64,000 nucleotides of DNA from Cyclobacteriaceae bacterium (GTDB taxonomy: Bacteria > Bacteroidota > Bacteroidia > Cytophagales > Cyclobacteriaceae), in NCBI GenBank assembly GCA_958296015.1, contig CATQIH010000020.1:124001-188000 (forward strand), given 5' to 3'. Below are positions 1-64,000 of this stretch, in pieces; position 1 is the first letter of the stretch; each line of letters opens with the position of its first letter. The position numbers and the translations under genes are program-made. The notes beneath the pieces were generated by a model, which was not told where the DNA came from, did no database searches, and worked only from the letters and a program-made list of their open reading frames with translations.

Positions 1-845
1 AAGGGTATGCCATCACAGGTATTAAGGTTCCCGGAGTGCTCCATGAGTTTTCTACTATTGAGGGAGTTGTTGAAGATGTTGCTGAAATCATATTAAACTT
101 GAAAATGGTGCGCTTCAAGAAAGTGACCGATGAGTTTGTAGATAGTAAGATCGTGGTTCCTATCAAAGGAAAAAGTACCCTTACGGGAAGCGATATTCAA
201 AGTAATACCTCATCTTTTGAAATATTAAATCCTGATCACATCATCTGCCATCTGGATGATGCTGTTGACACCGAGATTGAACTCTACATCGAAAAGGGAA
301 GAGGCTATGTGCCTTCTGAAGAAAACAAATCTACCGAGCAAACTTTTGGATATATTCCGACAGATGCCGTTTTTACGCCTATCAAAAATGTGAAGTTTAG
401 CGTTGAAAATACCAGGGTAGAGCAAAAGACTGACTATGAGCAATTGATCGTTGATATCACCACCGATGGGTCTGTTCATCCGGAAGATGCCCTGAAAGGA
501 GCCGCCAACATATTGATCAAACATTTTATGTTGTTCTCAGATCAGAATATGATTCTGGAAACTCCTCAGCAAGGTGAGCCGGATGCAGTAGATGAGGAAA
601 TGTTGCACATGCGTAAACTTTTGAAGACACCACTCAACGATTTAGATCTGTCAGTAAGAGCCTACAACTGTTTGAAAGCTGCCGATGTGAAAACGCTGGG
701 CGACCTGGTGCAACTGGAAATTTCAGATATGATGAAGTTTCGTAACTTTGGAAAGAAATCCCTTGCCGAGCTTGAGCAGTTGGTTCAGGATAAAAATCTG
801 TCTTTTGGGATGGATTTATCTCGCTACAAACTAGACGAAGATTAA
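1..845 (+). CDS. rpoA: DNA-directed RNA polymerase alpha subunit (5' truncated by window edge)
   Basis: RNA polymerase alpha subunit, the assembly platform of the core enzyme. The reading frame is open to the window edge: in-frame codons before the listed GTG read GYAITGIKVPG, a typical alpha N-terminal segment, so the GTG at 36 is not the true start. The N-terminal dimerisation domain is followed by a linker around EEMLHMRKLLKTPL and the alpha-CTD with its helix-hairpin-helix (LSVRAYNCLKAADVKTLGDL). It is followed 50 bases later by rplQ, the standard bacterial order. Confidence 0.98.
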   Translation, partial: GYAITGIKVPGVLHEFSTIEGVVEDVAEIILNLKMVRFKKVTDEFVDSKIVVPIKGKSTLTGSDIQSNTSSFEILNPDHIICHLDDAVDTEIELYIEKGRGYVPSEENKSTEQTFGYIPTDAVFTPIKNVKFSVENTRVEQKTDYEQLIVDITTDGSVHPEDALKGAANILIKHFMLFSDQNMILETPQQGEPDAVDEEMLHMRKLLKTPLNDLDLSVRAYNCLKAADVKTLGDLVQLEISDMMKFRNFGKKSLAELEQLVQDKNLSFGMDLSRYKLDED

Positions 846-895
846 GTAGACATACGAAAACTCAGCACTCCGGGTGTTGATTTTATAAAGATATC

Positions 896-1477
896 ATGAG
901 ACACGGAAAGAAAATCAATCATTTAGGACGTACTGCTTCACACAGAAAAGCAATGTTGTCCAATATGGCTTCTTCTTTAATTCTTCACAAAAGAATAACA
1001 ACAACAGTTGCCAAAGCAAAAGCACTGCGCAAGTATGTTGAGCCATTAATCACCAAATCAAAAATAGACACTACGCAATCCAGAAGGACTGTCTTTTCCT
1101 ACTTGCAGGATAAAGAGACTTCCCGCATCCTGTTTGACGATGTAGCAGCCAAAATAGCAGACAGGCCCGGTGGGTATACCCGTATTATCAAATTAGGCAA
1201 TCGCCTGGGCGACAATGCGGAAATGTGTATGATGGAACTGGTAGATTTTAACGAGGTTTATACTCCTTCCGAAGACAAGACTGCCAAGAAATCCCGAAGA
1301 AGTCGTAGAGGTGGTAAAAAAGCCAAGTCTACCGACGAAGTAGCAGAGACCAAGGCACCCAAAGCAGCGTCAGCTACTGATGATAAGGTAACAACAGCAG
1401 AGCCTGAGGATGAACCAACATCGGCTAAAGAAGAAAAATCAGAAGATACCGATGAAAGCAAACCCGCTGATCAATAG
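896..1477 (+). CDS. rplQ: 50S ribosomal protein L17 with long charged C-terminal tail
   Basis: Large-subunit ribosomal protein L17. The first ~120 residues are a canonical L17 domain starting [20 protein letters not shown]. The protein is 193 aa, longer than the ~120-130 aa common in other bacteria. The extra part is a low-complexity tail, first basic ([14 protein letters not shown]) and then acidic ([18 protein letters not shown]). Long tails on L17 are known in Bacteroidota, and this one is probably disordered. It follows rpoA in the same operon and a strong terminator lies just downstream. Confidence 0.97.
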
Positions 1478-1497
1478 ATTGCTCACAAATTAATATG

Positions 1498-1542
1498 AAA
1501 GGGATTGTGTTCTTTACCCAAAGACGCAATCCCTTTTTTTTT
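1498..1542 (+). terminator. Rho-independent terminator after rplQ
   Basis: AAAGGGATTG pairs with CAATCCCTTT around a ~19-nt loop, followed by a run of nine T. It ends the rpoA-rplQ transcript. Confidence 0.9.
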
Positions 1543-1591
1543 AATAATTTATTCGTAAAATTGCCACAGCAAAACAGAAGAAACTTACCCT

Positions 1592-2695
1592 ATGAAAAAA
1601 GTAAAACGGGCTCCTGCTATTTTATTATTGGATGATGGCTTTGTCTGCAAAGGCCATGCTATTGGAAGAATAGGCACTCATGGTGGAGAGATATGTTTCA
1701 ACACTGGCATGACGGGTTACCAGGAGATTTATACAGACCCTTCCTACTTCGGGCAGATCATCATTAACACTACCTCGCATATCGGTAACTATGGTATATT
1801 GGATAGTGAACAGGAGTCGAGAACGCCCAAGATCAGCGGTGTGGTTGTCAATAACTTTTCTGAAACCTTCAGCCGTGCTAAAGCTGATACTGGTTTGCAG
1901 CAATACCTGGATAAAGCAGGTATCGTAGGCATCACAGACATAGACACCCGAAAACTGGTTAAACATATCCGCACCAAAGGAGCCATGAATGCTATCATTT
2001 CTTCTGAAATAACGGACATGGATCAGCTTAAAAAGATGCTTGCTGACATTCCTTCTATGGATGGCCTGGAGCTGTCTACAAAAGTTTGTACCAATACCGA
2101 GTTCTTTGTAGGCAACGAAAATGCTTCCAGGCGGGTAGCCGTACTGGACCTGGGTATCAAGACCAGTATTCTTGAAAACCTGACGGAAAGAGACTGTTAC
2201 TGTAAGGTATTCCCTGCCCGCACCAGCTTTGAAGAAATGGAGCAATGGAACCCTGATGGATATTTCATCTCCAACGGTCCTGGAGACCCAGGTGCGATGG
2301 AATATGCCGTAAGTACTGTCAAAAACATTATTCAGGCAGATCAGCCTTTGTTCGGTATATGTCTGGGCCACCAGATACTTGCTAGGGCCAATGGCATTTC
2401 AACCTATAAGATGCATCATGGTCACCGGGGACTCAACCACCCGGTGAAAAACCTGGAAACCGGCAAAAGTGAAATTACCTCTCAGAATCATGGGTTCTCC
2501 GTAGATATGGAGCAGGCTTCCCATGCGCCGGATGTGGAAGTGACCCATATCAACCTGAATGATCAGACAGTGGCAGGCATAAAAATGCTCAAAAAGAGAG
2601 CCTTTTCCGTGCAATACCATCCTGAATCTTCTCCTGGTCCGCACGATTCACGATATCTGTTTGATGATTTTATTCGTTTGATGGATTTAAATTAA
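1592..2695 (+). CDS. carA: Carbamoyl-phosphate synthase, small (glutaminase) subunit
   Basis: Glutamine amidotransferase subunit of carbamoyl-phosphate synthase. It releases ammonia from glutamine for the large subunit in arginine and pyrimidine synthesis. The N-terminal CPSase small-chain domain (~1-150) is followed by a class I GATase domain. The nucleophile is Cys257 in FGICLGHQIL, and the His/Glu pair lies in QYHPESSPGPHDSRYLF (His343, Glu345). The length (367 aa) is normal. The large subunit carB is not in this window. It lies between the ribosomal operon and eno. Confidence 0.97.
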   Translation: MKKVKRAPAILLLDDGFVCKGHAIGRIGTHGGEICFNTGMTGYQEIYTDPSYFGQIIINTTSHIGNYGILDSEQESRTPKISGVVVNNFSETFSRAKADTGLQQYLDKAGIVGITDIDTRKLVKHIRTKGAMNAIISSEITDMDQLKKMLADIPSMDGLELSTKVCTNTEFFVGNENASRRVAVLDLGIKTSILENLTERDCYCKVFPARTSFEEMEQWNPDGYFISNGPGDPGAMEYAVSTVKNIIQADQPLFGICLGHQILARANGISTYKMHHGHRGLNHPVKNLETGKSEITSQNHGFSVDMEQASHAPDVEVTHINLNDQTVAGIKMLKKRAFSVQYHPESSPGPHDSRYLFDDFIRLMDLN

Positions 2696-2720
2696 CATAC
2701 ACCCATTCATTACTAACTAA

Positions 2721-4007
<1,287 letters not shown>

Positions 4008-4047
4008 CTGTCTGCTGCTTTAAGATTTACTAAACTAACCAATCATG

Positions 4048-4084
4048 AATGCAATCTTGTTTATACGGGATTGCATTTTCTTTT
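4048..4084 (+). terminator. Rho-independent terminator after eno
   Basis: Perfect 9-bp stem AATGCAATC / GATTGCATT with a 12-nt loop, followed by TTCTTTT. Confidence 0.85.
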
Positions 4085-4144
4085 GAATAAATAAATAGTA
4101 TATTCAACAAAGCATTAGGCATATTTTCTGTTAAAGATATAACC

Positions 4145-4447
4145 ATGAGCGTATTTTCTAAATTTCCTGGTTTTTTAAAGAACGGATACTTCATCTTCAC
4201 CGTCTGCTTCCTGCTATGGATGACATTTGTGGATTCTAACGACATCAGAACACAGCTGCGGCTGACAAACAAACTGCACGAGTTGGAAGATGAAAAAGCG
4301 TTTTACCAGGAGAAGATAGAAGAAGTCAAAAAAGACCGTAAGGAGTTGATGAGCGATGATGCGCTGTTAGAGAAGTTTGCCAGAGAAAAATACCTGATGA
4401 AAAAGCCTGATGAAGATGTATATGTTATCGTTGAAGAAAGAAAGTAG
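4145..4447 (+). CDS. Septum formation initiator (FtsB/DivIC-like) protein
   Basis: Small bitopic membrane protein of the FtsB/DivIC family, which with FtsL and FtsQ/DivIB controls septal peptidoglycan synthesis. The 100 aa comprise a short cytoplasmic N-terminus, one membrane helix (YFIFTVCFLLWMTFV, ~15-29), a coiled coil (~35-75: RLTNKLHELEDEKAFYQEKI) and the family end motif LLEKFAREKYLMKKPDEDVYVI. In Bacteroidota such a gene commonly follows eno, as here. The 3' end overlaps the next ORF if that ORF starts at 4410. Confidence 0.9.
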   Translation: MSVFSKFPGFLKNGYFIFTVCFLLWMTFVDSNDIRTQLRLTNKLHELEDEKAFYQEKIEEVKKDRKELMSDDALLEKFAREKYLMKKPDEDVYVIVEERK

Positions 4448-5111
4448 CCCAGCAAAAAGCTTTGTACCCATGATGATCTGCTCAGCGTTGCTGCCAGTGT
4501 GCCTGTGCCTGATTACTTTGCTACCGGCCAACGCACAGCAGCAGCAGGAAGCCGGGCAGGGCATTACTAAAAAAGGAACACTGCGGCAAAACAACATGCC
4601 GGATTCCATACCACAGGCAGCCACCGAACAGGACGATATTGAACAAGATAACCCTGACAAGCCCTCTTTGTGGGAGAAAATTTACATAGGAGGCAACTTC
4701 GGGTTGCAACTTGGTACTTATACCTATATCGACATCTCTCCTTTGGTGGGCTATAGGTTTACCAACCGCTTCTCTGCCGGTCCGGGCATCGCTTATCGCT
4801 ATTTGAGTATCAGAAACGTTGGGTCCAATAGCATCTACGGCGCAAAAGTATTTGCCCGCTATATCGTTGGCAAGCAGTTCTTTATACATACCGAATATGA
4901 AAGCCTGAATACACAGTTGTATGAACGTTTTGCGGGGCGCGATCGTATTGTCAGAGAATGGATTCCGGGGTTCTTCGTGGGCGGAGGTATCTCGCAACCG
5001 GTAGGAAACCGCGCAGCCTTTATGATCTACGGCCTGTATAATCTCCTCTACGACAACGTGCGTTCTCCTTACCCCAGTCCGTGGATTCTTAGTGTTGGGT
5101 TTACAATATAG
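4410..5111 (+). CDS. Secreted/outer-membrane beta-barrel-like protein, unknown function
   Basis: Predicted exported protein of ~230 aa. A basic stretch and a hydrophobic segment end at a signal-peptidase-like ANA-Q site, followed by a Q/E/D-rich linker. The rest alternates aromatic residues as in an 8-strand outer-membrane barrel (GNFGLQLGTYTYIDISPLVGYRFTNRFSAGPGIAYRY) and ends in an aromatic-rich strand (PSPWILSVGFTI), typical of barrel C-termini. The ATG at 4410 overlaps the septum gene by 38 nt; 4422 and 4470 are alternative starts. Function is unknown. Confidence 0.75.
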   Translation: MKMYMLSLKKESSPAKSFVPMMICSALLPVCLCLITLLPANAQQQQEAGQGITKKGTLRQNNMPDSIPQAATEQDDIEQDNPDKPSLWEKIYIGGNFGLQLGTYTYIDISPLVGYRFTNRFSAGPGIAYRYLSIRNVGSNSIYGAKVFARYIVGKQFFIHTEYESLNTQLYERFAGRDRIVREWIPGFFVGGGISQPVGNRAAFMIYGLYNLLYDNVRSPYPSPWILSVGFTI

Positions 5112-5142
5112 CAAAAAGTGCCTTTGATATAATTTTTTTACC

Positions 5143-5952
5143 TTGGCTAAGCATCAACAATCACTCAGAGAAAAACTGTACGACATCATCTTTGAAGCCG
5201 ATACACCAGCAGGTAAGGCTTTTGATGTAGCGTTGCTGGTCGTCATACTGCTTAGCATTGTGGCGGTGATGCTGGAAAGCGTCAGTAGCTTTCAGGTACA
5301 GTATGGTGGACTATTGCGTACGCTGGAGTGGATATTTACCGTACTTTTCACCATAGAATACATAGCCCGAGTTCTGGTAGTCCGGCATCCCAAGCACTAT
5401 ATCTTTAGCTTTATGGGATGGATAGATTTGCTGGCCATTCTTCCTACCTACCTGAGCATGTTCGTTGTAGGCAGTCAGTACCTGATGGCCGTAAGAACGG
5501 TACGTTTGCTGCGCGTGTTCAGAATTTTCAAGCTGAGCCGCTATATAGGAGAAGCTGATGTGCTCAAACGCGCCATGCAAGCCAGCAGACATAAGATTAT
5601 CGTGTTTTTGCTGGCCGTGCTTAGCATCGTAATTATCACCGGCACGCTGATGTACCTGATAGAAGGTCCGGCAAGTGGCTTTACCAGTATTCCTATTAGC
5701 ATCTACTGGTCTATCGTCACGCTTACTACCGTAGGATACGGAGATATTGCACCCCAGACGGTCGTAGGGCAGGCTCTGGCTTCCTTCATCATGGTCATAG
5801 GCTATGGCATCATTGCCGTACCCACCGGTATTGTCACCTCTGAACTGAGCAAAGCCAACGAACCGGTCACCACACAGGTATGTCCCAACTGCCTGCGCGA
5901 AGGACACGCACCCGATGCCGTCTACTGCAAATACTGCTCAGCCAAGCTTTAG
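5143..5952 (+). CDS. Voltage-gated-type potassium channel with C-terminal zinc ribbon
   Basis: Six-transmembrane ion channel. S1-S4 occupy ~20-130, with an arginine-rich S4 (AVRTVRLLRVFRIFKLSRYI). S5, the pore helix and S6 follow, with the K+ selectivity filter in TLTTVGYGDIAPQT. After S6 (IIAVPTGIVTSEL) there is a short cytoplasmic tail ending in a CxxC...CxxC zinc ribbon (CPNC...CKYC). The start is TTG at 5143 because no in-frame ATG lies upstream and the N-terminus MAKHQQSLREKLYDIIFEAD fits bacterial Kv-like proteins. The zinc ribbon may be a ligand or redox sensor; this is inference. Confidence 0.92.
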   Translation: MAKHQQSLREKLYDIIFEADTPAGKAFDVALLVVILLSIVAVMLESVSSFQVQYGGLLRTLEWIFTVLFTIEYIARVLVVRHPKHYIFSFMGWIDLLAILPTYLSMFVVGSQYLMAVRTVRLLRVFRIFKLSRYIGEADVLKRAMQASRHKIIVFLLAVLSIVIITGTLMYLIEGPASGFTSIPISIYWSIVTLTTVGYGDIAPQTVVGQALASFIMVIGYGIIAVPTGIVTSELSKANEPVTTQVCPNCLREGHAPDAVYCKYCSAKL

Positions 5953-6166
5953 AAGGAGACAACAGACTAGAAAAAAGGAACCCGAAGACTGGAAAAAGGA
6001 AACCGAAGACCGAAGGAAAATGCTCCCATGCAGATAGGATACCACCCCGGTCTTCCGCCTCCCTGGTTCAAACGTCTCGCTTGGATCACTCTCTCTCACT
6101 CCCCCTGGTTCAATTGCCTCGCTTGAACCCTTGAACCTCTCGCTTGGACCACTCACTGCTGCATCA
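5953..6166. repeat. Intergenic degenerate tandem repeats
   Basis: The gap between the convergent channel and dehydrogenase genes has two low-complexity parts. The first is purine-rich with imperfect repeats of GGAAACCGAAGAC. The second is pyrimidine-rich with three imperfect copies of a CCTGGTTCAAnnnnCTCGCTTGGA unit. Similar purine-rich text recurs at ~51080-51125 and ~60089-60120. No gene is supported here. Confidence 0.6.
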
Positions 6167-7243
6167 TCATCCAAGAAACGACAAGCTGAAACGTTCTGCA
6201 AGGCTTTGTAAATCTTCCACCACCGGTTCCAGCAATGGAATGCCGGTTTCTTTTCGTGTAGCTTCCATCTCTCTCTCCGGATCGCCGGGGATCAGTACCT
6301 TTTCCTGTCCGTCTACGGTTTTTGAAGTACGAAAACGGGTGATCCACTGATCCATGTGTTGTTTGAATTCGTTGGCAGGACGGAAAGCATCAATGCGCAT
6401 AGCACCCACAAAGTGACCAATACCCTGCCCCGGCAAATCATCCAGCGGAGCCAGAAAGCTGACAAAAGGAGGAACCCACGGGCCATAATTAGCTCCCGAC
6501 AGCACACCACTAAAGATATCTACCCAGGCTCCCAACGAATACCCCTTATGGCTGCCTCTCTCTCGCTCACTGCCCAGCGGAAGCAGCGCACCGCCCTGCG
6601 AAAGGGCAGTAGGGTCTTGTGTGGGTTGCCCGTACTGATCCTGTATCCAGCCTGTAGGAGCTGTTTCTTTTTTCCTCTGTAGAATTTCCAGCTTACCATT
6701 GGCCACCGTAGTCGTAGCAAAGTCGGCCACAAAAGGAGGCTCAGAACCCGCAGGAATTGCCAGGGCCAGAGCATTGGTGCCCAGCAACCTTTCCGCAGAA
6801 AAAGTAGGCGCTACCAGCGGACTTGCATTGGTCATGGCCTGACCGATCATATCATGCGGCAGTGCCAGCATGGCATGATACCCGGCAATGCCAAAGTGAT
6901 TGGAATTACGCACCGCTACCCAGCCAGTGCCTGCACTCGCTGCCTTCTGAATGGCAATCTCCATCGCCCTGGGTGCCGCCACCAGTCCCAGTGCCTCATC
7001 CGCATCAACCACCGCCGTGCTGGGCGACTCATGCACAATGCGTATGTTGGGTTTGGTATTAATACGTTTCTTTTCCCACAGTCTCACATAGCCAATCAGA
7101 CGGGCCACACCGTGAGAATCTATGCCCCGCAGGTCAGCAGCCAGCAACACGTCGGCTGCCTGGGCAGCATCTTGTGGGGAACAACCCATCTTTAGAAACA
7201 CGTCTTCGGTAAACTGCTGTAGTTGCTGATAAGGGATTTGCAT
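6167..7243 (-). CDS. Ldh family (malate/L-lactate/ureidoglycolate-type) oxidoreductase
   Basis: NAD(P)-dependent dehydrogenase of the Ldh2/YlbC superfamily, which reduces or oxidises 2-oxo/2-hydroxy acids. Diagnostic segments are ADLRGIDSHGVARL (catalytic His), WVAVRNSNHFGIAGYHAM, IGQAMTNASPLVAPTFSAERLLGTN and GSHKGYSLGAWVDIFSGVLSGA. The length (358 aa) is typical. Exact substrate cannot be told from sequence; malate, lactate, sulfolactate or ureidoglycolate are all possible. It is monocistronic and convergent with the K+ channel gene. Confidence 0.9.
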   Translation of the reverse strand: MQIPYQQLQQFTEDVFLKMGCSPQDAAQAADVLLAADLRGIDSHGVARLIGYVRLWEKKRINTKPNIRIVHESPSTAVVDADEALGLVAAPRAMEIAIQKAASAGTGWVAVRNSNHFGIAGYHAMLALPHDMIGQAMTNASPLVAPTFSAERLLGTNALALAIPAGSEPPFVADFATTTVANGKLEILQRKKETAPTGWIQDQYGQPTQDPTALSQGGALLPLGSERERGSHKGYSLGAWVDIFSGVLSGANYGPWVPPFVSFLAPLDDLPGQGIGHFVGAMRIDAFRPANEFKQHMDQWITRFRTSKTVDGQEKVLIPGDPEREMEATRKETGIPLLEPVVEDLQSLAERFSLSFLG

Positions 7244-7498
7244 AAGATCGTTGCCTGATTTGAGAGTGCAATATTACCGGCTTCGCTCATCATTCGCAAA
7301 ACGCCCTTGTTCAAAACGCTACGACCGTGCGTTTACTCAGCCCTATTGCCTTTGCCAATTAATAGGAAAAAATTGACAAACAGCGAAATAGGTACTTGTG
7401 TAAGCTATAAGTACAAATAAGAACATACGTAAACGAGGCTGGACTTATGTTTGGAAGAAGCTGTGTAGTAATTATTTATCAACTAAAACAACAAAAAG

Positions 7499-7906
7499 AT
7501 GAGTGTATTTTTCAACGTGATCGCCAAGTTAAATCCATTAAAGAAGAACCAGCCTAAGAAGTTTTATGCTGTTGTACAAAGCAACGGAGAAGTAGATGTC
7601 CGCAAACTAGCCCGTCAGATTGCAGACATCACCACTGTGAGTTTACCAGACGTCATTGCCACTTTAGAATCGCTGGTGATGATCATCCCCCAGCACATTG
7701 CCGATGGCAGGATTGTTCGTTTGGGAGAGTTAGGATCATTGCGTGTTTCTATCAAAAGCGAAGGTTGCGAAACAGAGTTGGAAGTGAACGCCAGCAAAAT
7801 CACCAAAGCCAAGTTTGTATTCACTGCCGGACATGAATTAAAAGATACGTTGAAGCTCTTAAAATTCACCAAAGTAAAGAAAGCAGCTCCCCAGATTTCA
7901 GAGTAA
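7499..7906 (+). CDS. HU/IHF-family DNA-binding protein (Bacteroidota type)
   Basis: A 135-aa HU-like nucleoid protein of the extended Bacteroidota type. It begins MSVFFNVIAKLNPLKKNQPKKFYAVVQSNGEVDVRKLARQI. The helical dimerisation part (~30-65) and the beta-arm region with GELGSLRVSIKSEGCETE match that subgroup. It probably bends DNA and compacts the chromosome. The 250-nt upstream gap should hold its promoter, and a strong terminator follows. Confidence 0.9.
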   Translation: MSVFFNVIAKLNPLKKNQPKKFYAVVQSNGEVDVRKLARQIADITTVSLPDVIATLESLVMIIPQHIADGRIVRLGELGSLRVSIKSEGCETELEVNASKITKAKFVFTAGHELKDTLKLLKFTKVKKAAPQISE

Positions 7907-7945
7907 ATGTACTTGGTTTAAGTAAACATAATGTTAAGTAAAACG

Positions 7946-7978
7946 AAAACCCGCTAATGATATCAGCGGGTTTTTTTT
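7946..7978 (+). terminator. Rho-independent terminator after the HU-like gene
   Basis: AAAACCCGCT / AGCGGGTTTT 10-bp stem with a 9-nt loop and eight T. Confidence 0.92.
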
Positions 7979-8379
7979 ATGGATAATACTCATATTTGCC
8001 CATATTTCGACCTGAAAAGGTGCAGACCTTTTTTAAAAAGGTCTGCACCTTTTCGAAAATGCTCTTCACCTTTTCAAAAAAGTTCTTCACCGTTTTATTT
8101 TTTCCCATTGAGGTCTATATTTTCCTCTTCTGAACCATTTTTCGAGTCCTTTCCTATAAGGGTACCGTTCATAAAAAGACAGCTTATAAAAGGCTTTTTG
8201 TCTGCTTTATTTGCCTCTGTAAATAAGTAATAATAGGTATGCCAAAGGCTTGGGAGTATGGCTGTCTTTTGTAAAGATTGATAATGGATTGTAGTTGTGG
8301 AATAGTGGTGAACTGATTATATTTAAGTGTGTAGTGATTATATTTTCAACTATGTGATGGTTAATAACGATATTGAAGT
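7979..8379. other. Noncoding interval with long perfect palindrome and CTTCACC repeats
   Basis: A 400-nt stretch with no credible gene. It holds a perfect 20-bp inverted repeat (8014-8054) followed by degenerate repeats of TTCTTCACCTTTTCAAAAAAG, then AT-rich DNA. The listed 83-aa ORF at 7979 is a translation of these repeats. Confidence 0.6.
8014..8054. repeat. Perfect 20-bp inverted repeat (cruciform-capable)
   Basis: GAAAAGGTGCAGACCTTTTT and its exact reverse complement are separated by one base. It is not followed by a T-run on the plus strand, so it is probably not a simple terminator. Confidence 0.85.
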
Positions 8380-8988
8380 ATGCGGAAAATAATGAAGTAC
8401 GTATTACCAATTCTATTTTTGCTTGCTGTTGCCGGTATTATTTGGGTTGTATTTTTTGTTTTTGATTTTGTCGTAGAGCCTGAAAAGAGAATAACTGGAA
8501 TTGTTACGATTTTAGGCTTAGGTTTTGGAGTGTTTCAATTTTGGATAGCTGAAATCAACATTCGCTTAAGAAGAATAAGTGAATTAAAACAAAACGAATA
8601 TCATCAAATATTCTTAATTGTTGAGTCAATTCCTGATTTATTAAATGTTGAGATGATGAAGGAACAAATTAATAATCCACATGGACTCGTAAGCACATTA
8701 ATGAACCAATTCAATAGATTGAGTTCAATAATTAGGGTAAACAAAGACTTTCTCTTTCCAGGTATATTTGATAGCAAAGAGTCACAAGAAATGAAAGAAG
8801 TTTTGGAAGAAATAATTAGAAGGACCGATAAATTCAAACAAAGTATGGAGAAAGACAATGCAAGTACTATGGAAAATACAGTGGAAAAAGTTGAGCTAAT
8901 AAATTGGCATAATGATATGAAAGAGAGCCTTGAAACATATCATTCAGTGAAACACGCTTTCTATAAAAAACTAAGAAGCTATAAATAA
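8380..8988 (+). CDS. Two-helix membrane protein, unknown function
   Basis: A 202-aa protein that I do not recognise. Two transmembrane helices sit at the N-terminus (YVLPILFLLAVAGIIWVVFFVF and ITGIVTILGLGFGVFQFWIA). They are followed by ~145 residues of charged helical, probably cytoplasmic, sequence (LKQNEYHQIFLIVESIPDLL; EVLEEIIRRTDKFKQSMEK). The gene is clearly more AT-rich than the housekeeping genes to its left and sits at the edge of the IS-rich island, which suggests horizontal acquisition. Confidence 0.65.
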   Translation: MRKIMKYVLPILFLLAVAGIIWVVFFVFDFVVEPEKRITGIVTILGLGFGVFQFWIAEINIRLRRISELKQNEYHQIFLIVESIPDLLNVEMMKEQINNPHGLVSTLMNQFNRLSSIIRVNKDFLFPGIFDSKESQEMKEVLEEIIRRTDKFKQSMEKDNASTMENTVEKVELINWHNDMKESLETYHSVKHAFYKKLRSYK

Positions 8989-9034
8989 CAGTCTACTTGC
9001 CTACCTTGTTATATAGTCGGATGGCCGATGCCAA

Positions 9035-9099
9035 GGAATCGCGGCCATGACAGCCTTGTTATACAGATAGCAATACCCTGCCATATTGTAACAAGATCC
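9035..9099. repeat. Palindromic repeat, copy 1, with a 15-nt insert in its left arm
   Basis: The right arm TAACAAGATCC matches a left arm GGAATC...TTGTTA only if 15 nt (GCGGCCATGACAGCC, 9041-9055) are removed. The loop (ATAGCAATACCCTGCC) resembles the loop of copy 2 at 9204-9278. Confidence 0.6.
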
Positions 9100-9161
9100 C
9101 TACGGGATGACAAAATGGGAATAGTAACAGACCTAATATATTGTCAAAAGAATGCCCCTTT

Positions 9162-9716
9162 AGCTTCAAATGCAATCTGAAGCCTTCTTACCCCATGTCA
9201 TTCAGGGGGAATCGCGCCACGATGGCCTTGTTACATAATAGCACTATCCTATCGCTTTGTAACAGAACCTTTCCCCCCTCTAGCTTCAGTTTGTAACTGA
9301 AGCCTTCAAATTGGAGCACGATGGCCATACATAACTTGCTTTTATTAATTTAAATTCATCCGGTCATGCCTCTAGCGCGTATTTACAATGCGTGATTTGC
9401 CTTTCTGATACTATACTTAAAATCATTATATTTGTATTATGAGCAAAAGAGAGAATACGTTGCAATTGATTATGCATGTCGTTGACAAAAACTCCTCTAG
9501 CGCGCATTTGTAATGCGTGCCTTGCCTTTCTGAACTTAAAGTCTCTCCTAATGCTCATCTGTAATACGTGATTTACTACTTTCCTGTATTCACTAAACGA
9601 TGCAAGTTGTAGTAGACGGGTGATAGATATTAGATAAATTTTTGTTAATCTTAATTCCTCTAGTCCTCTAGCGCGCATTTGCAATGCGTGCCTTACCTTT
9701 CTGAACTTAAAGTCTC
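9162..9716. repeat. Cluster of short palindromes with fixed TTTGYAAT-like centre
   Basis: Repeated short palindromes have different arms but a similar centre. Examples are GCTTCA-AATGCAATC-TGAAGC (9163-9183), GCTTCAGT-TTGTA-ACTGAAGC (9283-9303), and GCGCGCATTTGTAATGCGTGC near 9500 and 9670. The last two share ~50 nt including CCTTTCTGAACTTAAAGTCTC, and a third related copy lies at ~9370. The 106-aa ORF drawn here (9364-9684) is only repeat sequence. Confidence 0.7.
9204..9278. repeat. Palindromic repeat, copy 2, with a 14-nt insert in its left arm
   Basis: Left arm GGGGGAATC-[GCGCCACGATGGCC]-TTGTTACA; right arm TTTGTAACAGAACCTTTCCCCCC. The 14-nt insert is 9214-9227. The insertion point (ATC^TTGTTA) is the same as in copy 1. 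Confidence 0.6.
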
Positions 9717-9718
9717 CA

Positions 9719-9792
9719 ATTGCTAGTGCGCTCCACGCCGGATGCGTTTGTAACGCCAGCCGCGCTGCGCGTTACAAACGCGCACTAGCAAT
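9719..9792. repeat. 74-bp MITE-like palindrome with 13-bp perfect ends
   Basis: ATTGCTAGTGCGC at the left is exactly inverted as GCGCACTAGCAAT at the right. The inner arms CGTTTGTAACGC / GCGCGTTACAAACG continue the palindrome. The left arm alone contains an extra CTCCACGCCGGATG (14 nt), which breaks an otherwise near-perfect hairpin. Confidence 0.75.
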
Positions 9793-9862
9793 CTTAAATC
9801 TGGCAAACAGCATGATAAGCTAATGGCAACCGTTGAACAAATTTTTGAAACATATAAAAGAC

Positions 9863-11304
9863 GTAACTACTCAGGTAGCCGGGCTAGCCATGATTTGAGA
9901 TAGATAGGCAAAGATATCTAGCTCTCTTTTTTTGAGGGTGTCAATGAGGGAACGTAGTACACAGAAATCATTTTGTCCGGTTTTGAACTGCCCGGAGACT
10001 TTCTGTTTTACCTTCACGTTGCGGATGGCTCTTTCTGAGGCATTGTTGTCGGGGGGCACTTCCAGATTATAGAGAAAGACCAGCAAACAGTCACGATGCT
10101 TGAGCAAAGACTTTTGAAAGGTAGCCGTCTGTGGGTGTTGTTTTGGGTCAATGAAGCGCACCAACAAACCATTGAGCCGATGCTCCAACCGGTAGACCTT
10201 CTTTTCTTGTTTGTCAAAGGCTTTTCCCCGTTCTTGAGCTAGCATATCCACCTTCAAAGCATCTTGTAAGAGGGTTTTGCAGTGGGTAGCCCAGGAACTT
10301 TTTTCGCTCTCTTCTAAAAAGATTAAGTCTCTCTGCAAATGCGCCAGGCACAACTGTTTGGCTTGGCAAGCGGTTTTGAGCTGGGCTGCCCAACGATCAG
10401 AACCTACCGTAGCGTTAGGTAGTCCATCCAGGAAAGTGTCCACCACCGTTTGACTGCCTGGGCTAGGGGCAGCTTTCAAAAAAGTATTGCTAGCATTTTG
10501 CCATACCCAGACCCACCAGTTTTTACCATTGACTTTGGCCCCGGTCTCATCGCTACCCACATAGCGGGCTTGTGCTAGCTCTTTGTGTATGGCTTCATAG
10601 ATTGGGGTAGCTTTAGTAGCTGCTCGCTTCAACAGGTTGCTGATACTGCCTTCACTGATGGGTAAGCCAAACATATCCTGGAAAAGCAAGGCCAAACGCT
10701 GATAGGGCACATACTGAAAGACGCTCAGATACCATACATACGCTTCTACCCGAGGGCCATATTGTATCGGGGGCATTCACTGCTGCTGGATAGGCAGCTT
10801 TTTGAAAGTGATCGCAAGCCGGACAACAACAACCATATTGCCGGTATTCAGTGTATATGGGCTGCACGGGGGGAATATCTACCACTTGACCTCGGCATAC
10901 CATGCTCTGATCGGCAGGCAATTCACTGCCACAGGCCTGACAGTAAGTACTTCTGAGTTCTTCTACCTGATCGGCTAACGTGACCATCTCCAGGGTATGG
11001 CCACGATGACCCGCCTGTCCACCGCTCTTACGCTGGCTTTTTTCCCGAAGACTTTTAGCTACTTTACTACGCTTACTTTTATCCTGACTCGGTGGGTTAT
11101 GGCTATTATGGCTGTCTTTCTTGACTGTCTGACTTTCCAGCCTTTGCAACAAAAGTATGATCTTTTCCTCCAGGCTAAGCACCTGCTGGCGCAAAGCAGC
11201 GTTCTCCGCTCTCAAAATCGCTATTTCATTAGAGTCGTTCACCTCTCAACATTAATGACTGTTTCCTAACTTACCAAAATCCTTTAGCTTACCTGAGTAG
11301 TTAC
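9863..11304 (-). mobile_element. IS66-family insertion sequence
   Basis: A ~1.44-kb element bounded by perfect 15-bp inverted repeats GTAACTACTCAGGTA / TACCTGAGTAGTTAC. It carries one transposase gene in two frames and no separate TnpA/TnpB accessory ORFs, like the ISBst12-type subgroup. Its flanks (TAAAAGAC and AGCTAAAG) do not form the 8-bp target duplication expected of IS66, so one side may have been rearranged after insertion. Confidence 0.88.
9871..11242 (-). pseudogene. IS66-family transposase, frameshifted
   Basis: The N-terminal part (11242 to ~10770) has the coiled leader (IAILRAENAALRQQVLSLEEKI), the SGGQAGHRGHTLEM segment and zinc-finger cysteines (CQACGSELP ... CCCPACDHFQKAAYP). 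The rest (10776-9871) holds the DDE domain: YVGSDETGAKVNGKNWWVWVW, GSDRWAAQLKTACQ and the glutamate in PPDNNASERAIRNVK. The two frames meet at a C5 run (GTGAATGCCCCCGAT); four C would give the expected VNAPIQYGPRVEAY. It is therefore a +1 mutation or consensus error, with programmed shifting less likely. Confidence 0.85.
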
Positions 11305-11687
11305 AGCTAAAGAAAGACGGCCATTTTGGCGTTTTAAATTTTGACGAATTAATATTGAAAGAATGGGAAAATAAAATTAGTTTAAATAGCAGCCATATTA
11401 ATAATATATTAAAACTGCGAAATAAAGTCTATGCTCATACTGATCCAAAAATAGACGATCTGAAGAATATAGAAATCTCTTTTAAAGATATCAAACAACT
11501 AATCGAGTTAACTGAAGAAATAATAAAAAAAATATCTTTAGAAATCTTTAGTATGGATTTCTTAACTATATCAAGCTTAGAAAGAAAGGGATTTAAAATA
11601 ATCAAGATATTAGCTAAAGCGAAAACAGAGCAGATTGAGTCTTATATAAATAAAATTTACTCTGGTGAGTATAAGCTGAACAGTTAA
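11305..11687 (+). pseudogene. 3' remnant of a HEPN-like gene cut by IS66
   Basis: The frame is open from the IS66 end (11305) through LKKDGHFGVLNFDEL to the stop at 11687, and the first upstream stop lies inside the IS, so the true start is missing. The core motif LRNKVYAHTDPK resembles HEPN proteins of the AbiU2-like type found in defence and toxin systems, but this is a weak match by eye. A possible 5' stub, ATG GCA ACC GTT GAA..., MATVEQIFETYKR (9823-9862), lies on the other side of the IS. AT-rich. Confidence 0.55.
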
Positions 11688-11736
11688 TAATTTAACACAA
11701 ACTGAGCATTTAATGAACACCTAATCTCAGCTATAA

Positions 11737-11940
11737 ATGAAAGACAGAAACGTAAATCACGAACCAATACAAAAAGAGATATTAGACGAATTTGATACGG
11801 TCAGGGCCTTGGTGATCTGCCATGTCTGCCAGGGTAAGGGAGAATTTCACTATCATGGGCATGGTGTAGCGCAGTGCTATAATTGCAAGGGAGAAGGTAA
11901 ATTTGAGACAAGTGTAAAACGACGTATAGATGAACGATAA
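11737..11940 (+). CDS. Small DnaJ-type zinc-finger protein
   Basis: A 67-aa protein with two CxxCxGxG-type motifs (CHVCQGKGEF and CYNCKGEGKF) joined by a His-rich spacer (YHGHGVAQ). This is half of the usual four-motif DnaJ cysteine-rich domain and should bind one zinc. There is no J domain. Such small proteins may act as adaptors or redox proteins; the role is unknown. It lies downstream of the HEPN remnant in an island of orphan genes, and its 3' end overlaps a possible 52-aa ORF. Confidence 0.6.
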   Translation: MKDRNVNHEPIQKEILDEFDTVRALVICHVCQGKGEFHYHGHGVAQCYNCKGEGKFETSVKRRIDER

Positions 11941-12088
11941 GAAAGAACTGCTAGAAAAGTCTATCCAAACGTTCCTACCTCCTACAAACAATAATAGGAA
12001 ATATCCAGGTCTTGTGTGGTTTTCTGCGTTGAAAAAATTTAATACAAGTTTTAAGTATAAAAGCAGGTGGCTTTTGAGAAGTAGTTGA
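11930..12088 (+). CDS. Possible 52-aa ORF overlapping the zinc-finger gene
   Basis: Too short for the ORF track. It starts with ATG inside the end of the previous gene (11-nt overlap) and reads MNDKKELLEKSIQTFLPPTN..., ending in a basic tail (KYKSRWLLRSS). The overlap would allow translational coupling. No family is recognised and it may be chance. Confidence 0.25.
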   Translation: MNDKKELLEKSIQTFLPPTNNNRKYPGLVWFSALKKFNTSFKYKSRWLLRSS

Positions 12089-12119
12089 TAATTTGAAGAG
12101 TTTTTTAGCTAAAAATTCG

Positions 12120-12740
12120 TTATTTTAGTCTATAGGCTATACCAATAGTACTATTAATTACCTGTATTTCCTGTTTGAAATTGTCAAATTTTGGGTCAAA
12201 TGCTAAGTAATATATATCTGCAATTGCACACCACCTATTAAAGAAATTATATCTCAAATTTATACCTGTTGTGATACCAAGTCCACTTCCTGCTTGTGCC
12301 GTTTGTGTAAACCCCATTATTGTAATCTCAGGTGAAGTAGCAGCTACATATCATAACATCACTTTAATTCCTGTTTGTAATTTTCTAGATATATCTATAG
12401 GAATTGTCGCTCCCAAAAAGGCTCCACTATACACCCAAGCCGCATCATTATTACTATTAGTTTCTAGTGAAAGAAAATGAGCAGATCCCATCAACAAGCC
12501 TGTAATTTCAATAATTCTAAAACGATACCCTATATTAATTATACTAAAACTTAATCCAGTTTCAGCAAATCCCGCCTTGCTATTAGTTACATCATTATTT
12601 CTAAACTGACTTATAGGAATTGCAGGACCTATCCCAACTGTGATATATCCTTTTCTAAATTCTTCTTTATTCTCCTGCGAGAAACAAACATTATAAAAAG
12701 TTAAAACAATAACAATTACAATACTTAATTTAATATTCAT
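12120..12740 (-). pseudogene. Outer-membrane beta-barrel-like protein interrupted by an in-frame TGA
   Basis: The N-terminal ORF (12740-12351) has a signal peptide (IKLSIVIVIVLTFYNVCFSQ) and barrel-like strands. It stops at TGA after TGIKVML. Eleven codons later the same frame continues (YVAATSPEITI then MGFTQTAQAGSGLGITTGINLRYNFF) to a typical barrel end (STIGIAYRLK). A single nonsense change, for example GGA to TGA, explains the pattern. The whole product would be ~206 aa. AT-rich, with no recognised family. Confidence 0.7.
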
Positions 12741-12824
12741 AAATACAATGATTTGTAGCTTCAGTATAAGAAAAAATTTTTTAATGTTAAATTTTTACTT
12801 TACCTTATGATAAATATTACTCCT

Positions 12825-13400
12825 TAAATCACTAACCGGCTCAAGCCGGTAGAATTGGTTTCGGCTCAAGCCGCCTAAAAGTTAATCATCAATTTTGAAG
12901 TCATCATCCTTTTTTTCAATCTCTTGGTTCTCGATATACTTCATAACAACTTCGTCTGTAACGTTACCAGAACTAGCTACAAAATAGCCCCTGGCCCACA
13001 AATGCCGCCCCCAAAATTGCTTCTCTAATGTCTTGAACTCAAAAAGCATTTTTCTGGATGTCTTGCCTTTCAACATCTGCATCAGTTTACTTACCGATAA
13101 ATGAGGCGGCACCGAGACAAATAGGTGGATATGATCACCAGATACGTGACCCTTCAAAATTTCAACATCATTCGTTTTACAAATCTCTCGGATTAGTTCA
13201 CGTACTCTTTTTGCAACTTCGCCTCGCAAGATCTTTCTTCTATATTTGGTGATCCAAACTAGATGATACCGCCCGGCGGCCCGGTTAATGTCATAGAGGC
13301 TATAGGAAGTTTTACGATAATGCTGCATACCGTAAAGATAGTGCCCTATCCTTTCTAACTAAAGTCTTCGCCTAAAGGCGAGGGATTTTCTCCCATTCCC
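12825..13400 (-). mobile_element. IS200/IS605-family element (tnpA only)
   Basis: A Y1 transposase gene is flanked by subterminal hairpins as expected for this single-strand-transposing family. Upstream of the gene is TCGCC-TAAA-GGCGA (13368-13381), and downstream are ACCGGCTCAAGCCGGT (12835-12850) and CGGCTCAAGCCG (12862-12873). There are no inverted repeats. Exact ends cannot be set by eye. Confidence 0.75.
12882..13328 (-). CDS. tnpA: IS200/IS605 TnpA, Y1 (HUH) transposase
   Basis: A 148-aa single-strand DNA transposase. It has the HUH motif in GDHIHLFVSVPP and the catalytic tyrosine region (ARGYFVASSGNVTDEVVMKYIENQ). The N-terminus YHLVWITKYRRKIL is typical. The length is normal for IS200, so the gene is probably intact. 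No TnpB or IscB partner is present. REP-associated tyrosine transposases are close relatives, which matters because the region is full of palindromes, but the residues resemble IS200/IS605 TnpA more. Confidence 0.92.
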   Translation of the reverse strand: MQHYRKTSYSLYDINRAAGRYHLVWITKYRRKILRGEVAKRVRELIREICKTNDVEILKGHVSGDHIHLFVSVPPHLSVSKLMQMLKGKTSRKMLFEFKTLEKQFWGRHLWARGYFVASSGNVTDEVVMKYIENQEIEKKDDDFKIDD

Positions 13401-13721
13401 CCGATTGAGACATTAAACATTATTCTGATAATTTATTAAGGGGTTCTGGCAGCCATTCTTAGGTTATGCAATCCGCAGGCAATGAGCATGACTTGATGGC
13501 CTACATTTTGGATGCGCAATCTAATTTTTTCCTTGACAATATTGAGTCTTTTAACACCTGCCATCACGTGCTCTACAGGTACTCTGATTTGGCTAATGTC
13601 AGCCCCCGTGAAGTTTTAAGGTTAAACAAATTTTTTCGCTATAACTTTTCAAAGATTCTCATTCGCCATGTTTAGCTGCTAATAATCCACTTTATGCTCA
13701 CTACCGCCCTGCGGTTGCTGG

Positions 13722-13764
13722 TTCATTATCCAGACAAAAGCAAAGCTTTTGCCTGGATAATGAA
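13722..13764. repeat. Long hairpin inside the IS110 3' noncoding end
   Basis: TTCATTATCCAG / CTGGATAATGAA (12 bp), one mismatch, then CAAAAGC / GCTTTTG (7 bp) with an AAA loop. It lies between the transposase stop and the element end. Confidence 0.8.
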
Positions 13765-13803
13765 CGTTATCAACCAAACCGGATTTAACTTTATGATACA
13801 TTA

Positions 13804-14831
13804 TTAAGCTGCATTACTATACTGCTTCAATACTACATATTCAGTGCCTCTGTTGATAGTAGCAAAAATACGGTTGATCAGCTTAGCTCTGACCGGGCCA
13901 CGGCGGCAGCATTAATCACCACCATTTTAGGTTTTCCTTCTTCAACTTTGCGTTGATAATAGTTTCTCATTTCTTCATCAAACTGTATAGCAGTAGCAGC
14001 ACCATTACTTAACAAAGCCTTCATACGTTTATTAGCCAAAGGACTTGTCTTAGTTCTACCCCGAATACTACTACCAGACTGGTGTTCAAAAGGAGCTACC
14101 CCGCAGTAAGAAGCGAATTTGCGACTGTCATTGAAAGCGGTGAAGTTATTGGTACACAAGATCAAGGCTACAGCAGTTATTAGTCCTATACCAGGAATGG
14201 AACACAGAAGTTTTAAGCTTTTTTGAACTTGTTCGTCTTCTTCAAGAACAGCTTGAATTTGCTCTTCGGTTTGTTTGACTTGTTGTTCAATGAGTTTTAA
14301 TTGCTTTTCAGACTGCTTAATAATAAACTTGCTGTCTATTATACGTGAGGTGTCTTTTAAGTCTTTAATAGTCTGCTTCAGGCTTGCCTGGGTTTTGATC
14401 AACCGCTCTCTGAAAGCAAACAGATTTTTAAGCTTGAGTAAACAATTTGAAGGCAATTGCATAGGTTTTAGTTCATGACGATGTAGAAAAGCATAGTAAG
14501 CAATCCGCTGAGCATCCACTTTATCATTTTTACCCCTTACTAAACCTAACGATCGCTTTAAATGTAAAGGCGATAAAAGAACGAATGGAAGCTCTTTATC
14601 TTGCAAAAAGCTGCATAATTCAAGGGTATACCATCCAGTATGTTCCATGACAAAAAAGCTCTCAATTAAGGTGATTTTTTGCTTTTTAAGCCAAGTAAGC
14701 AATTGCTTATAACCGGCAAGTGAATTGTTGAATTTTTGGTGGATAAACACCTTTGGAGTCTCTAATTGTCCTACGGCTACATCAAAAGTAGCTTTAGAGA
14801 TGTCAATGCCAATGAAATAGGAAATTTTCAT
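13804..14831 (-). pseudogene. IS110-family transposase with 14-bp insertion near its 3' end
   Basis: DEDD (RuvC-like) transposase: FIGIDISKATFDVAVG, EHTGWYTLELCSFL and GKNDKVDAQRIAYYAF in the N-terminal domain, then a coiled region, then the C-terminal domain (LLCSIPGIGLITAVALIL; FASYCGVAPFEHQSGSSIRG). The listed ORF ends VVINAAAVARSELS. Deleting CGGGCCACGGCGGC (13894-13907, plus strand) gives VVINAVRAKLINRIFATINRGTEYV..., the normal family end, with the stop at 13804. The start is at MKISYF (14831). It is probably inactive. Confidence 0.85.
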
Positions 14832-14858
14832 AATTTTATAGTTGAAAAGATAAAACAA

Positions 14859-15040
14859 AATGAAGCCACTAATCCCTTTCGTAAGCCTAAAAGCTTAATG
14901 TTCTAATTGGTGCTGCTTCAACAAGTAGAGAGCTAGGGACTAATTCACGGGTTGAGCCTTGATAACTCTGGCGCGGTGGTAGTTCACCCTAGTTCTCTTT
15001 TAATATAGTACTTTTCCAGTACTATGTCTATATTACAAAT
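14859..15040 (-). ncRNA. Candidate IS110 bridge RNA region
   Basis: The ~190-nt noncoding 5' end of the IS110 element contains a strong long-range pairing on the transposase strand: AGAGAACTAGGG (14988-14999) with CCCTAGCTCTCT (14927-14938), enclosing ~50 nt. IS110-group elements encode a bridge RNA in this position that pairs with target and donor DNA. Guide loops were not verified, so this is family-based inference. Confidence 0.5.
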
Positions 15041-16015
15041 CTAAAGGGCGCGGTATTATCTTGTTTCTGTTTGGTTAGCTCACCGTTCTTAGGCTTTTTG
15101 TGCGGGATCAAGACGCTGATATTTTCTGGCTCATAGCCTTGGTAGCCTAAATCTTCTATGAATACTGTCTCATTGGGATAGCAGTGTCCAGCTTCATCAG
15201 CTAACTTTTTATCATGCACACTACCTGGATAGGTACTGCGAAGAAACAAGATCTGACTTTGCTGATCTACGATCAAATTGTTCTTGACCGTATGGGTTTT
15301 CTTCTTACCACTTATACTGCTCATAGTCCACTGAACGGGGTATACGGCGTTCAGTAGCGTCCATGAGTAACGCATAGCGCGTAAAAGTCTGCAAGAAAGC
15401 GTAGAGCGCATAGCCGAAGCGTTTGGGTAGAACCTTTAACTGTTTTAAGGCTTTTTCTAGCAAAGGAATCAGTAGCTTAATCCATTTGCTCACGCGGGGT
15501 TGCTGCATGTTAAAGAGCAGCCCCTGAAAGTGCTGACGAGGGTTTTCCTTCATATAGACCAGGATAAAGAGTAGCTTCTGCTGGCTACCTTTCAGGCTAC
15601 ACCGTTCATCGTCTTTGAACTTGGGAATGCATCTAGGCTTGCCTTCCAAGTCATGGTACTGAAAGTAGTTTCGGCACAGCGGATCAAAGACAGTAAGTAA
15701 TCTCATAAACTCAGCAGGACTTAAACTCGTTGTTTGCAATACATTAGGGTGGTCTGTTGGATTGTTTTGGATAGTTTGCATACTAAAATAGTCAGCAAAC
15801 TACCCTTTTTGTTCTCTCTGTACTTAACATTAAGATACACTTTGTACACATACGAACAGGGTTTGTCCGAAACCGAACACAATTGATTATTTCATATTGC
15901 GTTTAGGCACTCTACAAGCACTTTTTCTGACTGGTATCATTATTGGCATAATGCACACAAATACTACAAGAATGTAGGTATAAAAAGTTTTTAAGCATCA
16001 AGAATTATATAAGCC

Positions 16016-18472
16016 ATGACTAACCCAATGTTAAAATTATTACGAATATTCTCGCTGTCGCTTTGCCTGCTATGTCTGTATGCAAGCGCGTTTGCACAGT
16101 CTATTACCGGCAAGGTACAGGACGAAAAAGGCGACAGTCTGCCCTATGCCAATGTGTTGCTGCTCTCGGCAGCAGACTCTGCCCTGGTGAAAGGAGCGGT
16201 TACTGATGACAATGGTGCCTATGCACTGGAAAATATTCAGGCAGGAGACTACAAACTTTCTGTCCAGGTTGTAGGTTATACCAGCTACTATACAAAAAAT
16301 TTTACTTTTGATGGCACAGCCAGAAGCTTTCCTGTATTTAAGCTCAGTGAAGCTACTACCGAACTGGGCGAGGTGGTCGTTACTGCGGCCAAACCCCTGA
16401 TAGAAGTCACGCCCAATGCGATGGTCATCAACGTAGCATCCAGCCCTATCCTAAAAAACGGCACTGCGTATGATGTGCTGGAAAAATCGCCGGGCATTGT
16501 CATTGACCAGAACGGCAACATCACTGTCAAAGGAAAGTCCAACGTGCTGGTGTATCTGGATGGCAAGCCAACATATATGTCGAGCACCGACCTGATGCGT
16601 CTGTTGCAAAGCACCCCTGCCGAGAATATAGAAAAGCTGGAGATCATGGATAACCCTCCAGCCAAATACGAAGCCGAGGGCAATGCAGGCATCATCAACA
16701 TTGTACGTACCAAAAAAGCTGCTGTCGGACTGAACGGCAGCGTAAGCCTGAACAGTGGCTATGGCCGTTATCCTAAAATCTCGCCCAACATAGACCTCAA
16801 CTATCGCCGCGATAAGTTCAACGTATTTGGCAACTATGGCTATTTCTACAACAAGCAATACCAAAGCAATGCTATTCTCCGTCGTTTTCCTTATGTGGGT
16901 AATCAGGAAGTAGCTGCCTCTGAAGCCTTCACTACCTTTGATCTACGGTCTTTTATGGCGCCTGTGGTGAAGGGACATAACTTCCGTGCCGGTCTTGATT
17001 ACTTTCTGACACCCAAGACTACACTGGGCATATTGCTTTCGGGCAACAATGGAAGCTGGAGCGGAGCGCAAACTTCACGCACCGTTTTGGGAGGCGTTTA
17101 CGATAACCTTTATGACGGACTCACTGCTGAGAACGATCAGATAGAACGATGGAACAACATCACATATAACGCCAATATCAAGCAAAACCTGGGCAAAGGG
17201 GGCGAGTTGCTGCTGGATGTAGATTATGCCCTGCGCCATTCGCCTAACGAGCAGGACAACAACAATTACTACTTTAATAATGAAGGCGTAAGTACGGATT
17301 CTTCTTTACTGGTACGCACCAACACACTGACCGACATCAGCATCCTGGCCATAAAAGCTGACTACAATGTAAGTGTGTTCAACGACTGGGGACTGGAAGC
17401 CGGCTGGAAAACCAGTATTGTCAAAACAGATAACGACTTCGACTTCCGGGAGTTTAAAGGTGAAGACTATCAGCGGGATACATCCAGAAGCAACCGTTTT
17501 TTGTACGACGAGCATATCAACGCAGGGTATATGAATGTGAAGAAAAAATGGAACGACCACTGGCAGATGGAAGCCGGACTGCGTGGCGAACATACTTTCT
17601 CCGAAGGCAACTCTATTACTACGGATAGTGTAGTGACACGCAATTATTTTGATCTCTTTCCCAGTGCCAGCATGAGTTATACACCCAATGATCAGCACAG
17701 TGTGTCGCTATCATATAGCCGCCGCATAGATAGGCCCAACTATGGCAACCTGAACCCTTTTGAGTACTTCCTGGATCGTTTTACTTTTAGCAGAGGCAAT
17801 CCTTTTCTTAACCCACAGTATACCAATTCTTTGGGCCTGACTTATGGCCTCAAGCAAGCTGTGTATATCACACTGAATTATGCGGATACGCGGGATAACA
17901 TCACCGAAGTACTAAGGCAAAACGAGGCCACGCAGATTACCTACCAGACCACAGTAAACCTGGCAAGCATCAAAAACTACAGTGTGAATATTACGGCACC
18001 TTTACCCATTAATAAGTGGTGGACAACCAATATCAACCTTAGCAGCTTCTACAATAAAGTACTTTCTCCCTTCACCGAAGGGGGGCAGATTGATAAGAGC
18101 CAGTTTAGCTATACGGCCAATGTGCAGAATACCATTACACTGCCAAAAGACATCAAGTATGAGGTTAGCGGTTTCTATCGCTCCTCTATGCTGTGGGGTA
18201 TGTTTGAGTTGAAGCCTCAGTACCAGATAGACATGGGCATCTCCAAAAAGATGGGCAAGTTTAATATTCAAGCAAGTGTAGATGATGTCTTTAATATTCG
18301 TAAATCGGATGTGGCGATCAACCAGGGCAACATAGATACTTTTGTGCACAACAAATGGGAGTCGCGTGTATTTCGCCTGAACATTTCCTACCGCTTTGGC
18401 AACGAAAAGATACAAGGTGCCCGCCAGCGCAACACCGCCTCCGACGACCTGCAACAAAGAGCCGGACAGTAA
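16016..18472 (+). CDS. TonB-dependent-receptor-like outer-membrane protein (CarboxypepD_reg + plug + OMP_b-brl_3)
   Basis: An 818-aa outer-membrane protein. A signal peptide ends at ASAFAQ, followed by a carboxypeptidase regulatory-like domain (ITGKVQDEKGDSLPYANVLLL...VVGYTSYY, ~28-110), a plug-like domain (VLEKSPGIVIDQNGNITVKGKSNVLVYLDG) and a ~560-residue beta-barrel (FRAGLDYFLTPKTTLGILLSGN; SVSLSYSRRIDRPNYGNLNPFEYF). It belongs to the outer-membrane beta-barrel family 3 group rather than classic SusC. The substrate is unknown and there is no SusD partner nearby. It is monocistronic, ending at a bidirectional terminator shared with hicAB. Confidence 0.9.
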   Translation: MTNPMLKLLRIFSLSLCLLCLYASAFAQSITGKVQDEKGDSLPYANVLLLSAADSALVKGAVTDDNGAYALENIQAGDYKLSVQVVGYTSYYTKNFTFDGTARSFPVFKLSEATTELGEVVVTAAKPLIEVTPNAMVINVASSPILKNGTAYDVLEKSPGIVIDQNGNITVKGKSNVLVYLDGKPTYMSSTDLMRLLQSTPAENIEKLEIMDNPPAKYEAEGNAGIINIVRTKKAAVGLNGSVSLNSGYGRYPKISPNIDLNYRRDKFNVFGNYGYFYNKQYQSNAILRRFPYVGNQEVAASEAFTTFDLRSFMAPVVKGHNFRAGLDYFLTPKTTLGILLSGNNGSWSGAQTSRTVLGGVYDNLYDGLTAENDQIERWNNITYNANIKQNLGKGGELLLDVDYALRHSPNEQDNNNYYFNNEGVSTDSSLLVRTNTLTDISILAIKADYNVSVFNDWGLEAGWKTSIVKTDNDFDFREFKGEDYQRDTSRSNRFLYDEHINAGYMNVKKKWNDHWQMEAGLRGEHTFSEGNSITTDSVVTRNYFDLFPSASMSYTPNDQHSVSLSYSRRIDRPNYGNLNPFEYFLDRFTFSRGNPFLNPQYTNSLGLTYGLKQAVYITLNYADTRDNITEVLRQNEATQITYQTTVNLASIKNYSVNITAPLPINKWWTTNINLSSFYNKVLSPFTEGGQIDKSQFSYTANVQNTITLPKDIKYEVSGFYRSSMLWGMFELKPQYQIDMGISKKMGKFNIQASVDDVFNIRKSDVAINQGNIDTFVHNKWESRVFRLNISYRFGNEKIQGARQRNTASDDLQQRAGQ

Positions 18473-18488
18473 ACAAGTGGTTTACAAA

Positions 18489-18519
18489 AAAATCCAGCCC
18501 TGCCAAATAGGTAGGGCTG
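18489..18519 (-). terminator. Hairpin terminator between the convergent receptor and hicB genes
   Basis: CAGCCCTGCC / GGTAGGGCTG with a short loop. On the minus strand it is followed by GATTTTTTT, so it best serves hicAB, but it may act in both directions. Confidence 0.75.
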
Positions 18520-18536
18520 ATAAAAAATACTCAGTT

Positions 18537-18749
18537 CTAAGCAACCATCACCTGCATTGGGGTAGAATGAGGTTCAGGAATTGGCTCTCCGTCTTCTTTC
18601 ATACCTTCAATATGAAATTCAATAGCTTGTTCAATAAGTTGCGCTACCTCTTTGTGGGTTTTCCCAACGGCTATGCATCCAGGCAGATCTGGCACATAGG
18701 CACCGTAACTGGTTGGACCTTTTTCTATAATCACTAGATACTCTTTCAT
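18537..18749 (-). CDS. hicB: HicB-family antitoxin
   Basis: A 70-aa antitoxin of a type II toxin-antitoxin pair, which neutralises HicA and usually represses its own promoter. The partial RNase-H-like fold is visible: YLVIIEKGPTSYGAYVPDLPGCIAVGKTHKEVAQLIEQAIEFHIEGM. It is short, with little room for a DNA-binding C-terminus, so autoregulation is uncertain. Its start overlaps the hicA stop by 4 nt (translational coupling). Confidence 0.9.
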   Translation of the reverse strand: MKEYLVIIEKGPTSYGAYVPDLPGCIAVGKTHKEVAQLIEQAIEFHIEGMKEDGEPIPEPHSTPMQVMVA

Positions 18750-18937
18750 GACTTTTCAATTTGAGATTGCTTGTAAATACTTTTTAATGTCCCTACGGGC
18801 ATATCTAAGGATGACTTACCAGCTATCGTCACCGTTCCCATTTTGGTAGAATGCTTAAACTGCCGATGGCTTCCTTTTTGTTTGACTTGGTACCAACCAT
18901 CATCTTCAATCATTTTTATGACATCCTTTACTTTCAT
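18746..18937 (-). CDS. hicA: HicA-family mRNA interferase toxin
   Basis: A 63-aa dsRBD-fold toxin that cleaves mRNA independently of the ribosome. The sequence MKVKDVIKMIEDDGWYQVKQKGSHRQFKHSTKMGTVTIAGKSS shows the catalytic histidine in GSHRQF and the DGW and TVTIAGK signatures. The start at 18937 is chosen instead of the longer ORF (18976) because the HicA family begins at MKxKDV. It precedes hicB, the usual order. Confidence 0.9.
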   Translation of the reverse strand: MKVKDVIKMIEDDGWYQVKQKGSHRQFKHSTKMGTVTIAGKSSLDMPVGTLKSIYKQSQIEKS

Positions 18938-19030
18938 CAGTTCTTGCTTTGCCTTATAAATATAAGCAAATCGCAAATATCCACATTTAGATATTTAGCA
19001 ATCTTGCTGTATATCAAATTGTATGCAAAC

Positions 19031-19065
19031 AAAAAAAGCACTTACGAATTCTACTTCATAAGTGC
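19031..19065 (-). terminator. Terminator downstream of tRNA-Asn
   Basis: On the minus strand GCACTTA pairs with TAAGTGC and is followed by seven T, just after the tRNA 3' end. Confidence 0.85.
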
Positions 19066-19077
19066 CTAATAATCAAG

Positions 19078-19151
19078 CTCCTCCTGTTGGACTCGAACCA
19101 ACGACCTACTGATTAACAGTCAGCCGCTCTAACCAGCTGAGCTAAGGAGGA
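19078..19151 (-). tRNA. tRNA-Asn (anticodon GTT)
   Basis: A 74-nt cloverleaf on the minus strand: acceptor TCCTCCT/AGGAGGA, D arm AGCTCAGCTGGTTAGAGC, anticodon arm CTGACTGTTAATCAG with anticodon GTT, T arm TTGGTTCGAGTCCAA, discriminator G. CCA is not encoded. Confidence 0.96.
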
Positions 19152-19421
19152 GTGTTTGTCAATTGGAGTGCAATTCTAGCGGTTCCAGGTCATTTATGCA
19201 AACCATTCTCAAATATTTTTTTCTCACACGGCTGGTGTATCTGGCAAGCTATTGCTTCGTAAATTCACCAATGCATTTCATAAAATATTTCTAATTCATA
19301 TTTCAGCGAACCTTTTCTCAATATACTTTAGTTTAGCTATATTATAGGGCGCATCATGTGTGAATACTTCACATATACCATTTTCTGATGAATTTCCTTT
19401 TTGAATAGACAAATATCTTAT

Positions 19422-20897
19422 ATGAATAACAAGCAATTTTTTGCTGGAATGTTACTGGCTGCCCTGCTGGGCGGTGCAGTTGCCGTAGTTTTGATGCAAT
19501 GGATGAAAGATGATACGCCAGCGTATGCCACGTTTGGTGAGCAGCAACAGCAGGTACAGCTTTCCAAATACCTTGCAGATACCAACTTCATCGTGCCCCA
19601 GGGTATCAACTTTGTATACGCCGCAGAACGGGTTAGAGGAGGCGTTGTTTTTATCCGCTCCTTTTACAGTGGGAACAGCAGCAATACAGAACTGTCCAAT
19701 CCCTTTGAAGGTATGCATGATTTTTTTGGCGATCCCGGCAAGCAAAACAGAGGACCTTCCCGCTCATCCGGTTCTGGCGTGATTATTTCCGGCGATGGAT
19801 ATATTGCTACCAACAACCACGTCATCGAGAACGCAGAAAAGATAGAAGTGACGCTGGATGATAATCGTCTCTATGAGGCCGAAGTAGTGGGCACAGACCC
19901 TACCACAGACCTTGCCCTGCTCAAAATCAAAGCGAAAAATCTGCCATTTGTAGCTTTTGGCAACTCCGATGCTATCCACGTGGGCGAGTGGGTGCTGGCT
20001 ATCGGCAATCCGTTTGGCACGCTCACTTCCACGGTCACCGCCGGTATTATCAGTGCCAAGGCAAGAAACATCAATATTTTGCGTGATCAGGATAGAAGGC
20101 AAATAGAGTCGTTCATCCAGACAGATGCGGCTGTCAACCAGGGTAACAGCGGTGGTGCACTAGTCAACCTAAAGGGCGAACTGGTTGGTATCAATACGGC
20201 TATTGCCACGCCTACTGGCTCTTATGCCGGCTATTCGTTTGCTGTGCCTGTATCGCTGGTGCAAAAAGTGATGGATGATCTGCTCCAGTACGGTACAGTG
20301 CAACGCGCACTGTTAGGCGTTTCTATACAAAATATGGATGCTATGCTGGCACGCAACAAAGGGGTAGATCTGGTAACGGGCGTTTACGTAGATGATGTTC
20401 AAAAAAACAGTGCCTCACAACAGGCGGGCATCAAGCCGGGTGATATCATCCTAAAAATAGATGATAAAAAAGTGAACCATGTACCAGAACTTCAGGAACT
20501 CATTGCCAGAAACCGGCCCGGCGACAAAGTGCAGGTAACCTACTGGCGAGATGGAGAAACCTACAATACCACGGCAGTCTTGCAAAGTATAGAAGGACTT
20601 ACAGAATTTATCTCCAAGCGTCCGGAAGTAGAGATCGAGGGGGCAGTCTTTGTGGCTCCTTCCTCAGCCACTTTGGAACAGCTGAGTATATCAAGCGGTG
20701 CCCAGGTGACGGATATAGGTCCGGGTAAATGGGCGGATGCAGGTCTGGAGAAAGGTTTTATTGTTACATCGATTGATAAAGAAGCTATACAAAGCGTTGA
20801 ACAACTCAAAAACGTGATGGAAAATAAAAAGGGCGGCATTCTGATTGAAGGTATAACATCTGAGGGAAAAAGGGTATTTTATGGGTACGGGTGGTAA
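19422..20897 (+). CDS. HtrA/DegP-family serine protease with two PDZ domains
   Basis: Periplasmic, membrane-anchored protease/chaperone for misfolded envelope proteins. An N-terminal hydrophobic anchor (FFAGMLLAALLGGAVAVVLM) precedes a trypsin-like domain with triad His133 (ATNNHVIENAEK), Asp163 (DPTTDLALLKIK) and Ser243 (NQGNSGGALVNLKGE). PDZ1 covers ~290-380 (AGIKPGDIILKIDDKKVN) and PDZ2 ~400-490 (AGLEKGFIVTSIDKEAI). The ATG at 19422 is preferred to the TTG at 19401 because it gives a clean signal anchor. Monocistronic. Confidence 0.95.
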   Translation: MNNKQFFAGMLLAALLGGAVAVVLMQWMKDDTPAYATFGEQQQQVQLSKYLADTNFIVPQGINFVYAAERVRGGVVFIRSFYSGNSSNTELSNPFEGMHDFFGDPGKQNRGPSRSSGSGVIISGDGYIATNNHVIENAEKIEVTLDDNRLYEAEVVGTDPTTDLALLKIKAKNLPFVAFGNSDAIHVGEWVLAIGNPFGTLTSTVTAGIISAKARNINILRDQDRRQIESFIQTDAAVNQGNSGGALVNLKGELVGINTAIATPTGSYAGYSFAVPVSLVQKVMDDLLQYGTVQRALLGVSIQNMDAMLARNKGVDLVTGVYVDDVQKNSASQQAGIKPGDIILKIDDKKVNHVPELQELIARNRPGDKVQVTYWRDGETYNTTAVLQSIEGLTEFISKRPEVEIEGAVFVAPSSATLEQLSISSGAQVTDIGPGKWADAGLEKGFIVTSIDKEAIQSVEQLKNVMENKKGGILIEGITSEGKRVFYGYGW

Positions 20898-21225
20898 TAT
20901 TCTAACTTACCCAGACTTCTATTACTTGTAGCTATTCGACTGAATATGGATGCGTTACAGGTACTTTTTGTTCAGGATAACCAACAAATACTCGTAGTAT
21001 CCCAGAAAAAACACTTAATATTACTGTTATTTATTTGATAGTTGCTAAAGTAAGCGAGTAAGTATATAAAGAAAATACAGATTTTTTTTCTGCAAAATCA
21101 TTTAAATTGCACCATATAACCTCAAAAGATATATCAGCGATAAATTTTCGCTTTTTTATTGAAAACCCTCTTTTTGGTGCAGATTTTGTAATAATTGTGT
21201 AAAAAAATTAAAGCCTCTTTTAAGT
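20898..21225. other. Intergenic region without recognisable gene
   Basis: 328 nt, AT-rich, lying between the HtrA-like gene and the receiver gene. It should contain the receiver promoter. No repeat, RNA or ORF was recognised. Confidence 0.5.
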
Positions 21226-21639
21226 ATGTCAGATTCCCTTAAACACCGTGCAGTCATGTTGATTGATGACAATGAAATTGACAACCTCATCAACCAAAAA
21301 ATGATAGAAGCCGCCAATATATGTAACCACATATACACGCACTCCGGAGCAAAAAGTGCCATTGAGTTTCTCAAAAACATTGAAAAACTTGGTGAAGTAG
21401 GTCACTCTGTTCTGCCTGAAATTATTTTTCTGGACATCGATATGCCCCTGATGGACGGTTTTCAGTTTCTGGATGAGTTTGATAAATTGTCTGAGAATAC
21501 CAAAAAATACTGTCGTATCATCATGCTCACTTCTTCCATCAACCCACAGGATGTAAACAAGTCGCACAAATACAGCAGCGTAAAGCAATACATCAACAAG
21601 CCACTGACTCAAAAGAACCTGGAAAAGTTAGCCGTTTAA
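21226..21639 (+). CDS. Single-domain response regulator (CheY-like receiver)
   Basis: A 137-aa stand-alone receiver domain. The acidic pocket is in AVMLIDDNEIDNLI, the phospho-acceptor Asp is in EIIFLDIDMPLMDGFQFLDEF, the conserved Thr/Ser in RIIMLTSSINPQD and the conserved Lys in QYINKPLTQKNL. There is no output domain, so it should act by protein contact or in a phosphorelay. Partner kinases in the window without their own receiver are at 26538-30002 and 62919-64000; pairing is speculation. Confidence 0.94.
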   Translation: MSDSLKHRAVMLIDDNEIDNLINQKMIEAANICNHIYTHSGAKSAIEFLKNIEKLGEVGHSVLPEIIFLDIDMPLMDGFQFLDEFDKLSENTKKYCRIIMLTSSINPQDVNKSHKYSSVKQYINKPLTQKNLEKLAV

Positions 21640-21660
21640 TTTTTACAGAAACTTAAATCA

Positions 21661-21693
21661 AAACCATGATAGTCTACTATCGTGGTTTTTTTG
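21661..21693 (+). terminator. Terminator after the receiver gene
   Basis: AAACCATGATAGT / ACTATCGTGGTTT stem (one G-T pair), followed by TTTTTTG. Confidence 0.88.
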
Positions 21694-21930
21694 TGTTTAC
21701 GGGTATGCCAGAGGCGTTCCACTATTGTTCTCTACCCGCTAAGGTGACCTGCGAGACCGTTCTTTGGCGGCACAGACCACGAAGCCACGCGGCAAATAAT
21801 AAACAATGGTATACACTTTAGACAGTAGCACGGGATGGAAAACATGAGTAGAGTGCTTCCACAATGAATTAGATCAGTATTGTTATAGCATTACCTCCTG
21901 AATTGATAAAATGAAACAATTTATTAGAGC
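21694..21930. repeat. Probable interspersed noncoding repeat between terminators
   Basis: The GC-richer segment GGTATGCCAGAGGCGTTCC...GACCTGCGAGACCGTTC...GGCGGCACAGACCACGAAGCC sits between two terminators. It looks like an interspersed repeat rather than a gene. I recall similar text from other Bacteroidota intergenic regions, but this was not checked. Confidence 0.35.
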
Positions 21931-21963
21931 AAAAAAAAAGACCGGAAATCGTTCCAGTCTTTT
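21931..21963 (-). terminator. Terminator for the 21985-23424 gene
   Basis: Minus strand AAAAGACTGGAA / TTCCGGTCTTTT (one mismatch) with a long T-run. Confidence 0.85.
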
Positions 21964-21984
21964 CTATTGAATTAACATCATTTG

Positions 21985-23424
21985 CTAACAGAGCTTGTTG
22001 ACAAAGCCATCGTCCATCTTAATCAACATGGTCGGAGAGAAATTCTCCATTTTGAACCGGTTAAACCTTTCGGTCAATGCCTGTATCTTATTGTATTTAT
22101 CGCGCTTCACATCTGAGACTGATATTTTCAGTATTTTGCTGAACACTACGATAGATTCACAATTTTCTTTGCCTAGCAATCTCACCTGTCGCTGAATACT
22201 GTTAGACAACTGGTTGAACAAATCGTAATCGTTCATTAAACAGTATTGAAGTGCCAGCACTGCTTTTACCTCGAGCTGTGCATAAGGATACTTCTTCAGG
22301 CTTGTCTCGTTCAGCAGGTTATTGATCCAGCGCGCCGCTTCGTTGTATTTGCCAGCATAATAGCAGGATAGCGAACGATAAACCACGTACGTTACATATT
22401 TTGGCGTATCATCCATATCGCACTCAAAGTCATGGAAAAGCATCTCGTTTTCTTCGTAGAGCGTGTTTTCATTGTCCAGACGGTGAGCGCGCTCAATCTT
22501 GCTGATCAGAAACTGAGCAGGAGATGTGTGGAAGCTATAATTAGTGAGCAACGTAGATGCTGCATCGTTTACTCCTTCATAAAAGTCTTCCGCTTTTCTG
22601 TATACCTTATAATGGTTGTAGTATTCCAGTCTGAGTAATTCGTATACCAGTTGCAGGTGGTGATAGATAGAATCCAGATAGTAGGAGTTAAGTATCTCCT
22701 GCATTTTATCCAGAATGTCTTCAATCGGCTCCATGTTGGCATCGTTGATGGCTTCTTCTATCACAAACAATCTGTGGAAAATGTTGAGGCAACTCTGGTA
22801 GATGTATAGCCGGTGAGACTCATACAGGTTACAGAGATTGTTCATCTCATCAGCCAGCAGGGTTAACTCAAGTTTGTGGATGTCTTCTCGTGACAAAGCA
22901 TATTCACCATATTTTTTATAGTATTGAGACAGCAGTTCTTCAGCTTTGTCTACCGCCAACATATAGGCTACATGTTTGTTGTAAAGCTGCGAGTAACTGA
23001 AGTGATCGGGCGTGTTGATATGAAGTTTCCTTAGTGTCTTATAGATGATCGTAAGTTCACTGGGAAGGTCATAGTCAAGCAGTTCTTTCTCAATCTTCTT
23101 GAGCGTAGCAATAGCAATGGCTTTCTTTTTGGTAAAGATCACCTCGTTGATGTTTGCCACCTTCTTGATCAGATCGGTACGAGGGTTTTCCATCTGTTGC
23201 AACAGATATTCCTCGATCTTCTGGTTGAGACGAGAGCGAAGAGTATAGTAAGCATTTGTGTTTACCCCCAACTCGTCCATGATCTTGTTATCTGATAAAG
23301 ATCGTTCGCGCATCGCTTTCAGCAAATGTGCAGACTTTTCTGCACTGTTCTCCATTAGAGAATCATGGATTGATTGATAGTCAGTATCAGACAACTGCTT
23401 AATAATGTTTTTTAACTTCGCCAT
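21985..23424 (-). CDS. Conserved helical (TPR-like) cytoplasmic protein, unknown function
   Basis: A 479-aa protein without signal peptide, almost entirely helical and rich in Tyr, Leu and charged residues. The N-terminus has a possible helix-turn-helix-like segment (SDNKIMDELGVNTNAYYTLRSRLNQKI). The remainder suggests degenerate TPR-type repeats (YVVYRSLSCYYAGKYNEAARWINNLLNE). I do not recognise a named family, although similar helical proteins occur in Cytophagales. It is separated by ~500 nt from the divergent HAD gene and ends at a strong terminator. Confidence 0.75.
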   Translation of the reverse strand: MAKLKNIIKQLSDTDYQSIHDSLMENSAEKSAHLLKAMRERSLSDNKIMDELGVNTNAYYTLRSRLNQKIEEYLLQQMENPRTDLIKKVANINEVIFTKKKAIAIATLKKIEKELLDYDLPSELTIIYKTLRKLHINTPDHFSYSQLYNKHVAYMLAVDKAEELLSQYYKKYGEYALSREDIHKLELTLLADEMNNLCNLYESHRLYIYQSCLNIFHRLFVIEEAINDANMEPIEDILDKMQEILNSYYLDSIYHHLQLVYELLRLEYYNHYKVYRKAEDFYEGVNDAASTLLTNYSFHTSPAQFLISKIERAHRLDNENTLYEENEMLFHDFECDMDDTPKYVTYVVYRSLSCYYAGKYNEAARWINNLLNETSLKKYPYAQLEVKAVLALQYCLMNDYDLFNQLSNSIQRQVRLLGKENCESIVVFSKILKISVSDVKRDKYNKIQALTERFNRFKMENFSPTMLIKMDDGFVNKLC

Positions 23425-23922
23425 TTGAGTTTTTTTAAAATTGTAGCCTTTGGTTTTTTAAATTTGTTGAAACAATAATAATAAAAAATTGCTGTTTCTG
23501 ACAATATGCATGGTTTCTACATGAAATGAACACGATGGATGGGAAGTAATAATTTACGGGTACTTACGCTAAAACTTTTGAAAGAAAATAAACAGCACGG
23601 CACAACCTATCATTATATAAACTTACGATTTACCTTTTCGTATAATTAGTCTTTAATTCAGCCATTCTGCTATAAATATACACTATGTAATATTATGTGG
23701 AGAGAATTATAAAAATTCAGGTTATTTATTTGCCTTTTTCGTAGGTAAAGCGTCTTTTTTTAGATAAATAAAAAAGTCATTTTTTGACCCGGAAGAATGT
23801 TTGTATATTTTACCGGACAGAAATACCCGTAAAAAACACAACATAATATTCACAACCTCTCTGTATCTTTTCCTGAAAACGGCAACAATCCTATAACTTA
23901 GCGGCTCAAAAAGACATACGTT
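23425..23922. other. Long AT-rich divergent intergenic region
   Basis: 498 nt between divergent genes, which should contain both promoters. It is very AT-rich with A and T runs. No RNA gene, repeat or ORF could be supported. Confidence 0.5.
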
Positions 23923-24606
23923 ATGCCGTTAAGAGTAATAGCCTTTGATGCAGATGACACCCTTTGGGTGAACGAACCTTATTTTCGCGATACAGAAAAA
24001 GCTTTGTACGCCCTGATGCAAGATCACTTTCCGGAAGATGTTGTCAATGAAATCCTTTTTAAGGTAGAAATAGACAATCTACCGCTTTATGGCTACGGCA
24101 TCAAAGGCTTTATGCTGTCGATGATAGAAGCGGTTATACAGCTATCCGGCCAGGCACTTCCTATTACTTTTATTGAACAGATTCTGCTTTTGGGAAAAAA
24201 CATGCTGGACAAGCCGGTGGAGTTGCTGGATGATGTAGAAGAGATACTAGCAGCATTGCAAGGCAGATACCGACTTATTCTGGCTACCAAAGGTGATCTG
24301 CTCGACCAGCAACGTAAACTGATGAAATCAGGACTTGGCAAATACTTTCACCATATTGAAGTGATGATCGACAAACGTGAGAGCGATTACCAGAGCCTCA
24401 TGACTCGCCTGGATATTGAGCCTAGCGAGTTTATGATGGTAGGCAATTCCCTGAAGTCTGATATTGTGCCTGTACTGGCACTGGGCGGACATGCCGTGCA
24501 CGTGCCCTTCCATACTACCTGGCTGCACGAACGTATGGAAGATATACCAAAGCACGGAAAATTTAGAGAACTTCACCGGCTGAAAGGGCTTTTACATATG
24601 CTATAA
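23923..24606 (+). CDS. HAD-superfamily hydrolase (phosphatase)
   Basis: A 227-aa cytoplasmic HAD phosphatase. Motif I is FDADDTLW (nucleophile Asp and acid Asp), motif II is RLILATKG, the motif III lysine is probably in EVMIDKRESDY, and motif IV is FMMVGNSLKSDI. The alpha-helical cap lies between motifs I and II (~20-90). The sequence resembles YjjG/GS1-like HAD proteins; substrate unknown. It stands alone in transcription. Confidence 0.92.
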   Translation: MPLRVIAFDADDTLWVNEPYFRDTEKALYALMQDHFPEDVVNEILFKVEIDNLPLYGYGIKGFMLSMIEAVIQLSGQALPITFIEQILLLGKNMLDKPVELLDDVEEILAALQGRYRLILATKGDLLDQQRKLMKSGLGKYFHHIEVMIDKRESDYQSLMTRLDIEPSEFMMVGNSLKSDIVPVLALGGHAVHVPFHTTWLHERMEDIPKHGKFRELHRLKGLLHML

Positions 24607-24739
24607 CTTGCGCCCTGCCAGTATTATAGATGATCTAACCCCAGATATTACACCTGTGTGGTTTATGGCGTGTTGCGTTCTGTATTCTCTGATAATACAC
24701 CTTATTTTAGGCATTGTGTATTTATCTATTTGCTAGGAA

Positions 24740-25897
24740 ATGATTAATAATAAATGCTGGCTTATTTTCTGGTGCGTCATACTTTCGTTGCCTGCGTTGT
24801 CGCAGGTGAGTATGGTTGAAAAAGCCTATAACCACCTGAAAGCCAACGAACTTGAAAAAAGTTTGGAAGCTATTGAACGTGCCGCTAGTCATGAGACTAC
24901 TCGTAAAGACCCTAAAACATGGTACCTGAAGGCTTATGTGCTGAAAGAGCTGTTCCGTGCGCATCTGGACTCGCCGACTTATCGTGAGCAAGCACTACAA
25001 GCCCTTAGCCAATGTAAACAATTGGATAATAAGCAAACATTTACAGAAGACTGTGATGCCATTGCGTCCTTTATATACATTAGCTATATGAATGATGCTA
25101 TACAATACCTAAATGCTGCAAAGTATACAGAGGCTATTGCTCTTCTTCAAACACTTGCTAAAGATAGCACAGATACCTATTATACAGAAGCACTCTATTA
25201 CAATGCTTATGCTCACCTGATGTCAGGCAAAGCGGCACAGGCTTATCCTATGTTTGAGAAGGCATTACAAATGGGCTACCAAGACCCGCTGGCTTACGAA
25301 CAGGTAGCCAAATTCTATATGGAACAAGGAAATACAGCACGAGCCGATGCTATACTTCAGCAGGGCAACAGTGCTTTTCCTTCAAACGAGCAGCTACAGA
25401 TCGCCATGTTAAATTATCATATGGCAACACGTCAATACCATAAGGCAGAAACATTGGTAGAAAACTATCTCTCAACGCATACAGCCGATGTGGAGGTGAT
25501 GCTGGTAGCAGGTACTATCTATGAGAAGCTTTTCCAACAAGATACTGCACGGGCAGAAAAATATTTTCTCAAAAGAAAAAGCACGTATCTGAACATACTC
25601 AAGATTGCTCCAGATAACGCAGTTGCCAATTACAACCTGGGTATTACACTTTACAATCAGGCGGTAAGTATCATCAATACTACAGATGTCTACAGCATGG
25701 ATATCGTAGCGTTCGATCATGTGCTAGGCAGTTGTACTGCGCTTTTCAAAGAGGCTTTGCCCTATCTTCAGAAAGCTTATAAGCTTGCCCCTGACAATTT
25801 AAATACGCTGAAAGCACTGGAAGGTATTTACTACAACCTCAATGACCAGGAGCAGATTGTGTGGGTTAAAGATAAAATCAAAACATTAGAACAATAA
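24740..25897 (+). CDS. Secreted tetratricopeptide-repeat protein
   Basis: A 385-aa exported protein with a signal peptide (CWLIFWCVILSLPALSQ). At least five TPR-like helical pairs follow: SMVEKAYNHLKANELEKSLEAI, ALYYNAYAHLMSGKAAQAYPMFEKAL, YEQVAKFYMEQGNTARADAIL, YHMATRQYHKAETLV and ALPYLQKAYKLAPDNLNTLKALEGIYYNL. It probably acts as a periplasmic scaffold. It lies 24 nt before the YfiR-like gene, so the two are likely co-transcribed. Confidence 0.88.
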   Translation: MINNKCWLIFWCVILSLPALSQVSMVEKAYNHLKANELEKSLEAIERAASHETTRKDPKTWYLKAYVLKELFRAHLDSPTYREQALQALSQCKQLDNKQTFTEDCDAIASFIYISYMNDAIQYLNAAKYTEAIALLQTLAKDSTDTYYTEALYYNAYAHLMSGKAAQAYPMFEKALQMGYQDPLAYEQVAKFYMEQGNTARADAILQQGNSAFPSNEQLQIAMLNYHMATRQYHKAETLVENYLSTHTADVEVMLVAGTIYEKLFQQDTARAEKYFLKRKSTYLNILKIAPDNAVANYNLGITLYNQAVSIINTTDVYSMDIVAFDHVLGSCTALFKEALPYLQKAYKLAPDNLNTLKALEGIYYNLNDQEQIVWVKDKIKTLEQ

Positions 25898-25921
25898 TAA
25901 TAGCGTTTAGCTAAACATCAT

Positions 25922-26476
25922 ATGCAAAAGATTTATTTATTCTGTGTTATCTTTTCCACAGCCATGTTCATTAGCTGTGGAACCGTCTTCTCTCAGGCAC
26001 TTCCGGCTGCCAATGAGAAAGTGCTTCCAAAGATTTATAGCGTCTATATTTACCATCTCACCAAGTATTTCTTATGGCCGCCTCAAAACCTTAACCAAGG
26101 CAATTTCATCATAGGCATTATAGGCAATGGCGAGATAAAAATTGACCAGGAACTACAGGCTATGGCCGAAACAAAGAAAGCAAACGGTCAGCAAATTGTG
26201 ATCAGGTATTTTAGCACCCCTGCTGAAATCACCTCTGACTGCCATATCATCTACATATCGTACGAAAATAGTAACTACCTCAGCGATGTGCTGATAAAAA
26301 CGCAGAAGACACCTGTGCTTGTTGTTACGGCCAAAGAAGGTCTGGGAAAGGTAGGAAGTCCTGTAAATTTTGTGACGGTTGATGGCAAAACTTCCTTTGA
26401 GTTGAATACTGATGCTATTGAAAAGCGGTCGCTGAAGTTTGCTCAGCAGCTCAAAGCCATTGCCACACTGATATAA
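25922..26476 (+). CDS. YfiR-like periplasmic protein (DUF4154)
   Basis: A 184-aa exported protein with signal peptide (IFSTAMFISCGTVFSQ). It resembles the YfiR/DUF4154 family: KIYSVYIYHLTKYFLWPP, NFIIGIIGNGEI, HIIYISYENSN, VLVVTAKEGLGKVGSPVNFVTVDGKTSFELN. In Pseudomonas, YfiR is a periplasmic repressor of the c-di-GMP cyclase YfiN. In Bacteroidota the family often neighbours signalling proteins, and here it faces the large sensor kinase convergently. Role in this organism is inference. Confidence 0.85.
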   Translation: MQKIYLFCVIFSTAMFISCGTVFSQALPAANEKVLPKIYSVYIYHLTKYFLWPPQNLNQGNFIIGIIGNGEIKIDQELQAMAETKKANGQQIVIRYFSTPAEITSDCHIIYISYENSNYLSDVLIKTQKTPVLVVTAKEGLGKVGSPVNFVTVDGKTSFELNTDAIEKRSLKFAQQLKAIATLI

Positions 26477-26537
26477 TCCAGAGTAGAATTTTACGAAAAT
26501 GATTCATATGTTCCAAAGCCGGACATGAAACTCTTTG

Positions 26538-29500
26538 TTATGAAGTTTGGCTTTTTACGGTGTCTATAACCTCTACTATGTTCTCTTCGGACATATTTCT
26601 ACTCAAACTACCTGTTGGCACTCTAAGTTCAAACAAGCTTTCGTTGTGTGCTGTATGCTGGTAATTGATAGTACCATTTAGTCTATGTACGGCAATTTTT
26701 GCCAGGTACAACCCAAGCCCGATACCGCTACGATCATTGTCTCCACGGAAGAACATGGAGAACACTTTGCCTCTGACATTTACCGGAATACCCTGCCCGT
26801 TGTCTGTAATTTGTATGCCAACCTCACCGGTATACTGATAGATGTTGATCCGGATAAAAGAATCTTCTACCATACGGCTGTACTTTGCAGCATTCTCCAG
26901 CAAGTTGGTCAATATAGTTCTTAATAAAGTATCATCACTTCTGAGGAGGCCACAAAAGCTCTCATCGTAGTTCACCTGTACATTGCCTAGCTTATATTGC
27001 TTTTCAAACTGGGCAATCAGGCTATGGATCAACTCCAGAACGTCTATATCAGTGGAAGATGGTTCATGGTTTCGAATGTTATAAATACTAAGTACTCTGA
27101 GCAAAGTATTTTTTGCATAGCCAATATTTTCACTCAAACGATCAATATATTCTATTCCTGCTTTGTCTTTCATCTCCATAGATGCCACATAGCATAGCCC
27201 CTGAATCCGGGAAATAGGGCCAATAATATCGTGATAAGAACGGTACACAAAGGTATCAAGTTCTTCGTTGGCTTTCTGTAATTGTATGTTGGCCGTAATC
27301 AATTCTTTGGTACGTTGTTCTACCCTGTCTTCCAGTTCCTCATTTACAGTTTGCAGTTCCATATTTTGCGCTTCTATGATAGACTGTATTTCTACCAGCC
27401 GCTTGTTCTGCACTTCAATATTTTCTTTTTGCGTGTTGATTTCCTCATTTTTGTCTATCAACTCAACTGTTCGGTTTTCTACCAATCTCTCCAGTTCTTC
27501 ATTGCGCTCTCTGATGGTTGTAATCTTATTATAATAATACAGAAAACCCAGCGTGAGCGTCAGTATGATAACGCCTGCCCTGAACCACCAGGTATTATAC
27601 CATGCGGGATGGATCACAATGGTAACAGGATGGACGATTTCATACCAAGCACCATTCTTCTCCCGAGCTTTTATCCTAAAAATATAGGTGCCCGCATCCA
27701 GGTTAGTATATGAGGCAATACGCCTTTGATCTACATATTTCCAGTCGTAATCCAGGTTTTCCATCATATAGGCATACTGGTTTTCCGAGGGGTCTTTGTA
27801 GTTGAGCAGTGCAAATTCAAACTCAAAAAAATTGTCATTATGTTTGAGTTCAATATGGTTCAATGCAAAGTTGGGCGTATCAAGCGTTAGTTTCTGGTTA
27901 AATAACAAAAAAGAAGTAATGTACACAGGTGGTTGGTATGAACGCTTTTGCAACAAAGCAGGGTTGATACGCGCAAACCCGCCCAGATATCCGAGAAAAA
28001 GCTCATGGTTGTTGCTCATAAAATAAGACCATTGTACAAACTCAGTGTTGTATAGCCCATCTTCAGTAGTGAATCTTTGTACGCTATAGTCTTTGGGGTC
28101 AATCCGATTTAGCCCTTTTGTAGTACTAACCCACACGTCGCCTCTATCATCAAGCTTCATTCCACATACGTTGTTGGAAGACAACTCTGTGTCTGTATTA
28201 ATAATTTTGCTGGTCTGATCCTTCAGGTTTATGATACAGATGCCTTTATCAAATGTACCTACCCATAGGTTGCCGTTTCTGTCCTTGAGTATATCTACAA
28301 TTTCGTTGCTCGATAGCAGGTTTTGTGTTTCTCCGGAATGCTGAAAAATTTGAATAGCACCGGAAGCAAGTTCCATGCTACTAATGCCTGAATATTTTGT
28401 TCCTATCCAGAGACTACCTCTATCTTCATAAATTGCCTTGATAGCATTTCCTGCCAGGCTTTTATCCGGTGCATATGGATTATGTTGATAGACAATAAAG
28501 CTTTCCGTAGCAGTATCAAACCTGCACAGTCCGCCGCCATCTGTGCCTACCCATAGGTTTTTTTGTTGGTCTACATAGAGCGTATTGATGGTATTGTTGC
28601 TCAAGCTCCCATTTTTATTCTGCTGTGTATATGTCTTCCATTCACCTATAACGGGATCAAACCTACACAATCCTTCATTCAGCGTTCCCACCCAGATATT
28701 ATGTGCTGAATCTTCTGTAATAGCAGTGATAAAGTTGCTGGAAATACCGTTCTCACTGAAAAGATCTTCTTCATAATGAGCTACTTTTTGAGTTGCCTGA
28801 TCAATCCTGTATAAGCCTTCGCCAAAAGTGCCAACCCATAGCTGCTGTTGTTTGTCTTCATAGATAGCAGTGACAGACTTGGCATCAAAGCTCGGTATAG
28901 ATTGACCGTTGCCAATATAATTATCAAACATAGCAGACTGCGCATTAGCAGTATATAAACCGTTGTCTTCGGTAGCTACCCACAACGTTCCTGTGTTGCT
29001 CAAATAGATATGGTTGATATAATCTGTATGAAGTGCCTGTTTGTTGGATTTATCTTTATTAAATATATGGAACCGTTCACTTTGCACATCCATATAGTTA
29101 AGCCCACCATCTTTAGTGGCTATCCAGAGGTTGCCTAGGTTATCCTTTGCCAGCGATAAAATATAATTGCTACTGACGCTATTGATGTGTAACTGGTGTG
29201 TATACGTTTTAAAGCTTTTTGTTTTGACATCCAGCTTCACCAGACCTTTGCCATAAGTGCCAATCCAGAGATTGCCAGCCTCATCGCTGGAAAGTGCATA
29301 CAGATCATTGGTAGGTAGCCCTTGTATATTGCCGGTTTGATGCTGATATCGGTGGAAAGTATTGGTTTCAGGATCAAAGTGATTAAGCCCGCCACCAAAA
29401 GTAGCTATCCATAAATCTCCACTTTTACCTTCTGTTATATCAAATACAGCATCGCTGCTTAGGCTTTGTGGTTGGTTAGGCTCGTTTTTATAGACTGTAA

Positions 29501-30002
29501 AATTCTTTTCTTTTTCATTAAAGCGGCATAGTCCACCTCCATAGGTGCCAATCCAAAGCCAACCACGGCTATCTTCATAAATAGCATAGATATTATCCGA
29601 ACCTATACTATTTAGGTCGTCAGGATGATGCCGGAAGGTTTCAAAAGTCTGCGTATACCTGTCGTATCTGTTAAGTCCTCCGTCATAAGTACCAATCCAG
29701 ATGTAGCCTTTACTATCCTCATACAATGCCTGTATGTACTGGCTGCTTAATCCGGTGCCTGTACTGTCATCTTTATGATACTGATAAGTGGTAAAGTCAT
29801 AACCATCGTACAGGTTTAGTCCACTACGTGTTCCTATCCAGATAAAGCCTTTGCTATCTTGTAGGGTACAGTATACCTTGTCGTTTACAAGGCCAGCTTC
29901 CGTGTTGATATTTCTAAATTTAACGTCTTTTACCTGTGCGCTCGCTGATACAACTAGCCACAGCATACTGCCAATCAATAAGGTAAAAGACTTGAAACTC
30001 AT
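26538..30002 (-). CDS. Large propeller-type sensor histidine kinase (Reg_prop, Y_Y_Y, HisKA, HATPase)
   Basis: A 1154-aa membrane kinase. After the signal peptide come about twelve Reg_prop repeats (LWIGTYGGGLCRF-type), forming two seven-bladed-like propellers to ~residue 680. A Y_Y_Y domain (YAYMMENLDYDWKYVD) follows, then one TM helix (AGVIILTLTLGFLYYY), a long coiled coil and the kinase. The phospho-His is His924 (RSYHDIIGPISRI); the N box is LLENAAKYS, with ITDNGQGIP and SGIGLGLYLAKIAV. No receiver or HTH follows, unlike classic hybrid systems. Its ATG overlaps the stop of the OmpA-like gene by 4 nt. Confidence 0.93.
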   Translation of the reverse strand: MSFKSFTLLIGSMLWLVVSASAQVKDVKFRNINTEAGLVNDKVYCTLQDSKGFIWIGTRSGLNLYDGYDFTTYQYHKDDSTGTGLSSQYIQALYEDSKGYIWIGTYDGGLNRYDRYTQTFETFRHHPDDLNSIGSDNIYAIYEDSRGWLWIGTYGGGLCRFNEKEKNFTVYKNEPNQPQSLSSDAVFDITEGKSGDLWIATFGGGLNHFDPETNTFHRYQHQTGNIQGLPTNDLYALSSDEAGNLWIGTYGKGLVKLDVKTKSFKTYTHQLHINSVSSNYILSLAKDNLGNLWIATKDGGLNYMDVQSERFHIFNKDKSNKQALHTDYINHIYLSNTGTLWVATEDNGLYTANAQSAMFDNYIGNGQSIPSFDAKSVTAIYEDKQQQLWVGTFGEGLYRIDQATQKVAHYEEDLFSENGISSNFITAITEDSAHNIWVGTLNEGLCRFDPVIGEWKTYTQQNKNGSLSNNTINTLYVDQQKNLWVGTDGGGLCRFDTATESFIVYQHNPYAPDKSLAGNAIKAIYEDRGSLWIGTKYSGISSMELASGAIQIFQHSGETQNLLSSNEIVDILKDRNGNLWVGTFDKGICIINLKDQTSKIINTDTELSSNNVCGMKLDDRGDVWVSTTKGLNRIDPKDYSVQRFTTEDGLYNTEFVQWSYFMSNNHELFLGYLGGFARINPALLQKRSYQPPVYITSFLLFNQKLTLDTPNFALNHIELKHNDNFFEFEFALLNYKDPSENQYAYMMENLDYDWKYVDQRRIASYTNLDAGTYIFRIKAREKNGAWYEIVHPVTIVIHPAWYNTWWFRAGVIILTLTLGFLYYYNKITTIRERNEELERLVENRTVELIDKNEEINTQKENIEVQNKRLVEIQSIIEAQNMELQTVNEELEDRVEQRTKELITANIQLQKANEELDTFVYRSYHDIIGPISRIQGLCYVASMEMKDKAGIEYIDRLSENIGYAKNTLLRVLSIYNIRNHEPSSTDIDVLELIHSLIAQFEKQYKLGNVQVNYDESFCGLLRSDDTLLRTILTNLLENAAKYSRMVEDSFIRINIYQYTGEVGIQITDNGQGIPVNVRGKVFSMFFRGDNDRSGIGLGLYLAKIAVHRLNGTINYQHTAHNESLFELRVPTGSLSRNMSEENIVEVIDTVKSQTS

Positions 30003-32902
30003 TCCCGTGATCTTTGATTTGATACAATACGGATAGGCGTAAAAGGAGCCGGTTCACCTTTTAGTTGTGGATTCATTTCCTGTAGTTGACGTAGCGTAAG
30101 CCGGTATTTACTGGCTATGTCGGCAAGTATAGGATAAGCCGTAATAATAAATATCTCTCTGGTAGGATTATAAGAAGTGGAGTGGCCCTTTAAGTCAAAT
30201 TCTATCCGTCTGCTGTACTGAAGGTCTTTGCCTTCTTTTGGTATTTCTTTTCCCCTGGCCTGAATATGTACTGTTGAAGCATTCACCCGCTTATCTACCA
30301 GGTAGTTGTAAGCTTCCAGTGCTCTTTTGTGGCTTAGGCCACGGTTATATATAGCACTACCCACAGTATCTGTATAGGCAGAAATCTCTATCTGTACATC
30401 AGGATACCTGAAATGAAAAGCTGCTAGACTGTCCAGAATAGATTTGCTGGCTGCATTGATCTTATAGTGATCTGTATCAAAATAAATATTGTCAAAGGTT
30501 TCCTCAACGATGGTATCTTGCAGTATGATGACCTTAAGTTCTTCTATGGCATAAGAAGATAGCCTGGCAAAACTGCTTTTTTGTTCAAACACCAATTTCT
30601 GGCTCTGATGATAATTAATGTTGTTGAACTTGAACGTTCCCTGCTGATTGGTCATGGTAGACAGCGTTTTGTTACCTTGCTCGTTTGACAACATCACTTT
30701 AACAGCCATTGCCGGTTTCTTGTCATTCACCAAAGTACCTTCGATGGTAATATTATCCGGATTGCTGAAAGCCAGGTTGCTCAGACTTACGCTGTTTCTA
30801 TCAATGTCATTGATAGCAATTGCCTGTTCCAATGTTCTGGCGGTAAGTATTTTGCTTTGAATGATCCCACCTAAAGCCTCTTTCTCCTGTGCAGAAAGCT
30901 TTTCGGAACTCCGGAATAATTCATCTTTCAGCTTACTCTGATCAAGACTATTTTTCTGCTGTATTTCAGTAGCCACAAACCTACTGATCTGTTCTTTTTG
31001 CTTCATAGGCAGCGACTGATAAAAATAGATTTCTTCCGGATCGGAAATCATACTTTTCTGATATTCAGCTACCAGGGCATATTTTCTTTGATCAGTTGCC
31101 CGATCAATCTTTTTACGCTCTTCCAGCGGTAGCTGCTCATAAAACGAATTGATGTTACCATTCAATTCATTAGATTCTTGTAGTATCTTCTGAAATGCCC
31201 TGATCTCTATGATTTGTTTTATCTTAGTCTTTTCTTCAGGTGAGAGTTCTTTGTAGTAGTAATAATCCTCCTTCAGTATCTTCGTCTTGTTGTCATCGAG
31301 CAAAAAGCTTTTCTGTGCCGTTGCCAAGCGGTCTATCTGTGCTTTTTCTCTTGCCGATAAGGCTTCAAAATGAGCAGCAAGTGCCGGACTCATATCAGCC
31401 CTGCCATCTATGGCTTTTTGAAAAGCACGTACCTGCACCACTTGCTGTACCTTTTCCTTTTTTTCCAAAGGCAGTTCTTTGTAGTACAGCTGATCATTCT
31501 GAGAAAAGTAAGAAAGCACATCAGCATAACGCGGCAAACCACTATTTCTTCCGGCGGCACCTGCCAGAGAGAGCAATTCGGCGTTTTCTGTAGTCATATT
31601 AAAACGATAAATATCAAAGTTACCATCAGTATTTTCCCTGTTTGAAGAGAGATAGCCTTTTTTATGACCCAGACTGAGATATAGGTCATCTTTTGAGGAA
31701 TTGAATGGCATTCCCAGGTTTGTAACGGCAGGCGTAGCCAGTGAAGTTACGAAAACATCATAGCTGCCATAACCTTGATGGCCATTGGAAGAAAAAAATA
31801 GCTGATGCTCTGCTGAAAGGTAAAACGGAGAAAGCTCGTTCTGTGGCGTATTAATATCTGGCCCCAGGTTTACCGGTGTCTGCCACTGCCCGTCTGCCGA
31901 CAAGACACTGAGCCATATATCCATATTTCCGTACCCACCCGGACGATTAGATACAAAAAACAGAGAATCTCCGCCAGCAGAAAACGCAGGCTGCTTACTA
32001 TCATAACCTGATGTGTTGATTTTTTCGTTAAGCGGAACAGCCTTTTGCCACCTGCTACGCTCAAGCGTTGATGCAAAAAGATGACAATACCCTTCCTGAT
32101 AGCAGCCAGTGAAAACAAAGGTTTTATAATCATCAGTAAACGCTCCTGTTCCTTCGCTAAAATTTGTGTTGATATTGATAAAACTGTTTTTCGTACTGAT
32201 GTCCTGCCACTCATCGCTGGTATTGTTGGCAAAAAGATAGATATCGCTGAAGAATTTACCATACTGATCATTCACAGTGCTGCCTTTGCTTTCTTTTCGG
32301 GTACTGGTGATAGCAATAGAAGAGTCGGACAGAAAAGTGCTGGCAGCATAGTCATCATACGCTGTATTAACAGATGCCGACAAGCGTATGAACTTGAAAT
32401 CTCCTTTGGGTTTCAGCGCATTGAGCAGCGCAAACTGGCTTCCCTCTTTTTCCCGAAGAGCCATCTCCATATAGTTCCTTTTGTCATCAAACTTATGGGT
32501 TTTGGCAAAAGCGATAAATGCGTCTAAACTTTTGATGGCCTGGGTATAATCTCCTAGGAATTTATGCATCAGACCTTCGTAATATCCGCTTAATAGATAG
32601 TGTTCCGGATCAGCCAACCGCACTCGCTGGTAGTAATCTTTTGCTTTATAGTATTCAAACAACAGCCGGTAACATTCTCCTAGTTGGTAGCGCGCATAGA
32701 TGTGGCTATCTTCCAACAGCAATACTTCCTGATAGAACTGTATGGCCTGAAAATAAAAGCCTGCGGCAAATTTTTTATCCCCTTTATCGAGAAGGACTTT
32801 GATTTCTTTGTCTGTGGCAGGGCTACATGTGGCGTGGTTGTATGAAGCAATCCATACGTAGCATAAAACACAAATTATCGTATACAAAAAATAATTTTTC
32901 AT
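29999..32902 (-). CDS. PorE-like OmpA-family protein (TPR, PD40 propeller, helical repeats, CRD, OmpA, LysM-like)
   Basis: A 967-aa envelope protein, probably periplasmic and peptidoglycan-bound. After a signal peptide it has TPRs (~30-150: QFYQEVLLLEDSHIYARYQLGEC), a PD40 propeller (~190-440: QPAFSAGGDSLFFVSNRPGGYGNMDIW), ~six helical repeats (~470-690, YYKELSPEEKTKIKQIIEIRAF), a carboxypeptidase-regulatory domain (~720-790), an OmpA domain (IYFDTDHYKINAASKSILDSL...ISAYTDTVG) and a LysM-like end. The order resembles PorE of the type IX secretion system. It follows the PorP/SprF gene by 8 nt. Confidence 0.9.
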   Translation of the reverse strand: MKNYFLYTIICVLCYVWIASYNHATCSPATDKEIKVLLDKGDKKFAAGFYFQAIQFYQEVLLLEDSHIYARYQLGECYRLLFEYYKAKDYYQRVRLADPEHYLLSGYYEGLMHKFLGDYTQAIKSLDAFIAFAKTHKFDDKRNYMEMALREKEGSQFALLNALKPKGDFKFIRLSASVNTAYDDYAASTFLSDSSIAITSTRKESKGSTVNDQYGKFFSDIYLFANNTSDEWQDISTKNSFININTNFSEGTGAFTDDYKTFVFTGCYQEGYCHLFASTLERSRWQKAVPLNEKINTSGYDSKQPAFSAGGDSLFFVSNRPGGYGNMDIWLSVLSADGQWQTPVNLGPDINTPQNELSPFYLSAEHQLFFSSNGHQGYGSYDVFVTSLATPAVTNLGMPFNSSKDDLYLSLGHKKGYLSSNRENTDGNFDIYRFNMTTENAELLSLAGAAGRNSGLPRYADVLSYFSQNDQLYYKELPLEKKEKVQQVVQVRAFQKAIDGRADMSPALAAHFEALSAREKAQIDRLATAQKSFLLDDNKTKILKEDYYYYKELSPEEKTKIKQIIEIRAFQKILQESNELNGNINSFYEQLPLEERKKIDRATDQRKYALVAEYQKSMISDPEEIYFYQSLPMKQKEQISRFVATEIQQKNSLDQSKLKDELFRSSEKLSAQEKEALGGIIQSKILTARTLEQAIAINDIDRNSVSLSNLAFSNPDNITIEGTLVNDKKPAMAVKVMLSNEQGNKTLSTMTNQQGTFKFNNINYHQSQKLVFEQKSSFARLSSYAIEELKVIILQDTIVEETFDNIYFDTDHYKINAASKSILDSLAAFHFRYPDVQIEISAYTDTVGSAIYNRGLSHKRALEAYNYLVDKRVNASTVHIQARGKEIPKEGKDLQYSRRIEFDLKGHSTSYNPTREIFIITAYPILADIASKYRLTLRQLQEMNPQLKGEPAPFTPIRIVSNQRSRE

Positions 32903-32910
32903 TCATCTAT

Positions 32911-33993
32911 TTACATCAACGGGATTCCATAGTGCCTACTGTTTGCCCCTTTCCTGGATATTCTATACGACACCGACAACTCATAAGCACCTCCTGTTGG
33001 AATATCCTGGTGTAGAAACGTTTTGTTGAAATCATAGCTTAGAGCTACGTTGATCTTTGATGTTTGCAGTGCTGTAGAGAGCACCAAAGCATCTTTCCAT
33101 CTATACCATGAGCCAACAGACAATTTTACACTGTTTGGATCAGTATTATAGATATTAGTAAGCCTATAAGTTACGTATGTACCAAAATTGGCATGATAAC
33201 TATCTGCTGACCGAACCCACAATAGCTGATGTGATATTTGCAGATACTGTAAGGTGTAAGTAAGGCCACCGCTTGCTTTTAATACCAAAGGAGCGCGGCG
33301 GCTATAGTCTGTAAAAAAAGCAGTATTAGGATGGTTTAAGTTAGATATTGCGAGTCCTATATGGTTTTTAAAACCTTTTCTTCTATAAGTTTCTCTTATG
33401 GTATGGTGCCAGATTATTCCCGTACTGAAAGATGGATAGGATACCTGATCTCTGAGCGTTCCTAGAGAAGGGGCGATACCAGGATTATATCCGCTGATCA
33501 CATCATACTGCGATCCCCATTGCAGCTTATCTGTGTCAATCTTATTTTGTACGAAGCTTCCCTGCAAACCAAAAACCAGGATATTTCTATACTCATCTAG
33601 GCGGAGATTATAAGCAGCAGAAAGTTGTCCTTGCAAAGAACTGTATATTCCTGAGGTTCCTGCGGCCTCTTTGCTTACAGAAAAGGCAACTCCTCCTACG
33701 TGCTGTGGCTTAGGATTAACCACGTACACTGGGTAAGATACAGAGAATACAGAGGCATTGTAAGGAGATTGCAGGTTCCTCCATTGAGACCTGTAATTTG
33801 CTCCCAAAAAAATATCTTTCTCCAATCCGGCATAAGCAGGGTTGAGATTGGATGGGGAGAAGTAGTACTGAGAAAGTATCAAAGACTGGCTAAAGCCAGC
33901 ATGACCTGCCAGCAACAATATGCCGGCGAGCCACCACCTGAACTTAGTACAGTGAGTTTTGATAAGCTTAAGCCAACGTGTAAGATCAATCAT
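32911..33993 (-). CDS. PorP/SprF-family type IX secretion membrane protein
   Basis: A 360-aa outer-membrane barrel of the PorP/SprF family, which tethers or helps export T9SS substrates with type B (CHU_C) C-terminal domains. The signal peptide is WWLAGILLLAGHAGFSQ. Family hallmarks are YYFSPSNLNPAYAGLEKDIFLGANYRSQW, VGGVAFSVSKEAAGTSGIYSS and the end GGAYELSVSYRI. The ATG at 33993 is chosen because the listed ORF start (34158) would bury 165 nt of the upstream gene; the real overlap is 8 nt. Confidence 0.93.
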   Translation of the reverse strand: MIDLTRWLKLIKTHCTKFRWWLAGILLLAGHAGFSQSLILSQYYFSPSNLNPAYAGLEKDIFLGANYRSQWRNLQSPYNASVFSVSYPVYVVNPKPQHVGGVAFSVSKEAAGTSGIYSSLQGQLSAAYNLRLDEYRNILVFGLQGSFVQNKIDTDKLQWGSQYDVISGYNPGIAPSLGTLRDQVSYPSFSTGIIWHHTIRETYRRKGFKNHIGLAISNLNHPNTAFFTDYSRRAPLVLKASGGLTYTLQYLQISHQLLWVRSADSYHANFGTYVTYRLTNIYNTDPNSVKLSVGSWYRWKDALVLSTALQTSKINVALSYDFNKTFLHQDIPTGGAYELSVSYRISRKGANSRHYGIPLM

Positions 33994-35137
33994 ATAAAAC
34001 AATAGTTCCGCTTTTGGTGTACATCTGACCATTCGTAAGGCGCACCTGCAATAAATATTGATAGACACCAGCAGCATTTCTTGTCGGCCCATGCTGCCAT
34101 CCTGAAGTGGATGCCTGGCTGTAAGATGTGCTACGATAAATAATGTGCCCCCAGGCATCCCAGATTGTCCATTGGAAATCCGATGACTCTATATATTTGC
34201 TGTATATTTTGACTGTTCTGTCCTCTGCGTTGGGTGCCATCGGAGAAACAGCATTGGGGATATACAGAAAATTTTCAGGTAATTTGATGACACCTATGGT
34301 GAGATAACCAAGCTTACCTGATAGATTATAAGTAAAAGAAAGCAGGTTACCCGTTTGATGGCCTTCTGCACGGTTGATGATGCTGAGCGTATCTCCTGCA
34401 CTACCAGACATAGCCAGCAGTGGTTTTTCAGGCTCTGTGATGACGGAGGTATTAATCTGCACAGTAATATCTGCCAGTTTATAACTGCCAGACAGGGTTT
34501 TGAACTGCCAGTAAAAGGGGTATCCCTGGAAATCATCTGGAGTATTTAAGGAAGAACTTTTGTCAAAAAATTCTATCCCTGTCACTGGCTGATCGCCTTG
34601 TATATTCGTTAGCATAACGGGCGCGTATAATGTATTTTTACCTACAGGATAAAATTTATCACCAATTCCCCTGTGATACAATGTTCCGCTGATAAATGCA
34701 TCATTGGCTCCCCCTTCCACACGGGCATTTTCCAGGACGACCATTTTCTTATCAGGCTCAACTGCAACAATGCCCTGCTGTAGCGTCAGGGTTGATTGAA
34801 TGTTTACATGATCAGTAATGGTTACACCTGCTGCATTATTGATCGTTAGGTAGTCTACTACCTGGTTGTTATGTGCAAAAAGTTGGTTGCTTGTACCAGC
34901 TAACGTAATATTTCCCTTTGGGGCAATGTAAGTTCTCCGGTTATCCCATGCTCCAGTGAGCGATATGTTGCCTTGGTTAGTAATTTTGTCTTTGTTCAAG
35001 ACATCACCTTTGACATGGACTTTGCTATCAGACCCGACAAACAGCACACCCTTATTTACAACTACCTGTGCATTTGCCAGTACCGGCATTGTCAAGGTTA
35101 ACAAGAAATATAGCCTATATTTTAGATTGCTTACCAT
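33986..35137 (-). CDS. T9SS substrate-like protein with gliding-motility (CHU_C) C-terminal domain
   Basis: A 383-aa secreted protein. The signal peptide LYFLLTLTMPVLANAQ is followed by a beta-rich region with repeated short strands (ITNQGNISLTGAWDNRRTYIAPKGNITLAG), a middle beta domain, and a ~90-aa CHU_C-type C-terminus (FLYIPNAVSPMAPNAEDRTVKIY...WTIWDAWGHIIYR...AAGVYQYLLQVRLTNG). This is the type B sorting domain that pairs with PorP/SprF proteins, and the partner gene is immediately downstream. It begins 4 nt after the fibre gene. Confidence 0.9.
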   Translation of the reverse strand: MVSNLKYRLYFLLTLTMPVLANAQVVVNKGVLFVGSDSKVHVKGDVLNKDKITNQGNISLTGAWDNRRTYIAPKGNITLAGTSNQLFAHNNQVVDYLTINNAAGVTITDHVNIQSTLTLQQGIVAVEPDKKMVVLENARVEGGANDAFISGTLYHRGIGDKFYPVGKNTLYAPVMLTNIQGDQPVTGIEFFDKSSSLNTPDDFQGYPFYWQFKTLSGSYKLADITVQINTSVITEPEKPLLAMSGSAGDTLSIINRAEGHQTGNLLSFTYNLSGKLGYLTIGVIKLPENFLYIPNAVSPMAPNAEDRTVKIYSKYIESSDFQWTIWDAWGHIIYRSTSYSQASTSGWQHGPTRNAAGVYQYLLQVRLTNGQMYTKSGTIVLYD

Positions 35138-35141
35138 ATAT

Positions 35142-36617
35142 CTATTTAACTTCTACCCAGTCTTTATCATTCTTTTTAATCCAAAGCTTACCATCTAAAG
35201 TATCAAAAAACATATCTCCAGGCTCTGTATCATCAGGCGTTTTCTTATCAGGTTTACCAGTACCTATCATGATAGTAGGTGTGCGCGTTGAGGTAACGGT
35301 AGATCCTCCAACCGTACTTTCAGAGGGCACCAACCATTTTCCTAATTTCTCCCAGTTTCCTTCCGTATTATGGTACACCATTGCATCATCTGTTTTAAAA
35401 TAAAAACTGCCATTTGGAGCAGGCAGGCTAGCATCAGGCAAAGATGTTCCCTGATACCATGTATTGCCTGTTACGTTAGATAGAGTCTGTGGCTTCCATT
35501 GGCTTCCACTCCAGGCCAACACATCATTGGTAGCAGGAATTGCTGTAGAAACTACTCTGCCCTGCAATTGAGTTACTGTAGCTTTGCCATCATTTGCCAG
35601 TACTATGTCTCCGGAAATAGTGTGGGCATTAACCTGTGAGCCACTACCTATCAGAATTTCTCCACTGCCTTTGTTGGCAAGCTGCAATTGATCATTCTGA
35701 ATTTGCAATCCGTTGCTGACGTTAATTTCCAGACTTCCATCTGTCGTGTTTTTCTTTAATCCATTGCCTGCTACATCCGCATTGACCTTTTCTTTAGTCA
35801 CAGCATCATTAGAGAGTTTGGCGGTAGTAATGGCATTGTCAACAATTTTGGCTGTGGTAATAGCGTCTAGTTTGATGGTCATGGTGCCATCGCTGTTTAA
35901 AGTAATATCACCAGAAATACTCACCGGGGCAGCAACATTGGAAGTGTTTCCTACCAGCACCTGGCCTGCTGGCAGTGCCTGATCAGTATCGTTGTTGGTG
36001 CCAAAAAGAGTAAAATTAGGGTAAGTGCCTGAAACCTTTACCGAACCACCGCCTGATAATGTCACCGTCTGATCAGGTGCTGTGTTTTTGATCTCGTTAT
36101 CTATAATTGAAATACCTGTACTGGCAACATATTGCTCTTCACTTTTGTGTATGCTCCCAAAAAGTATATAGCTTCCATTGCTCTTTCTGTAGAGATCGCC
36201 GGTTGCTTTGTGAATATAAAAATCACCGTTTTTACCTATAGTAGATGAAGGGGCCGTATTGCCTTCATGCCAGGCCACAACTTGCTGTTGACTCTCCCCT
36301 AAGCCTTTTTGCCAGCTTCCGTTGAACCAATAGAAGAAAGCACCCTCTATTGTGTCAAAAACAAGTAACCCATTATCTTTATCACTAAGCCTTGAGGTAA
36401 AGTTTGATCCGTTGCGTTGCTGCGTCGTAAAACGAGGCACCAAAAACCCTTGTTCACTGTTTTCAGACACCAGTTCAAGTACCGCATTCGGATTGGGGTT
36501 TTCGGTTCCCATACCAATAACAGTTTGTGCATATGTATAGGTGCAGGCTGATATTGTTGTTGCTAAGGCGAACCATACATGAGTTTGCTTAAACATAACT
36601 TTGAATATTTCTCGCAA
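35142..36617 (-). CDS. Secreted fibre-like surface protein
   Basis: A 491-aa exported protein rich in Thr, Ser, Asn and Gly. The signal peptide is WFALATTISACTYTYAQ; the start may be at 36617 or at the inner ATG (MFKQTHVWF, 36596). The N-terminal segment VIGMGTENPNPNAVLELVSENSEQGFLVPR is common in Bacteroidota surface proteins that resemble phage tail fibres. The centre has low-complexity repeats (LDAITTAKIVDNAITTAKLSNDAVTKEKV). Blocks near GKNGDFYIHKATGDLYRKSNGSY and PNGSFYFKTDDAMVYHNTEGNWEKLG repeat a fold. It heads the T9SS-related operon. Confidence 0.8.
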   Translation of the reverse strand: MREIFKVMFKQTHVWFALATTISACTYTYAQTVIGMGTENPNPNAVLELVSENSEQGFLVPRFTTQQRNGSNFTSRLSDKDNGLLVFDTIEGAFFYWFNGSWQKGLGESQQQVVAWHEGNTAPSSTIGKNGDFYIHKATGDLYRKSNGSYILFGSIHKSEEQYVASTGISIIDNEIKNTAPDQTVTLSGGGSVKVSGTYPNFTLFGTNNDTDQALPAGQVLVGNTSNVAAPVSISGDITLNSDGTMTIKLDAITTAKIVDNAITTAKLSNDAVTKEKVNADVAGNGLKKNTTDGSLEINVSNGLQIQNDQLQLANKGSGEILIGSGSQVNAHTISGDIVLANDGKATVTQLQGRVVSTAIPATNDVLAWSGSQWKPQTLSNVTGNTWYQGTSLPDASLPAPNGSFYFKTDDAMVYHNTEGNWEKLGKWLVPSESTVGGSTVTSTRTPTIMIGTGKPDKKTPDDTEPGDMFFDTLDGKLWIKKNDKDWVEVK

Positions 36618-36891
36618 ATTATAAATATTATACTATTATATATAACTATACGAACTTGTTATATTACATATGTAAGTTTTGCTCCAGTTAGCAACAAATT
36701 TTTCTGTGATCAACTGTATCCGTTAAAGTTTACTGTATTATAAAGAGTAGAACTTGTTGTATGTGCTATGTGATTGACTGATGGGTATTAAAAAAGCAGT
36801 AGTTTTATTAAACCAAATTATTTTCATGCCAAAGGTAATATCAGACCACAACAGGGCAGTATATAGCAAAAATAAGCTCCCTAAAAATAAA
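36618..36891. promoter_or_regulatory. Probable promoter region of the T9SS operon, with a 12-bp palindrome
   Basis: AT-rich DNA upstream of the fibre gene. It contains a perfect palindrome TTACATATGTAA (36664-36675), ~50 nt before the start, which could be an operator. No consensus promoter could be fixed with confidence. Confidence 0.35.
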
Positions 36892-36916
36892 AAAGAGACC
36901 TTTTGGGGAGGTCTCT
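36892..36916 (-). terminator. Terminator after the M1 peptidase gene
   Basis: Minus strand GAAGAGACC / GGTCTCTT stem with a TCCCCAAAA loop, then TTTTATTTTT. Confidence 0.88.
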
Positions 36917-36945
36917 TCACTAAAAAACAGTTATCAAGCAGCTGG

Positions 36946-38820
36946 TTACCGTTTGACTGCTTTACCTTCAAACGTAGTACCTTGTGCTTCCGGATATACA
37001 TTGTTGGTTCGGTCTGTATCTGCCATACGTTTGGAAGAGTCTATCTCTATGCTTTTGATCTGACTGACAGATTTGGGGATGCTCATCATATAGGTTGGAT
37101 ACACCCAAGGCCAGTCTTGTAATACCGTTCGCTTGATGTCTGTTTCGTTCTTTTTTTCACCCCACATGATCTGCATAGGAATGTAAAAAAGCTCACGACT
37201 GCCATCTTTGTAAGTAACCATCACATCCTGGGGCATGGGCATCAGCCCTATTCGTTCCAACAAAACATCTGTGTGATTGCCATTTTCTTCTACCGATTTT
37301 ACGGCATAGTCTATAGTGCGTGTGGTATAAACAAAGTATTCCAGATACCAGTCTAAGATCATGTCTGACTCTTTTTCCATCACTCTGATAAAAGTGGAAG
37401 CATCGGGATGTTTGAATTTCCATTCGCCAAAGTAGCGTCTCATGCCCTTGTCAAAAGTTTCCTGCCCGACAATATAGCTCAACTGATCCAGAAATACGGC
37501 TCCTTTGGAATACGATGCCAGCCCATAAGCTTGGTTGGTATTATAATGGTCGGCGTGGGTAATCAGTGGCTCTTCTTTTCCTGACTTCGCTAGAGCAAAG
37601 TAGCCAGCATAAGACCCGGTGTTTGGATTTCCTTCTTCCCCAAAAAAGCTTGCCATTACACGGTTGGAAGCATAGCTAGTAAAACCTTCATCCATCCAGG
37701 GGTACAAACTTTCGTTGGTAGCCAGCACACCCTGGTACCAGCTATGGATCAGCTCATGCACGGTGACACCTATCAGACTGGACATGGTACGGTGACCAGT
37801 GATTAGGGTAGCCATCGGGTATTCCATACCGCCATCGCCTCCCTGAATGACAGAATACTTGGCATAAGGATACTTTCCGAAGTTTTTGTTCATATACTGA
37901 AAAGCCTGAACCGTAAACTCCGGCAAGCGTTGCCAGTTTTCGGCCAATGTATCTGTCTGATAAAAGAAATGCAGTTCAGGACCGTCAGGCACCTGCGTTA
38001 TGGTATGTGTGTAGTCAGTATCTGCTGCCCACACAAAATCATGTACATTCTCCGCTTTAAAGTGATAGATGATTTTGCTACCGGAAGGCCGCTTTACTTT
38101 TTGCTCTGCTTTGGCATAGCCGTGGCCTATTTCCTGTGGATTCTGAAGTATCCCACTGGCAGCTACTGTGTAAGCAGAGTCGATGGCAATTTTCACGTCA
38201 AAATCTCCCCAAACACCATAAAACTCTCTCCCGATGTAAGGATCAGGATGCCAGCCATCTACATCATATTCTGCCATTTTGGGGAACCACTGCGCCATAG
38301 AATATTCTATACCTTCTGCGTTGTCTCTTCCCGAGCGGCGTATCTGTAAAGGTACCTGCCCATTGAATTCCATCTCAAAAACGGCTTTACCACCTGGCAG
38401 AATAAGTTTGGCAAGTGTGACTGTCAGGATAGTTTCTTCGGTTTCGGAGTTCAGTGCTTTTCCATCTTGTTTTAGCGAAGTGATCTTAAGATAACCTATT
38501 TCATCTTCTTTCAGGTAATGTATCCGGTCGCTGACCCGTGGGTCGGCATCTTCAATGGTGAGTGAGCGTATATCCATCATACTGCCTGGCTGAAAAGCAT
38601 TGAAGTACAAATGATAATATACTTTTGTAAGTGTATCAGGCGAGTTGTTATGGTAAGTTAGTTTTTGCGTTCCTGTAAACTGATTGGTATTCACATCCAT
38701 ATTGATGTTCATCTGGTATTCAACTTTTTGCTGCCAGTAATTTACCTGGGCAGAAGCATGATGAAACATCAGCATAGTACACATGCAGGCCAATGCTGCG
38801 AGTAACGGATATCTTTTCAT
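36946..38820 (-). CDS. M1-family metallopeptidase (aminopeptidase N-like), exported
   Basis: A 624-aa zinc peptidase with signal peptide (LLAALACMCTMLMFHHASAQ). The N-terminal beta domain (QLTYHNNSPDTLTKVYYHLYFNAF) is followed by the gluzincin core: the exopeptidase-type motif is GGDGGMEYPM (in place of GAMEN), and the HExxH zinc site is VHELIHSWYQGVLATNESLYPWMDEGFTSY, with the third ligand Glu 18 residues on. The substrate is probably peptides in the periplasm. Monocistronic, with a clear terminator. Confidence 0.94.
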   Translation of the reverse strand: MKRYPLLAALACMCTMLMFHHASAQVNYWQQKVEYQMNINMDVNTNQFTGTQKLTYHNNSPDTLTKVYYHLYFNAFQPGSMMDIRSLTIEDADPRVSDRIHYLKEDEIGYLKITSLKQDGKALNSETEETILTVTLAKLILPGGKAVFEMEFNGQVPLQIRRSGRDNAEGIEYSMAQWFPKMAEYDVDGWHPDPYIGREFYGVWGDFDVKIAIDSAYTVAASGILQNPQEIGHGYAKAEQKVKRPSGSKIIYHFKAENVHDFVWAADTDYTHTITQVPDGPELHFFYQTDTLAENWQRLPEFTVQAFQYMNKNFGKYPYAKYSVIQGGDGGMEYPMATLITGHRTMSSLIGVTVHELIHSWYQGVLATNESLYPWMDEGFTSYASNRVMASFFGEEGNPNTGSYAGYFALAKSGKEEPLITHADHYNTNQAYGLASYSKGAVFLDQLSYIVGQETFDKGMRRYFGEWKFKHPDASTFIRVMEKESDMILDWYLEYFVYTTRTIDYAVKSVEENGNHTDVLLERIGLMPMPQDVMVTYKDGSRELFYIPMQIMWGEKKNETDIKRTVLQDWPWVYPTYMMSIPKSVSQIKSIEIDSSKRMADTDRTNNVYPEAQGTTFEGKAVKR

Positions 38821-38881
38821 AGATTGTATTGGTCAATTAACAAAACATGAAGTTAGGCTGTAATTTTATAAACTACAACCG

Positions 38882-40360
38882 TTACTTATGGGCCAGTTCG
38901 GCGGAAGCAGGCTTTATGGTATGAGAAAGCCTGTTTTTGGTATTGGCAGATGACCATTCTACCTGATATTTATCTTGATTTTTATGCCAAAACTCTTCTA
39001 CAAAGCTCAATTGCATGGTAGAAAGCATTGGATATCTTGAAGGTATCTGTTCTCTAATCGCTTTGTTGTAGCGCATATATATACCAAAATCACGTGGGTA
39101 TTTTTCAGGTTTCATACCCAGAAACTGACCGCTTTTTTTAGCATAGTTCAGCATGTTTTTCCAATGTTCAATAGGTGTCAGCCCAAGGCTGTCGGCACCA
39201 TGAGAGAGCAGCATCATGTAAATATCATCGTATGGATGCACGCTTTGCAGATAGCTTTCTACAGCATTGGCAGAATGATCTGTGTTGAATACCATCCAGT
39301 AAGGCACAGCACCTGTTTTTAAGGTCCAGAAGGGTTCATGTATTGCGAAGCATTCTATCAGCAGCTTGTTGGCAGGTATCTTTCGTTGCCGGTACCACTC
39401 GCGGTAGAGGTCTGCCACCATCGGGCTTGGCGCATGAGGATCATCAAAGGTAATCTGTTCTACCTGAAAGTACTGGGTGGAGGCAAAATTCCTAATATCT
39501 TCTAGCAGACCGGATGCAAACCCCCACTCTGCTTCGGGGCTTTCGCCATCTGGCTGAGGAGCATCCCAGGTATAGTATGGAGAATTTTCTCTTCGCAGAA
39601 AATCTATGATGCGGTTGCTTCCCGAATAATATTCATCCGGCATAAGCCCGCCACTACCGCCAAACTGAAACACCTGGCGATCGCTTAACCTGACAGTAGG
39701 CCAAGAATACTGACAGTCGATGACCAGCAATTTACCTCCAGGCATCAGTTTTTCGCGGATAAACTTTTCATAGATAGGATCCAGCCTTGTCTTTTTTACT
39801 CTGAAATAAGTGATATAATCCAGATGAAGCCTATCCTGGTTGGGGTCGGTCATGTGGTGCAGTTGTATATGCGGGTTATTTTTCAGCAGTTCTTCTCCAT
39901 AAGGAAAAGCCCAGTCCATGGTCTTCTTTGGTATGTCCTTATGGATACGAGGCTTTCGTACTGGAATGAGAAATGTCTGAGGTAGCCAGGGAATACCAAG
40001 AGCCGCATATAGATGCACCAGTGCACCATTGGATGAGCCGATGGCAATAGCCGGATAGTTTTTTTCCGGATAATTTCTGGTAACCCACTTATCGAACGCT
40101 GCTACATCAACATCTTTAATGTGTGAAGGCTGCACGGCATCTAGCGGACCACTGGCAGAATACAGTTTTTCTTTCCAAAGATCAGGTATCACGTCTATCA
40201 CAGAAGCAAGCAGTTCGCTGGAAGGCATACTGCCCGTACCTTTGAAATCTTTGCCCTTCAGGTAGTGGCTCAGAGAGGTAAACATAGCAGTGGAAGAATC
40301 GTATCCGGCAATAAAGTTAGGTCTGCTTTTTCCTATGGCACGATAACCAGGTCTTTTCAT
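38882..40360 (-). CDS. Unrecognised protein, N-terminal alpha/beta-hydrolase-like
   Basis: A 492-aa soluble protein without signal peptide. I do not recognise the family. The segment YPAIAIGSSNGALVHLYAALGIPWLPQTFL has a nucleophile-elbow-like GSSNGA as in alpha/beta hydrolases. A later part (GGKLLVIDCQYSWPTVRLSDRQVFQFGGSGGLMPDEYY) could be Rossmann-like. It is well folded in composition and of normal codon use, so it is a real gene. It lies between the M1 peptidase and the oxidoreductase on the same strand. Confidence 0.7.
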   Translation of the reverse strand: MKRPGYRAIGKSRPNFIAGYDSSTAMFTSLSHYLKGKDFKGTGSMPSSELLASVIDVIPDLWKEKLYSASGPLDAVQPSHIKDVDVAAFDKWVTRNYPEKNYPAIAIGSSNGALVHLYAALGIPWLPQTFLIPVRKPRIHKDIPKKTMDWAFPYGEELLKNNPHIQLHHMTDPNQDRLHLDYITYFRVKKTRLDPIYEKFIREKLMPGGKLLVIDCQYSWPTVRLSDRQVFQFGGSGGLMPDEYYSGSNRIIDFLRRENSPYYTWDAPQPDGESPEAEWGFASGLLEDIRNFASTQYFQVEQITFDDPHAPSPMVADLYREWYRQRKIPANKLLIECFAIHEPFWTLKTGAVPYWMVFNTDHSANAVESYLQSVHPYDDIYMMLLSHGADSLGLTPIEHWKNMLNYAKKSGQFLGMKPEKYPRDFGIYMRYNKAIREQIPSRYPMLSTMQLSFVEEFWHKNQDKYQVEWSSANTKNRLSHTIKPASAELAHK

Positions 40361-40447
40361 ATAATTGTGTACATTTTAATTAGATTTTATATTTTAACGA
40401 AGTAAAAAACAACTTTGTTTTATCCCAACAGTTAGGTACTAAACAAA

Positions 40448-40473
40448 CAACGCCGCTAAGTCTGGCGGCGTTG
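40448..40473 (-). terminator. Terminator after the MDR oxidoreductase gene
   Basis: CAACGCCGC / GCGGCGTTG 9-bp perfect stem; on the minus strand it is followed by TTTGTTT. Confidence 0.85.
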
Positions 40474-40497
40474 TCAGGTCAGCTAATATAGAAGCTG

Positions 40498-41493
40498 CTA
40501 TACTTCCACAATCATTTTCCCCTGGTTTTTTCCAGAGAATAGGCCAAGAAATGCTTCAGGCAACCGGTCGAACCCTTTGATGATGGTTTCGGTAAACTTC
40601 AATTTGCCTTCTTTTACCCAGGTGCTCAGTTGCTGCAATCCTTCGGGAAAGCGATCCTGGTAGTTGCTAACAATAAAGCCTTTCATCAACACGCTACGGG
40701 TAAGCAGCATTGGCTGGATACGCGGCCCAACCGGTGTCTTTTCTGCATTGTATAATGAAATCTGTCCGCACAATGCAATACGTGCATGAAAGTTCAGGTT
40801 CATAATCACCGCATCGGATATTTCTCCTCCTACGTTGTCGAAGTATACATCCACACCATCAGGGCACGCTTTGGCTACGGCCGCTTTCATATCCTGATTA
40901 GTCTTGTAGTTGATGCCTTCATCGTACCCAAAATCTTTTTTTAAAGAAGCGATTTTTTCATCGGAACCGGCAATGCCTACCACATGGCAGCCTTGTATTT
41001 TGGCAATCTGCCCTACCACCAATCCTACAGCTCCTGCGGCACCTGATACCACTACTGTTTCACCTTTTTTTGGTTGACCGATATCCATTAGGCCAAAATA
41101 AGCGGTAAGCCCCGTCATACCCAGCACGCTCAGGTAATAGTGCAGAGGTATTTGACCGCCTTCTACTTTTCGCAGCCCTTTGGCTTTAATGATTGCTTCT
41201 GTTGCCCAGGGCAGGTCGCCCATGATCATATCACCTGCTTTGAACTGGTCGTCTTTGCTTTGTAATACCTCGGTTACTACGCCACCACGGATGGGCTTGC
41301 CCACTTCGTATGGCGGCACGTATGACTTTGTATCGTTCATACGACCACGCATATAAGGGTCTACAGAGAAGTATTTGCCCTTGACATGTATCTCGCCATC
41401 CTGAAGCGCGCCCAGAGATTTTTCTTCAATTTTGAAATTGTTCTGATCGGGTTCGCCTTCGGGCCTTGAAGCCAATATAACTTGCTTTGCCAT
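40498..41493 (-). CDS. NADP-dependent zinc-free MDR oxidoreductase (PTGR/CurA-like)
   Basis: A 331-aa medium-chain reductase of the leukotriene B4 dehydrogenase/CurA type, which reduces activated C=C bonds with NADPH. Features: VILASRPEGEPDQNNFKIEE at the N-terminus, the GKYFSVDPYMRGRM segment, the Rossmann motif VVVSGAAGAVGLVVGQIAK and the family motif DVYFDNVGGEISDAV. Zinc-binding cysteines are absent, as in this subgroup. Monocistronic. Confidence 0.94.
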   Translation of the reverse strand: MAKQVILASRPEGEPDQNNFKIEEKSLGALQDGEIHVKGKYFSVDPYMRGRMNDTKSYVPPYEVGKPIRGGVVTEVLQSKDDQFKAGDMIMGDLPWATEAIIKAKGLRKVEGGQIPLHYYLSVLGMTGLTAYFGLMDIGQPKKGETVVVSGAAGAVGLVVGQIAKIQGCHVVGIAGSDEKIASLKKDFGYDEGINYKTNQDMKAAVAKACPDGVDVYFDNVGGEISDAVIMNLNFHARIALCGQISLYNAEKTPVGPRIQPMLLTRSVLMKGFIVSNYQDRFPEGLQQLSTWVKEGKLKFTETIIKGFDRLPEAFLGLFSGKNQGKMIVEV

Positions 41494-41595
41494 GATTAAA
41501 GTTTGTTTACAGTAGACCTGTTCTTTACAAACAATAATCTACGGGATATATGTAAAGAGGTTTGTAGAACAAAGGGCTGGTCCTGTCTAATAACA

Positions 41596-42579
41596 TCAGG
41601 AAGCTGATTGCCACATGGTTTTTAGGGTTTGCAGATCGCGTTTCATACTGTCAAATACCACTTGTGGTTGCACAGACAAATTATCATTTCCTTTTTCTGC
41701 ACCACCCAGGTCGTATTCCATATGCAAACAAAAGGGCACTTGTATCTTGTATTTTTTCAAAAGGCTGAAATAAGCCGGAAAGTCTACCATTCCTTCACCG
41801 AGCGGTGTATTTTGCACCTGCCATTTTCCATCCTGCTTTGTCCATTTGAAATCTTTAATAACAACAGTTTTGATATAAGGATGAATCAGGCGAAGCCCGT
41901 TTTTCCACGATAAACCACCTTCTACGGTAGCATGGCGGATGTCATACTGCACACCCATATGCGTATGATCTGTCAGCTTAATCATATCCCACAACTCCCA
42001 GATAGAGGCACCCATGCGTTCTCCTGCATGGTTTTGATAACAACCTGTCAGAGATAGCTTTTTGTTGAGCTGAGACAATTTTTTCAATTGCTGCTGATAG
42101 TGTTTAATTGACTCCGGAATGCTTTTATCTTCCAGGTAGTTGTACCAATTCATACGGTAGTATTTTATTCCCAGTGGTGCAGCAGTTTCTAGTACTTTAA
42201 GATCAGTAGCATTTTCTGCACTTTCAATAGCAGTGGTCATCAGCAGCGGTTTGAGTCCTGCTGACTGTATAGCGCTGACAGCCTTAGGCAGGTCTGTTTC
42301 TACCCGTTCGGGAAGTACATGCCCGCCAGGCCTTACGGTCAGGTCTACACCATCAAACCCCATATCAGCGGCAGCCTGTGCCATCTCAGAGTAATTCAGA
42401 AATTGCAGGTGTTTGGAAAAGATATATATTTCCGGAGTGAAAGCTACTTCACCAGATAACGCTGCTTTATGCAAAGTAGATTTTTCATGATGCTCAAAAG
42501 ATGCAAAAGGCATGGCAGCACTCAAAAGTGCAGTTTGTCTGATAAAATTTCTTCGGTTTAGGGGATTGTCTGGCCTCAT
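41596..42579 (-). CDS. Tat-exported sugar phosphate isomerase/epimerase-like TIM-barrel protein
   Basis: A 327-aa xylose-isomerase-like TIM barrel (AP endonuclease family 2). The start is set at 42579 (MRPDNPLNRRNFIRQTALLSAAMPF), which gives a twin-arginine signal; the longer ORF adds an unlikely 40 residues. Barrel motifs are MAQAAADMGFDGVDLTVRPGGHV, MGVQYDIRHATVEGG, TVVIKDFKWTKQDG and VPFCLHMEYDLGG, carrying likely metal ligands Glu, Asp, His and Glu. Substrate unknown; many relatives act on sugars or inositol. Confidence 0.88.
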   Translation of the reverse strand: MRPDNPLNRRNFIRQTALLSAAMPFASFEHHEKSTLHKAALSGEVAFTPEIYIFSKHLQFLNYSEMAQAAADMGFDGVDLTVRPGGHVLPERVETDLPKAVSAIQSAGLKPLLMTTAIESAENATDLKVLETAAPLGIKYYRMNWYNYLEDKSIPESIKHYQQQLKKLSQLNKKLSLTGCYQNHAGERMGASIWELWDMIKLTDHTHMGVQYDIRHATVEGGLSWKNGLRLIHPYIKTVVIKDFKWTKQDGKWQVQNTPLGEGMVDFPAYFSLLKKYKIQVPFCLHMEYDLGGAEKGNDNLSVQPQVVFDSMKRDLQTLKTMWQSAS

Positions 42580-42704
42580 ATAAGCAAATTTAGCAGATTG
42601 ATATTGTAATATAATAAAAAGAGGCATAAGCAAAAAAAGCCTGCATACGGCTGAAGGCTTTTTCAGAAATACACAGGCTACTGAATTTTTACTGCTCAAT
42701 TGCT

Positions 42705-44369
<1,665 letters not shown>

Positions 44370-44537
44370 CTAAGTCGGATCTCCGTTTTGCTGCTTCTGT
44401 ACTTCCATATCAACAATATAATAGCGGCTAAAAGTTTGTTTATGATACCCGTTTCGTCAGCATTGGGCTAAGTATATTGGTAAGGAAGATCATATAAGTC
44501 ACTTCTGCTAGTATGTTTCAGAAAAAGGCCATGCGCG

Positions 44538-45512
44538 CTACATCTTCCGATCAATGGTATAGCGTAAAAGTTGCAGTAGCGAATCCTTGTATGCAGAATC
44601 GGGATACGGTAGGATCAGTTGCTGCGCTTCTTCATAATACTGATGCATGGCACGGGTAGCATAGGCGATTCCGCCCGATATATTGACAAATTTGATGACT
44701 TCTGCTACCTTCTCTGGCTTGTTGCTCTGGTTTTTGATAATGTAGATAATTCTGCGCCGCTCTGTCCAGGATGCCTGCTGCAAGGCGTAAATCAGGGGCA
44801 GGGTTATCTTTTTTTCTTTGATATCAATGCCTACCGGCTTGCCAATTTTCGCATCGCCATAATCGAAGAGATCATCTTTGATCTGAAAGGCAATACCAAC
44901 TTTTTCTCCAAAAACACGCATGTTTTCTATGGCATCCGGACCAGCACCGTTAGAAGCCGCTCCAACGGCACAACACGAACTGATAAGAGAAGCTGTCTTC
45001 TGGCGGATGATCTCAAAATACACTTCCTCGGTGATGTCCAGCTTACGGGCTTTTTCTATTTGCAGCAGTTCTCCTTCACTCATTTCGCGCACAGCATTAG
45101 AAACGATTTGTAGCAGGTGGTAATCGCCATAATCTACCGATAGCAGCAGCCCTCTTGCCAGCAGGTAATTGCCTGCCAGCACGGCCACTTTATTTTTCCA
45201 CAAGGCATTCACAGAAAAAAAACCGCGGCGCATGTTGGAGTCGTCCACCACGTCATCGTGCACGAGGGTAGCGGTATGCAGTAGTTCTATAAGTGCAGCA
45301 CCCCGGTAAGTGGCTTCGGTGATCTGGCCCGTCATGCCAGCAGTGAGAAACACAAACATGGGTCGCAGTTGCTTGCCTTTCCGCTTCACAATAAAGCCCA
45401 TGATCTTATCGAGCAGCAGCACCCGGCTTTTCATAAACCCGCGAAACTTCTTGTTGAAGGTACCCATTTCTTCTTGAATGGGTGCTTGAATTTCTCGAAC
45501 TATTTGGCTCAT
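44538..45512 (-). CDS. Polyprenyl (all-trans) diphosphate synthase
   Basis: A 324-aa long-chain prenyl transferase that builds the quinone side chain from IPP and an allylic diphosphate. The first Asp-rich motif is LVHDDVVDDSNMRRG (DDxxD) and the second is FQIKDDLFDYG. GKQLRPMFVFLTAG is the IPP-binding start. It resembles IspB/octaprenyl or heptaprenyl synthases; the Bacteroidota quinone is usually MK-7, so a heptaprenyl product is plausible. Divergent from the alpha/beta hydrolase gene. Confidence 0.93.
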   Translation of the reverse strand: MSQIVREIQAPIQEEMGTFNKKFRGFMKSRVLLLDKIMGFIVKRKGKQLRPMFVFLTAGMTGQITEATYRGAALIELLHTATLVHDDVVDDSNMRRGFFSVNALWKNKVAVLAGNYLLARGLLLSVDYGDYHLLQIVSNAVREMSEGELLQIEKARKLDITEEVYFEIIRQKTASLISSCCAVGAASNGAGPDAIENMRVFGEKVGIAFQIKDDLFDYGDAKIGKPVGIDIKEKKITLPLIYALQQASWTERRRIIYIIKNQSNKPEKVAEVIKFVNISGGIAYATRAMHQYYEEAQQLILPYPDSAYKDSLLQLLRYTIDRKM

Positions 45513-45663
45513 AGGTATAGCACAATATTACCATCTAAACGACCTAATCCAAAACAGAAATGCTTTTCGGGGATATTTTCCATCCTTTTTTTTTATAATG
45601 GCCATTGAAGAGTATTTTAGTAGAAATTTTTGTAGCAGACTACACAACTCAACTTTTTCAACT

Positions 45664-46524
45664 ATGGATATACTTAGAATTCGTTATCCGGAACCTATTC
45701 CATCCGTACACGACGACATGCCCATCAACTATGATATGCGTTACCTGCCCGACCACTCGCCAAAGCCGGTCATTGTTTTTGTACATGGCTTTAAAGGCTT
45801 CAAAGACTGGGGCTATTTCGACCTGATGGCTGATGGTTTTGCCGACGCAGGCTTCGTATTTATCAAGTTAAACCTTTCACACAACGGCACTACCACAGAC
45901 CAGCCAACAGAATTTGTAGACCTCGAAGCTTTTGGCAACAACAACTTCAGCAAAGAACTGGACGATATCGGTACCATCATCGATTATGTCAATGCACCTG
46001 ACTTTAGCCTTCCGGATACTGAATTTGACAGAAGCCGTATTTTTCTGGTAGGTCATAGCCGGGGTGGTTCGCTGGCTATTCTCAAAGCCAACGAAGACAT
46101 GCGGGTAAAGGCCCTTGTTACGCTGGCTGCCGTCACCAACCTGGAGAAACGCTGGCACAAATCCGTACTCTCCGAATGGAAAGAAGCCGGCGTGCATTAT
46201 GTAGAGAATACCCGCACCGGCCAGACCATGCCGCTGTACTATCAGATTGTAGACGATTATTTTCAACACCGCGACAGGCTGGATGTGGAGCAGGCCATCG
46301 GAAAGATCCATGTGCCATTTCTAGCTTTTCACGGATCATCCGACGAAACTGTGCCTGCCACTATGGTGTATGATATAGAAAAAAGTGGCCCTCATGCGCA
46401 GATAGAGCTAATCAAAGATGCAGGGCATACTTTCGGTGGCGGACATCCCTACCAGGAGCGTAAATTGCCAGTCGATGTGGCACACATTGTAGAAAAAAGT
46501 ATTGCGTTTTTTAAAACAGTATAA
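45664..46524 (+). CDS. Alpha/beta hydrolase (dienelactone-hydrolase-like serine hydrolase)
   Basis: A ~286-aa cytoplasmic serine hydrolase. The oxyanion motif is VIVFVHGFKGFKDWG, the nucleophile Ser in LVGHSRGGSLAI (GHSRG), the Asp in LAFHGSSDETVPATM and the His in DAGHTFGGGHPYQ. A start at MDILRIRYPEP (45664) suits the family better than the listed 45598 ATG. Substrate is unknown. It precedes the DUF6503-like gene by 11 nt, so co-transcription is likely. Confidence 0.9.
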   Translation: MDILRIRYPEPIPSVHDDMPINYDMRYLPDHSPKPVIVFVHGFKGFKDWGYFDLMADGFADAGFVFIKLNLSHNGTTTDQPTEFVDLEAFGNNNFSKELDDIGTIIDYVNAPDFSLPDTEFDRSRIFLVGHSRGGSLAILKANEDMRVKALVTLAAVTNLEKRWHKSVLSEWKEAGVHYVENTRTGQTMPLYYQIVDDYFQHRDRLDVEQAIGKIHVPFLAFHGSSDETVPATMVYDIEKSGPHAQIELIKDAGHTFGGGHPYQERKLPVDVAHIVEKSIAFFKTV

Positions 46525-46535
46525 CCAATCATAAT

Positions 46536-47282
46536 ATGTGGTATTACCCCCTAATTTTGCTATCTGTCTGGCTTTTACTTATGGTAAGCTCCTGCCAGGG
46601 CCCTTCGGAGGCGGAGCAAATCGTCAAAAAATCAGTCAATGCCCATGGCGGAGACCAGTATGCGCACGCGGCGATTGGCTTCAAATTTCGCGACAGGCAA
46701 TACCAGGCTATGCTCAACCAGGGACGTTTTCTGTACGAAAGCACTTTTCAAGACTCTACAGGCAATAATGTACACGATTCGCTCAGCAATAAAGGTTACA
46801 CCAGAATCGTGAATGGCCAGCAACAAAGCCTGTCAGAAAAAGACAGCATTGCCTTTGCCAATTCCCTTAATTCGGTGATCTATTTTGCCTTGCTTCCCTA
46901 CTTTCTGAATGATCCGGCTGCCAACAAAGAGTTGCTGGGCACCGATACCATTAAAGGCTTACCTTATTATGAGATCAAGGTTACTTTTGCAGAGAAAAAA
47001 GGTGGAAAGGATTTTCAGGATGAGTATGTCTACTGGATTCAGCATGATACCTTTACGATGGATTATTTTGCTTACAGCTATCATACCGAAGGAGGCGGCA
47101 CCCGCTTTCGGGAAGCATACAACACCAGGGGTGTCGATGGCATACGCTTCGCCGACTATATCAACTACGAAGCAACGGTCAAAGAATTTGCTTTGCAGGA
47201 TTACGACTCGCTGTTTGAAGCCGGACAGGTAAAGGAGTTTTCCAGCATCAAACTAGAACAGGTGACGGTAGAAAATATCTAG
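46536..47282 (+). CDS. DUF6503-like lipoprotein
   Basis: A 248-aa predicted lipoprotein (lipobox LMVSSC). It begins, after the lipobox, with IVKKSVNAHGGDQYAHAAIGFKFRDRQYQAM, the typical start of Bacteroidota DUF6503-type proteins. Later segments (LLGTDTIKGLPYYEIKVTF, YVYWIQHDTFTMDYFAYSY) suggest a LolA/LolB-like beta fold that may bind lipids. Function is unknown. It converges with the Wzc-like gene. Confidence 0.8.
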   Translation: MWYYPLILLSVWLLLMVSSCQGPSEAEQIVKKSVNAHGGDQYAHAAIGFKFRDRQYQAMLNQGRFLYESTFQDSTGNNVHDSLSNKGYTRIVNGQQQSLSEKDSIAFANSLNSVIYFALLPYFLNDPAANKELLGTDTIKGLPYYEIKVTFAEKKGGKDFQDEYVYWIQHDTFTMDYFAYSYHTEGGGTRFREAYNTRGVDGIRFADYINYEATVKEFALQDYDSLFEAGQVKEFSSIKLEQVTVENI

Positions 47283-47300
47283 TGATTGCTGTTCAGCACA

Positions 47301-49679
47301 TCAGGGAGAAACGGAATGCATACTTAATATATCTTTGACGCTGCTCCACAGTTTCTGGTTGCCCTGCTCGTCGTCGTAATAGCCATAGCCGTATTTGTTG
47401 TAGCCATAATCGCGGTCAGAAGAATGCCTGAGTGCATTCAGCACGACAGATATGTTTTTTTTGGGGTGTGTCTTTTGTACCCTGTCCAGGGTTTTGACGA
47501 AAGTCCTTTTGGAATAATCTGCACGGAACACATAAATGGGCAGGTCCACCTTGTTAATGATCAGCGTACCATCTGTCACCAGTCCCGCCGGCGGGGTGTC
47601 TATGATCACAATATCATATAGTGCTTTCAACTCTTCCAGCATTCTGTCGAACTGCGGGTTTTCTATCAGTTCTGAGGGGTTGGGAGGAATTGGGCCTGCC
47701 GGGATATAGTCGTACCCTTCTCGTCCCGAACTGACGATGCATTCCTGCAACGTATATTCTCCTATCAGGCAGGTACTCACACCTTTCAGACTGTTTTCGT
47801 GGTCAAAGGCAATGTGTATCTTAGGTTTACGGAGGTCTACGTCAATCAGCACCACACGTTTGCCCGACATGGCCATAATGCATCCCAGGTTGGAAGCAAA
47901 AAACGTTTTACCTTCGGAGCTGATCGTAGAGGTGACAGAAAGCACTTTCCTATCGCCCTTTAGTCCCATAAATTGTATGTTGGTACGGATAGCCCTGAAA
48001 GCCTCACTGATAGATGATTTCAGGGACTGGTCGACAATCAGTTTACTTTTGCTGTTTTTGGATTGGGCATGATACGGTACAGAGCCTAGCACGGGTGCGG
48101 CAATCAAGCGTTCTAACTCGCTCTGGCTACTGATTTTGTTGTTAAGCATATAGCCTATCACCACAAAAAACAAGCTGATCATGAGTCCTGAGGCTACTCC
48201 GATGGCATGAATAGTGATACGCTCCGGAGCAATGGGTGCCTGTGGCACAGTAGCAGGCAACAGCACTACAAACTCTGTGACGGTGCCGGCTTTGGTAATC
48301 TCCAGTTCGTTTTTCTTCTGAATGAGCGACAAAAATATTTCCTCATACAGGCTATAGTACCGCTGGTTTTTGCCGTGCTCTGTTTCTTTGGAGGGCATCG
48401 TCACAAACGATTCTTCTATCTGTTGCTTTTTCCGGTCGATCTGCCTGATCTCCTGTGCCATTCCTTCAGCCTTGCTGTTCACCACTTCGCTGATCTCATC
48501 TTTGAGCAGACTAATCTGCTGATCTTTCCTCCTAACGGCAAATGTGTTAGCTTTATAAGAACTCAACATAAGTGCCCGTTCGTGTAGTAGCGTGTTTAGC
48601 TGATCTATGGTTTGCGATACTTCCGCAGGCAGCTCGGCTACTATAGCAGGTTCTACTATTTCCTGACCACTGTCAAGTTGCCTACCGAGTGCTTTCATGG
48701 CCTGCTGTAGGTTGCGCAGCTCATATTTCTGCGCATCCAGCTCTTCCATCATCGTGATGGTCTTCCCTATTTCAGATGCCAGGTCGTTGGTCTTGTTATC
48801 GATGGTAAAGTTCTCAAAATAGTTTTCGTATTTGGACAGCCGGTACTCAATGGTTTCGAGCTGCTCATCCAGAAAGGCCAGCTTCTGCTCTGTTGCCTGG
48901 TTCATTTTTTCCTGCGTATACTGCAGGTACACCGAGTCGATGACGTGCACCATGTCTTGCACCTTCTGCCTGTCATACCCCTGAAAGCTGATGCGGATGG
49001 TATTAGCATTGAAGTTCACAGGCTGCACAGTCATGTTGCTGCCCAGGTAATCCATCTGTGCATGTTGGCTGTTGACTACGAAATAGTACTGATTATCATC
49101 CTTCTCAGCTGTATAATCGTCTTGCGACACAATCATGGTAAACTGAGGCGTCGTAATCTCTTCCTCAAAACGATAGGTCTGAGAAAATCCGCCTTCTTCC
49201 GGTCCATAAGAAAGCCTGAACTGTTTGTTGTTAAGTATGTCTACATACACAGGCCGGTCGTAGAACGAAGGGTCCAGGACTTCACAGGCTACCGTAAACG
49301 GAGAGTTTCCATAACGTTCCTGAAACAAGAAACGCCCCTGCGCATAGTAGCTCACTCCCATGTTCAGGGCATTGATTACCCTGCTGAAAAACATATTGGA
49401 CTTCAGCAGTTCTATTTCGCCAGCAATATGGTCCAGGTTCTGGTTGGCTGTATTGAGTCCCAGGATGTTGGCTTCGCTCTTAATGTCTAGTTTGATAACC
49501 GAACCAGACTCGTACATCGGACGCGTATAACGCAGATACAGGTAAGCCAGTCCGTTGGTGAGCAGCATGATCAGGATGATCCAGAAAATACTTTTCCGGG
49601 CAACCATCAACATTTTATCAAAGTCGATGCTATCGCCTTTGTCTTCTGGTGTCTGGATGCTTGTATAATGACTGTTCAC
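47301..49679 (-). CDS. Exopolysaccharide tyrosine autokinase/chain-length regulator (Wzc-like)
   Basis: A 792-aa inner-membrane protein driving capsule or exopolysaccharide polymerisation and export. TM1 (IFWIILIMLLTNGLAYLYL) starts a Wzz domain, followed by a long periplasmic coiled coil, a GNVR-type end (TVPQAPIAPERITIHAIGVASG) with TM2, and a cytoplasmic BY-kinase. Walker A is SSEGKTFFASN, A' is VVLIDVDLRKPKIH, B is DIVIIDTPPAG. A tyrosine cluster for autophosphorylation lies at the C-terminus (DYGYNKYGYGYYDDE). It is last in the operon after the Wza-like gene. Confidence 0.95.
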   Translation of the reverse strand: MNSHYTSIQTPEDKGDSIDFDKMLMVARKSIFWIILIMLLTNGLAYLYLRYTRPMYESGSVIKLDIKSEANILGLNTANQNLDHIAGEIELLKSNMFFSRVINALNMGVSYYAQGRFLFQERYGNSPFTVACEVLDPSFYDRPVYVDILNNKQFRLSYGPEEGGFSQTYRFEEEITTPQFTMIVSQDDYTAEKDDNQYYFVVNSQHAQMDYLGSNMTVQPVNFNANTIRISFQGYDRQKVQDMVHVIDSVYLQYTQEKMNQATEQKLAFLDEQLETIEYRLSKYENYFENFTIDNKTNDLASEIGKTITMMEELDAQKYELRNLQQAMKALGRQLDSGQEIVEPAIVAELPAEVSQTIDQLNTLLHERALMLSSYKANTFAVRRKDQQISLLKDEISEVVNSKAEGMAQEIRQIDRKKQQIEESFVTMPSKETEHGKNQRYYSLYEEIFLSLIQKKNELEITKAGTVTEFVVLLPATVPQAPIAPERITIHAIGVASGLMISLFFVVIGYMLNNKISSQSELERLIAAPVLGSVPYHAQSKNSKSKLIVDQSLKSSISEAFRAIRTNIQFMGLKGDRKVLSVTSTISSEGKTFFASNLGCIMAMSGKRVVLIDVDLRKPKIHIAFDHENSLKGVSTCLIGEYTLQECIVSSGREGYDYIPAGPIPPNPSELIENPQFDRMLEELKALYDIVIIDTPPAGLVTDGTLIINKVDLPIYVFRADYSKRTFVKTLDRVQKTHPKKNISVVLNALRHSSDRDYGYNKYGYGYYDDEQGNQKLWSSVKDILSMHSVSP

Positions 49680-49692
49680 CTTGATTATAAGT

Positions 49693-50502
49693 TTATTTCA
49701 GTTTAGGAATCAATAAGGCCAATGTTAGTAGGCTGGTAAACAGGCCAAGTATGGGTGTAATGTCTCTGATAGCTTCGGCTGTAATCTTTTGAACGGGTTC
49801 CACATAAATTACATCTCCCGGCAATACCTGCATAGACGATTGCTTCATACCTTCTATGGTAGTCAGGTTGATCAGGTGCACTTCAGGGTTGCTGCGGTCT
49901 CCCCTGATCAGCCGGATATTGTCTGCCCGTGCCTGCGTGGTCATGCCACCGGCAAGTGCCAGTATTTCCAGCAGGTTGGTGTTTTCATTTTCCAGCGGAA
50001 TCACCTGCCCGCCATTGGCACCCAGCACAACTACTCTTTTGTTGAGGTACTTTGTGGTCACAAACACATCTTCATAAAAAGCGGCATATTGCTCCTCAAG
50101 TATGCGGTTGAGCTGATAGATGGTCAGCCCTGTGGCTTTTATATCGCCCACCATCGGCAGCGTCACCATGCCACCTGATCTGATCAGAAACTGAGATTCC
50201 TCTCTGTTCTGTAAAGCAGCACCATTGGCTCCGCCCATTTCATTGATAATCTCGCGGTTAGGGTCTATGATCAGCTCCCCGCCGTTGGTATACACTTTCA
50301 GTTGGATGTAGTCGTTTTCCTGCAACACATAATTCCCATTGGCCTCTGCCACAGCCATGCCTACGCCTTCCGGCACCACCGAGATTTCCGTCTGAAACAT
50401 GATCCTGTTTTTATAGGCACTACAAGAACTTAGCAGCAGCAACAGGCACACGCCATATCCATATGTGCTTAGTTTTGATGAAAAGGCCAATGAGATAGTC
50501 AA
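49693..50502 (-). CDS. Polysaccharide export outer-membrane protein (Wza-like, SLBB)
   Basis: A ~269-aa lipoprotein (CLLLLLSSCSAYK) with a Poly_export domain (YVLQENDYIQLKVY ... GMVTLPMVGDIKATGLTIYQLNRILEEQY) and an SLBB domain (RVVVLGANGGQVIPLENENTNLLEILALAGG). A hydrophobic C-terminal helix (LGLFTSLLTLALLI) is seen. The listed ORF start (50760) lies inside rfbC. The most likely start is TTG at 50502, giving a signal peptide directly; there is no suitable ATG before the lipobox. It is located 10 nt after rfbC. Confidence 0.88.
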   Translation of the reverse strand: MTISLAFSSKLSTYGYGVCLLLLLSSCSAYKNRIMFQTEISVVPEGVGMAVAEANGNYVLQENDYIQLKVYTNGGELIIDPNREIINEMGGANGAALQNREESQFLIRSGGMVTLPMVGDIKATGLTIYQLNRILEEQYAAFYEDVFVTTKYLNKRVVVLGANGGQVIPLENENTNLLEILALAGGMTTQARADNIRLIRGDRSNPEVHLINLTTIEGMKQSSMQVLPGDVIYVEPVQKITAEAIRDITPILGLFTSLLTLALLIPKLK

Positions 50503-50512
50503 TACTGTTTGG

Positions 50513-51067
50513 TTAAAGTTGTTGATGAAACTGCTGCAACGTGGGCAATTCCAGGTCTTTCTCGGAGATAACAGGATCTGTAATGCCGTATTTTTCAAAT
50601 TCCCAGTCAATAGCCACTGCTGCATCATTCCAGATGATACCGGACTCTGATGGTTTGTTATACACGTTGGTACACATATAGCTAAATACGGTTTCTTCCA
50701 GGGCCAGAAATCCATGTGCAAATCCTTCCGGCACATAGAACATATTGTTTCGGGTACCATCCAGTACTACCTTAGCATATTTGCCAAACGTGGGTGAATC
50801 TTTTCTCAAGTCTACGGCTATATCCAGCACACTGCCGCTGCACACTTTCACCAGCTTTCCCTGGGCAAAGGGTGCTTTCTGCAAATGCAATCCGCGCAGC
50901 ACTCCTTTGATAGAGTAGGATTGATTGCTCTGCAAAAACGCACTGGTAATGCCTATTTCTTTAAATTTCTCGACGTGGTAAGTTTCCAGAAAATACCCGC
51001 GATCGTCTTTGAATGCTCTGGGAAAGATCTCTATCAATCCCTGAATACCTGTTTCTCTAATTTCCAT
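50513..51067 (-). CDS. rfbC: dTDP-4-dehydrorhamnose 3,5-epimerase
   Basis: A 184-aa cupin epimerase of dTDP-L-rhamnose synthesis. Start MEIRETGIQGLIEIFPRAFKDDRGYFLETYH at 51067. Catalytic His is in KGVLRGLHLQ, with Asp in DIAVDLRKDSPTFGKY and Tyr in NNMFYVPEGFAHGFL; VFSYMCTNVYNKPSESGIIWND is diagnostic. rfbA, rfbB and rfbD are not in the window, so the pathway must be completed elsewhere. It lies directly upstream of the Wza- and Wzc-like genes. Confidence 0.96.
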   Translation of the reverse strand: MEIRETGIQGLIEIFPRAFKDDRGYFLETYHVEKFKEIGITSAFLQSNQSYSIKGVLRGLHLQKAPFAQGKLVKVCSGSVLDIAVDLRKDSPTFGKYAKVVLDGTRNNMFYVPEGFAHGFLALEETVFSYMCTNVYNKPSESGIIWNDAAVAIDWEFEKYGITDPVISEKDLELPTLQQFHQQL

Positions 51068-51079
51068 CGTATATTTGGT

Positions 51080-51358
51080 TAGGTGTCTGTAGGAAGTCCG
51101 AAGACGGGAGACCGAAGTCAGGAGACCGTAGACCGAAGAAAAGAGGCTTCTGACTTCCATCTCCCGACTTCCAACTTTTGACTCATTTTATCTTGTTTTT
51201 AAATGCTACTATTATATTTATTGTGTCTTCTGGCTTCAATATAATATTGAAGCCAGCGAATACAAATCAAGTCTGAGACTTGACTTGTATTTGAAAGCTT
51301 CAGATAAAATCTGAAGCTAGTTGAGGACTCCGGTCTTCCCTCTCCCTTCTTCCGACTT
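51080..51358. repeat. Intergenic repeats: purine-rich tandem units and three palindromes
   Basis: Between rfbC and the glycosyltransferase gene: degenerate GGAGACCGAAG units (~51090-51130) and their inverse (CTTCTGACTTCC..., ~51147-51180, and ~51325-51358). Three palindromes follow: TGGCTTCAATAT-A-ATATTGAAGCCA (51231-51255), a nested AATACAA...CAAGTC-TGA-GACTTG...TTGTATT (51259-51291) and AGCTTCAGAT-AAA-ATCTGAAGCT (51296-51318). No gene is present. Confidence 0.75.
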
Positions 51359-52468
51359 CTATTTCACTTCATCTACTGCCTCCAGATACTTGCGGATCAC
51401 GAGCTTTTCGTCAAAAAGCATTTCTACTCTTTTTCGTCCGTTGCGTCCCATTGCTGCCAGGGCATCGGGGCGCAAGGATAGTATTTGCTCCATTTTATCG
51501 GCCAGATCTGCGGCATTTCTCACCTCGCACAACAACCCATTGCTTCCGTCTTCTACCACATGGCGGCAACCCGGCACATTGGTGGCCACAATGGGTTTGC
51601 CCAGGCTGGCGGCTTCCAGCAGTGTTCTGGGCAGCCCCTCCCGGTAAGAAGGCAGCACCACACAATCTGCGGCATGGATGGCCGACTGCACATCGTCTGT
51701 TGTGCCCAAATATACAATCAACCCCTCGCTGACCCAGGATGACAGCAACGCCTCACTGATGCCTCTTTTGTGCCCGTTGGCTTTATCGCCTAATAGCTGA
51801 AAACAAGCTTTTACACCACGTTTGCGCAAGATTCTGATCGCATCGATGTATTCTACAATGCCTTTGTCATAAATGATGCGCGAAATAACCAGAAAGGTAA
51901 ATTCCTTATCAGGTAACCTGTGCGTGTACCGGGGCCGGAAGTCATCCAGGTTGATGCCCGAACCCGGAACGGCATCTGCAATCTGCCTGCGCACCAGTTT
52001 TTGTGTTATAAAAAGCTGGTAATCGTCTTCGTTCTGAAAAAACACCTTCTTGGGAAAACGAAAGGCAAGTTTATACAAAACTTTGGCAATTTCAGAAGAC
52101 AATCCTTTTTTAAGAAACACAGTACCCAACCCACACACGTTGTTGATAGACGGAATACCGAGCAGCGTAGCGGCCAGCGTTCCGTAGGTGTTGGGTTTCA
52201 CGGTATAGTGTAGCACCAGATCAGGCTTCAGTGCCTTATATGACTGGTATAGATGCCACACCAGCAAAGCATCTTTCACAGGATTCACACCACTGCTATC
52301 CATCTCTACGGCTCTAAATTCGTATCCCAGGTCTGTTAGCTTCCAGCTGTAGGTATCTTCCGGTGCTATAATTACGATCTGATGACCCTGATCGCGCAGC
52401 GCGCTGATAAGTCCCAGTCTGAAATTGTACACGTTCCAGGAAGAATTCAATACAATGGCAATCCTCAT
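51359..52468 (-). CDS. Glycosyltransferase family 4 protein
   Basis: A 369-aa GT-B fold glycosyltransferase, probably cytoplasmic and acting on the exopolysaccharide repeat unit. The N-terminal domain starts MRIAIVLNSSWNVYNFRLGLISAL and the donor-binding C-terminal domain shows FLVISRIIYDKGIVEYIDAI and the E(x7)E-type motif VLPSYREGLPRTLLEAASLGKPIVATNVPG. It resembles GalNAc/Gal transferases such as those adding the second sugar. It precedes rfbC on the same strand but is separated by ~290 nt of repeats. Confidence 0.93.
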   Translation of the reverse strand: MRIAIVLNSSWNVYNFRLGLISALRDQGHQIVIIAPEDTYSWKLTDLGYEFRAVEMDSSGVNPVKDALLVWHLYQSYKALKPDLVLHYTVKPNTYGTLAATLLGIPSINNVCGLGTVFLKKGLSSEIAKVLYKLAFRFPKKVFFQNEDDYQLFITQKLVRRQIADAVPGSGINLDDFRPRYTHRLPDKEFTFLVISRIIYDKGIVEYIDAIRILRKRGVKACFQLLGDKANGHKRGISEALLSSWVSEGLIVYLGTTDDVQSAIHAADCVVLPSYREGLPRTLLEAASLGKPIVATNVPGCRHVVEDGSNGLLCEVRNAADLADKMEQILSLRPDALAAMGRNGRKRVEMLFDEKLVIRKYLEAVDEVK

Positions 52469-52878
52469 ACATGCTTTTGGTTACACGCTAAATAGCAGAT
52501 GCTGGTAACAGCTCATATTCAATGGCGAAATATACTATTAAGCGCATGTATTACCATTCAAGGGCATACAGGTGGAGGCTGGGCAGGTGTAATTTTAAGG
52601 TATATTCTTGGAGAATGTCCGTTGTTGTACTGTAAGCCAGAAAACACTAGGGAAGTTACCAGACAAAAAGGCATCAATAATAACAAAGATATCTTTGCAT
52701 ACTGCTATTATAATCTTTAAAGATAAGCATGTATTTGCGTTAATACATGTGTAATAAAAGTGGCAAAAAAGAGCAATGTGTGTGCTTCCAACAGGCTCAA
52801 TGGTATCACACTGGCAGGCTCGCTTAACAGATAAAAGGATTTATTGTCCCATAAAGTACAAGGTGTGTTTTAAAGGTA
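52469..52878. other. Noncoding region upstream of the glycosyltransferase gene
   Basis: 410 nt with no convincing gene (the 73-aa ORF at 52499 has no recognisable features). It should carry the promoter of the polysaccharide operon. No RNA gene was recognised. Confidence 0.45.
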
Positions 52879-53212
52879 ATATGCTCGCCGACGTTTGGTG
52901 AGTAGCTGTCCTCAAGGCACAACGCCTTCTCCCACTTGTCGGGAGACTATCCCCAGCCTGCAACGGCTTGCCAACAAATGGTGAGTAGCAATCCCCAAGG
53001 TGTAATGCCTTGCCAACGATTGGTGAGTAGCTTTCCCGTCTTGCGGACGGCTTGCCGACGATTGGTAGTGGCCGTCCTCGAGGTGCAATACCTCGCTGAC
53101 GTTTGGCAAGTAGTTATCCCCGAGGTGCAACGCCTTCTCACAATTGGCAGGTAGCATTTTACTGCATGCAATGGTTTGCCGACCGAATGGCAGGTGTATT
53201 TTATTGCCTGTA
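52879..53212. repeat. Tandem array of ~41.6-bp hairpin repeats with covarying stems
   Basis: About eight degenerate units have starts near 52887, 52929, 52970, 53012, 53054, 53095, 53137 and 53178. Approximate unit: GCCRACGATTGGTGAGTAGC, then NNTCCCC, then a small hairpin. Hairpins differ but remain paired: AAGG-CACAACG-CCTT, AGCC-TGCAAC-GGCT, AAGG-TGTAATG-CCTT, CCGTC-TTGCG-GACGG, GAGGT-GCAAT-ACCTC. ORFs drawn across it (52912, 52936, 52947) are repeat translations. Confidence 0.8.
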
Positions 53213-53255
53213 GGTTGCTGTCAGCACTATTGGCTGGCTTTATTGTCAAACTAAA

Positions 53256-53475
53256 CACAAGCGGACGCTCAATGCTGTCGACTTAAGAAATATTAATCGC
53301 TCGGCTCCTGCCGACCGGCGTCCTGCCGAGTGATCAGTATTTTTGAGGCTTCCGCGCCGCGTCGGCCAGCCTCAGAAGGCAGGATGCCTTTTTATATTGT
53401 TCACTCGCGGGACGCGAGCGACTGACAACGAATCCTCAAGTTGACCGGGCACGGCGGCAGCATTGAGCGGACGCT
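53256..53475. repeat. ~220-bp palindrome-rich element with inverted ends, one end carrying a 13-nt insert
   Basis: The left end GCGGACGCTCAATGCTGTCGACTTAAG is inverted at the right as CTCAAGTTGAC-[CGGGCACGGCGGC]-AGCATTGAGCG. Inside are GC-rich hairpins: ATCGCTCGGC / GCCGAGTGAT (53297-53335), TGAGGCT / AGCCTCA enclosing TCCGCGCCGCGTCGGCC, AAGGC-AGGAT-GCCTT, and CTCGCG-GGA-CGCGAG. Confidence 0.65.
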
Positions 53476-53719
53476 TGCGTTAGGTCGTTTTCAATAGATC
53501 ATATACCCTCGCGGATAGCTTGTCGCCGAATGGTGAGTAGCGTTTTATGAGAACAATGAACTTACAACTGTTTGCAACTCCCCATCTCGTTTCAGTCTGT
53601 GACTGAAACGAAGAGATACACTCAAGTCTTAGACTGCGTGTCCCGGACTGAAGCTAGTAGTGGAGGAAGCTAGTGAGAGAGAACGATAAGATAAGCTTAC
53701 AACCATCCGCAATGCACAG
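53476..53719. other. Noncoding tail of the repeat region
   Basis: It contains one more partial array unit (TCGCCGAATGGTGAGTAGC near 53523), a palindrome CGTTTCAGT-CTGTG-ACTGAAACG (53588-53610) and AGTCTTAGACT. No gene. Confidence 0.5.
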
Positions 53720-56167
53720 CTAGGTATACAAATCTTTGAAGCGGGCAGGGTCGTATTCTGCCATCAGGCTGTATACCTTGTCAAAGACGTTCTCGGCATT
53801 GGGTTTAGAGTAATAGTCGCCATCAGAGCCGTAGGCGGGGCGGTTGGCTGCCGCTGTGATGGTGGCTGGCTTGGAATCAAGATACTGATACCCGCCCTGC
53901 TCTTCCAGCACTTTCTGCATCATATAGGCTGAGGCACCGCCGGGCACATCTTCGTCGGCAAAGATGATGCGGCTGGTCTTTTTCAGCGACTCCACAATGG
54001 TATGGTGAATATCAAAAGGAAGCAAGGTCTGCACGTCGATGACCTCGCAAGAAATAGCATATGTAGCCAGTTGTTCAGCGGCTTCCATCACGATGCGGCA
54101 CATGGAGCCGTAGGTCACGATGGTTACGTCGCTGCCTTCTCTGAGGACTTCCGGGTGGCCCAGGGGCAGGGTAAACTCACCCACATTGTCAGGTATGCTT
54201 TCTTTGAGGCGGTAGCTGTTGAGGCTTTCGATCACCAGGGCCGTATCATCGGAGCGAAGCAAAGTATTGTAGAACCCGGCTGCCTGCACCATGTTGCGTG
54301 GCACCAGGATGTAGATACCCCGCAGGCTTCCCAGCAGCGCACTCATGGGCGAACCCGAATGCCCAGATGCCTTCCAGCCGGTGACCGCGTGTGCGGATGA
54401 TCAGCGGTGCTTGCCTGCCGCCCCATCGTACGGGTAGCGCATAGAGGCCAGATCATCCGAAAGCGTAGCCAGCGCATAGTAGATATAATCCAGGTACTGT
54501 ATCTCGGTGATAGGTTTCAGGCCGCGCATCGCAGCTCCTATTCCCTGACCGATGATGCTGGGTTCGCGGATGCCGGTGTCGGTCACGCGCAGTTCGCCGT
54601 GCTTTTCCTGCAACCCGGCGCAAATCCTTGGTTCACCGTCGCCGATCTTGCCTACATCTTCGCCAATGGCAAACACGCGGGGGTCGTGTGTGAGGGCGTG
54701 GTCAAAACAGGCCTGTAATACCTCGCGCCCGTCTACGGGTTTGGAATGATCAGAAAATACCGGAGGAACCACGGGTACTTTCAGTGCCGAACGCTCACTC
54801 TCTGAATAGAGATGAGAACGGTAACGCTGGCGGTTGTCTTCCTGCTGCTGAAACAGCCAGTGGAGCAGGTGCTTTCTTTCTTCCACCTCATCGCCTACAG
54901 AAACGCGCAGTGCATACTTAGCTGCTACGGTGCCGGTGGCGCGGATGGGATTGATTTCTTTTTTGAGCTTTGCGTTGATGGCCTGTAGCTGGTCTGCCTG
55001 TGCGCTGACTTTGGCAAGGCTTCCAATCAGCCTGGAGAGATACTGTAACTCCTGGTCTATTTCCTGCCGATAGGCTTTCCATGCCCGATTTTTGGCTTGC
55101 TTGGCTAGTTCCAGGGCTTCACGCTCTATCTGGTCTAGTTGCTCGGCAGAAGCAAAGCCATTGGACAATATCCACTCCCGCATCTTTCTGTTGCAGTCGT
55201 ACTCGCGCTCCCAGCTTAGTCTCTTTTTGGATTTATACCGCTCATGTGAACCGGAGGTAGAATGGCCCTGCGGCTGCGTAAGCTCTTCTACATGCAGCAG
55301 CACCGGCACATGGGCTTTACGAGCCAGATCAGCTGCTACCTGGTATGTTTCGCAGAGCTTCTCATAATCCCATCCTTTGACGGTGAATATCTCCAGCCCG
55401 GCAGCAGGGGCTTCCCGTTCGTCATCGGTACGCTGAAAACCCGATAGTGCTTTGGAAATGCTCAGCCTGGTGGTATGGTACTCTTTGGGCACAGAAATAC
55501 CGTAATCATCATCCCAGATAGAAAAGATCAGGGGCACCTGCAGCACACCGGCGGCGTTGATGGTTTCCAGAAACATGCCCTCAGAAGTGGCCGCATCGCC
55601 AATGGTAGCAAACGACACTTCGTTGCCCCGGTCAGAAAACTTGGTATAACCTTGCAGGTCAGGGCTTTCGCGGTATAACTTGGAAGCATAAGCAAAGCCA
55701 AGTGCCTTGGGGATTTGCCCGGCAGTAGGCGACAGGTCGGCCCCAGAGTTGTAGCGTTGCTTTTGGTTGGTAAACCTGCCTGTTTCCGGATCAATGGTGG
55801 CAGAGCCGAAGTGGGAGTTCATAGAGCGGCCACCGGAGGAAGGTTCTGCCTCCAGGCTGGCATGTGCATAAAGCTGTGCAAAGAACTGTTGTAGGGTTAT
55901 CTCTCCCAGGGCAAATATAAAAGTCTGGTCGCGGTAATAACCCGATCTGAAATCACCTTTTCTAAAAGATTTGGCCATAGCGATCTGGACTACTTCTTTG
56001 CCATCGCCAAAGACGCCAAATTTTGCTTTGCCCATAAATACTTCTTTCCGCCCGATCAGACTGGCGTGGCGGCTTTGCCAAGCAATGCTGTAGTCGCTTA
56101 GGATTTCGTCTACAGATAATTTACTCGCAATGGCTCTATCTTCCTGCAAAGTTCTGGATGCTTCCAA
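53720..56167 (-). pseudogene. Fused E1 alpha/beta 2-oxoacid (branched-chain type) dehydrogenase, with three clustered +1 frameshifts
   Basis: ThDP-dependent E1 of a 2-oxoacid dehydrogenase complex with alpha and beta parts fused, as is common in Bacteroidota. Alpha part: FRSGYYRDQTFIFALG, the ThDP motif GDAATSEGMFLETINAAG and HSTSGSHERYKSKKRL. Beta part: FAIGEDVGKIGDGEPRICAGLQEKHGELRVTDTGIREPSIIGQGIGAAMRG. The ORF stops at 54401 and resumes in the same frame at 54346. Removing one base from each of three homopolymers (54432-54434, 54421-54424, 54362-54364) gives [33 protein letters not shown], the conserved family sequence. Probably consensus errors in a working ~815-aa gene. Confidence 0.9.
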
Positions 56168-56419
56168 TACTGATAAATTAGTGTTCCAAATGTTGATATT
56201 AAGTAAAATGATGCGGTACTACTTTCAAACATATGAAAAAACTTACGCAATCCAAAGCCCTGTCTTTTCATGGTCATTTGCCCAAGAAATGGCCCCAAGG
56301 GCAATGACAAATGAATAAATTGTTTATACTTAAGAAAAAATAGTCACTTAATAGTTTTTTTGTGCAAAATGGATATTTTCGCAAGCTTTTGTGTTTCGAT
56401 GGATAATTTCTAATTTGCA

Positions 56420-56830
56420 ATGCATTTGAAAAGCTGGCAAAACCATATCAGAACGAGCAATTTCCTTTTAGTTGCATTAACGACGATCCTGTTGCTTTTT
56501 GTTGCATGTGGGCCTGCGATTCAGTGGTTTTTATTTTCCTCTCATACCGCTTCTGTTGATTATCAGAAACCGGCAAAGCCTCAGAAAGCTACTGGCACAG
56601 CGCAAGAAGATAACAGTCAGGAGCAGGATCATACGGTTACTAAAATTTCGGCAGTCAGTGAGGCTGTACTTCCTGTCTATAAATTTCAGATAGCCTTTTA
56701 CTGTAGCTTTGTCCGTGAATTTTGTTTTGAGAAAAAGAGCATACCCAACGAAATATTTTCTTTCCCCTTACCCCAAAGCCATTATTTCCGTACCTTGTTC
56801 AGGCGTATTATTTCGCCCAATGCACCATAA
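56420..56830 (+). CDS. Small N-terminally anchored membrane or secreted protein, unknown function
   Basis: A 136-aa protein with one hydrophobic N-terminal segment (FLLVALTTILLLFVACGPAIQWFLF), then a polar linker (PAKPQKATGTAQEDNSQEQD) and a C-terminal part ending HYFRTLFRRIISPNAP. The end resembles small Bacteroidota exported proteins that I recall ending in a similar ISPNAP motif, but no function is known to me. It lies ~230 nt upstream of secDF and divergent from the E1 gene. Confidence 0.6.
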   Translation: MHLKSWQNHIRTSNFLLVALTTILLLFVACGPAIQWFLFSSHTASVDYQKPAKPQKATGTAQEDNSQEQDHTVTKISAVSEAVLPVYKFQIAFYCSFVREFCFEKKSIPNEIFSFPLPQSHYFRTLFRRIISPNAP

Positions 56831-57061
56831 TAATATGTATGGCGTTGTCATGCGCTGCTTAACCTAAAAAGAGGGTTGCTTTTGAATAAACAATTTTCAA
56901 AGTACAAATAAGCACCAACAAACAATTACTGAATTATCAAACATCATGGTTTGGTTTTTATAAGATTGATTATTATTTGTTATTTGCGTTTTGTTATTTC
57001 CCCCTGTAGCTTCTTCATTATCCTTTAGTATCAACAAAGTAAAAACTATATCTTATTTACC

Positions 57062-60000
57062 ATGCGTAATAGAACTGGAATTATCATCCTGACAGCCATT
57101 GTTTCGCTGTTATGCATCTACTATCTCTCCTTCACCTTTGTAGCCAATAGTGTACAGGACAAAGCTGAAGCGTATGCCACCAATGCGGAAGGCAGAATTG
57201 ATTTTGCCAAGAAGCAGAATTACCTGGACTCTGTGTGGACAGAACCGGTATACAACCTACTGGGTGCTAAATACACCTACCAGGAAGTAAAAAATACAGA
57301 ACTGAACCTGGGTCTGGACCTGAAAGGCGGAATGCATGTAGTGCTGGAAGTATCGCCTATAGAAATTATCAAAAATCTTTCGGGCAACAGCAAAGATCCT
57401 GACTTCCTAAAAGCACTGCAATTGGCACAACAGCGCACTGCTAATAGTCAAGATCGTTTTACCACATTATTTAGGAATGCCTTTAATGAGATTGCACCCA
57501 ATAAGAACCTGAGCAGAATCTTTGCCAATGCCGCCAACCGCGGACGTATCAGCAGTTCATCCTCTGATGCTGAAGTGATGGGCGTGATCAATGGCGAGGT
57601 AGAAAATGCTATTGATCGGTCTTTCAACATCCTGCGTACCCGTATCGATCGCTTTGGTACTTCGCAGCCCAACATCCAGCGTTTGCAGGGTACGGGCCGT
57701 ATTCAGGTAGAACTACCTGGCGTGGATAACCCTGAAAGGGTGAGAAACCTGTTGCAGGGCGTGGCCAAGCTGGAATTTCTGGAAGTATATGCGCCCAACG
57801 ATTATGTGAGCACTTTGCAGCAGGTCAACGGCATGTTGGTGGCAGAACAAAAAGGTGAAGCACCTGCGCTGGACACAGATACCACAGTAACCACAGGCAG
57901 CAATGTCGCTGACGACCTCGCCTCGCTGGCAGAAAACCAGACAGACACTACAGATACCACTGGTAACCTGGCCACACAACTGGCAGAGGGCGATTCTACC
58001 GGACTCGACTCTTTGAGCAATGCGCAGCTTTCTCCTTTATTCAGCCTGCTGAAGGCTCCTTTGCAGTATGGTATGCTTTATAGCGTACAGGATACTTCCA
58101 AGATCAACCGCATTATGCGCAGAGAAGATGTGCAGGCGATGGTTCCTACTACGATGGACTTCCTGTGGGATGTGAAAGCCAGAAACCAGAATGGCGCAGA
58201 CCTCATCGAGCTATATGCCATCAAAAGAGAAAGAGGCGGTAAAGCTCCTCTGACCGGTGAGGTGATCACCGATGCCCGCCAGGACTATGACGAATCTTCT
58301 CGTCCGGCCATCAGCATGAACATGAACTCGGAAGGTGCCAGAAAATGGAAACGCCTTACTGCCAGTAATATAGGCAACAGGATAGCCATTGTACTGGACA
58401 ACCGCGTATACTCTGCACCGGTGGTGAACGGAGAAATTCCCAACGGACGATCTTCTATTTCCGGTAACTTTACCATCGATGAAGCTAAAGACCTTGCCAA
58501 CATTCTGGAAGCTGGTGCCTTGCCTGCGCCTACCCGCATTGTAGAGGAAGCCATTGTAGGGCCTACATTGGGTATAGAGGCACAACATCAAGGGATCATC
58601 TCTGTACTGGCCGGTTTGGCTGCGGTGGTCATCTTTATGGTGATTTACTATGCTAAAGGTGGTATCGTAGCTGACCTTGCACTGGTATTTAACCTGTTCT
58701 TTATTCTGGGTATCCTGGCGCAGCTCAATGCGGCCCTGACGTTGCCCGGTATTGCAGGTATTGTACTCACCATCGGTATGTCGGTGGATGCCAACGTGCT
58801 GATCTTTGAACGTATCCGCGAAGAACTCAGAGGCGGTGCCAAGCTCAGGGCGGCCATTGATGCCGGTTATAGCAAAGCCTACAGCTCTATCATCGACTCT
58901 AACGTTACGACGTTTCTCACTGGTGTGATCCTGTATGTATTGGGTCAGGGACCGGTGAGAGGATTTGCCGTCACGCTGATGATTGGTATTGTGTGTTCTT
59001 TCTTTACGGCTGTGTTCATCACCCGGGTAATTCTGGAGTGGATGACCAGAAAAGGAGACGACAGTAAGATGACTTTCTACATCAATGCTACCAAAAATGC
59101 ATTTGCCAATCTTCATATTGATTTTATGCGCAAAAGAAAAATGGCGTATATTTTTTCCAGTACTGTAATTGTGATCGGTTTGGTAGTGATGTTTATCAAT
59201 GGACTGAACCTCGGTGTAGACTTCAAAGGTGGCCGTTCTTATGTACTGACTTTTGCCGAGCCTGTGGTTCCTTCAGCCCTGCAAAGTGAGTTGAACACCA
59301 ATGAATTCAAAGATGCCAGCGTAGAAGTGAAAACGTATGGCTCCAACAATGTACTGAAAGTAACCACCAGCTACCTGACAGACGACGAGTCTACCGAAGC
59401 TGATGAGCAGGTAAGGAAGGAGCTGATTGCCGGTGTGGAAGGATTCACCAAGATGAAGTTTGAAGACAATGCCAGCACACTCGGCGATAAGGACTTCACC
59501 ATCTCCAGTTCATCCAAAGTAGGAGCTACCATTGCCGACGACATCACCAAAAGTGCCCAGGAGTCTATCATTGTGGCACTGATTGTGATTTTCCTCTATA
59601 TTCTGATACGTTTCAGGAAGTGGCAGTACGGCCTTGGAGCAATCATTGCCCTGTTCCACGATGTACTGTTTGTGCTGGCCATCTACTCACTGGCACGCCT
59701 GGTGGGCATCAGTCTGGAAGTAGACCAGGTGTTCATCGCTGCCATGCTTACTATTGTAGGTTACTCCATCAACGACACTGTGATTATCTTCGACAGGATT
59801 CGGGAAACGCTGGGGCTAAAGCCTAGAGCTGATCTGGCAAGTGCCATCAACGAATCGGTCAACGATGTGATGTCCAGAACACTGATCACGTCAGGTACTA
59901 CCTTTTTGGTGGTGCTTATTCTGTTTCTGTTTGGCGGGCAGATACTGTATGGTTTCTCGTTTGCCTTGTTGGTAGGTATTCTGATAGGTACGTACTCGTC

Positions 60001-60088
60001 TATCTTCATTGCTTCTCCGGTAGTCATTGACCTGAGTAAAAAGAGACGGCCAGTAGCAGTCGCTGAGAAAACACAAAAAGTATCGTAG
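57062..60088 (+). CDS. secDF: Fused SecDF protein-export membrane protein
   Basis: A 1008-aa RND-type proton-driven motor that assists SecYEG export and the recycling of the lipoprotein and T9SS precursors. The SecD half has TM1, periplasmic P1 (LNLGLDLKGGMHVVLEV, RFGTSQPNIQRLQGTGRIQVELPGV), a low-complexity TDTT insertion (~270-310) and TM2-6 (GIAGIVLTIGMSVDANVLIFERIREEL). The SecF half starts near 690 (FINGLNLGVDFKGGRSYVLTF) and ends with GYSINDTVIIFDRIRE. Fusion is usual in Bacteroidota. Confidence 0.97.
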   Translation: MRNRTGIIILTAIVSLLCIYYLSFTFVANSVQDKAEAYATNAEGRIDFAKKQNYLDSVWTEPVYNLLGAKYTYQEVKNTELNLGLDLKGGMHVVLEVSPIEIIKNLSGNSKDPDFLKALQLAQQRTANSQDRFTTLFRNAFNEIAPNKNLSRIFANAANRGRISSSSSDAEVMGVINGEVENAIDRSFNILRTRIDRFGTSQPNIQRLQGTGRIQVELPGVDNPERVRNLLQGVAKLEFLEVYAPNDYVSTLQQVNGMLVAEQKGEAPALDTDTTVTTGSNVADDLASLAENQTDTTDTTGNLATQLAEGDSTGLDSLSNAQLSPLFSLLKAPLQYGMLYSVQDTSKINRIMRREDVQAMVPTTMDFLWDVKARNQNGADLIELYAIKRERGGKAPLTGEVITDARQDYDESSRPAISMNMNSEGARKWKRLTASNIGNRIAIVLDNRVYSAPVVNGEIPNGRSSISGNFTIDEAKDLANILEAGALPAPTRIVEEAIVGPTLGIEAQHQGIISVLAGLAAVVIFMVIYYAKGGIVADLALVFNLFFILGILAQLNAALTLPGIAGIVLTIGMSVDANVLIFERIREELRGGAKLRAAIDAGYSKAYSSIIDSNVTTFLTGVILYVLGQGPVRGFAVTLMIGIVCSFFTAVFITRVILEWMTRKGDDSKMTFYINATKNAFANLHIDFMRKRKMAYIFSSTVIVIGLVVMFINGLNLGVDFKGGRSYVLTFAEPVVPSALQSELNTNEFKDASVEVKTYGSNNVLKVTTSYLTDDESTEADEQVRKELIAGVEGFTKMKFEDNASTLGDKDFTISSSSKVGATIADDITKSAQESIIVALIVIFLYILIRFRKWQYGLGAIIALFHDVLFVLAIYSLARLVGISLEVDQVFIAAMLTIVGYSINDTVIIFDRIRETLGLKPRADLASAINESVNDVMSRTLITSGTTFLVVLILFLFGGQILYGFSFALLVGILIGTYSSIFIASPVVIDLSKKRRPVAVAEKTQKVS

Positions 60089-60141
60089 AAAGGAAACTGG
60101 TAACGGGAAACCGGAGATCGGAATGCTTTTTTAGCTTAGAG

Positions 60142-60178
60142 AAAAGGTTGTCTTACTATGTAAGACAACCTTTTTTAT
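60142..60178 (+). terminator. Strong bidirectional terminator between secDF and the methyltransferase gene
   Basis: AAAAGGTTGTCTTAC-TAT-GTAAGACAACCTTTT, a perfect 15-bp stem with a 3-nt loop. It has a T-run on the plus strand and A-run context for the minus strand. The methyltransferase stop codon lies within its 3' flank. Confidence 0.93.
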
Positions 60179-60921
60179 TGTTTTGAGAAGACCATCAGGT
60201 GTTGTTGGGGCAACATGCTTTTGTTCTCTACCAGTTTCAGCCCCACAGCTTCCATCTCTTTCACAGCCTGGGCTTCTGTCATCTTATGCCTGGGTTTGAT
60301 GGGGATGGCTGGATCTTCGGCCCGGTATTCTACCAAAGCTACTTTTCCGTCTGGTTTGAGCGAGCGTACAATGCCTGTCATCATCTCTTTAGGATAAGAA
60401 AACTCATGATAAGCATCCACCAGCAGCACCCAGTCTATGCTATCTGCGGGCAGGTTAGGGTTTTGCTCCGTTCCCCGTATTGTTTGGATATTGGTGATGT
60501 TTTCCCGCTGCATCTTATCCTGTATCATAGACAGCATCTCTGGCTGAATGTCTACGGCCAGCACTTTGCCCTGTGGTACTTGTGTGCTCATTCTAAAAGT
60601 AAAGTACCCTGTGCCTGCGCCAATGTCTGCCACCACATCGTTTTCTTTCAAATTCATTGCTTTGATGAGCAAACTAGTGCCTTCCTCTTCCTGTCTGCCT
60701 GGTCTTTCCAGCCAATCGGCACCCAGATGACCCATCACTTGGGCAATGTCGCGGCCTTTGTAGTATTTGCCGGTACCATCGGCACTGCTGGGTGCGGCAT
60801 ATGTATAGATACTGTCAGAGGAATTGGTATTAGAATCTGTTTGCGCTGGCTTGTTTTGTGCGCAGGCGTACAGGCAAAAGAGCAAGAGTACAGATAAGGT
60901 GGTAATGAGTTTGTTAGACAT
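60175..60921 (-). CDS. Class I SAM-dependent methyltransferase with lipoprotein signal
   Basis: A 248-aa protein with a lipobox signal (ITTLSVLLLFCLYACAQ), a polar linker, then a complete class I methyltransferase fold. Motif I is VVADIGAGTGYFTFRMS, the acidic loop is VLAVDIQPEML, motif IV is DSIDWVLLVDAYHEF, and the post-motif is LKPDGKVALVEYR. Export of a SAM enzyme is unusual because SAM is cytoplasmic, yet such proteins recur in Bacteroidota and Planctomycetota. Substrate unknown. Confidence 0.88.
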   Translation of the reverse strand: MSNKLITTLSVLLLFCLYACAQNKPAQTDSNTNSSDSIYTYAAPSSADGTGKYYKGRDIAQVMGHLGADWLERPGRQEEEGTSLLIKAMNLKENDVVADIGAGTGYFTFRMSTQVPQGKVLAVDIQPEMLSMIQDKMQRENITNIQTIRGTEQNPNLPADSIDWVLLVDAYHEFSYPKEMMTGIVRSLKPDGKVALVEYRAEDPAIPIKPRHKMTEAQAVKEMEAVGLKLVENKSMLPQQHLMVFSKQ

Positions 60922-60994
60922 GTGGGTAATTTTAACAACTTAAAAAACTGCGAACCATAGCTTGGTCCAAACATCAAATCATAAAATAGTACCT

Positions 60995-61345
60995 TCAGGC
61001 CAGTTCCACAGAAGGGTCCCAGAAGCGTTGCGCAAAGTTTTGTATCTGGCTGTCCTGTACTTCTACGCCTTCTGCTTCCAACAGTCGTTGCATACGGTCG
61101 GATTCACCAAAGTGTTGCTTGCCGGTGAGCAGCCCCTGCCGGTTGACTACACGATGGGCTGGTACGTTATGCATGGCGTGTGCCTGATTCATGGCCCAGC
61201 CTACCATACGGGCACTACCCTTGCTGCCCAGGTATTGGGCAATGGCACCGTAGCTGGTAACCTTACCTTTGGGAATAAGTTTCACCACCTGGTATACATC
61301 TTCAAAAAAGCTACGTTTCTGCTGTGGAGCATCAGAGGTTTTCAT
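60995..61345 (-). CDS. Alkyltransferase-like (ATL) DNA-binding protein, MGMT family
   Basis: A 116-aa protein with the MGMT/Ogt C-terminal DNA-binding domain: FFEDVYQVVKLIPKGKVTSYGAIAQYLG, ARMVGWAMNQ, the active-site-equivalent motif NVPAHRVVNRQGLLTG. The methyl-accepting Cys of PCHRV is Ala (PAHRV), so it cannot act as an alkyltransferase. ATLs bind O6-alkylguanine and pass it to nucleotide-excision repair. A normal-length ATL; there is no partner gene nearby. Confidence 0.93.
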   Translation of the reverse strand: MKTSDAPQQKRSFFEDVYQVVKLIPKGKVTSYGAIAQYLGSKGSARMVGWAMNQAHAMHNVPAHRVVNRQGLLTGKQHFGESDRMQRLLEAEGVEVQDSQIQNFAQRFWDPSVELA

Positions 61346-61498
61346 AAGATTTTCATTTTTGCAGCGTTATTACCGGAATATTAATAATTTATGAAGCCTT
61401 CACAAGCTATCTGGCCGTATTTTGGTATATAAAAGTAACATTTGTAGTACGCTGATGACTCTATTTAATATATGAAACCGAAACAGCCACCCTTATTC

Positions 61499-62146
61499 AT
61501 GCATACGAGAACCTATTCGGCTTATTTAGTATTAATACTGCTCATTGTATTTTCCTCCTGTGCCACGCAAAAAAAGAGAGCTTCTAAGAAAACATACCAC
61601 GCTCAAAAAAGCCACAATACCACTTCTAAGCCAAATTCCAAAGCTGATTATTTTAATTTTGAATCCTCTGGCTCCACCACGTCATCGCGTGCATCTGAGG
61701 GCAAGAAACCTGCCGACCGTGTGTTGACTGGCAGGGAAAATGTGAGCAAAACAGAGGAACAACTGTTCACCTTCATCCACAAAGCGCGTTCTTTCACCGG
61801 TGTGCCCTATGCCTGGGGCGGCACTACCCGCGCTGGCATGGACTGCTCCGGTCTGCTTTATACTACTTTTCAATCCTGCGGAATGAGTATTCCCCGCACC
61901 TCTGCGGCCCAAAGCCAGGTCGGTGAGATGGTGTCTATGCACGAACTCCGACCCGGTGACTTCGTGTTTTTTGCCGCACAGAAAGGCAAGCCACGCAAGA
62001 TTACGCATGTAGGTATGGTGACAGAAGTGCTGAGCAAACATAACGTGCAGTTTATTCATGCCTCTACGAAGCTGGGTGTAGTAGAGAATAACATCTACGG
62101 TGATTATTACCGAAGAATTTTTGTAAAAGCACGCCGCCTCTTTTGA
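61499..62146 (+). CDS. NlpC/P60 (C40) peptidoglycan endopeptidase lipoprotein
   Basis: A ~215-aa lipoprotein (LVLILLIVFSSCATQ), likely an outer-membrane-anchored cell-wall hydrolase that cleaves gamma-D-Glu-diamino-acid bonds. After a Ser/Lys-rich linker the C40 domain shows the catalytic Cys in GTTRAGMDCSGLLYTTF, the His in KITHVGMVTEVL and the third polar residue (His) in VQFIHAST. The start MHTRTYSAYL (61499) places the signal peptide normally; the ATG at 61472 is an alternative. It directly precedes the tRNA cluster. Confidence 0.92.
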   Translation: MHTRTYSAYLVLILLIVFSSCATQKKRASKKTYHAQKSHNTTSKPNSKADYFNFESSGSTTSSRASEGKKPADRVLTGRENVSKTEEQLFTFIHKARSFTGVPYAWGGTTRAGMDCSGLLYTTFQSCGMSIPRTSAAQSQVGEMVSMHELRPGDFVFFAAQKGKPRKITHVGMVTEVLSKHNVQFIHASTKLGVVENNIYGDYYRRIFVKARRLF

Positions 62147-62182
62147 GTTGTAAGATTTTTACATACTTTTGCTCCACTTATT

Positions 62183-62273
62183 GGGGGATTAGCTCAACGG
62201 TACGCCGCGCGGCTGGCTAGAGCGTCCCGAAAGCATTCGGGAAGGTCACCGAGGCAACTGTATCAACTTATTG
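62183..62273 (+). pseudogene. Degenerate tRNA-Ala copy with inserted segments
   Basis: GGGGGATTAGCTCA and GCTGGCTAGAGCG match the tRNA-Ala at 62274 but are separated by 15 extra nt (62197-62211, ACGGTACGCCGCGCG). The anticodon arm is replaced by TCCCGAAAGCATTCGGGA, then AGGTCACCG, and no T arm or acceptor 3' strand follows. Not a functional tRNA. Confidence 0.7.
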
Positions 62274-62349
<76 letters not shown>

Positions 62350-62375
62350 TAAAAGCCCTTCATAGGGCTTTTTTT
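62350..62375 (+). terminator. Terminator after tRNA-Ala
   Basis: AAAAGCCCT-TCAT-AGGGCTTTT followed by T. The same hairpin is duplicated at 62706-62730. Confidence 0.9.
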
Positions 62376-62384
62376 ATGCTTTTT

Positions 62385-62636
62385 ATGCAATACTACTTCT
62401 ACATCCTTTATTCTTCTTCTGCTGACAAATATTATTGTGGATCTTCTAGTGACCTGGATAAAAGGTTAGCACAACACAATGCGTGTAGAAACAAATCTAC
62501 CAAACACGGTATTCCCTGGCAGATAGTATATACAGAATCTTTTGTCTCACGACCGGAAGCTTATAACAGAGAGATGGAAGTAAAAAAAAAGAAAAGCAGA
62601 AAATACATCACCTGGTTGATTAGTGCGGCTGGCTAG
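62385..62636 (+). CDS. Small GIY-YIG nuclease-domain protein
   Basis: An 83-aa protein that is essentially a bare GIY-YIG domain (UPF0213/YhbQ-like): YYFYILYSSSADKYYCGSSSDLDKRLAQHN, then YTESFVSRPEAYNREMEVKKKKSRKYITWLI. The expected Tyr, Arg and Glu positions are present. The listed ORF (62271) wrongly starts upstream, in the tRNA leader, and reads through the tRNA; real starts are the ATGs at 62376 or 62385. The stop codon TAG lies inside the D arm of the following tRNA-like copy, so the gene end is fused to that repeat. Confidence 0.85.
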   Translation: MQYYFYILYSSSADKYYCGSSSDLDKRLAQHNACRNKSTKHGIPWQIVYTESFVSRPEAYNREMEVKKKKSRKYITWLISAAG

Positions 62637-62702
62637 AGCGTCCCGAAAGCATTCGGGAAGGTCACCGGGCGGACAGCCAGTCTTCGACTCCGGTATTCTC
62701 CA
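62614..62702 (+). pseudogene. Second degenerate tRNA-Ala copy with a 14-nt insert in the T arm
   Basis: It reads GATTAG...GGCTGGCTAGAGCG, the same replaced anticodon arm TCCCGAAAGCATTCGGGA, then GTCACCGG-[GCGGACAGCCAGTC]-TTCGACTCCGGTATTCTCCA. The insert (62669-62682) splits the T arm. The acceptor stem no longer pairs. Confidence 0.7.
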
Positions 62703-62739
62703 CTTAAAAGCCCTTCATAGGGCTTTTTTTATGCTTTTT

Positions 62740-62793
62740 ATGCAATACTACTTCTACATCCTTTATTCTTCTTCTGACGATAAGTACTTTTAA
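62740..62793 (+). pseudogene. Truncated duplicate of the GIY-YIG gene start
   Basis: After the duplicated terminator, MQYYFYILYSSSDDKYF then stop. It is nearly identical to the first 17 residues of the intact gene at 62385. Confidence 0.75.
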
Positions 62794-62918
62794 ATTTCCT
62801 CTGATATTGTGTAAATTAAGGTCTAATCAATTATCTTACGCAAACATTACCGTACTTTCTGACTGGCTGCCAGGCCAATACCAGGTAGTATATAAGTTGC
62901 CATAAATTGCTCACTCAT

Positions 62919-64000
62919 ATGAATGACCCTAATCATGCGGATCAATCCGACCGTCCTGCATTTCCATCAGCAGGCAAAACACCGGAGCATTCGGGCAATC
63001 AGGACGATTTTGCTATTAATACCGCTGATGCTTTACAGTCGCAGGAAATGCGGAAAGCAGAGCTTGCCGGACGTGAACAGGTTGAGGAAGCACTTAAAGC
63101 CAGTGAACAGATGGCCCAGTCGCGCCTGGATGAGGTAGAGGCTATTTATGCTACTGCTCCGATAGGGCTGTGTGTACTGGATACCCACTTACGCTATGTG
63201 CGCATCAACAATCGGCTGGCCGAGATTAATGGAATGACCGTAGAGCAACATCTGGGCAAAACAATTCGTGAGATTATTCCCGACATCGCAGATGAAGCTG
63301 AGGTAGTACTTCGGCAAATTATTGAAACCGGTCAGCCTGTGCGCAATATTGAAATCAAAGGAGAAACGCCGGCACAACCTGGCGTGGAAAGAACCTGGCT
63401 GGAGCACTGGCTTCCTTTCAAAAATCACCAGGGAGTCGTTGTGGGTATCAACATTGTGGCCGAAGAGATTACCGAACGCAAACGCCAGGAAGCCGAACTT
63501 CAACGCTATCAGAAAGAAATAGCCTTAGCCAATAAGGAGCTGGCCGCTACTAACGAAGAACTTGCAGCTGCCAATGAAGAATTCATTACTTATAATGAAG
63601 ATATGAGCAAAGCCAATGCCTTGTTGTCACAGGTAAATACCGATCTAGATAATTTTGTCTATACCGCTTCTCATGATCTGAAAGCCCCTGTTTCCAATAT
63701 TCAGGGATTGATACAACTGCTGGAAAGAAATCTGTCTTCCGAAGATAAGTCTACGCCTGCTACACAGAAAGCTTTGGAAATGATGAAACAATCCATCGCA
63801 CGTTTCACCAATACCATCGCCGACCTGACAGAAGTGGCCCGTTTACAGAAGCAATTTGACCAGCCTATCAAACTCATCGACCTTTGTGAGGTGATTCAGC
63901 AGGTTATGCAAGACATTGCTCCTGATATTGAAAAGGCCGATGCACAGATCATGGTAGAGGTTGATGGCTGTGGCCCGGTCAGGTTTGCACCCAAAAATCT
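62919..64000 (+). CDS. PAS-domain sensor histidine kinase (3' truncated by window edge)
   Basis: An open frame from ATG 62919 to the window end (360 codons), not listed in the ORF track because it has no stop. It starts MNDPNHADQSDRPAFPSAGK. One PAS domain follows (~65-185: AIYATAPIGLCVLDTHLRYVRINNRLAEINGM ... VVVGINIVAEEITERKRQEAEL), then a coiled coil (ELAATNEELAAANEEF), then HisKA with the phospho-His in YTASHDLKAPVSNIQGL. No TM segment is seen so far, so it is probably a cytoplasmic sensor. The ATPase domain lies beyond the window. Confidence 0.92.
   Translation, partial: MNDPNHADQSDRPAFPSAGKTPEHSGNQDDFAINTADALQSQEMRKAELAGREQVEEALKASEQMAQSRLDEVEAIYATAPIGLCVLDTHLRYVRINNRLAEINGMTVEQHLGKTIREIIPDIADEAEVVLRQIIETGQPVRNIEIKGETPAQPGVERTWLEHWLPFKNHQGVVVGINIVAEEITERKRQEAELQRYQKEIALANKELAATNEELAAANEEFITYNEDMSKANALLSQVNTDLDNFVYTASHDLKAPVSNIQGLIQLLERNLSSEDKSTPATQKALEMMKQSIARFTNTIADLTEVARLQKQFDQPIKLIDLCEVIQQVMQDIAPDIEKADAQIMVEVDGCGPVRFAPKN

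What the first reader, a model, noticed from the sequence alone, without database searches (positions are those of the whole stretch)
9035..9278. Two related palindromes, both filled at ATC^TTGTTA
Copies at 9035-9099 and 9204-9278 share loop sequence and ends. Each has an extra 14-15 nt in its left arm at the same place but not in its right arm (TAACAAGAT / TGTAACAGA). The inserts differ from each other at several bases, so they were either acquired separately or have diverged while keeping pairing.
Basis: partly seen in the sequence, partly recalled or inferred. Interest (0 to 1): 0.58.

Follow-up and report, generated by a model that had tools for sequence, protein, structure and literature searches.

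The report
Tiny GC-rich hairpins invading palindromic repeats
The extra 14-15 letters in each palindrome are copies of tiny GC-rich sequences that have been inserted again and again across this bacterium's genome, into other repeats, a tRNA-like relic and transposon genes, and the same short sequences recur in a few related genera, so they behave like some of the smallest mobile DNA seen in bacteria.

Summary
Two TGTCAT-ended palindromes lie at about 9007-9112 and 9196-9279. Each carries an extra segment in the left arm (15 and 14 bp) that the right arm lacks. In 2.8 Mb of this genome the unfilled arm (GGAACC^TTGTTAC) is the common form, so the segment is an insertion.

In the right register copy 2's insert reads CCATCGTGGCGCGA. 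It belongs to a dispersed 14-bp module, CCRCCGTGGMVCGG: 70 exact copies genome-wide against 0 in the reversed-pattern control. The module sits in unrelated hosts: other palindromes, REP hairpins, a relE-like relic and IS110 transposase genes, where dropping 14 bp restores the conserved C-terminus. Of 21 distinct contexts, 20 have G before the module. A second, 15-bp family (CCGGGYCGCCGGGCG) has 28 copies against 0. One IS110 pseudogene has five inserts of 14-15 bp relative to a paralogue. Most of 149 genomes of the same family lack the modules; a few genera carry 6-25 copies.

Insertion of tiny dispersed modules is well supported. What moves them is unknown. Closest analogues: yeast mitochondrial GC clusters, bacterial REP/RPE elements.

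The parts
9007..9112 (+). Palindromic host element, copy 1 (TGTCAT-type ends; left end decayed to TGTTATATAG, right end GATCCCTACGGGATGACA)
   Evidence: homologous ends
9017..9032 (+). 16-bp insert TCGGATGGCCGATGCC in the left arm of copy 1, at TGTCATTCAG^GAGGAACC
   Evidence: filled L156:194, empty L131:459
9041..9055 (+). 15-bp insert GCGGCCATGACAGCC; on the reverse strand in module register CTGTCATGGCCGCGA (9039-9053), probably a diverged family-1 module
   Evidence: alignment by eye to CCATCGTGGCGCGA
9095..9112 (-). Unfilled right arm of copy 1: TGTCATCCCGTAGGGATC, continuing TTGTTACA
9196..9279 (+). Palindromic host element, copy 2 (right outer arm degenerate, end approximate)
   Evidence: homologue C39:69570-69678
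9212..9225 (-).
   Evidence: score 13.2/14; same insert in C39
9728..9741 (-). Family-1-like module CCGGCGTGGAGCGC in another palindrome (CTAGTGC..GCGTTTGTAACGCG)
   Evidence: paralogues in L144, L171, L181
13893..13906 (-). 14-bp module CCGCCGTGGCCCGG inside the IS110-family transposase gene (13878-14858), at NA^VRAKLINRIF
53352..53365 (-). Module CCGACGCGGCGCGG in hairpin TTCTGAGGCTGG^AAGCCTCAAA; empty copy L096:2383 matches the joined flanks 28/28
53632..53648 (-). Third-family module GTCCGGGACACGCAGTC in a REP-type CTTCAGTC hairpin
62197..62211 (+). 15-bp GC-rich insert ACGGTACGCCGCGCG in the D-loop of a tRNA-Ala-like relic (62183 on), next to the intact tRNA-Ala 62274-62348

Best explanation
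The extra segments are insertions of very short GC-rich modules that are dispersed as mobile sequence through this genome. Shown: the module exists in tens of copies, in unrelated host sequences, with matching empty sites. It is 14 bp (family 1) or 15 bp (family 2); related inserts are 12-17 bp. Family 1 lies directly 3' of a G, often as TG^TC, and empty sites show no lost host bases. Modules also nest in one another and form tandem arrays. Inferred: a short copy of the module, probably as a folded single strand, is pasted into a site ending in G by an unidentified activity, and tandem arrays then grow by slippage. The TGTCAT palindrome is a passive host that probably gained the module once in its left arm and was then duplicated.
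For: Module counts: CCRCCGTGGMVCGG 70 against 0 reversed control in the whole genome, and 25/0, 14/0, 14/0, 7/0 in four relatives; CCGGGYCGCCGGGCG 28/0. Filled and empty pairs in many unrelated hosts: REP hairpin 21 to 35 nt; CTTCRGTC..GACYGAAG genome-wide only as 19 nt (empty) and 33 nt (+14) plus one of 42 nt; 30 to 44, 14 to 28, and GAGGCTGG^AAGCCTC with a 28/28 joined-flank match. IS110: joining the flanks restores ...INAVRAKLINRIFATINR and improves the match to uninterrupted plasmid homologues (score 534 to 584 and 544 to 575). L064 against the window IS110: five GC-rich inserts of 15, 14, 15, 15, 15 bp. Flanks: G at -1 in 20 of 21 contexts, T or A at +1 in 18 of 21, module 86% GC against flanks 44%; TG^TC in 30 of 70 copies. 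Unfilled arms are the majority in the finding's own host family.
Against: No mover was identified. Many filled sites are copies of one filled host, so independent insertions number tens, not the full copy count; TG^TC is inflated by such copies. Some junctions show 3-5-bp direct repeats of varied sequence, which suits microhomology or slippage better than one enzyme. The reversed-pattern control may understate chance for GC-rich strings. Stem-forming ability of the inserts barely exceeds shuffled inserts of the same composition (p about 0.02).
Confidence: 0.72

Rival explanations
1. The modules spread by template switching and slippage during replication or repair: a stalled end jumps to another GC-rich hairpin through a few bases of homology, copies about 14 nt and returns. 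No dedicated element is needed.
For: Direct repeats of varied sequence at several junctions (AGTC, AACG, CCGC, GTGC, GGTC) exceed shuffled inserts, 43 against 15 +/- 4 (hand-picked set). Tandem arrays of 14-mers with 2-9 copies. Nesting.
Against: Near-constant length of 14-15 bp in unrelated hosts, G before the module in 20/21 contexts and insertion into IS110 coding sequence without obvious homology are not expected. Patchy high copy number in a few genera looks like an invading sequence.
Confidence: 0.3
2. The modules are moved by the RAYT (REP-associated Y1 transposase) machinery, as minimal REP-like hairpins.
For: The genome has RAYT genes inside REP hairpin clusters (C20:362.4k and C7:233k), and REP hairpins are among the hosts.
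Against: RAYT genes occur in 133 of 149 family genomes while modules are rich in few; the module-rich genus g102 has only weak RAYT matches (best E 2.5e-11 and 5.7e-15). Modules lack the tetranucleotide tag plus 20-40-bp hairpin that defines REPs.
Confidence: 0.1
3. The unfilled arms are deletion products of an ancestrally filled palindrome.
For: Short GC-rich hairpins can be lost by slippage; three filled copies share one insert or a relative of it.
Against: Unfilled arms are the majority. The insert belongs to a module found in unrelated hosts, including genes where the uninterrupted form is the conserved one.
Confidence: 0.04
4. The module is part of the function of the palindrome (for example a terminator or structured RNA that tolerates side hairpins), and selection rather than insertion explains its recurrence.
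For: In copy 2 the insert folds into its own small stem beside the central stem.
Against: No Rfam match. Inserts occur at many positions, in pseudogenes and in a tRNA-like relic, and break reading frames.
Confidence: 0.04

Closest known systems
GC clusters of yeast mitochondrial DNA (e.g. GC42, PMC4478555)
   Same: Short, GC-rich, palindromic, dispersed in AT-richer DNA, merging and shuffling with one another, patchy between relatives, mover unknown.
   Different: GC42 is 42 bp with an AG target site and is organellar; these modules are 14-16 bp, follow G (often TG^TC) and lie in a bacterial chromosome.
REP / REPIN elements with RAYT transposases
   Same: Small palindromic repeats; RAYT genes sit inside clusters of the host hairpins here.
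   Different: REPs are 20-40 bp with a tetranucleotide tag; here they are hosts that get invaded by shorter modules.
Rickettsia palindromic elements and intragenic REPs (PMC3733652)
   Same: Palindromic insertions also found inside genes and sometimes inside other palindromes.
   Different: Those are longer and often in frame in live genes; here 14-bp inserts break the frame, and the gene cases found are transposon genes or relics.
IS110 elements that target REPs (IS621, PMC11208160; PMC1525189)
   Same: Mobile DNA that inserts into palindromic repeats.
   Different: IS110 is kilobase-sized with its own recombinase and bridge RNA; here it is itself a host of the modules.

Membership tests
Yeast mitochondrial GC clusters | GC content well above the host DNA | tested here: met
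   Module GC 86% against flanks 44%
Yeast mitochondrial GC clusters | Palindromic structure beyond composition | tested here: inconclusive
   Stem excess over composition-matched shuffles is small, p about 0.02
Yeast mitochondrial GC clusters | About 40 bp with AG target site (GC42) | tested here: not met
   14-15 bp; preceded by G, often TG^TC; definition from PMC4478555
REP / RAYT | 20-40-bp palindrome with GTAG/GTGG or CGTC tag | tested here: not met
   Modules are 14-15 bp without a constant flanking tag; definition from PMC3733652 and PMC6006769
REP / RAYT | RAYT gene beside host hairpins (for hosts, not modules) | tested here: met
   NF047646 above cut-off at L072:14368-14919 and L146:12947-13489
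REP / RAYT | Module abundance follows RAYT presence | tested here: not met
   RAYT in 133/149 genomes; module-rich genus g102 has weak matches only
MITE (the TGTCAT host palindrome) | Terminal inverted repeats | tested here: met
   TGTCATYCNGNAGGRAYC-type ends in several copies
MITE (the TGTCAT host palindrome) | Target-site duplication and related transposase | not tested
   Not examined
Rickettsia palindromic elements | In-frame insertion in functional genes | tested here: not met
   No high-scoring module in a long intact non-transposon gene among those checked in 2.8 Mb

The most novel reading that the evidence does not exclude
A dedicated, still unknown bacterial activity inserts fixed-length 14-15-nt GC-rich sequences at sites ending in G. 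They would be among the smallest mobile elements known in bacteria, shared between genera of one family and tolerated in an IS110 transposase gene that still transposes.
Probability: 0.35. Interest if true: 0.92.

Novelty: new variant of a known kind. Interest (0 to 1): 0.76.

Why it matters
Mobile DNA of 14-15 bp is too short to carry the ends that known transposases recognise. If these modules are really inserted by an enzyme, it is an unknown way of writing short sequence into a genome. If they spread by template switching, the genome is an unusually clear record of that process, with dozens of nested events and matching empty sites. Either way it makes the old question of how GC clusters move testable in a bacterium.

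Tried and rejected
Rfam found nothing in 8500-10000. The filled-or-unfilled arm pattern of the finding's host was found in no relative, nor was the large host element of the L102 type. 'Modules are mini-hairpins of fixed geometry' was considered; stem excess over shuffles is small, so it is not claimed. RAYT as mover was tested by co-occurrence and not supported. Literature searches found no description of such modules in bacteria; the library is open-access only.

Full report
Observation. The two palindromes and their one-sided extra segments are present as described. Copy 1 is larger than reported, about 9007-9112: its right end is GATCCCTACGGGATGACA, and its left arm carries a second insert of 16 bp, TCGGATGGCCGATGCC (9017-9032). 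A near-identical insert (TCGGACGGCCGATGCC) is found at the same point in L156:194 and is absent from L131:459. Copy 2 spans 9196 to about 9279. Folding of the single copies is unremarkable, and there is no Rfam match.

Homologues. The window is G000:C20:124001-188000 of a 5.9-Mb genome. A close copy at C39:69570-69678 shares copy 2's insert exactly, and its other arm carries a different 16-bp insert (GCAGCGGCGAACCGCC) at the same point. A further arm at C40:37561 carries GCGCGGCGAACCGCC there. About nine arms have nothing there. The unfilled right arm is therefore the ordinary form, and the left arm is the derived one. At TGTCATTCAG^GAGGAACC the 16-bp insert itself contains a larger insert in L076:7601 and a still larger one in L095:3462, so insertions nest.

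The same process in other hosts. In 2.8 Mb of the genome, short palindromes of unrelated sequence exist in an empty form and in forms longer by 14 bp or nearby lengths. A REP-type hairpin GCTTCA..TGAAGC has 37 copies of 21 nt and filled ones of 35, 37, 51 and 163 nt, the last being 16 plus nine tandem 14-mers. AGCGCGTTTGTAACGCGTTACAAACGCGCT goes from 30 to 44, TTGTG..CACAA from 14 to 28, and GATTCA..TGAATC from 21 to 35. GGCTGTG..CACAGCC (18) reaches 46, 60 and 74 nt, and GAGGCT..AGCCTC goes from 15 to 29. Over the whole genome, CTTCRGTCN{0,30}GACYGAAG gives only 19-nt and 33-nt forms plus one of 42 nt. An unguided search for A-B against A-insert-B pairs gave 14 bp as the most common length of GC-rich, non-tandem inserts; this search has a visible chance background. 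In the window itself a tRNA-Ala-like relic at 62183 has a 15-bp GC-rich insert in its D-loop, beside the intact tRNA-Ala.

One module family. In a common register many of these inserts are the same 14-mer, CC[AG]NCG[TC]GG[CA][GCA]CGG. Scoring 13 or more out of 14, there are 56 hits in 2.8 Mb against 3 in the reversed control, nine of them one tandem array. The finding's insert reads CCATCGTGGCGCGA at AAGG^TTCC, exactly the unfilled arm GGAACCTTGTTAC. For the hairpin at window 53352 the joined flanks match an empty copy 28/28. Over 21 distinct contexts the base before the module is G in 20, the base after is T or A in 18, and the module is 86% GC against 44% in the flanks and 45% in the genome. 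Thirty of the 70 exact copies are flanked TG..TC, though many of these lie in copies of one host repeat.

Modules in genes. The module lies in IS110-family transposase genes (NF033542) of the window, L085, L064 and L144. Joining the flanks restores INAVRAKLINRIFATINR and improves the match to uninterrupted homologues on Chryseobacterium and Flavobacterium plasmids. L064 compared with the window paralogue (80% identical) has five extra inserts of 15, 14, 15, 15 and 15 bp, 93-100% GC; the only other gaps within the gene are one offsetting pair of 8 bp that looks like an alignment artefact. An IS110 relic in L197 has about a dozen. ISAs1-, IS3- and relE-like remnants have one or two each (family names by eye). 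The window and L085 IS110 copies are 100% identical over 1453 bp, which suggests that this element moved recently although the module shortens its transposase from 346 to 326 aa. No high-scoring module was seen in a long intact ordinary gene.

Relatives. In 149 genomes of the same family the 14-mer is rich in the own genome (70/0), G048 (25/0), G109 and G163 of one genus (14/0 each), G130 (7/0) and G172 (6/2), and near zero in most others, including the only other sampled member of the own genus. A second, 15-bp family CCGGGYCGCCGGGCG has 28/0 in the own genome and 4-5 in G109, G163 and G139. The sequence is thus shared between genera but patchy.

Mechanism. Shown: insertion as the derived state, near-constant length, a G-ended target for family 1, nesting and tandem growth. 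Inferred: short single-stranded module copies are pasted in by an unknown activity. RAYT transposases sit in the REP clusters that serve as hosts, but RAYT genes are in 133 of 149 genomes and only weak in the module-rich genus g102, so they do not explain the pattern. Template switching with short homology remains the main rival: boundary direct repeats exceed shuffles in a hand-picked set of 18 inserts, while stem formation hardly does.

Known systems. GC clusters of yeast mitochondrial DNA are the closest in behaviour; REPs and Rickettsia palindromic elements are the closest in bacteria. The modules fail defining length, tag or target criteria of these, so they are not filed as members. Searches of the open-access library found no earlier description, which is limited evidence of novelty.

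Noticed in passing
window 13602-15054: IS110-family element 100% identical over 1453 bp to a copy in L085 although a 14-bp module truncates its transposase gene; possibly an active element with a shortened C-terminus.
   Followed up: partly
window 62183-62260: tRNA-Ala-like relic about 90 bp upstream of the intact tRNA-Ala gene, with a GC-rich insert in the D-loop and a replaced anticodon arm (TCCCGAAAGCATTCGGGA).
   Followed up: partly
window 53250-53490: Palindromic element of about 230 bp (AAGCGGACGCTCAATGCTGTC..) with one arm filled by a module and the other empty, the same asymmetry as in the finding.
   Followed up: partly
L072:14368-14919 and L146:12947-13489: Two RAYT genes inside clusters of REP-type hairpins; the first has NHVH and YIHQNP motifs like the Bacteroidetes subclass 2.6 of PMC6006769.
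   Followed up: partly
G000:C38:8449-8578 (own genome, outside the window): Tandem array of a 14-bp unit CCCCGTCGGGATGA, about nine copies.
   Followed up: no
window 9364-9790: Run of CTCTAGCGCGCATTTGTAATGCGTG hairpins beside the finding, next to an IS66-type transposase (9871-11242).
   Followed up: no
L087:3641-3740, L136:150-222, L192:1000-1060: Tandem arrays of CGGGACRCGYAGTC, most inside REP-type hairpins: a third module family whose host-plus-module pattern hit named genomes only once, probably by chance.
   Followed up: partly
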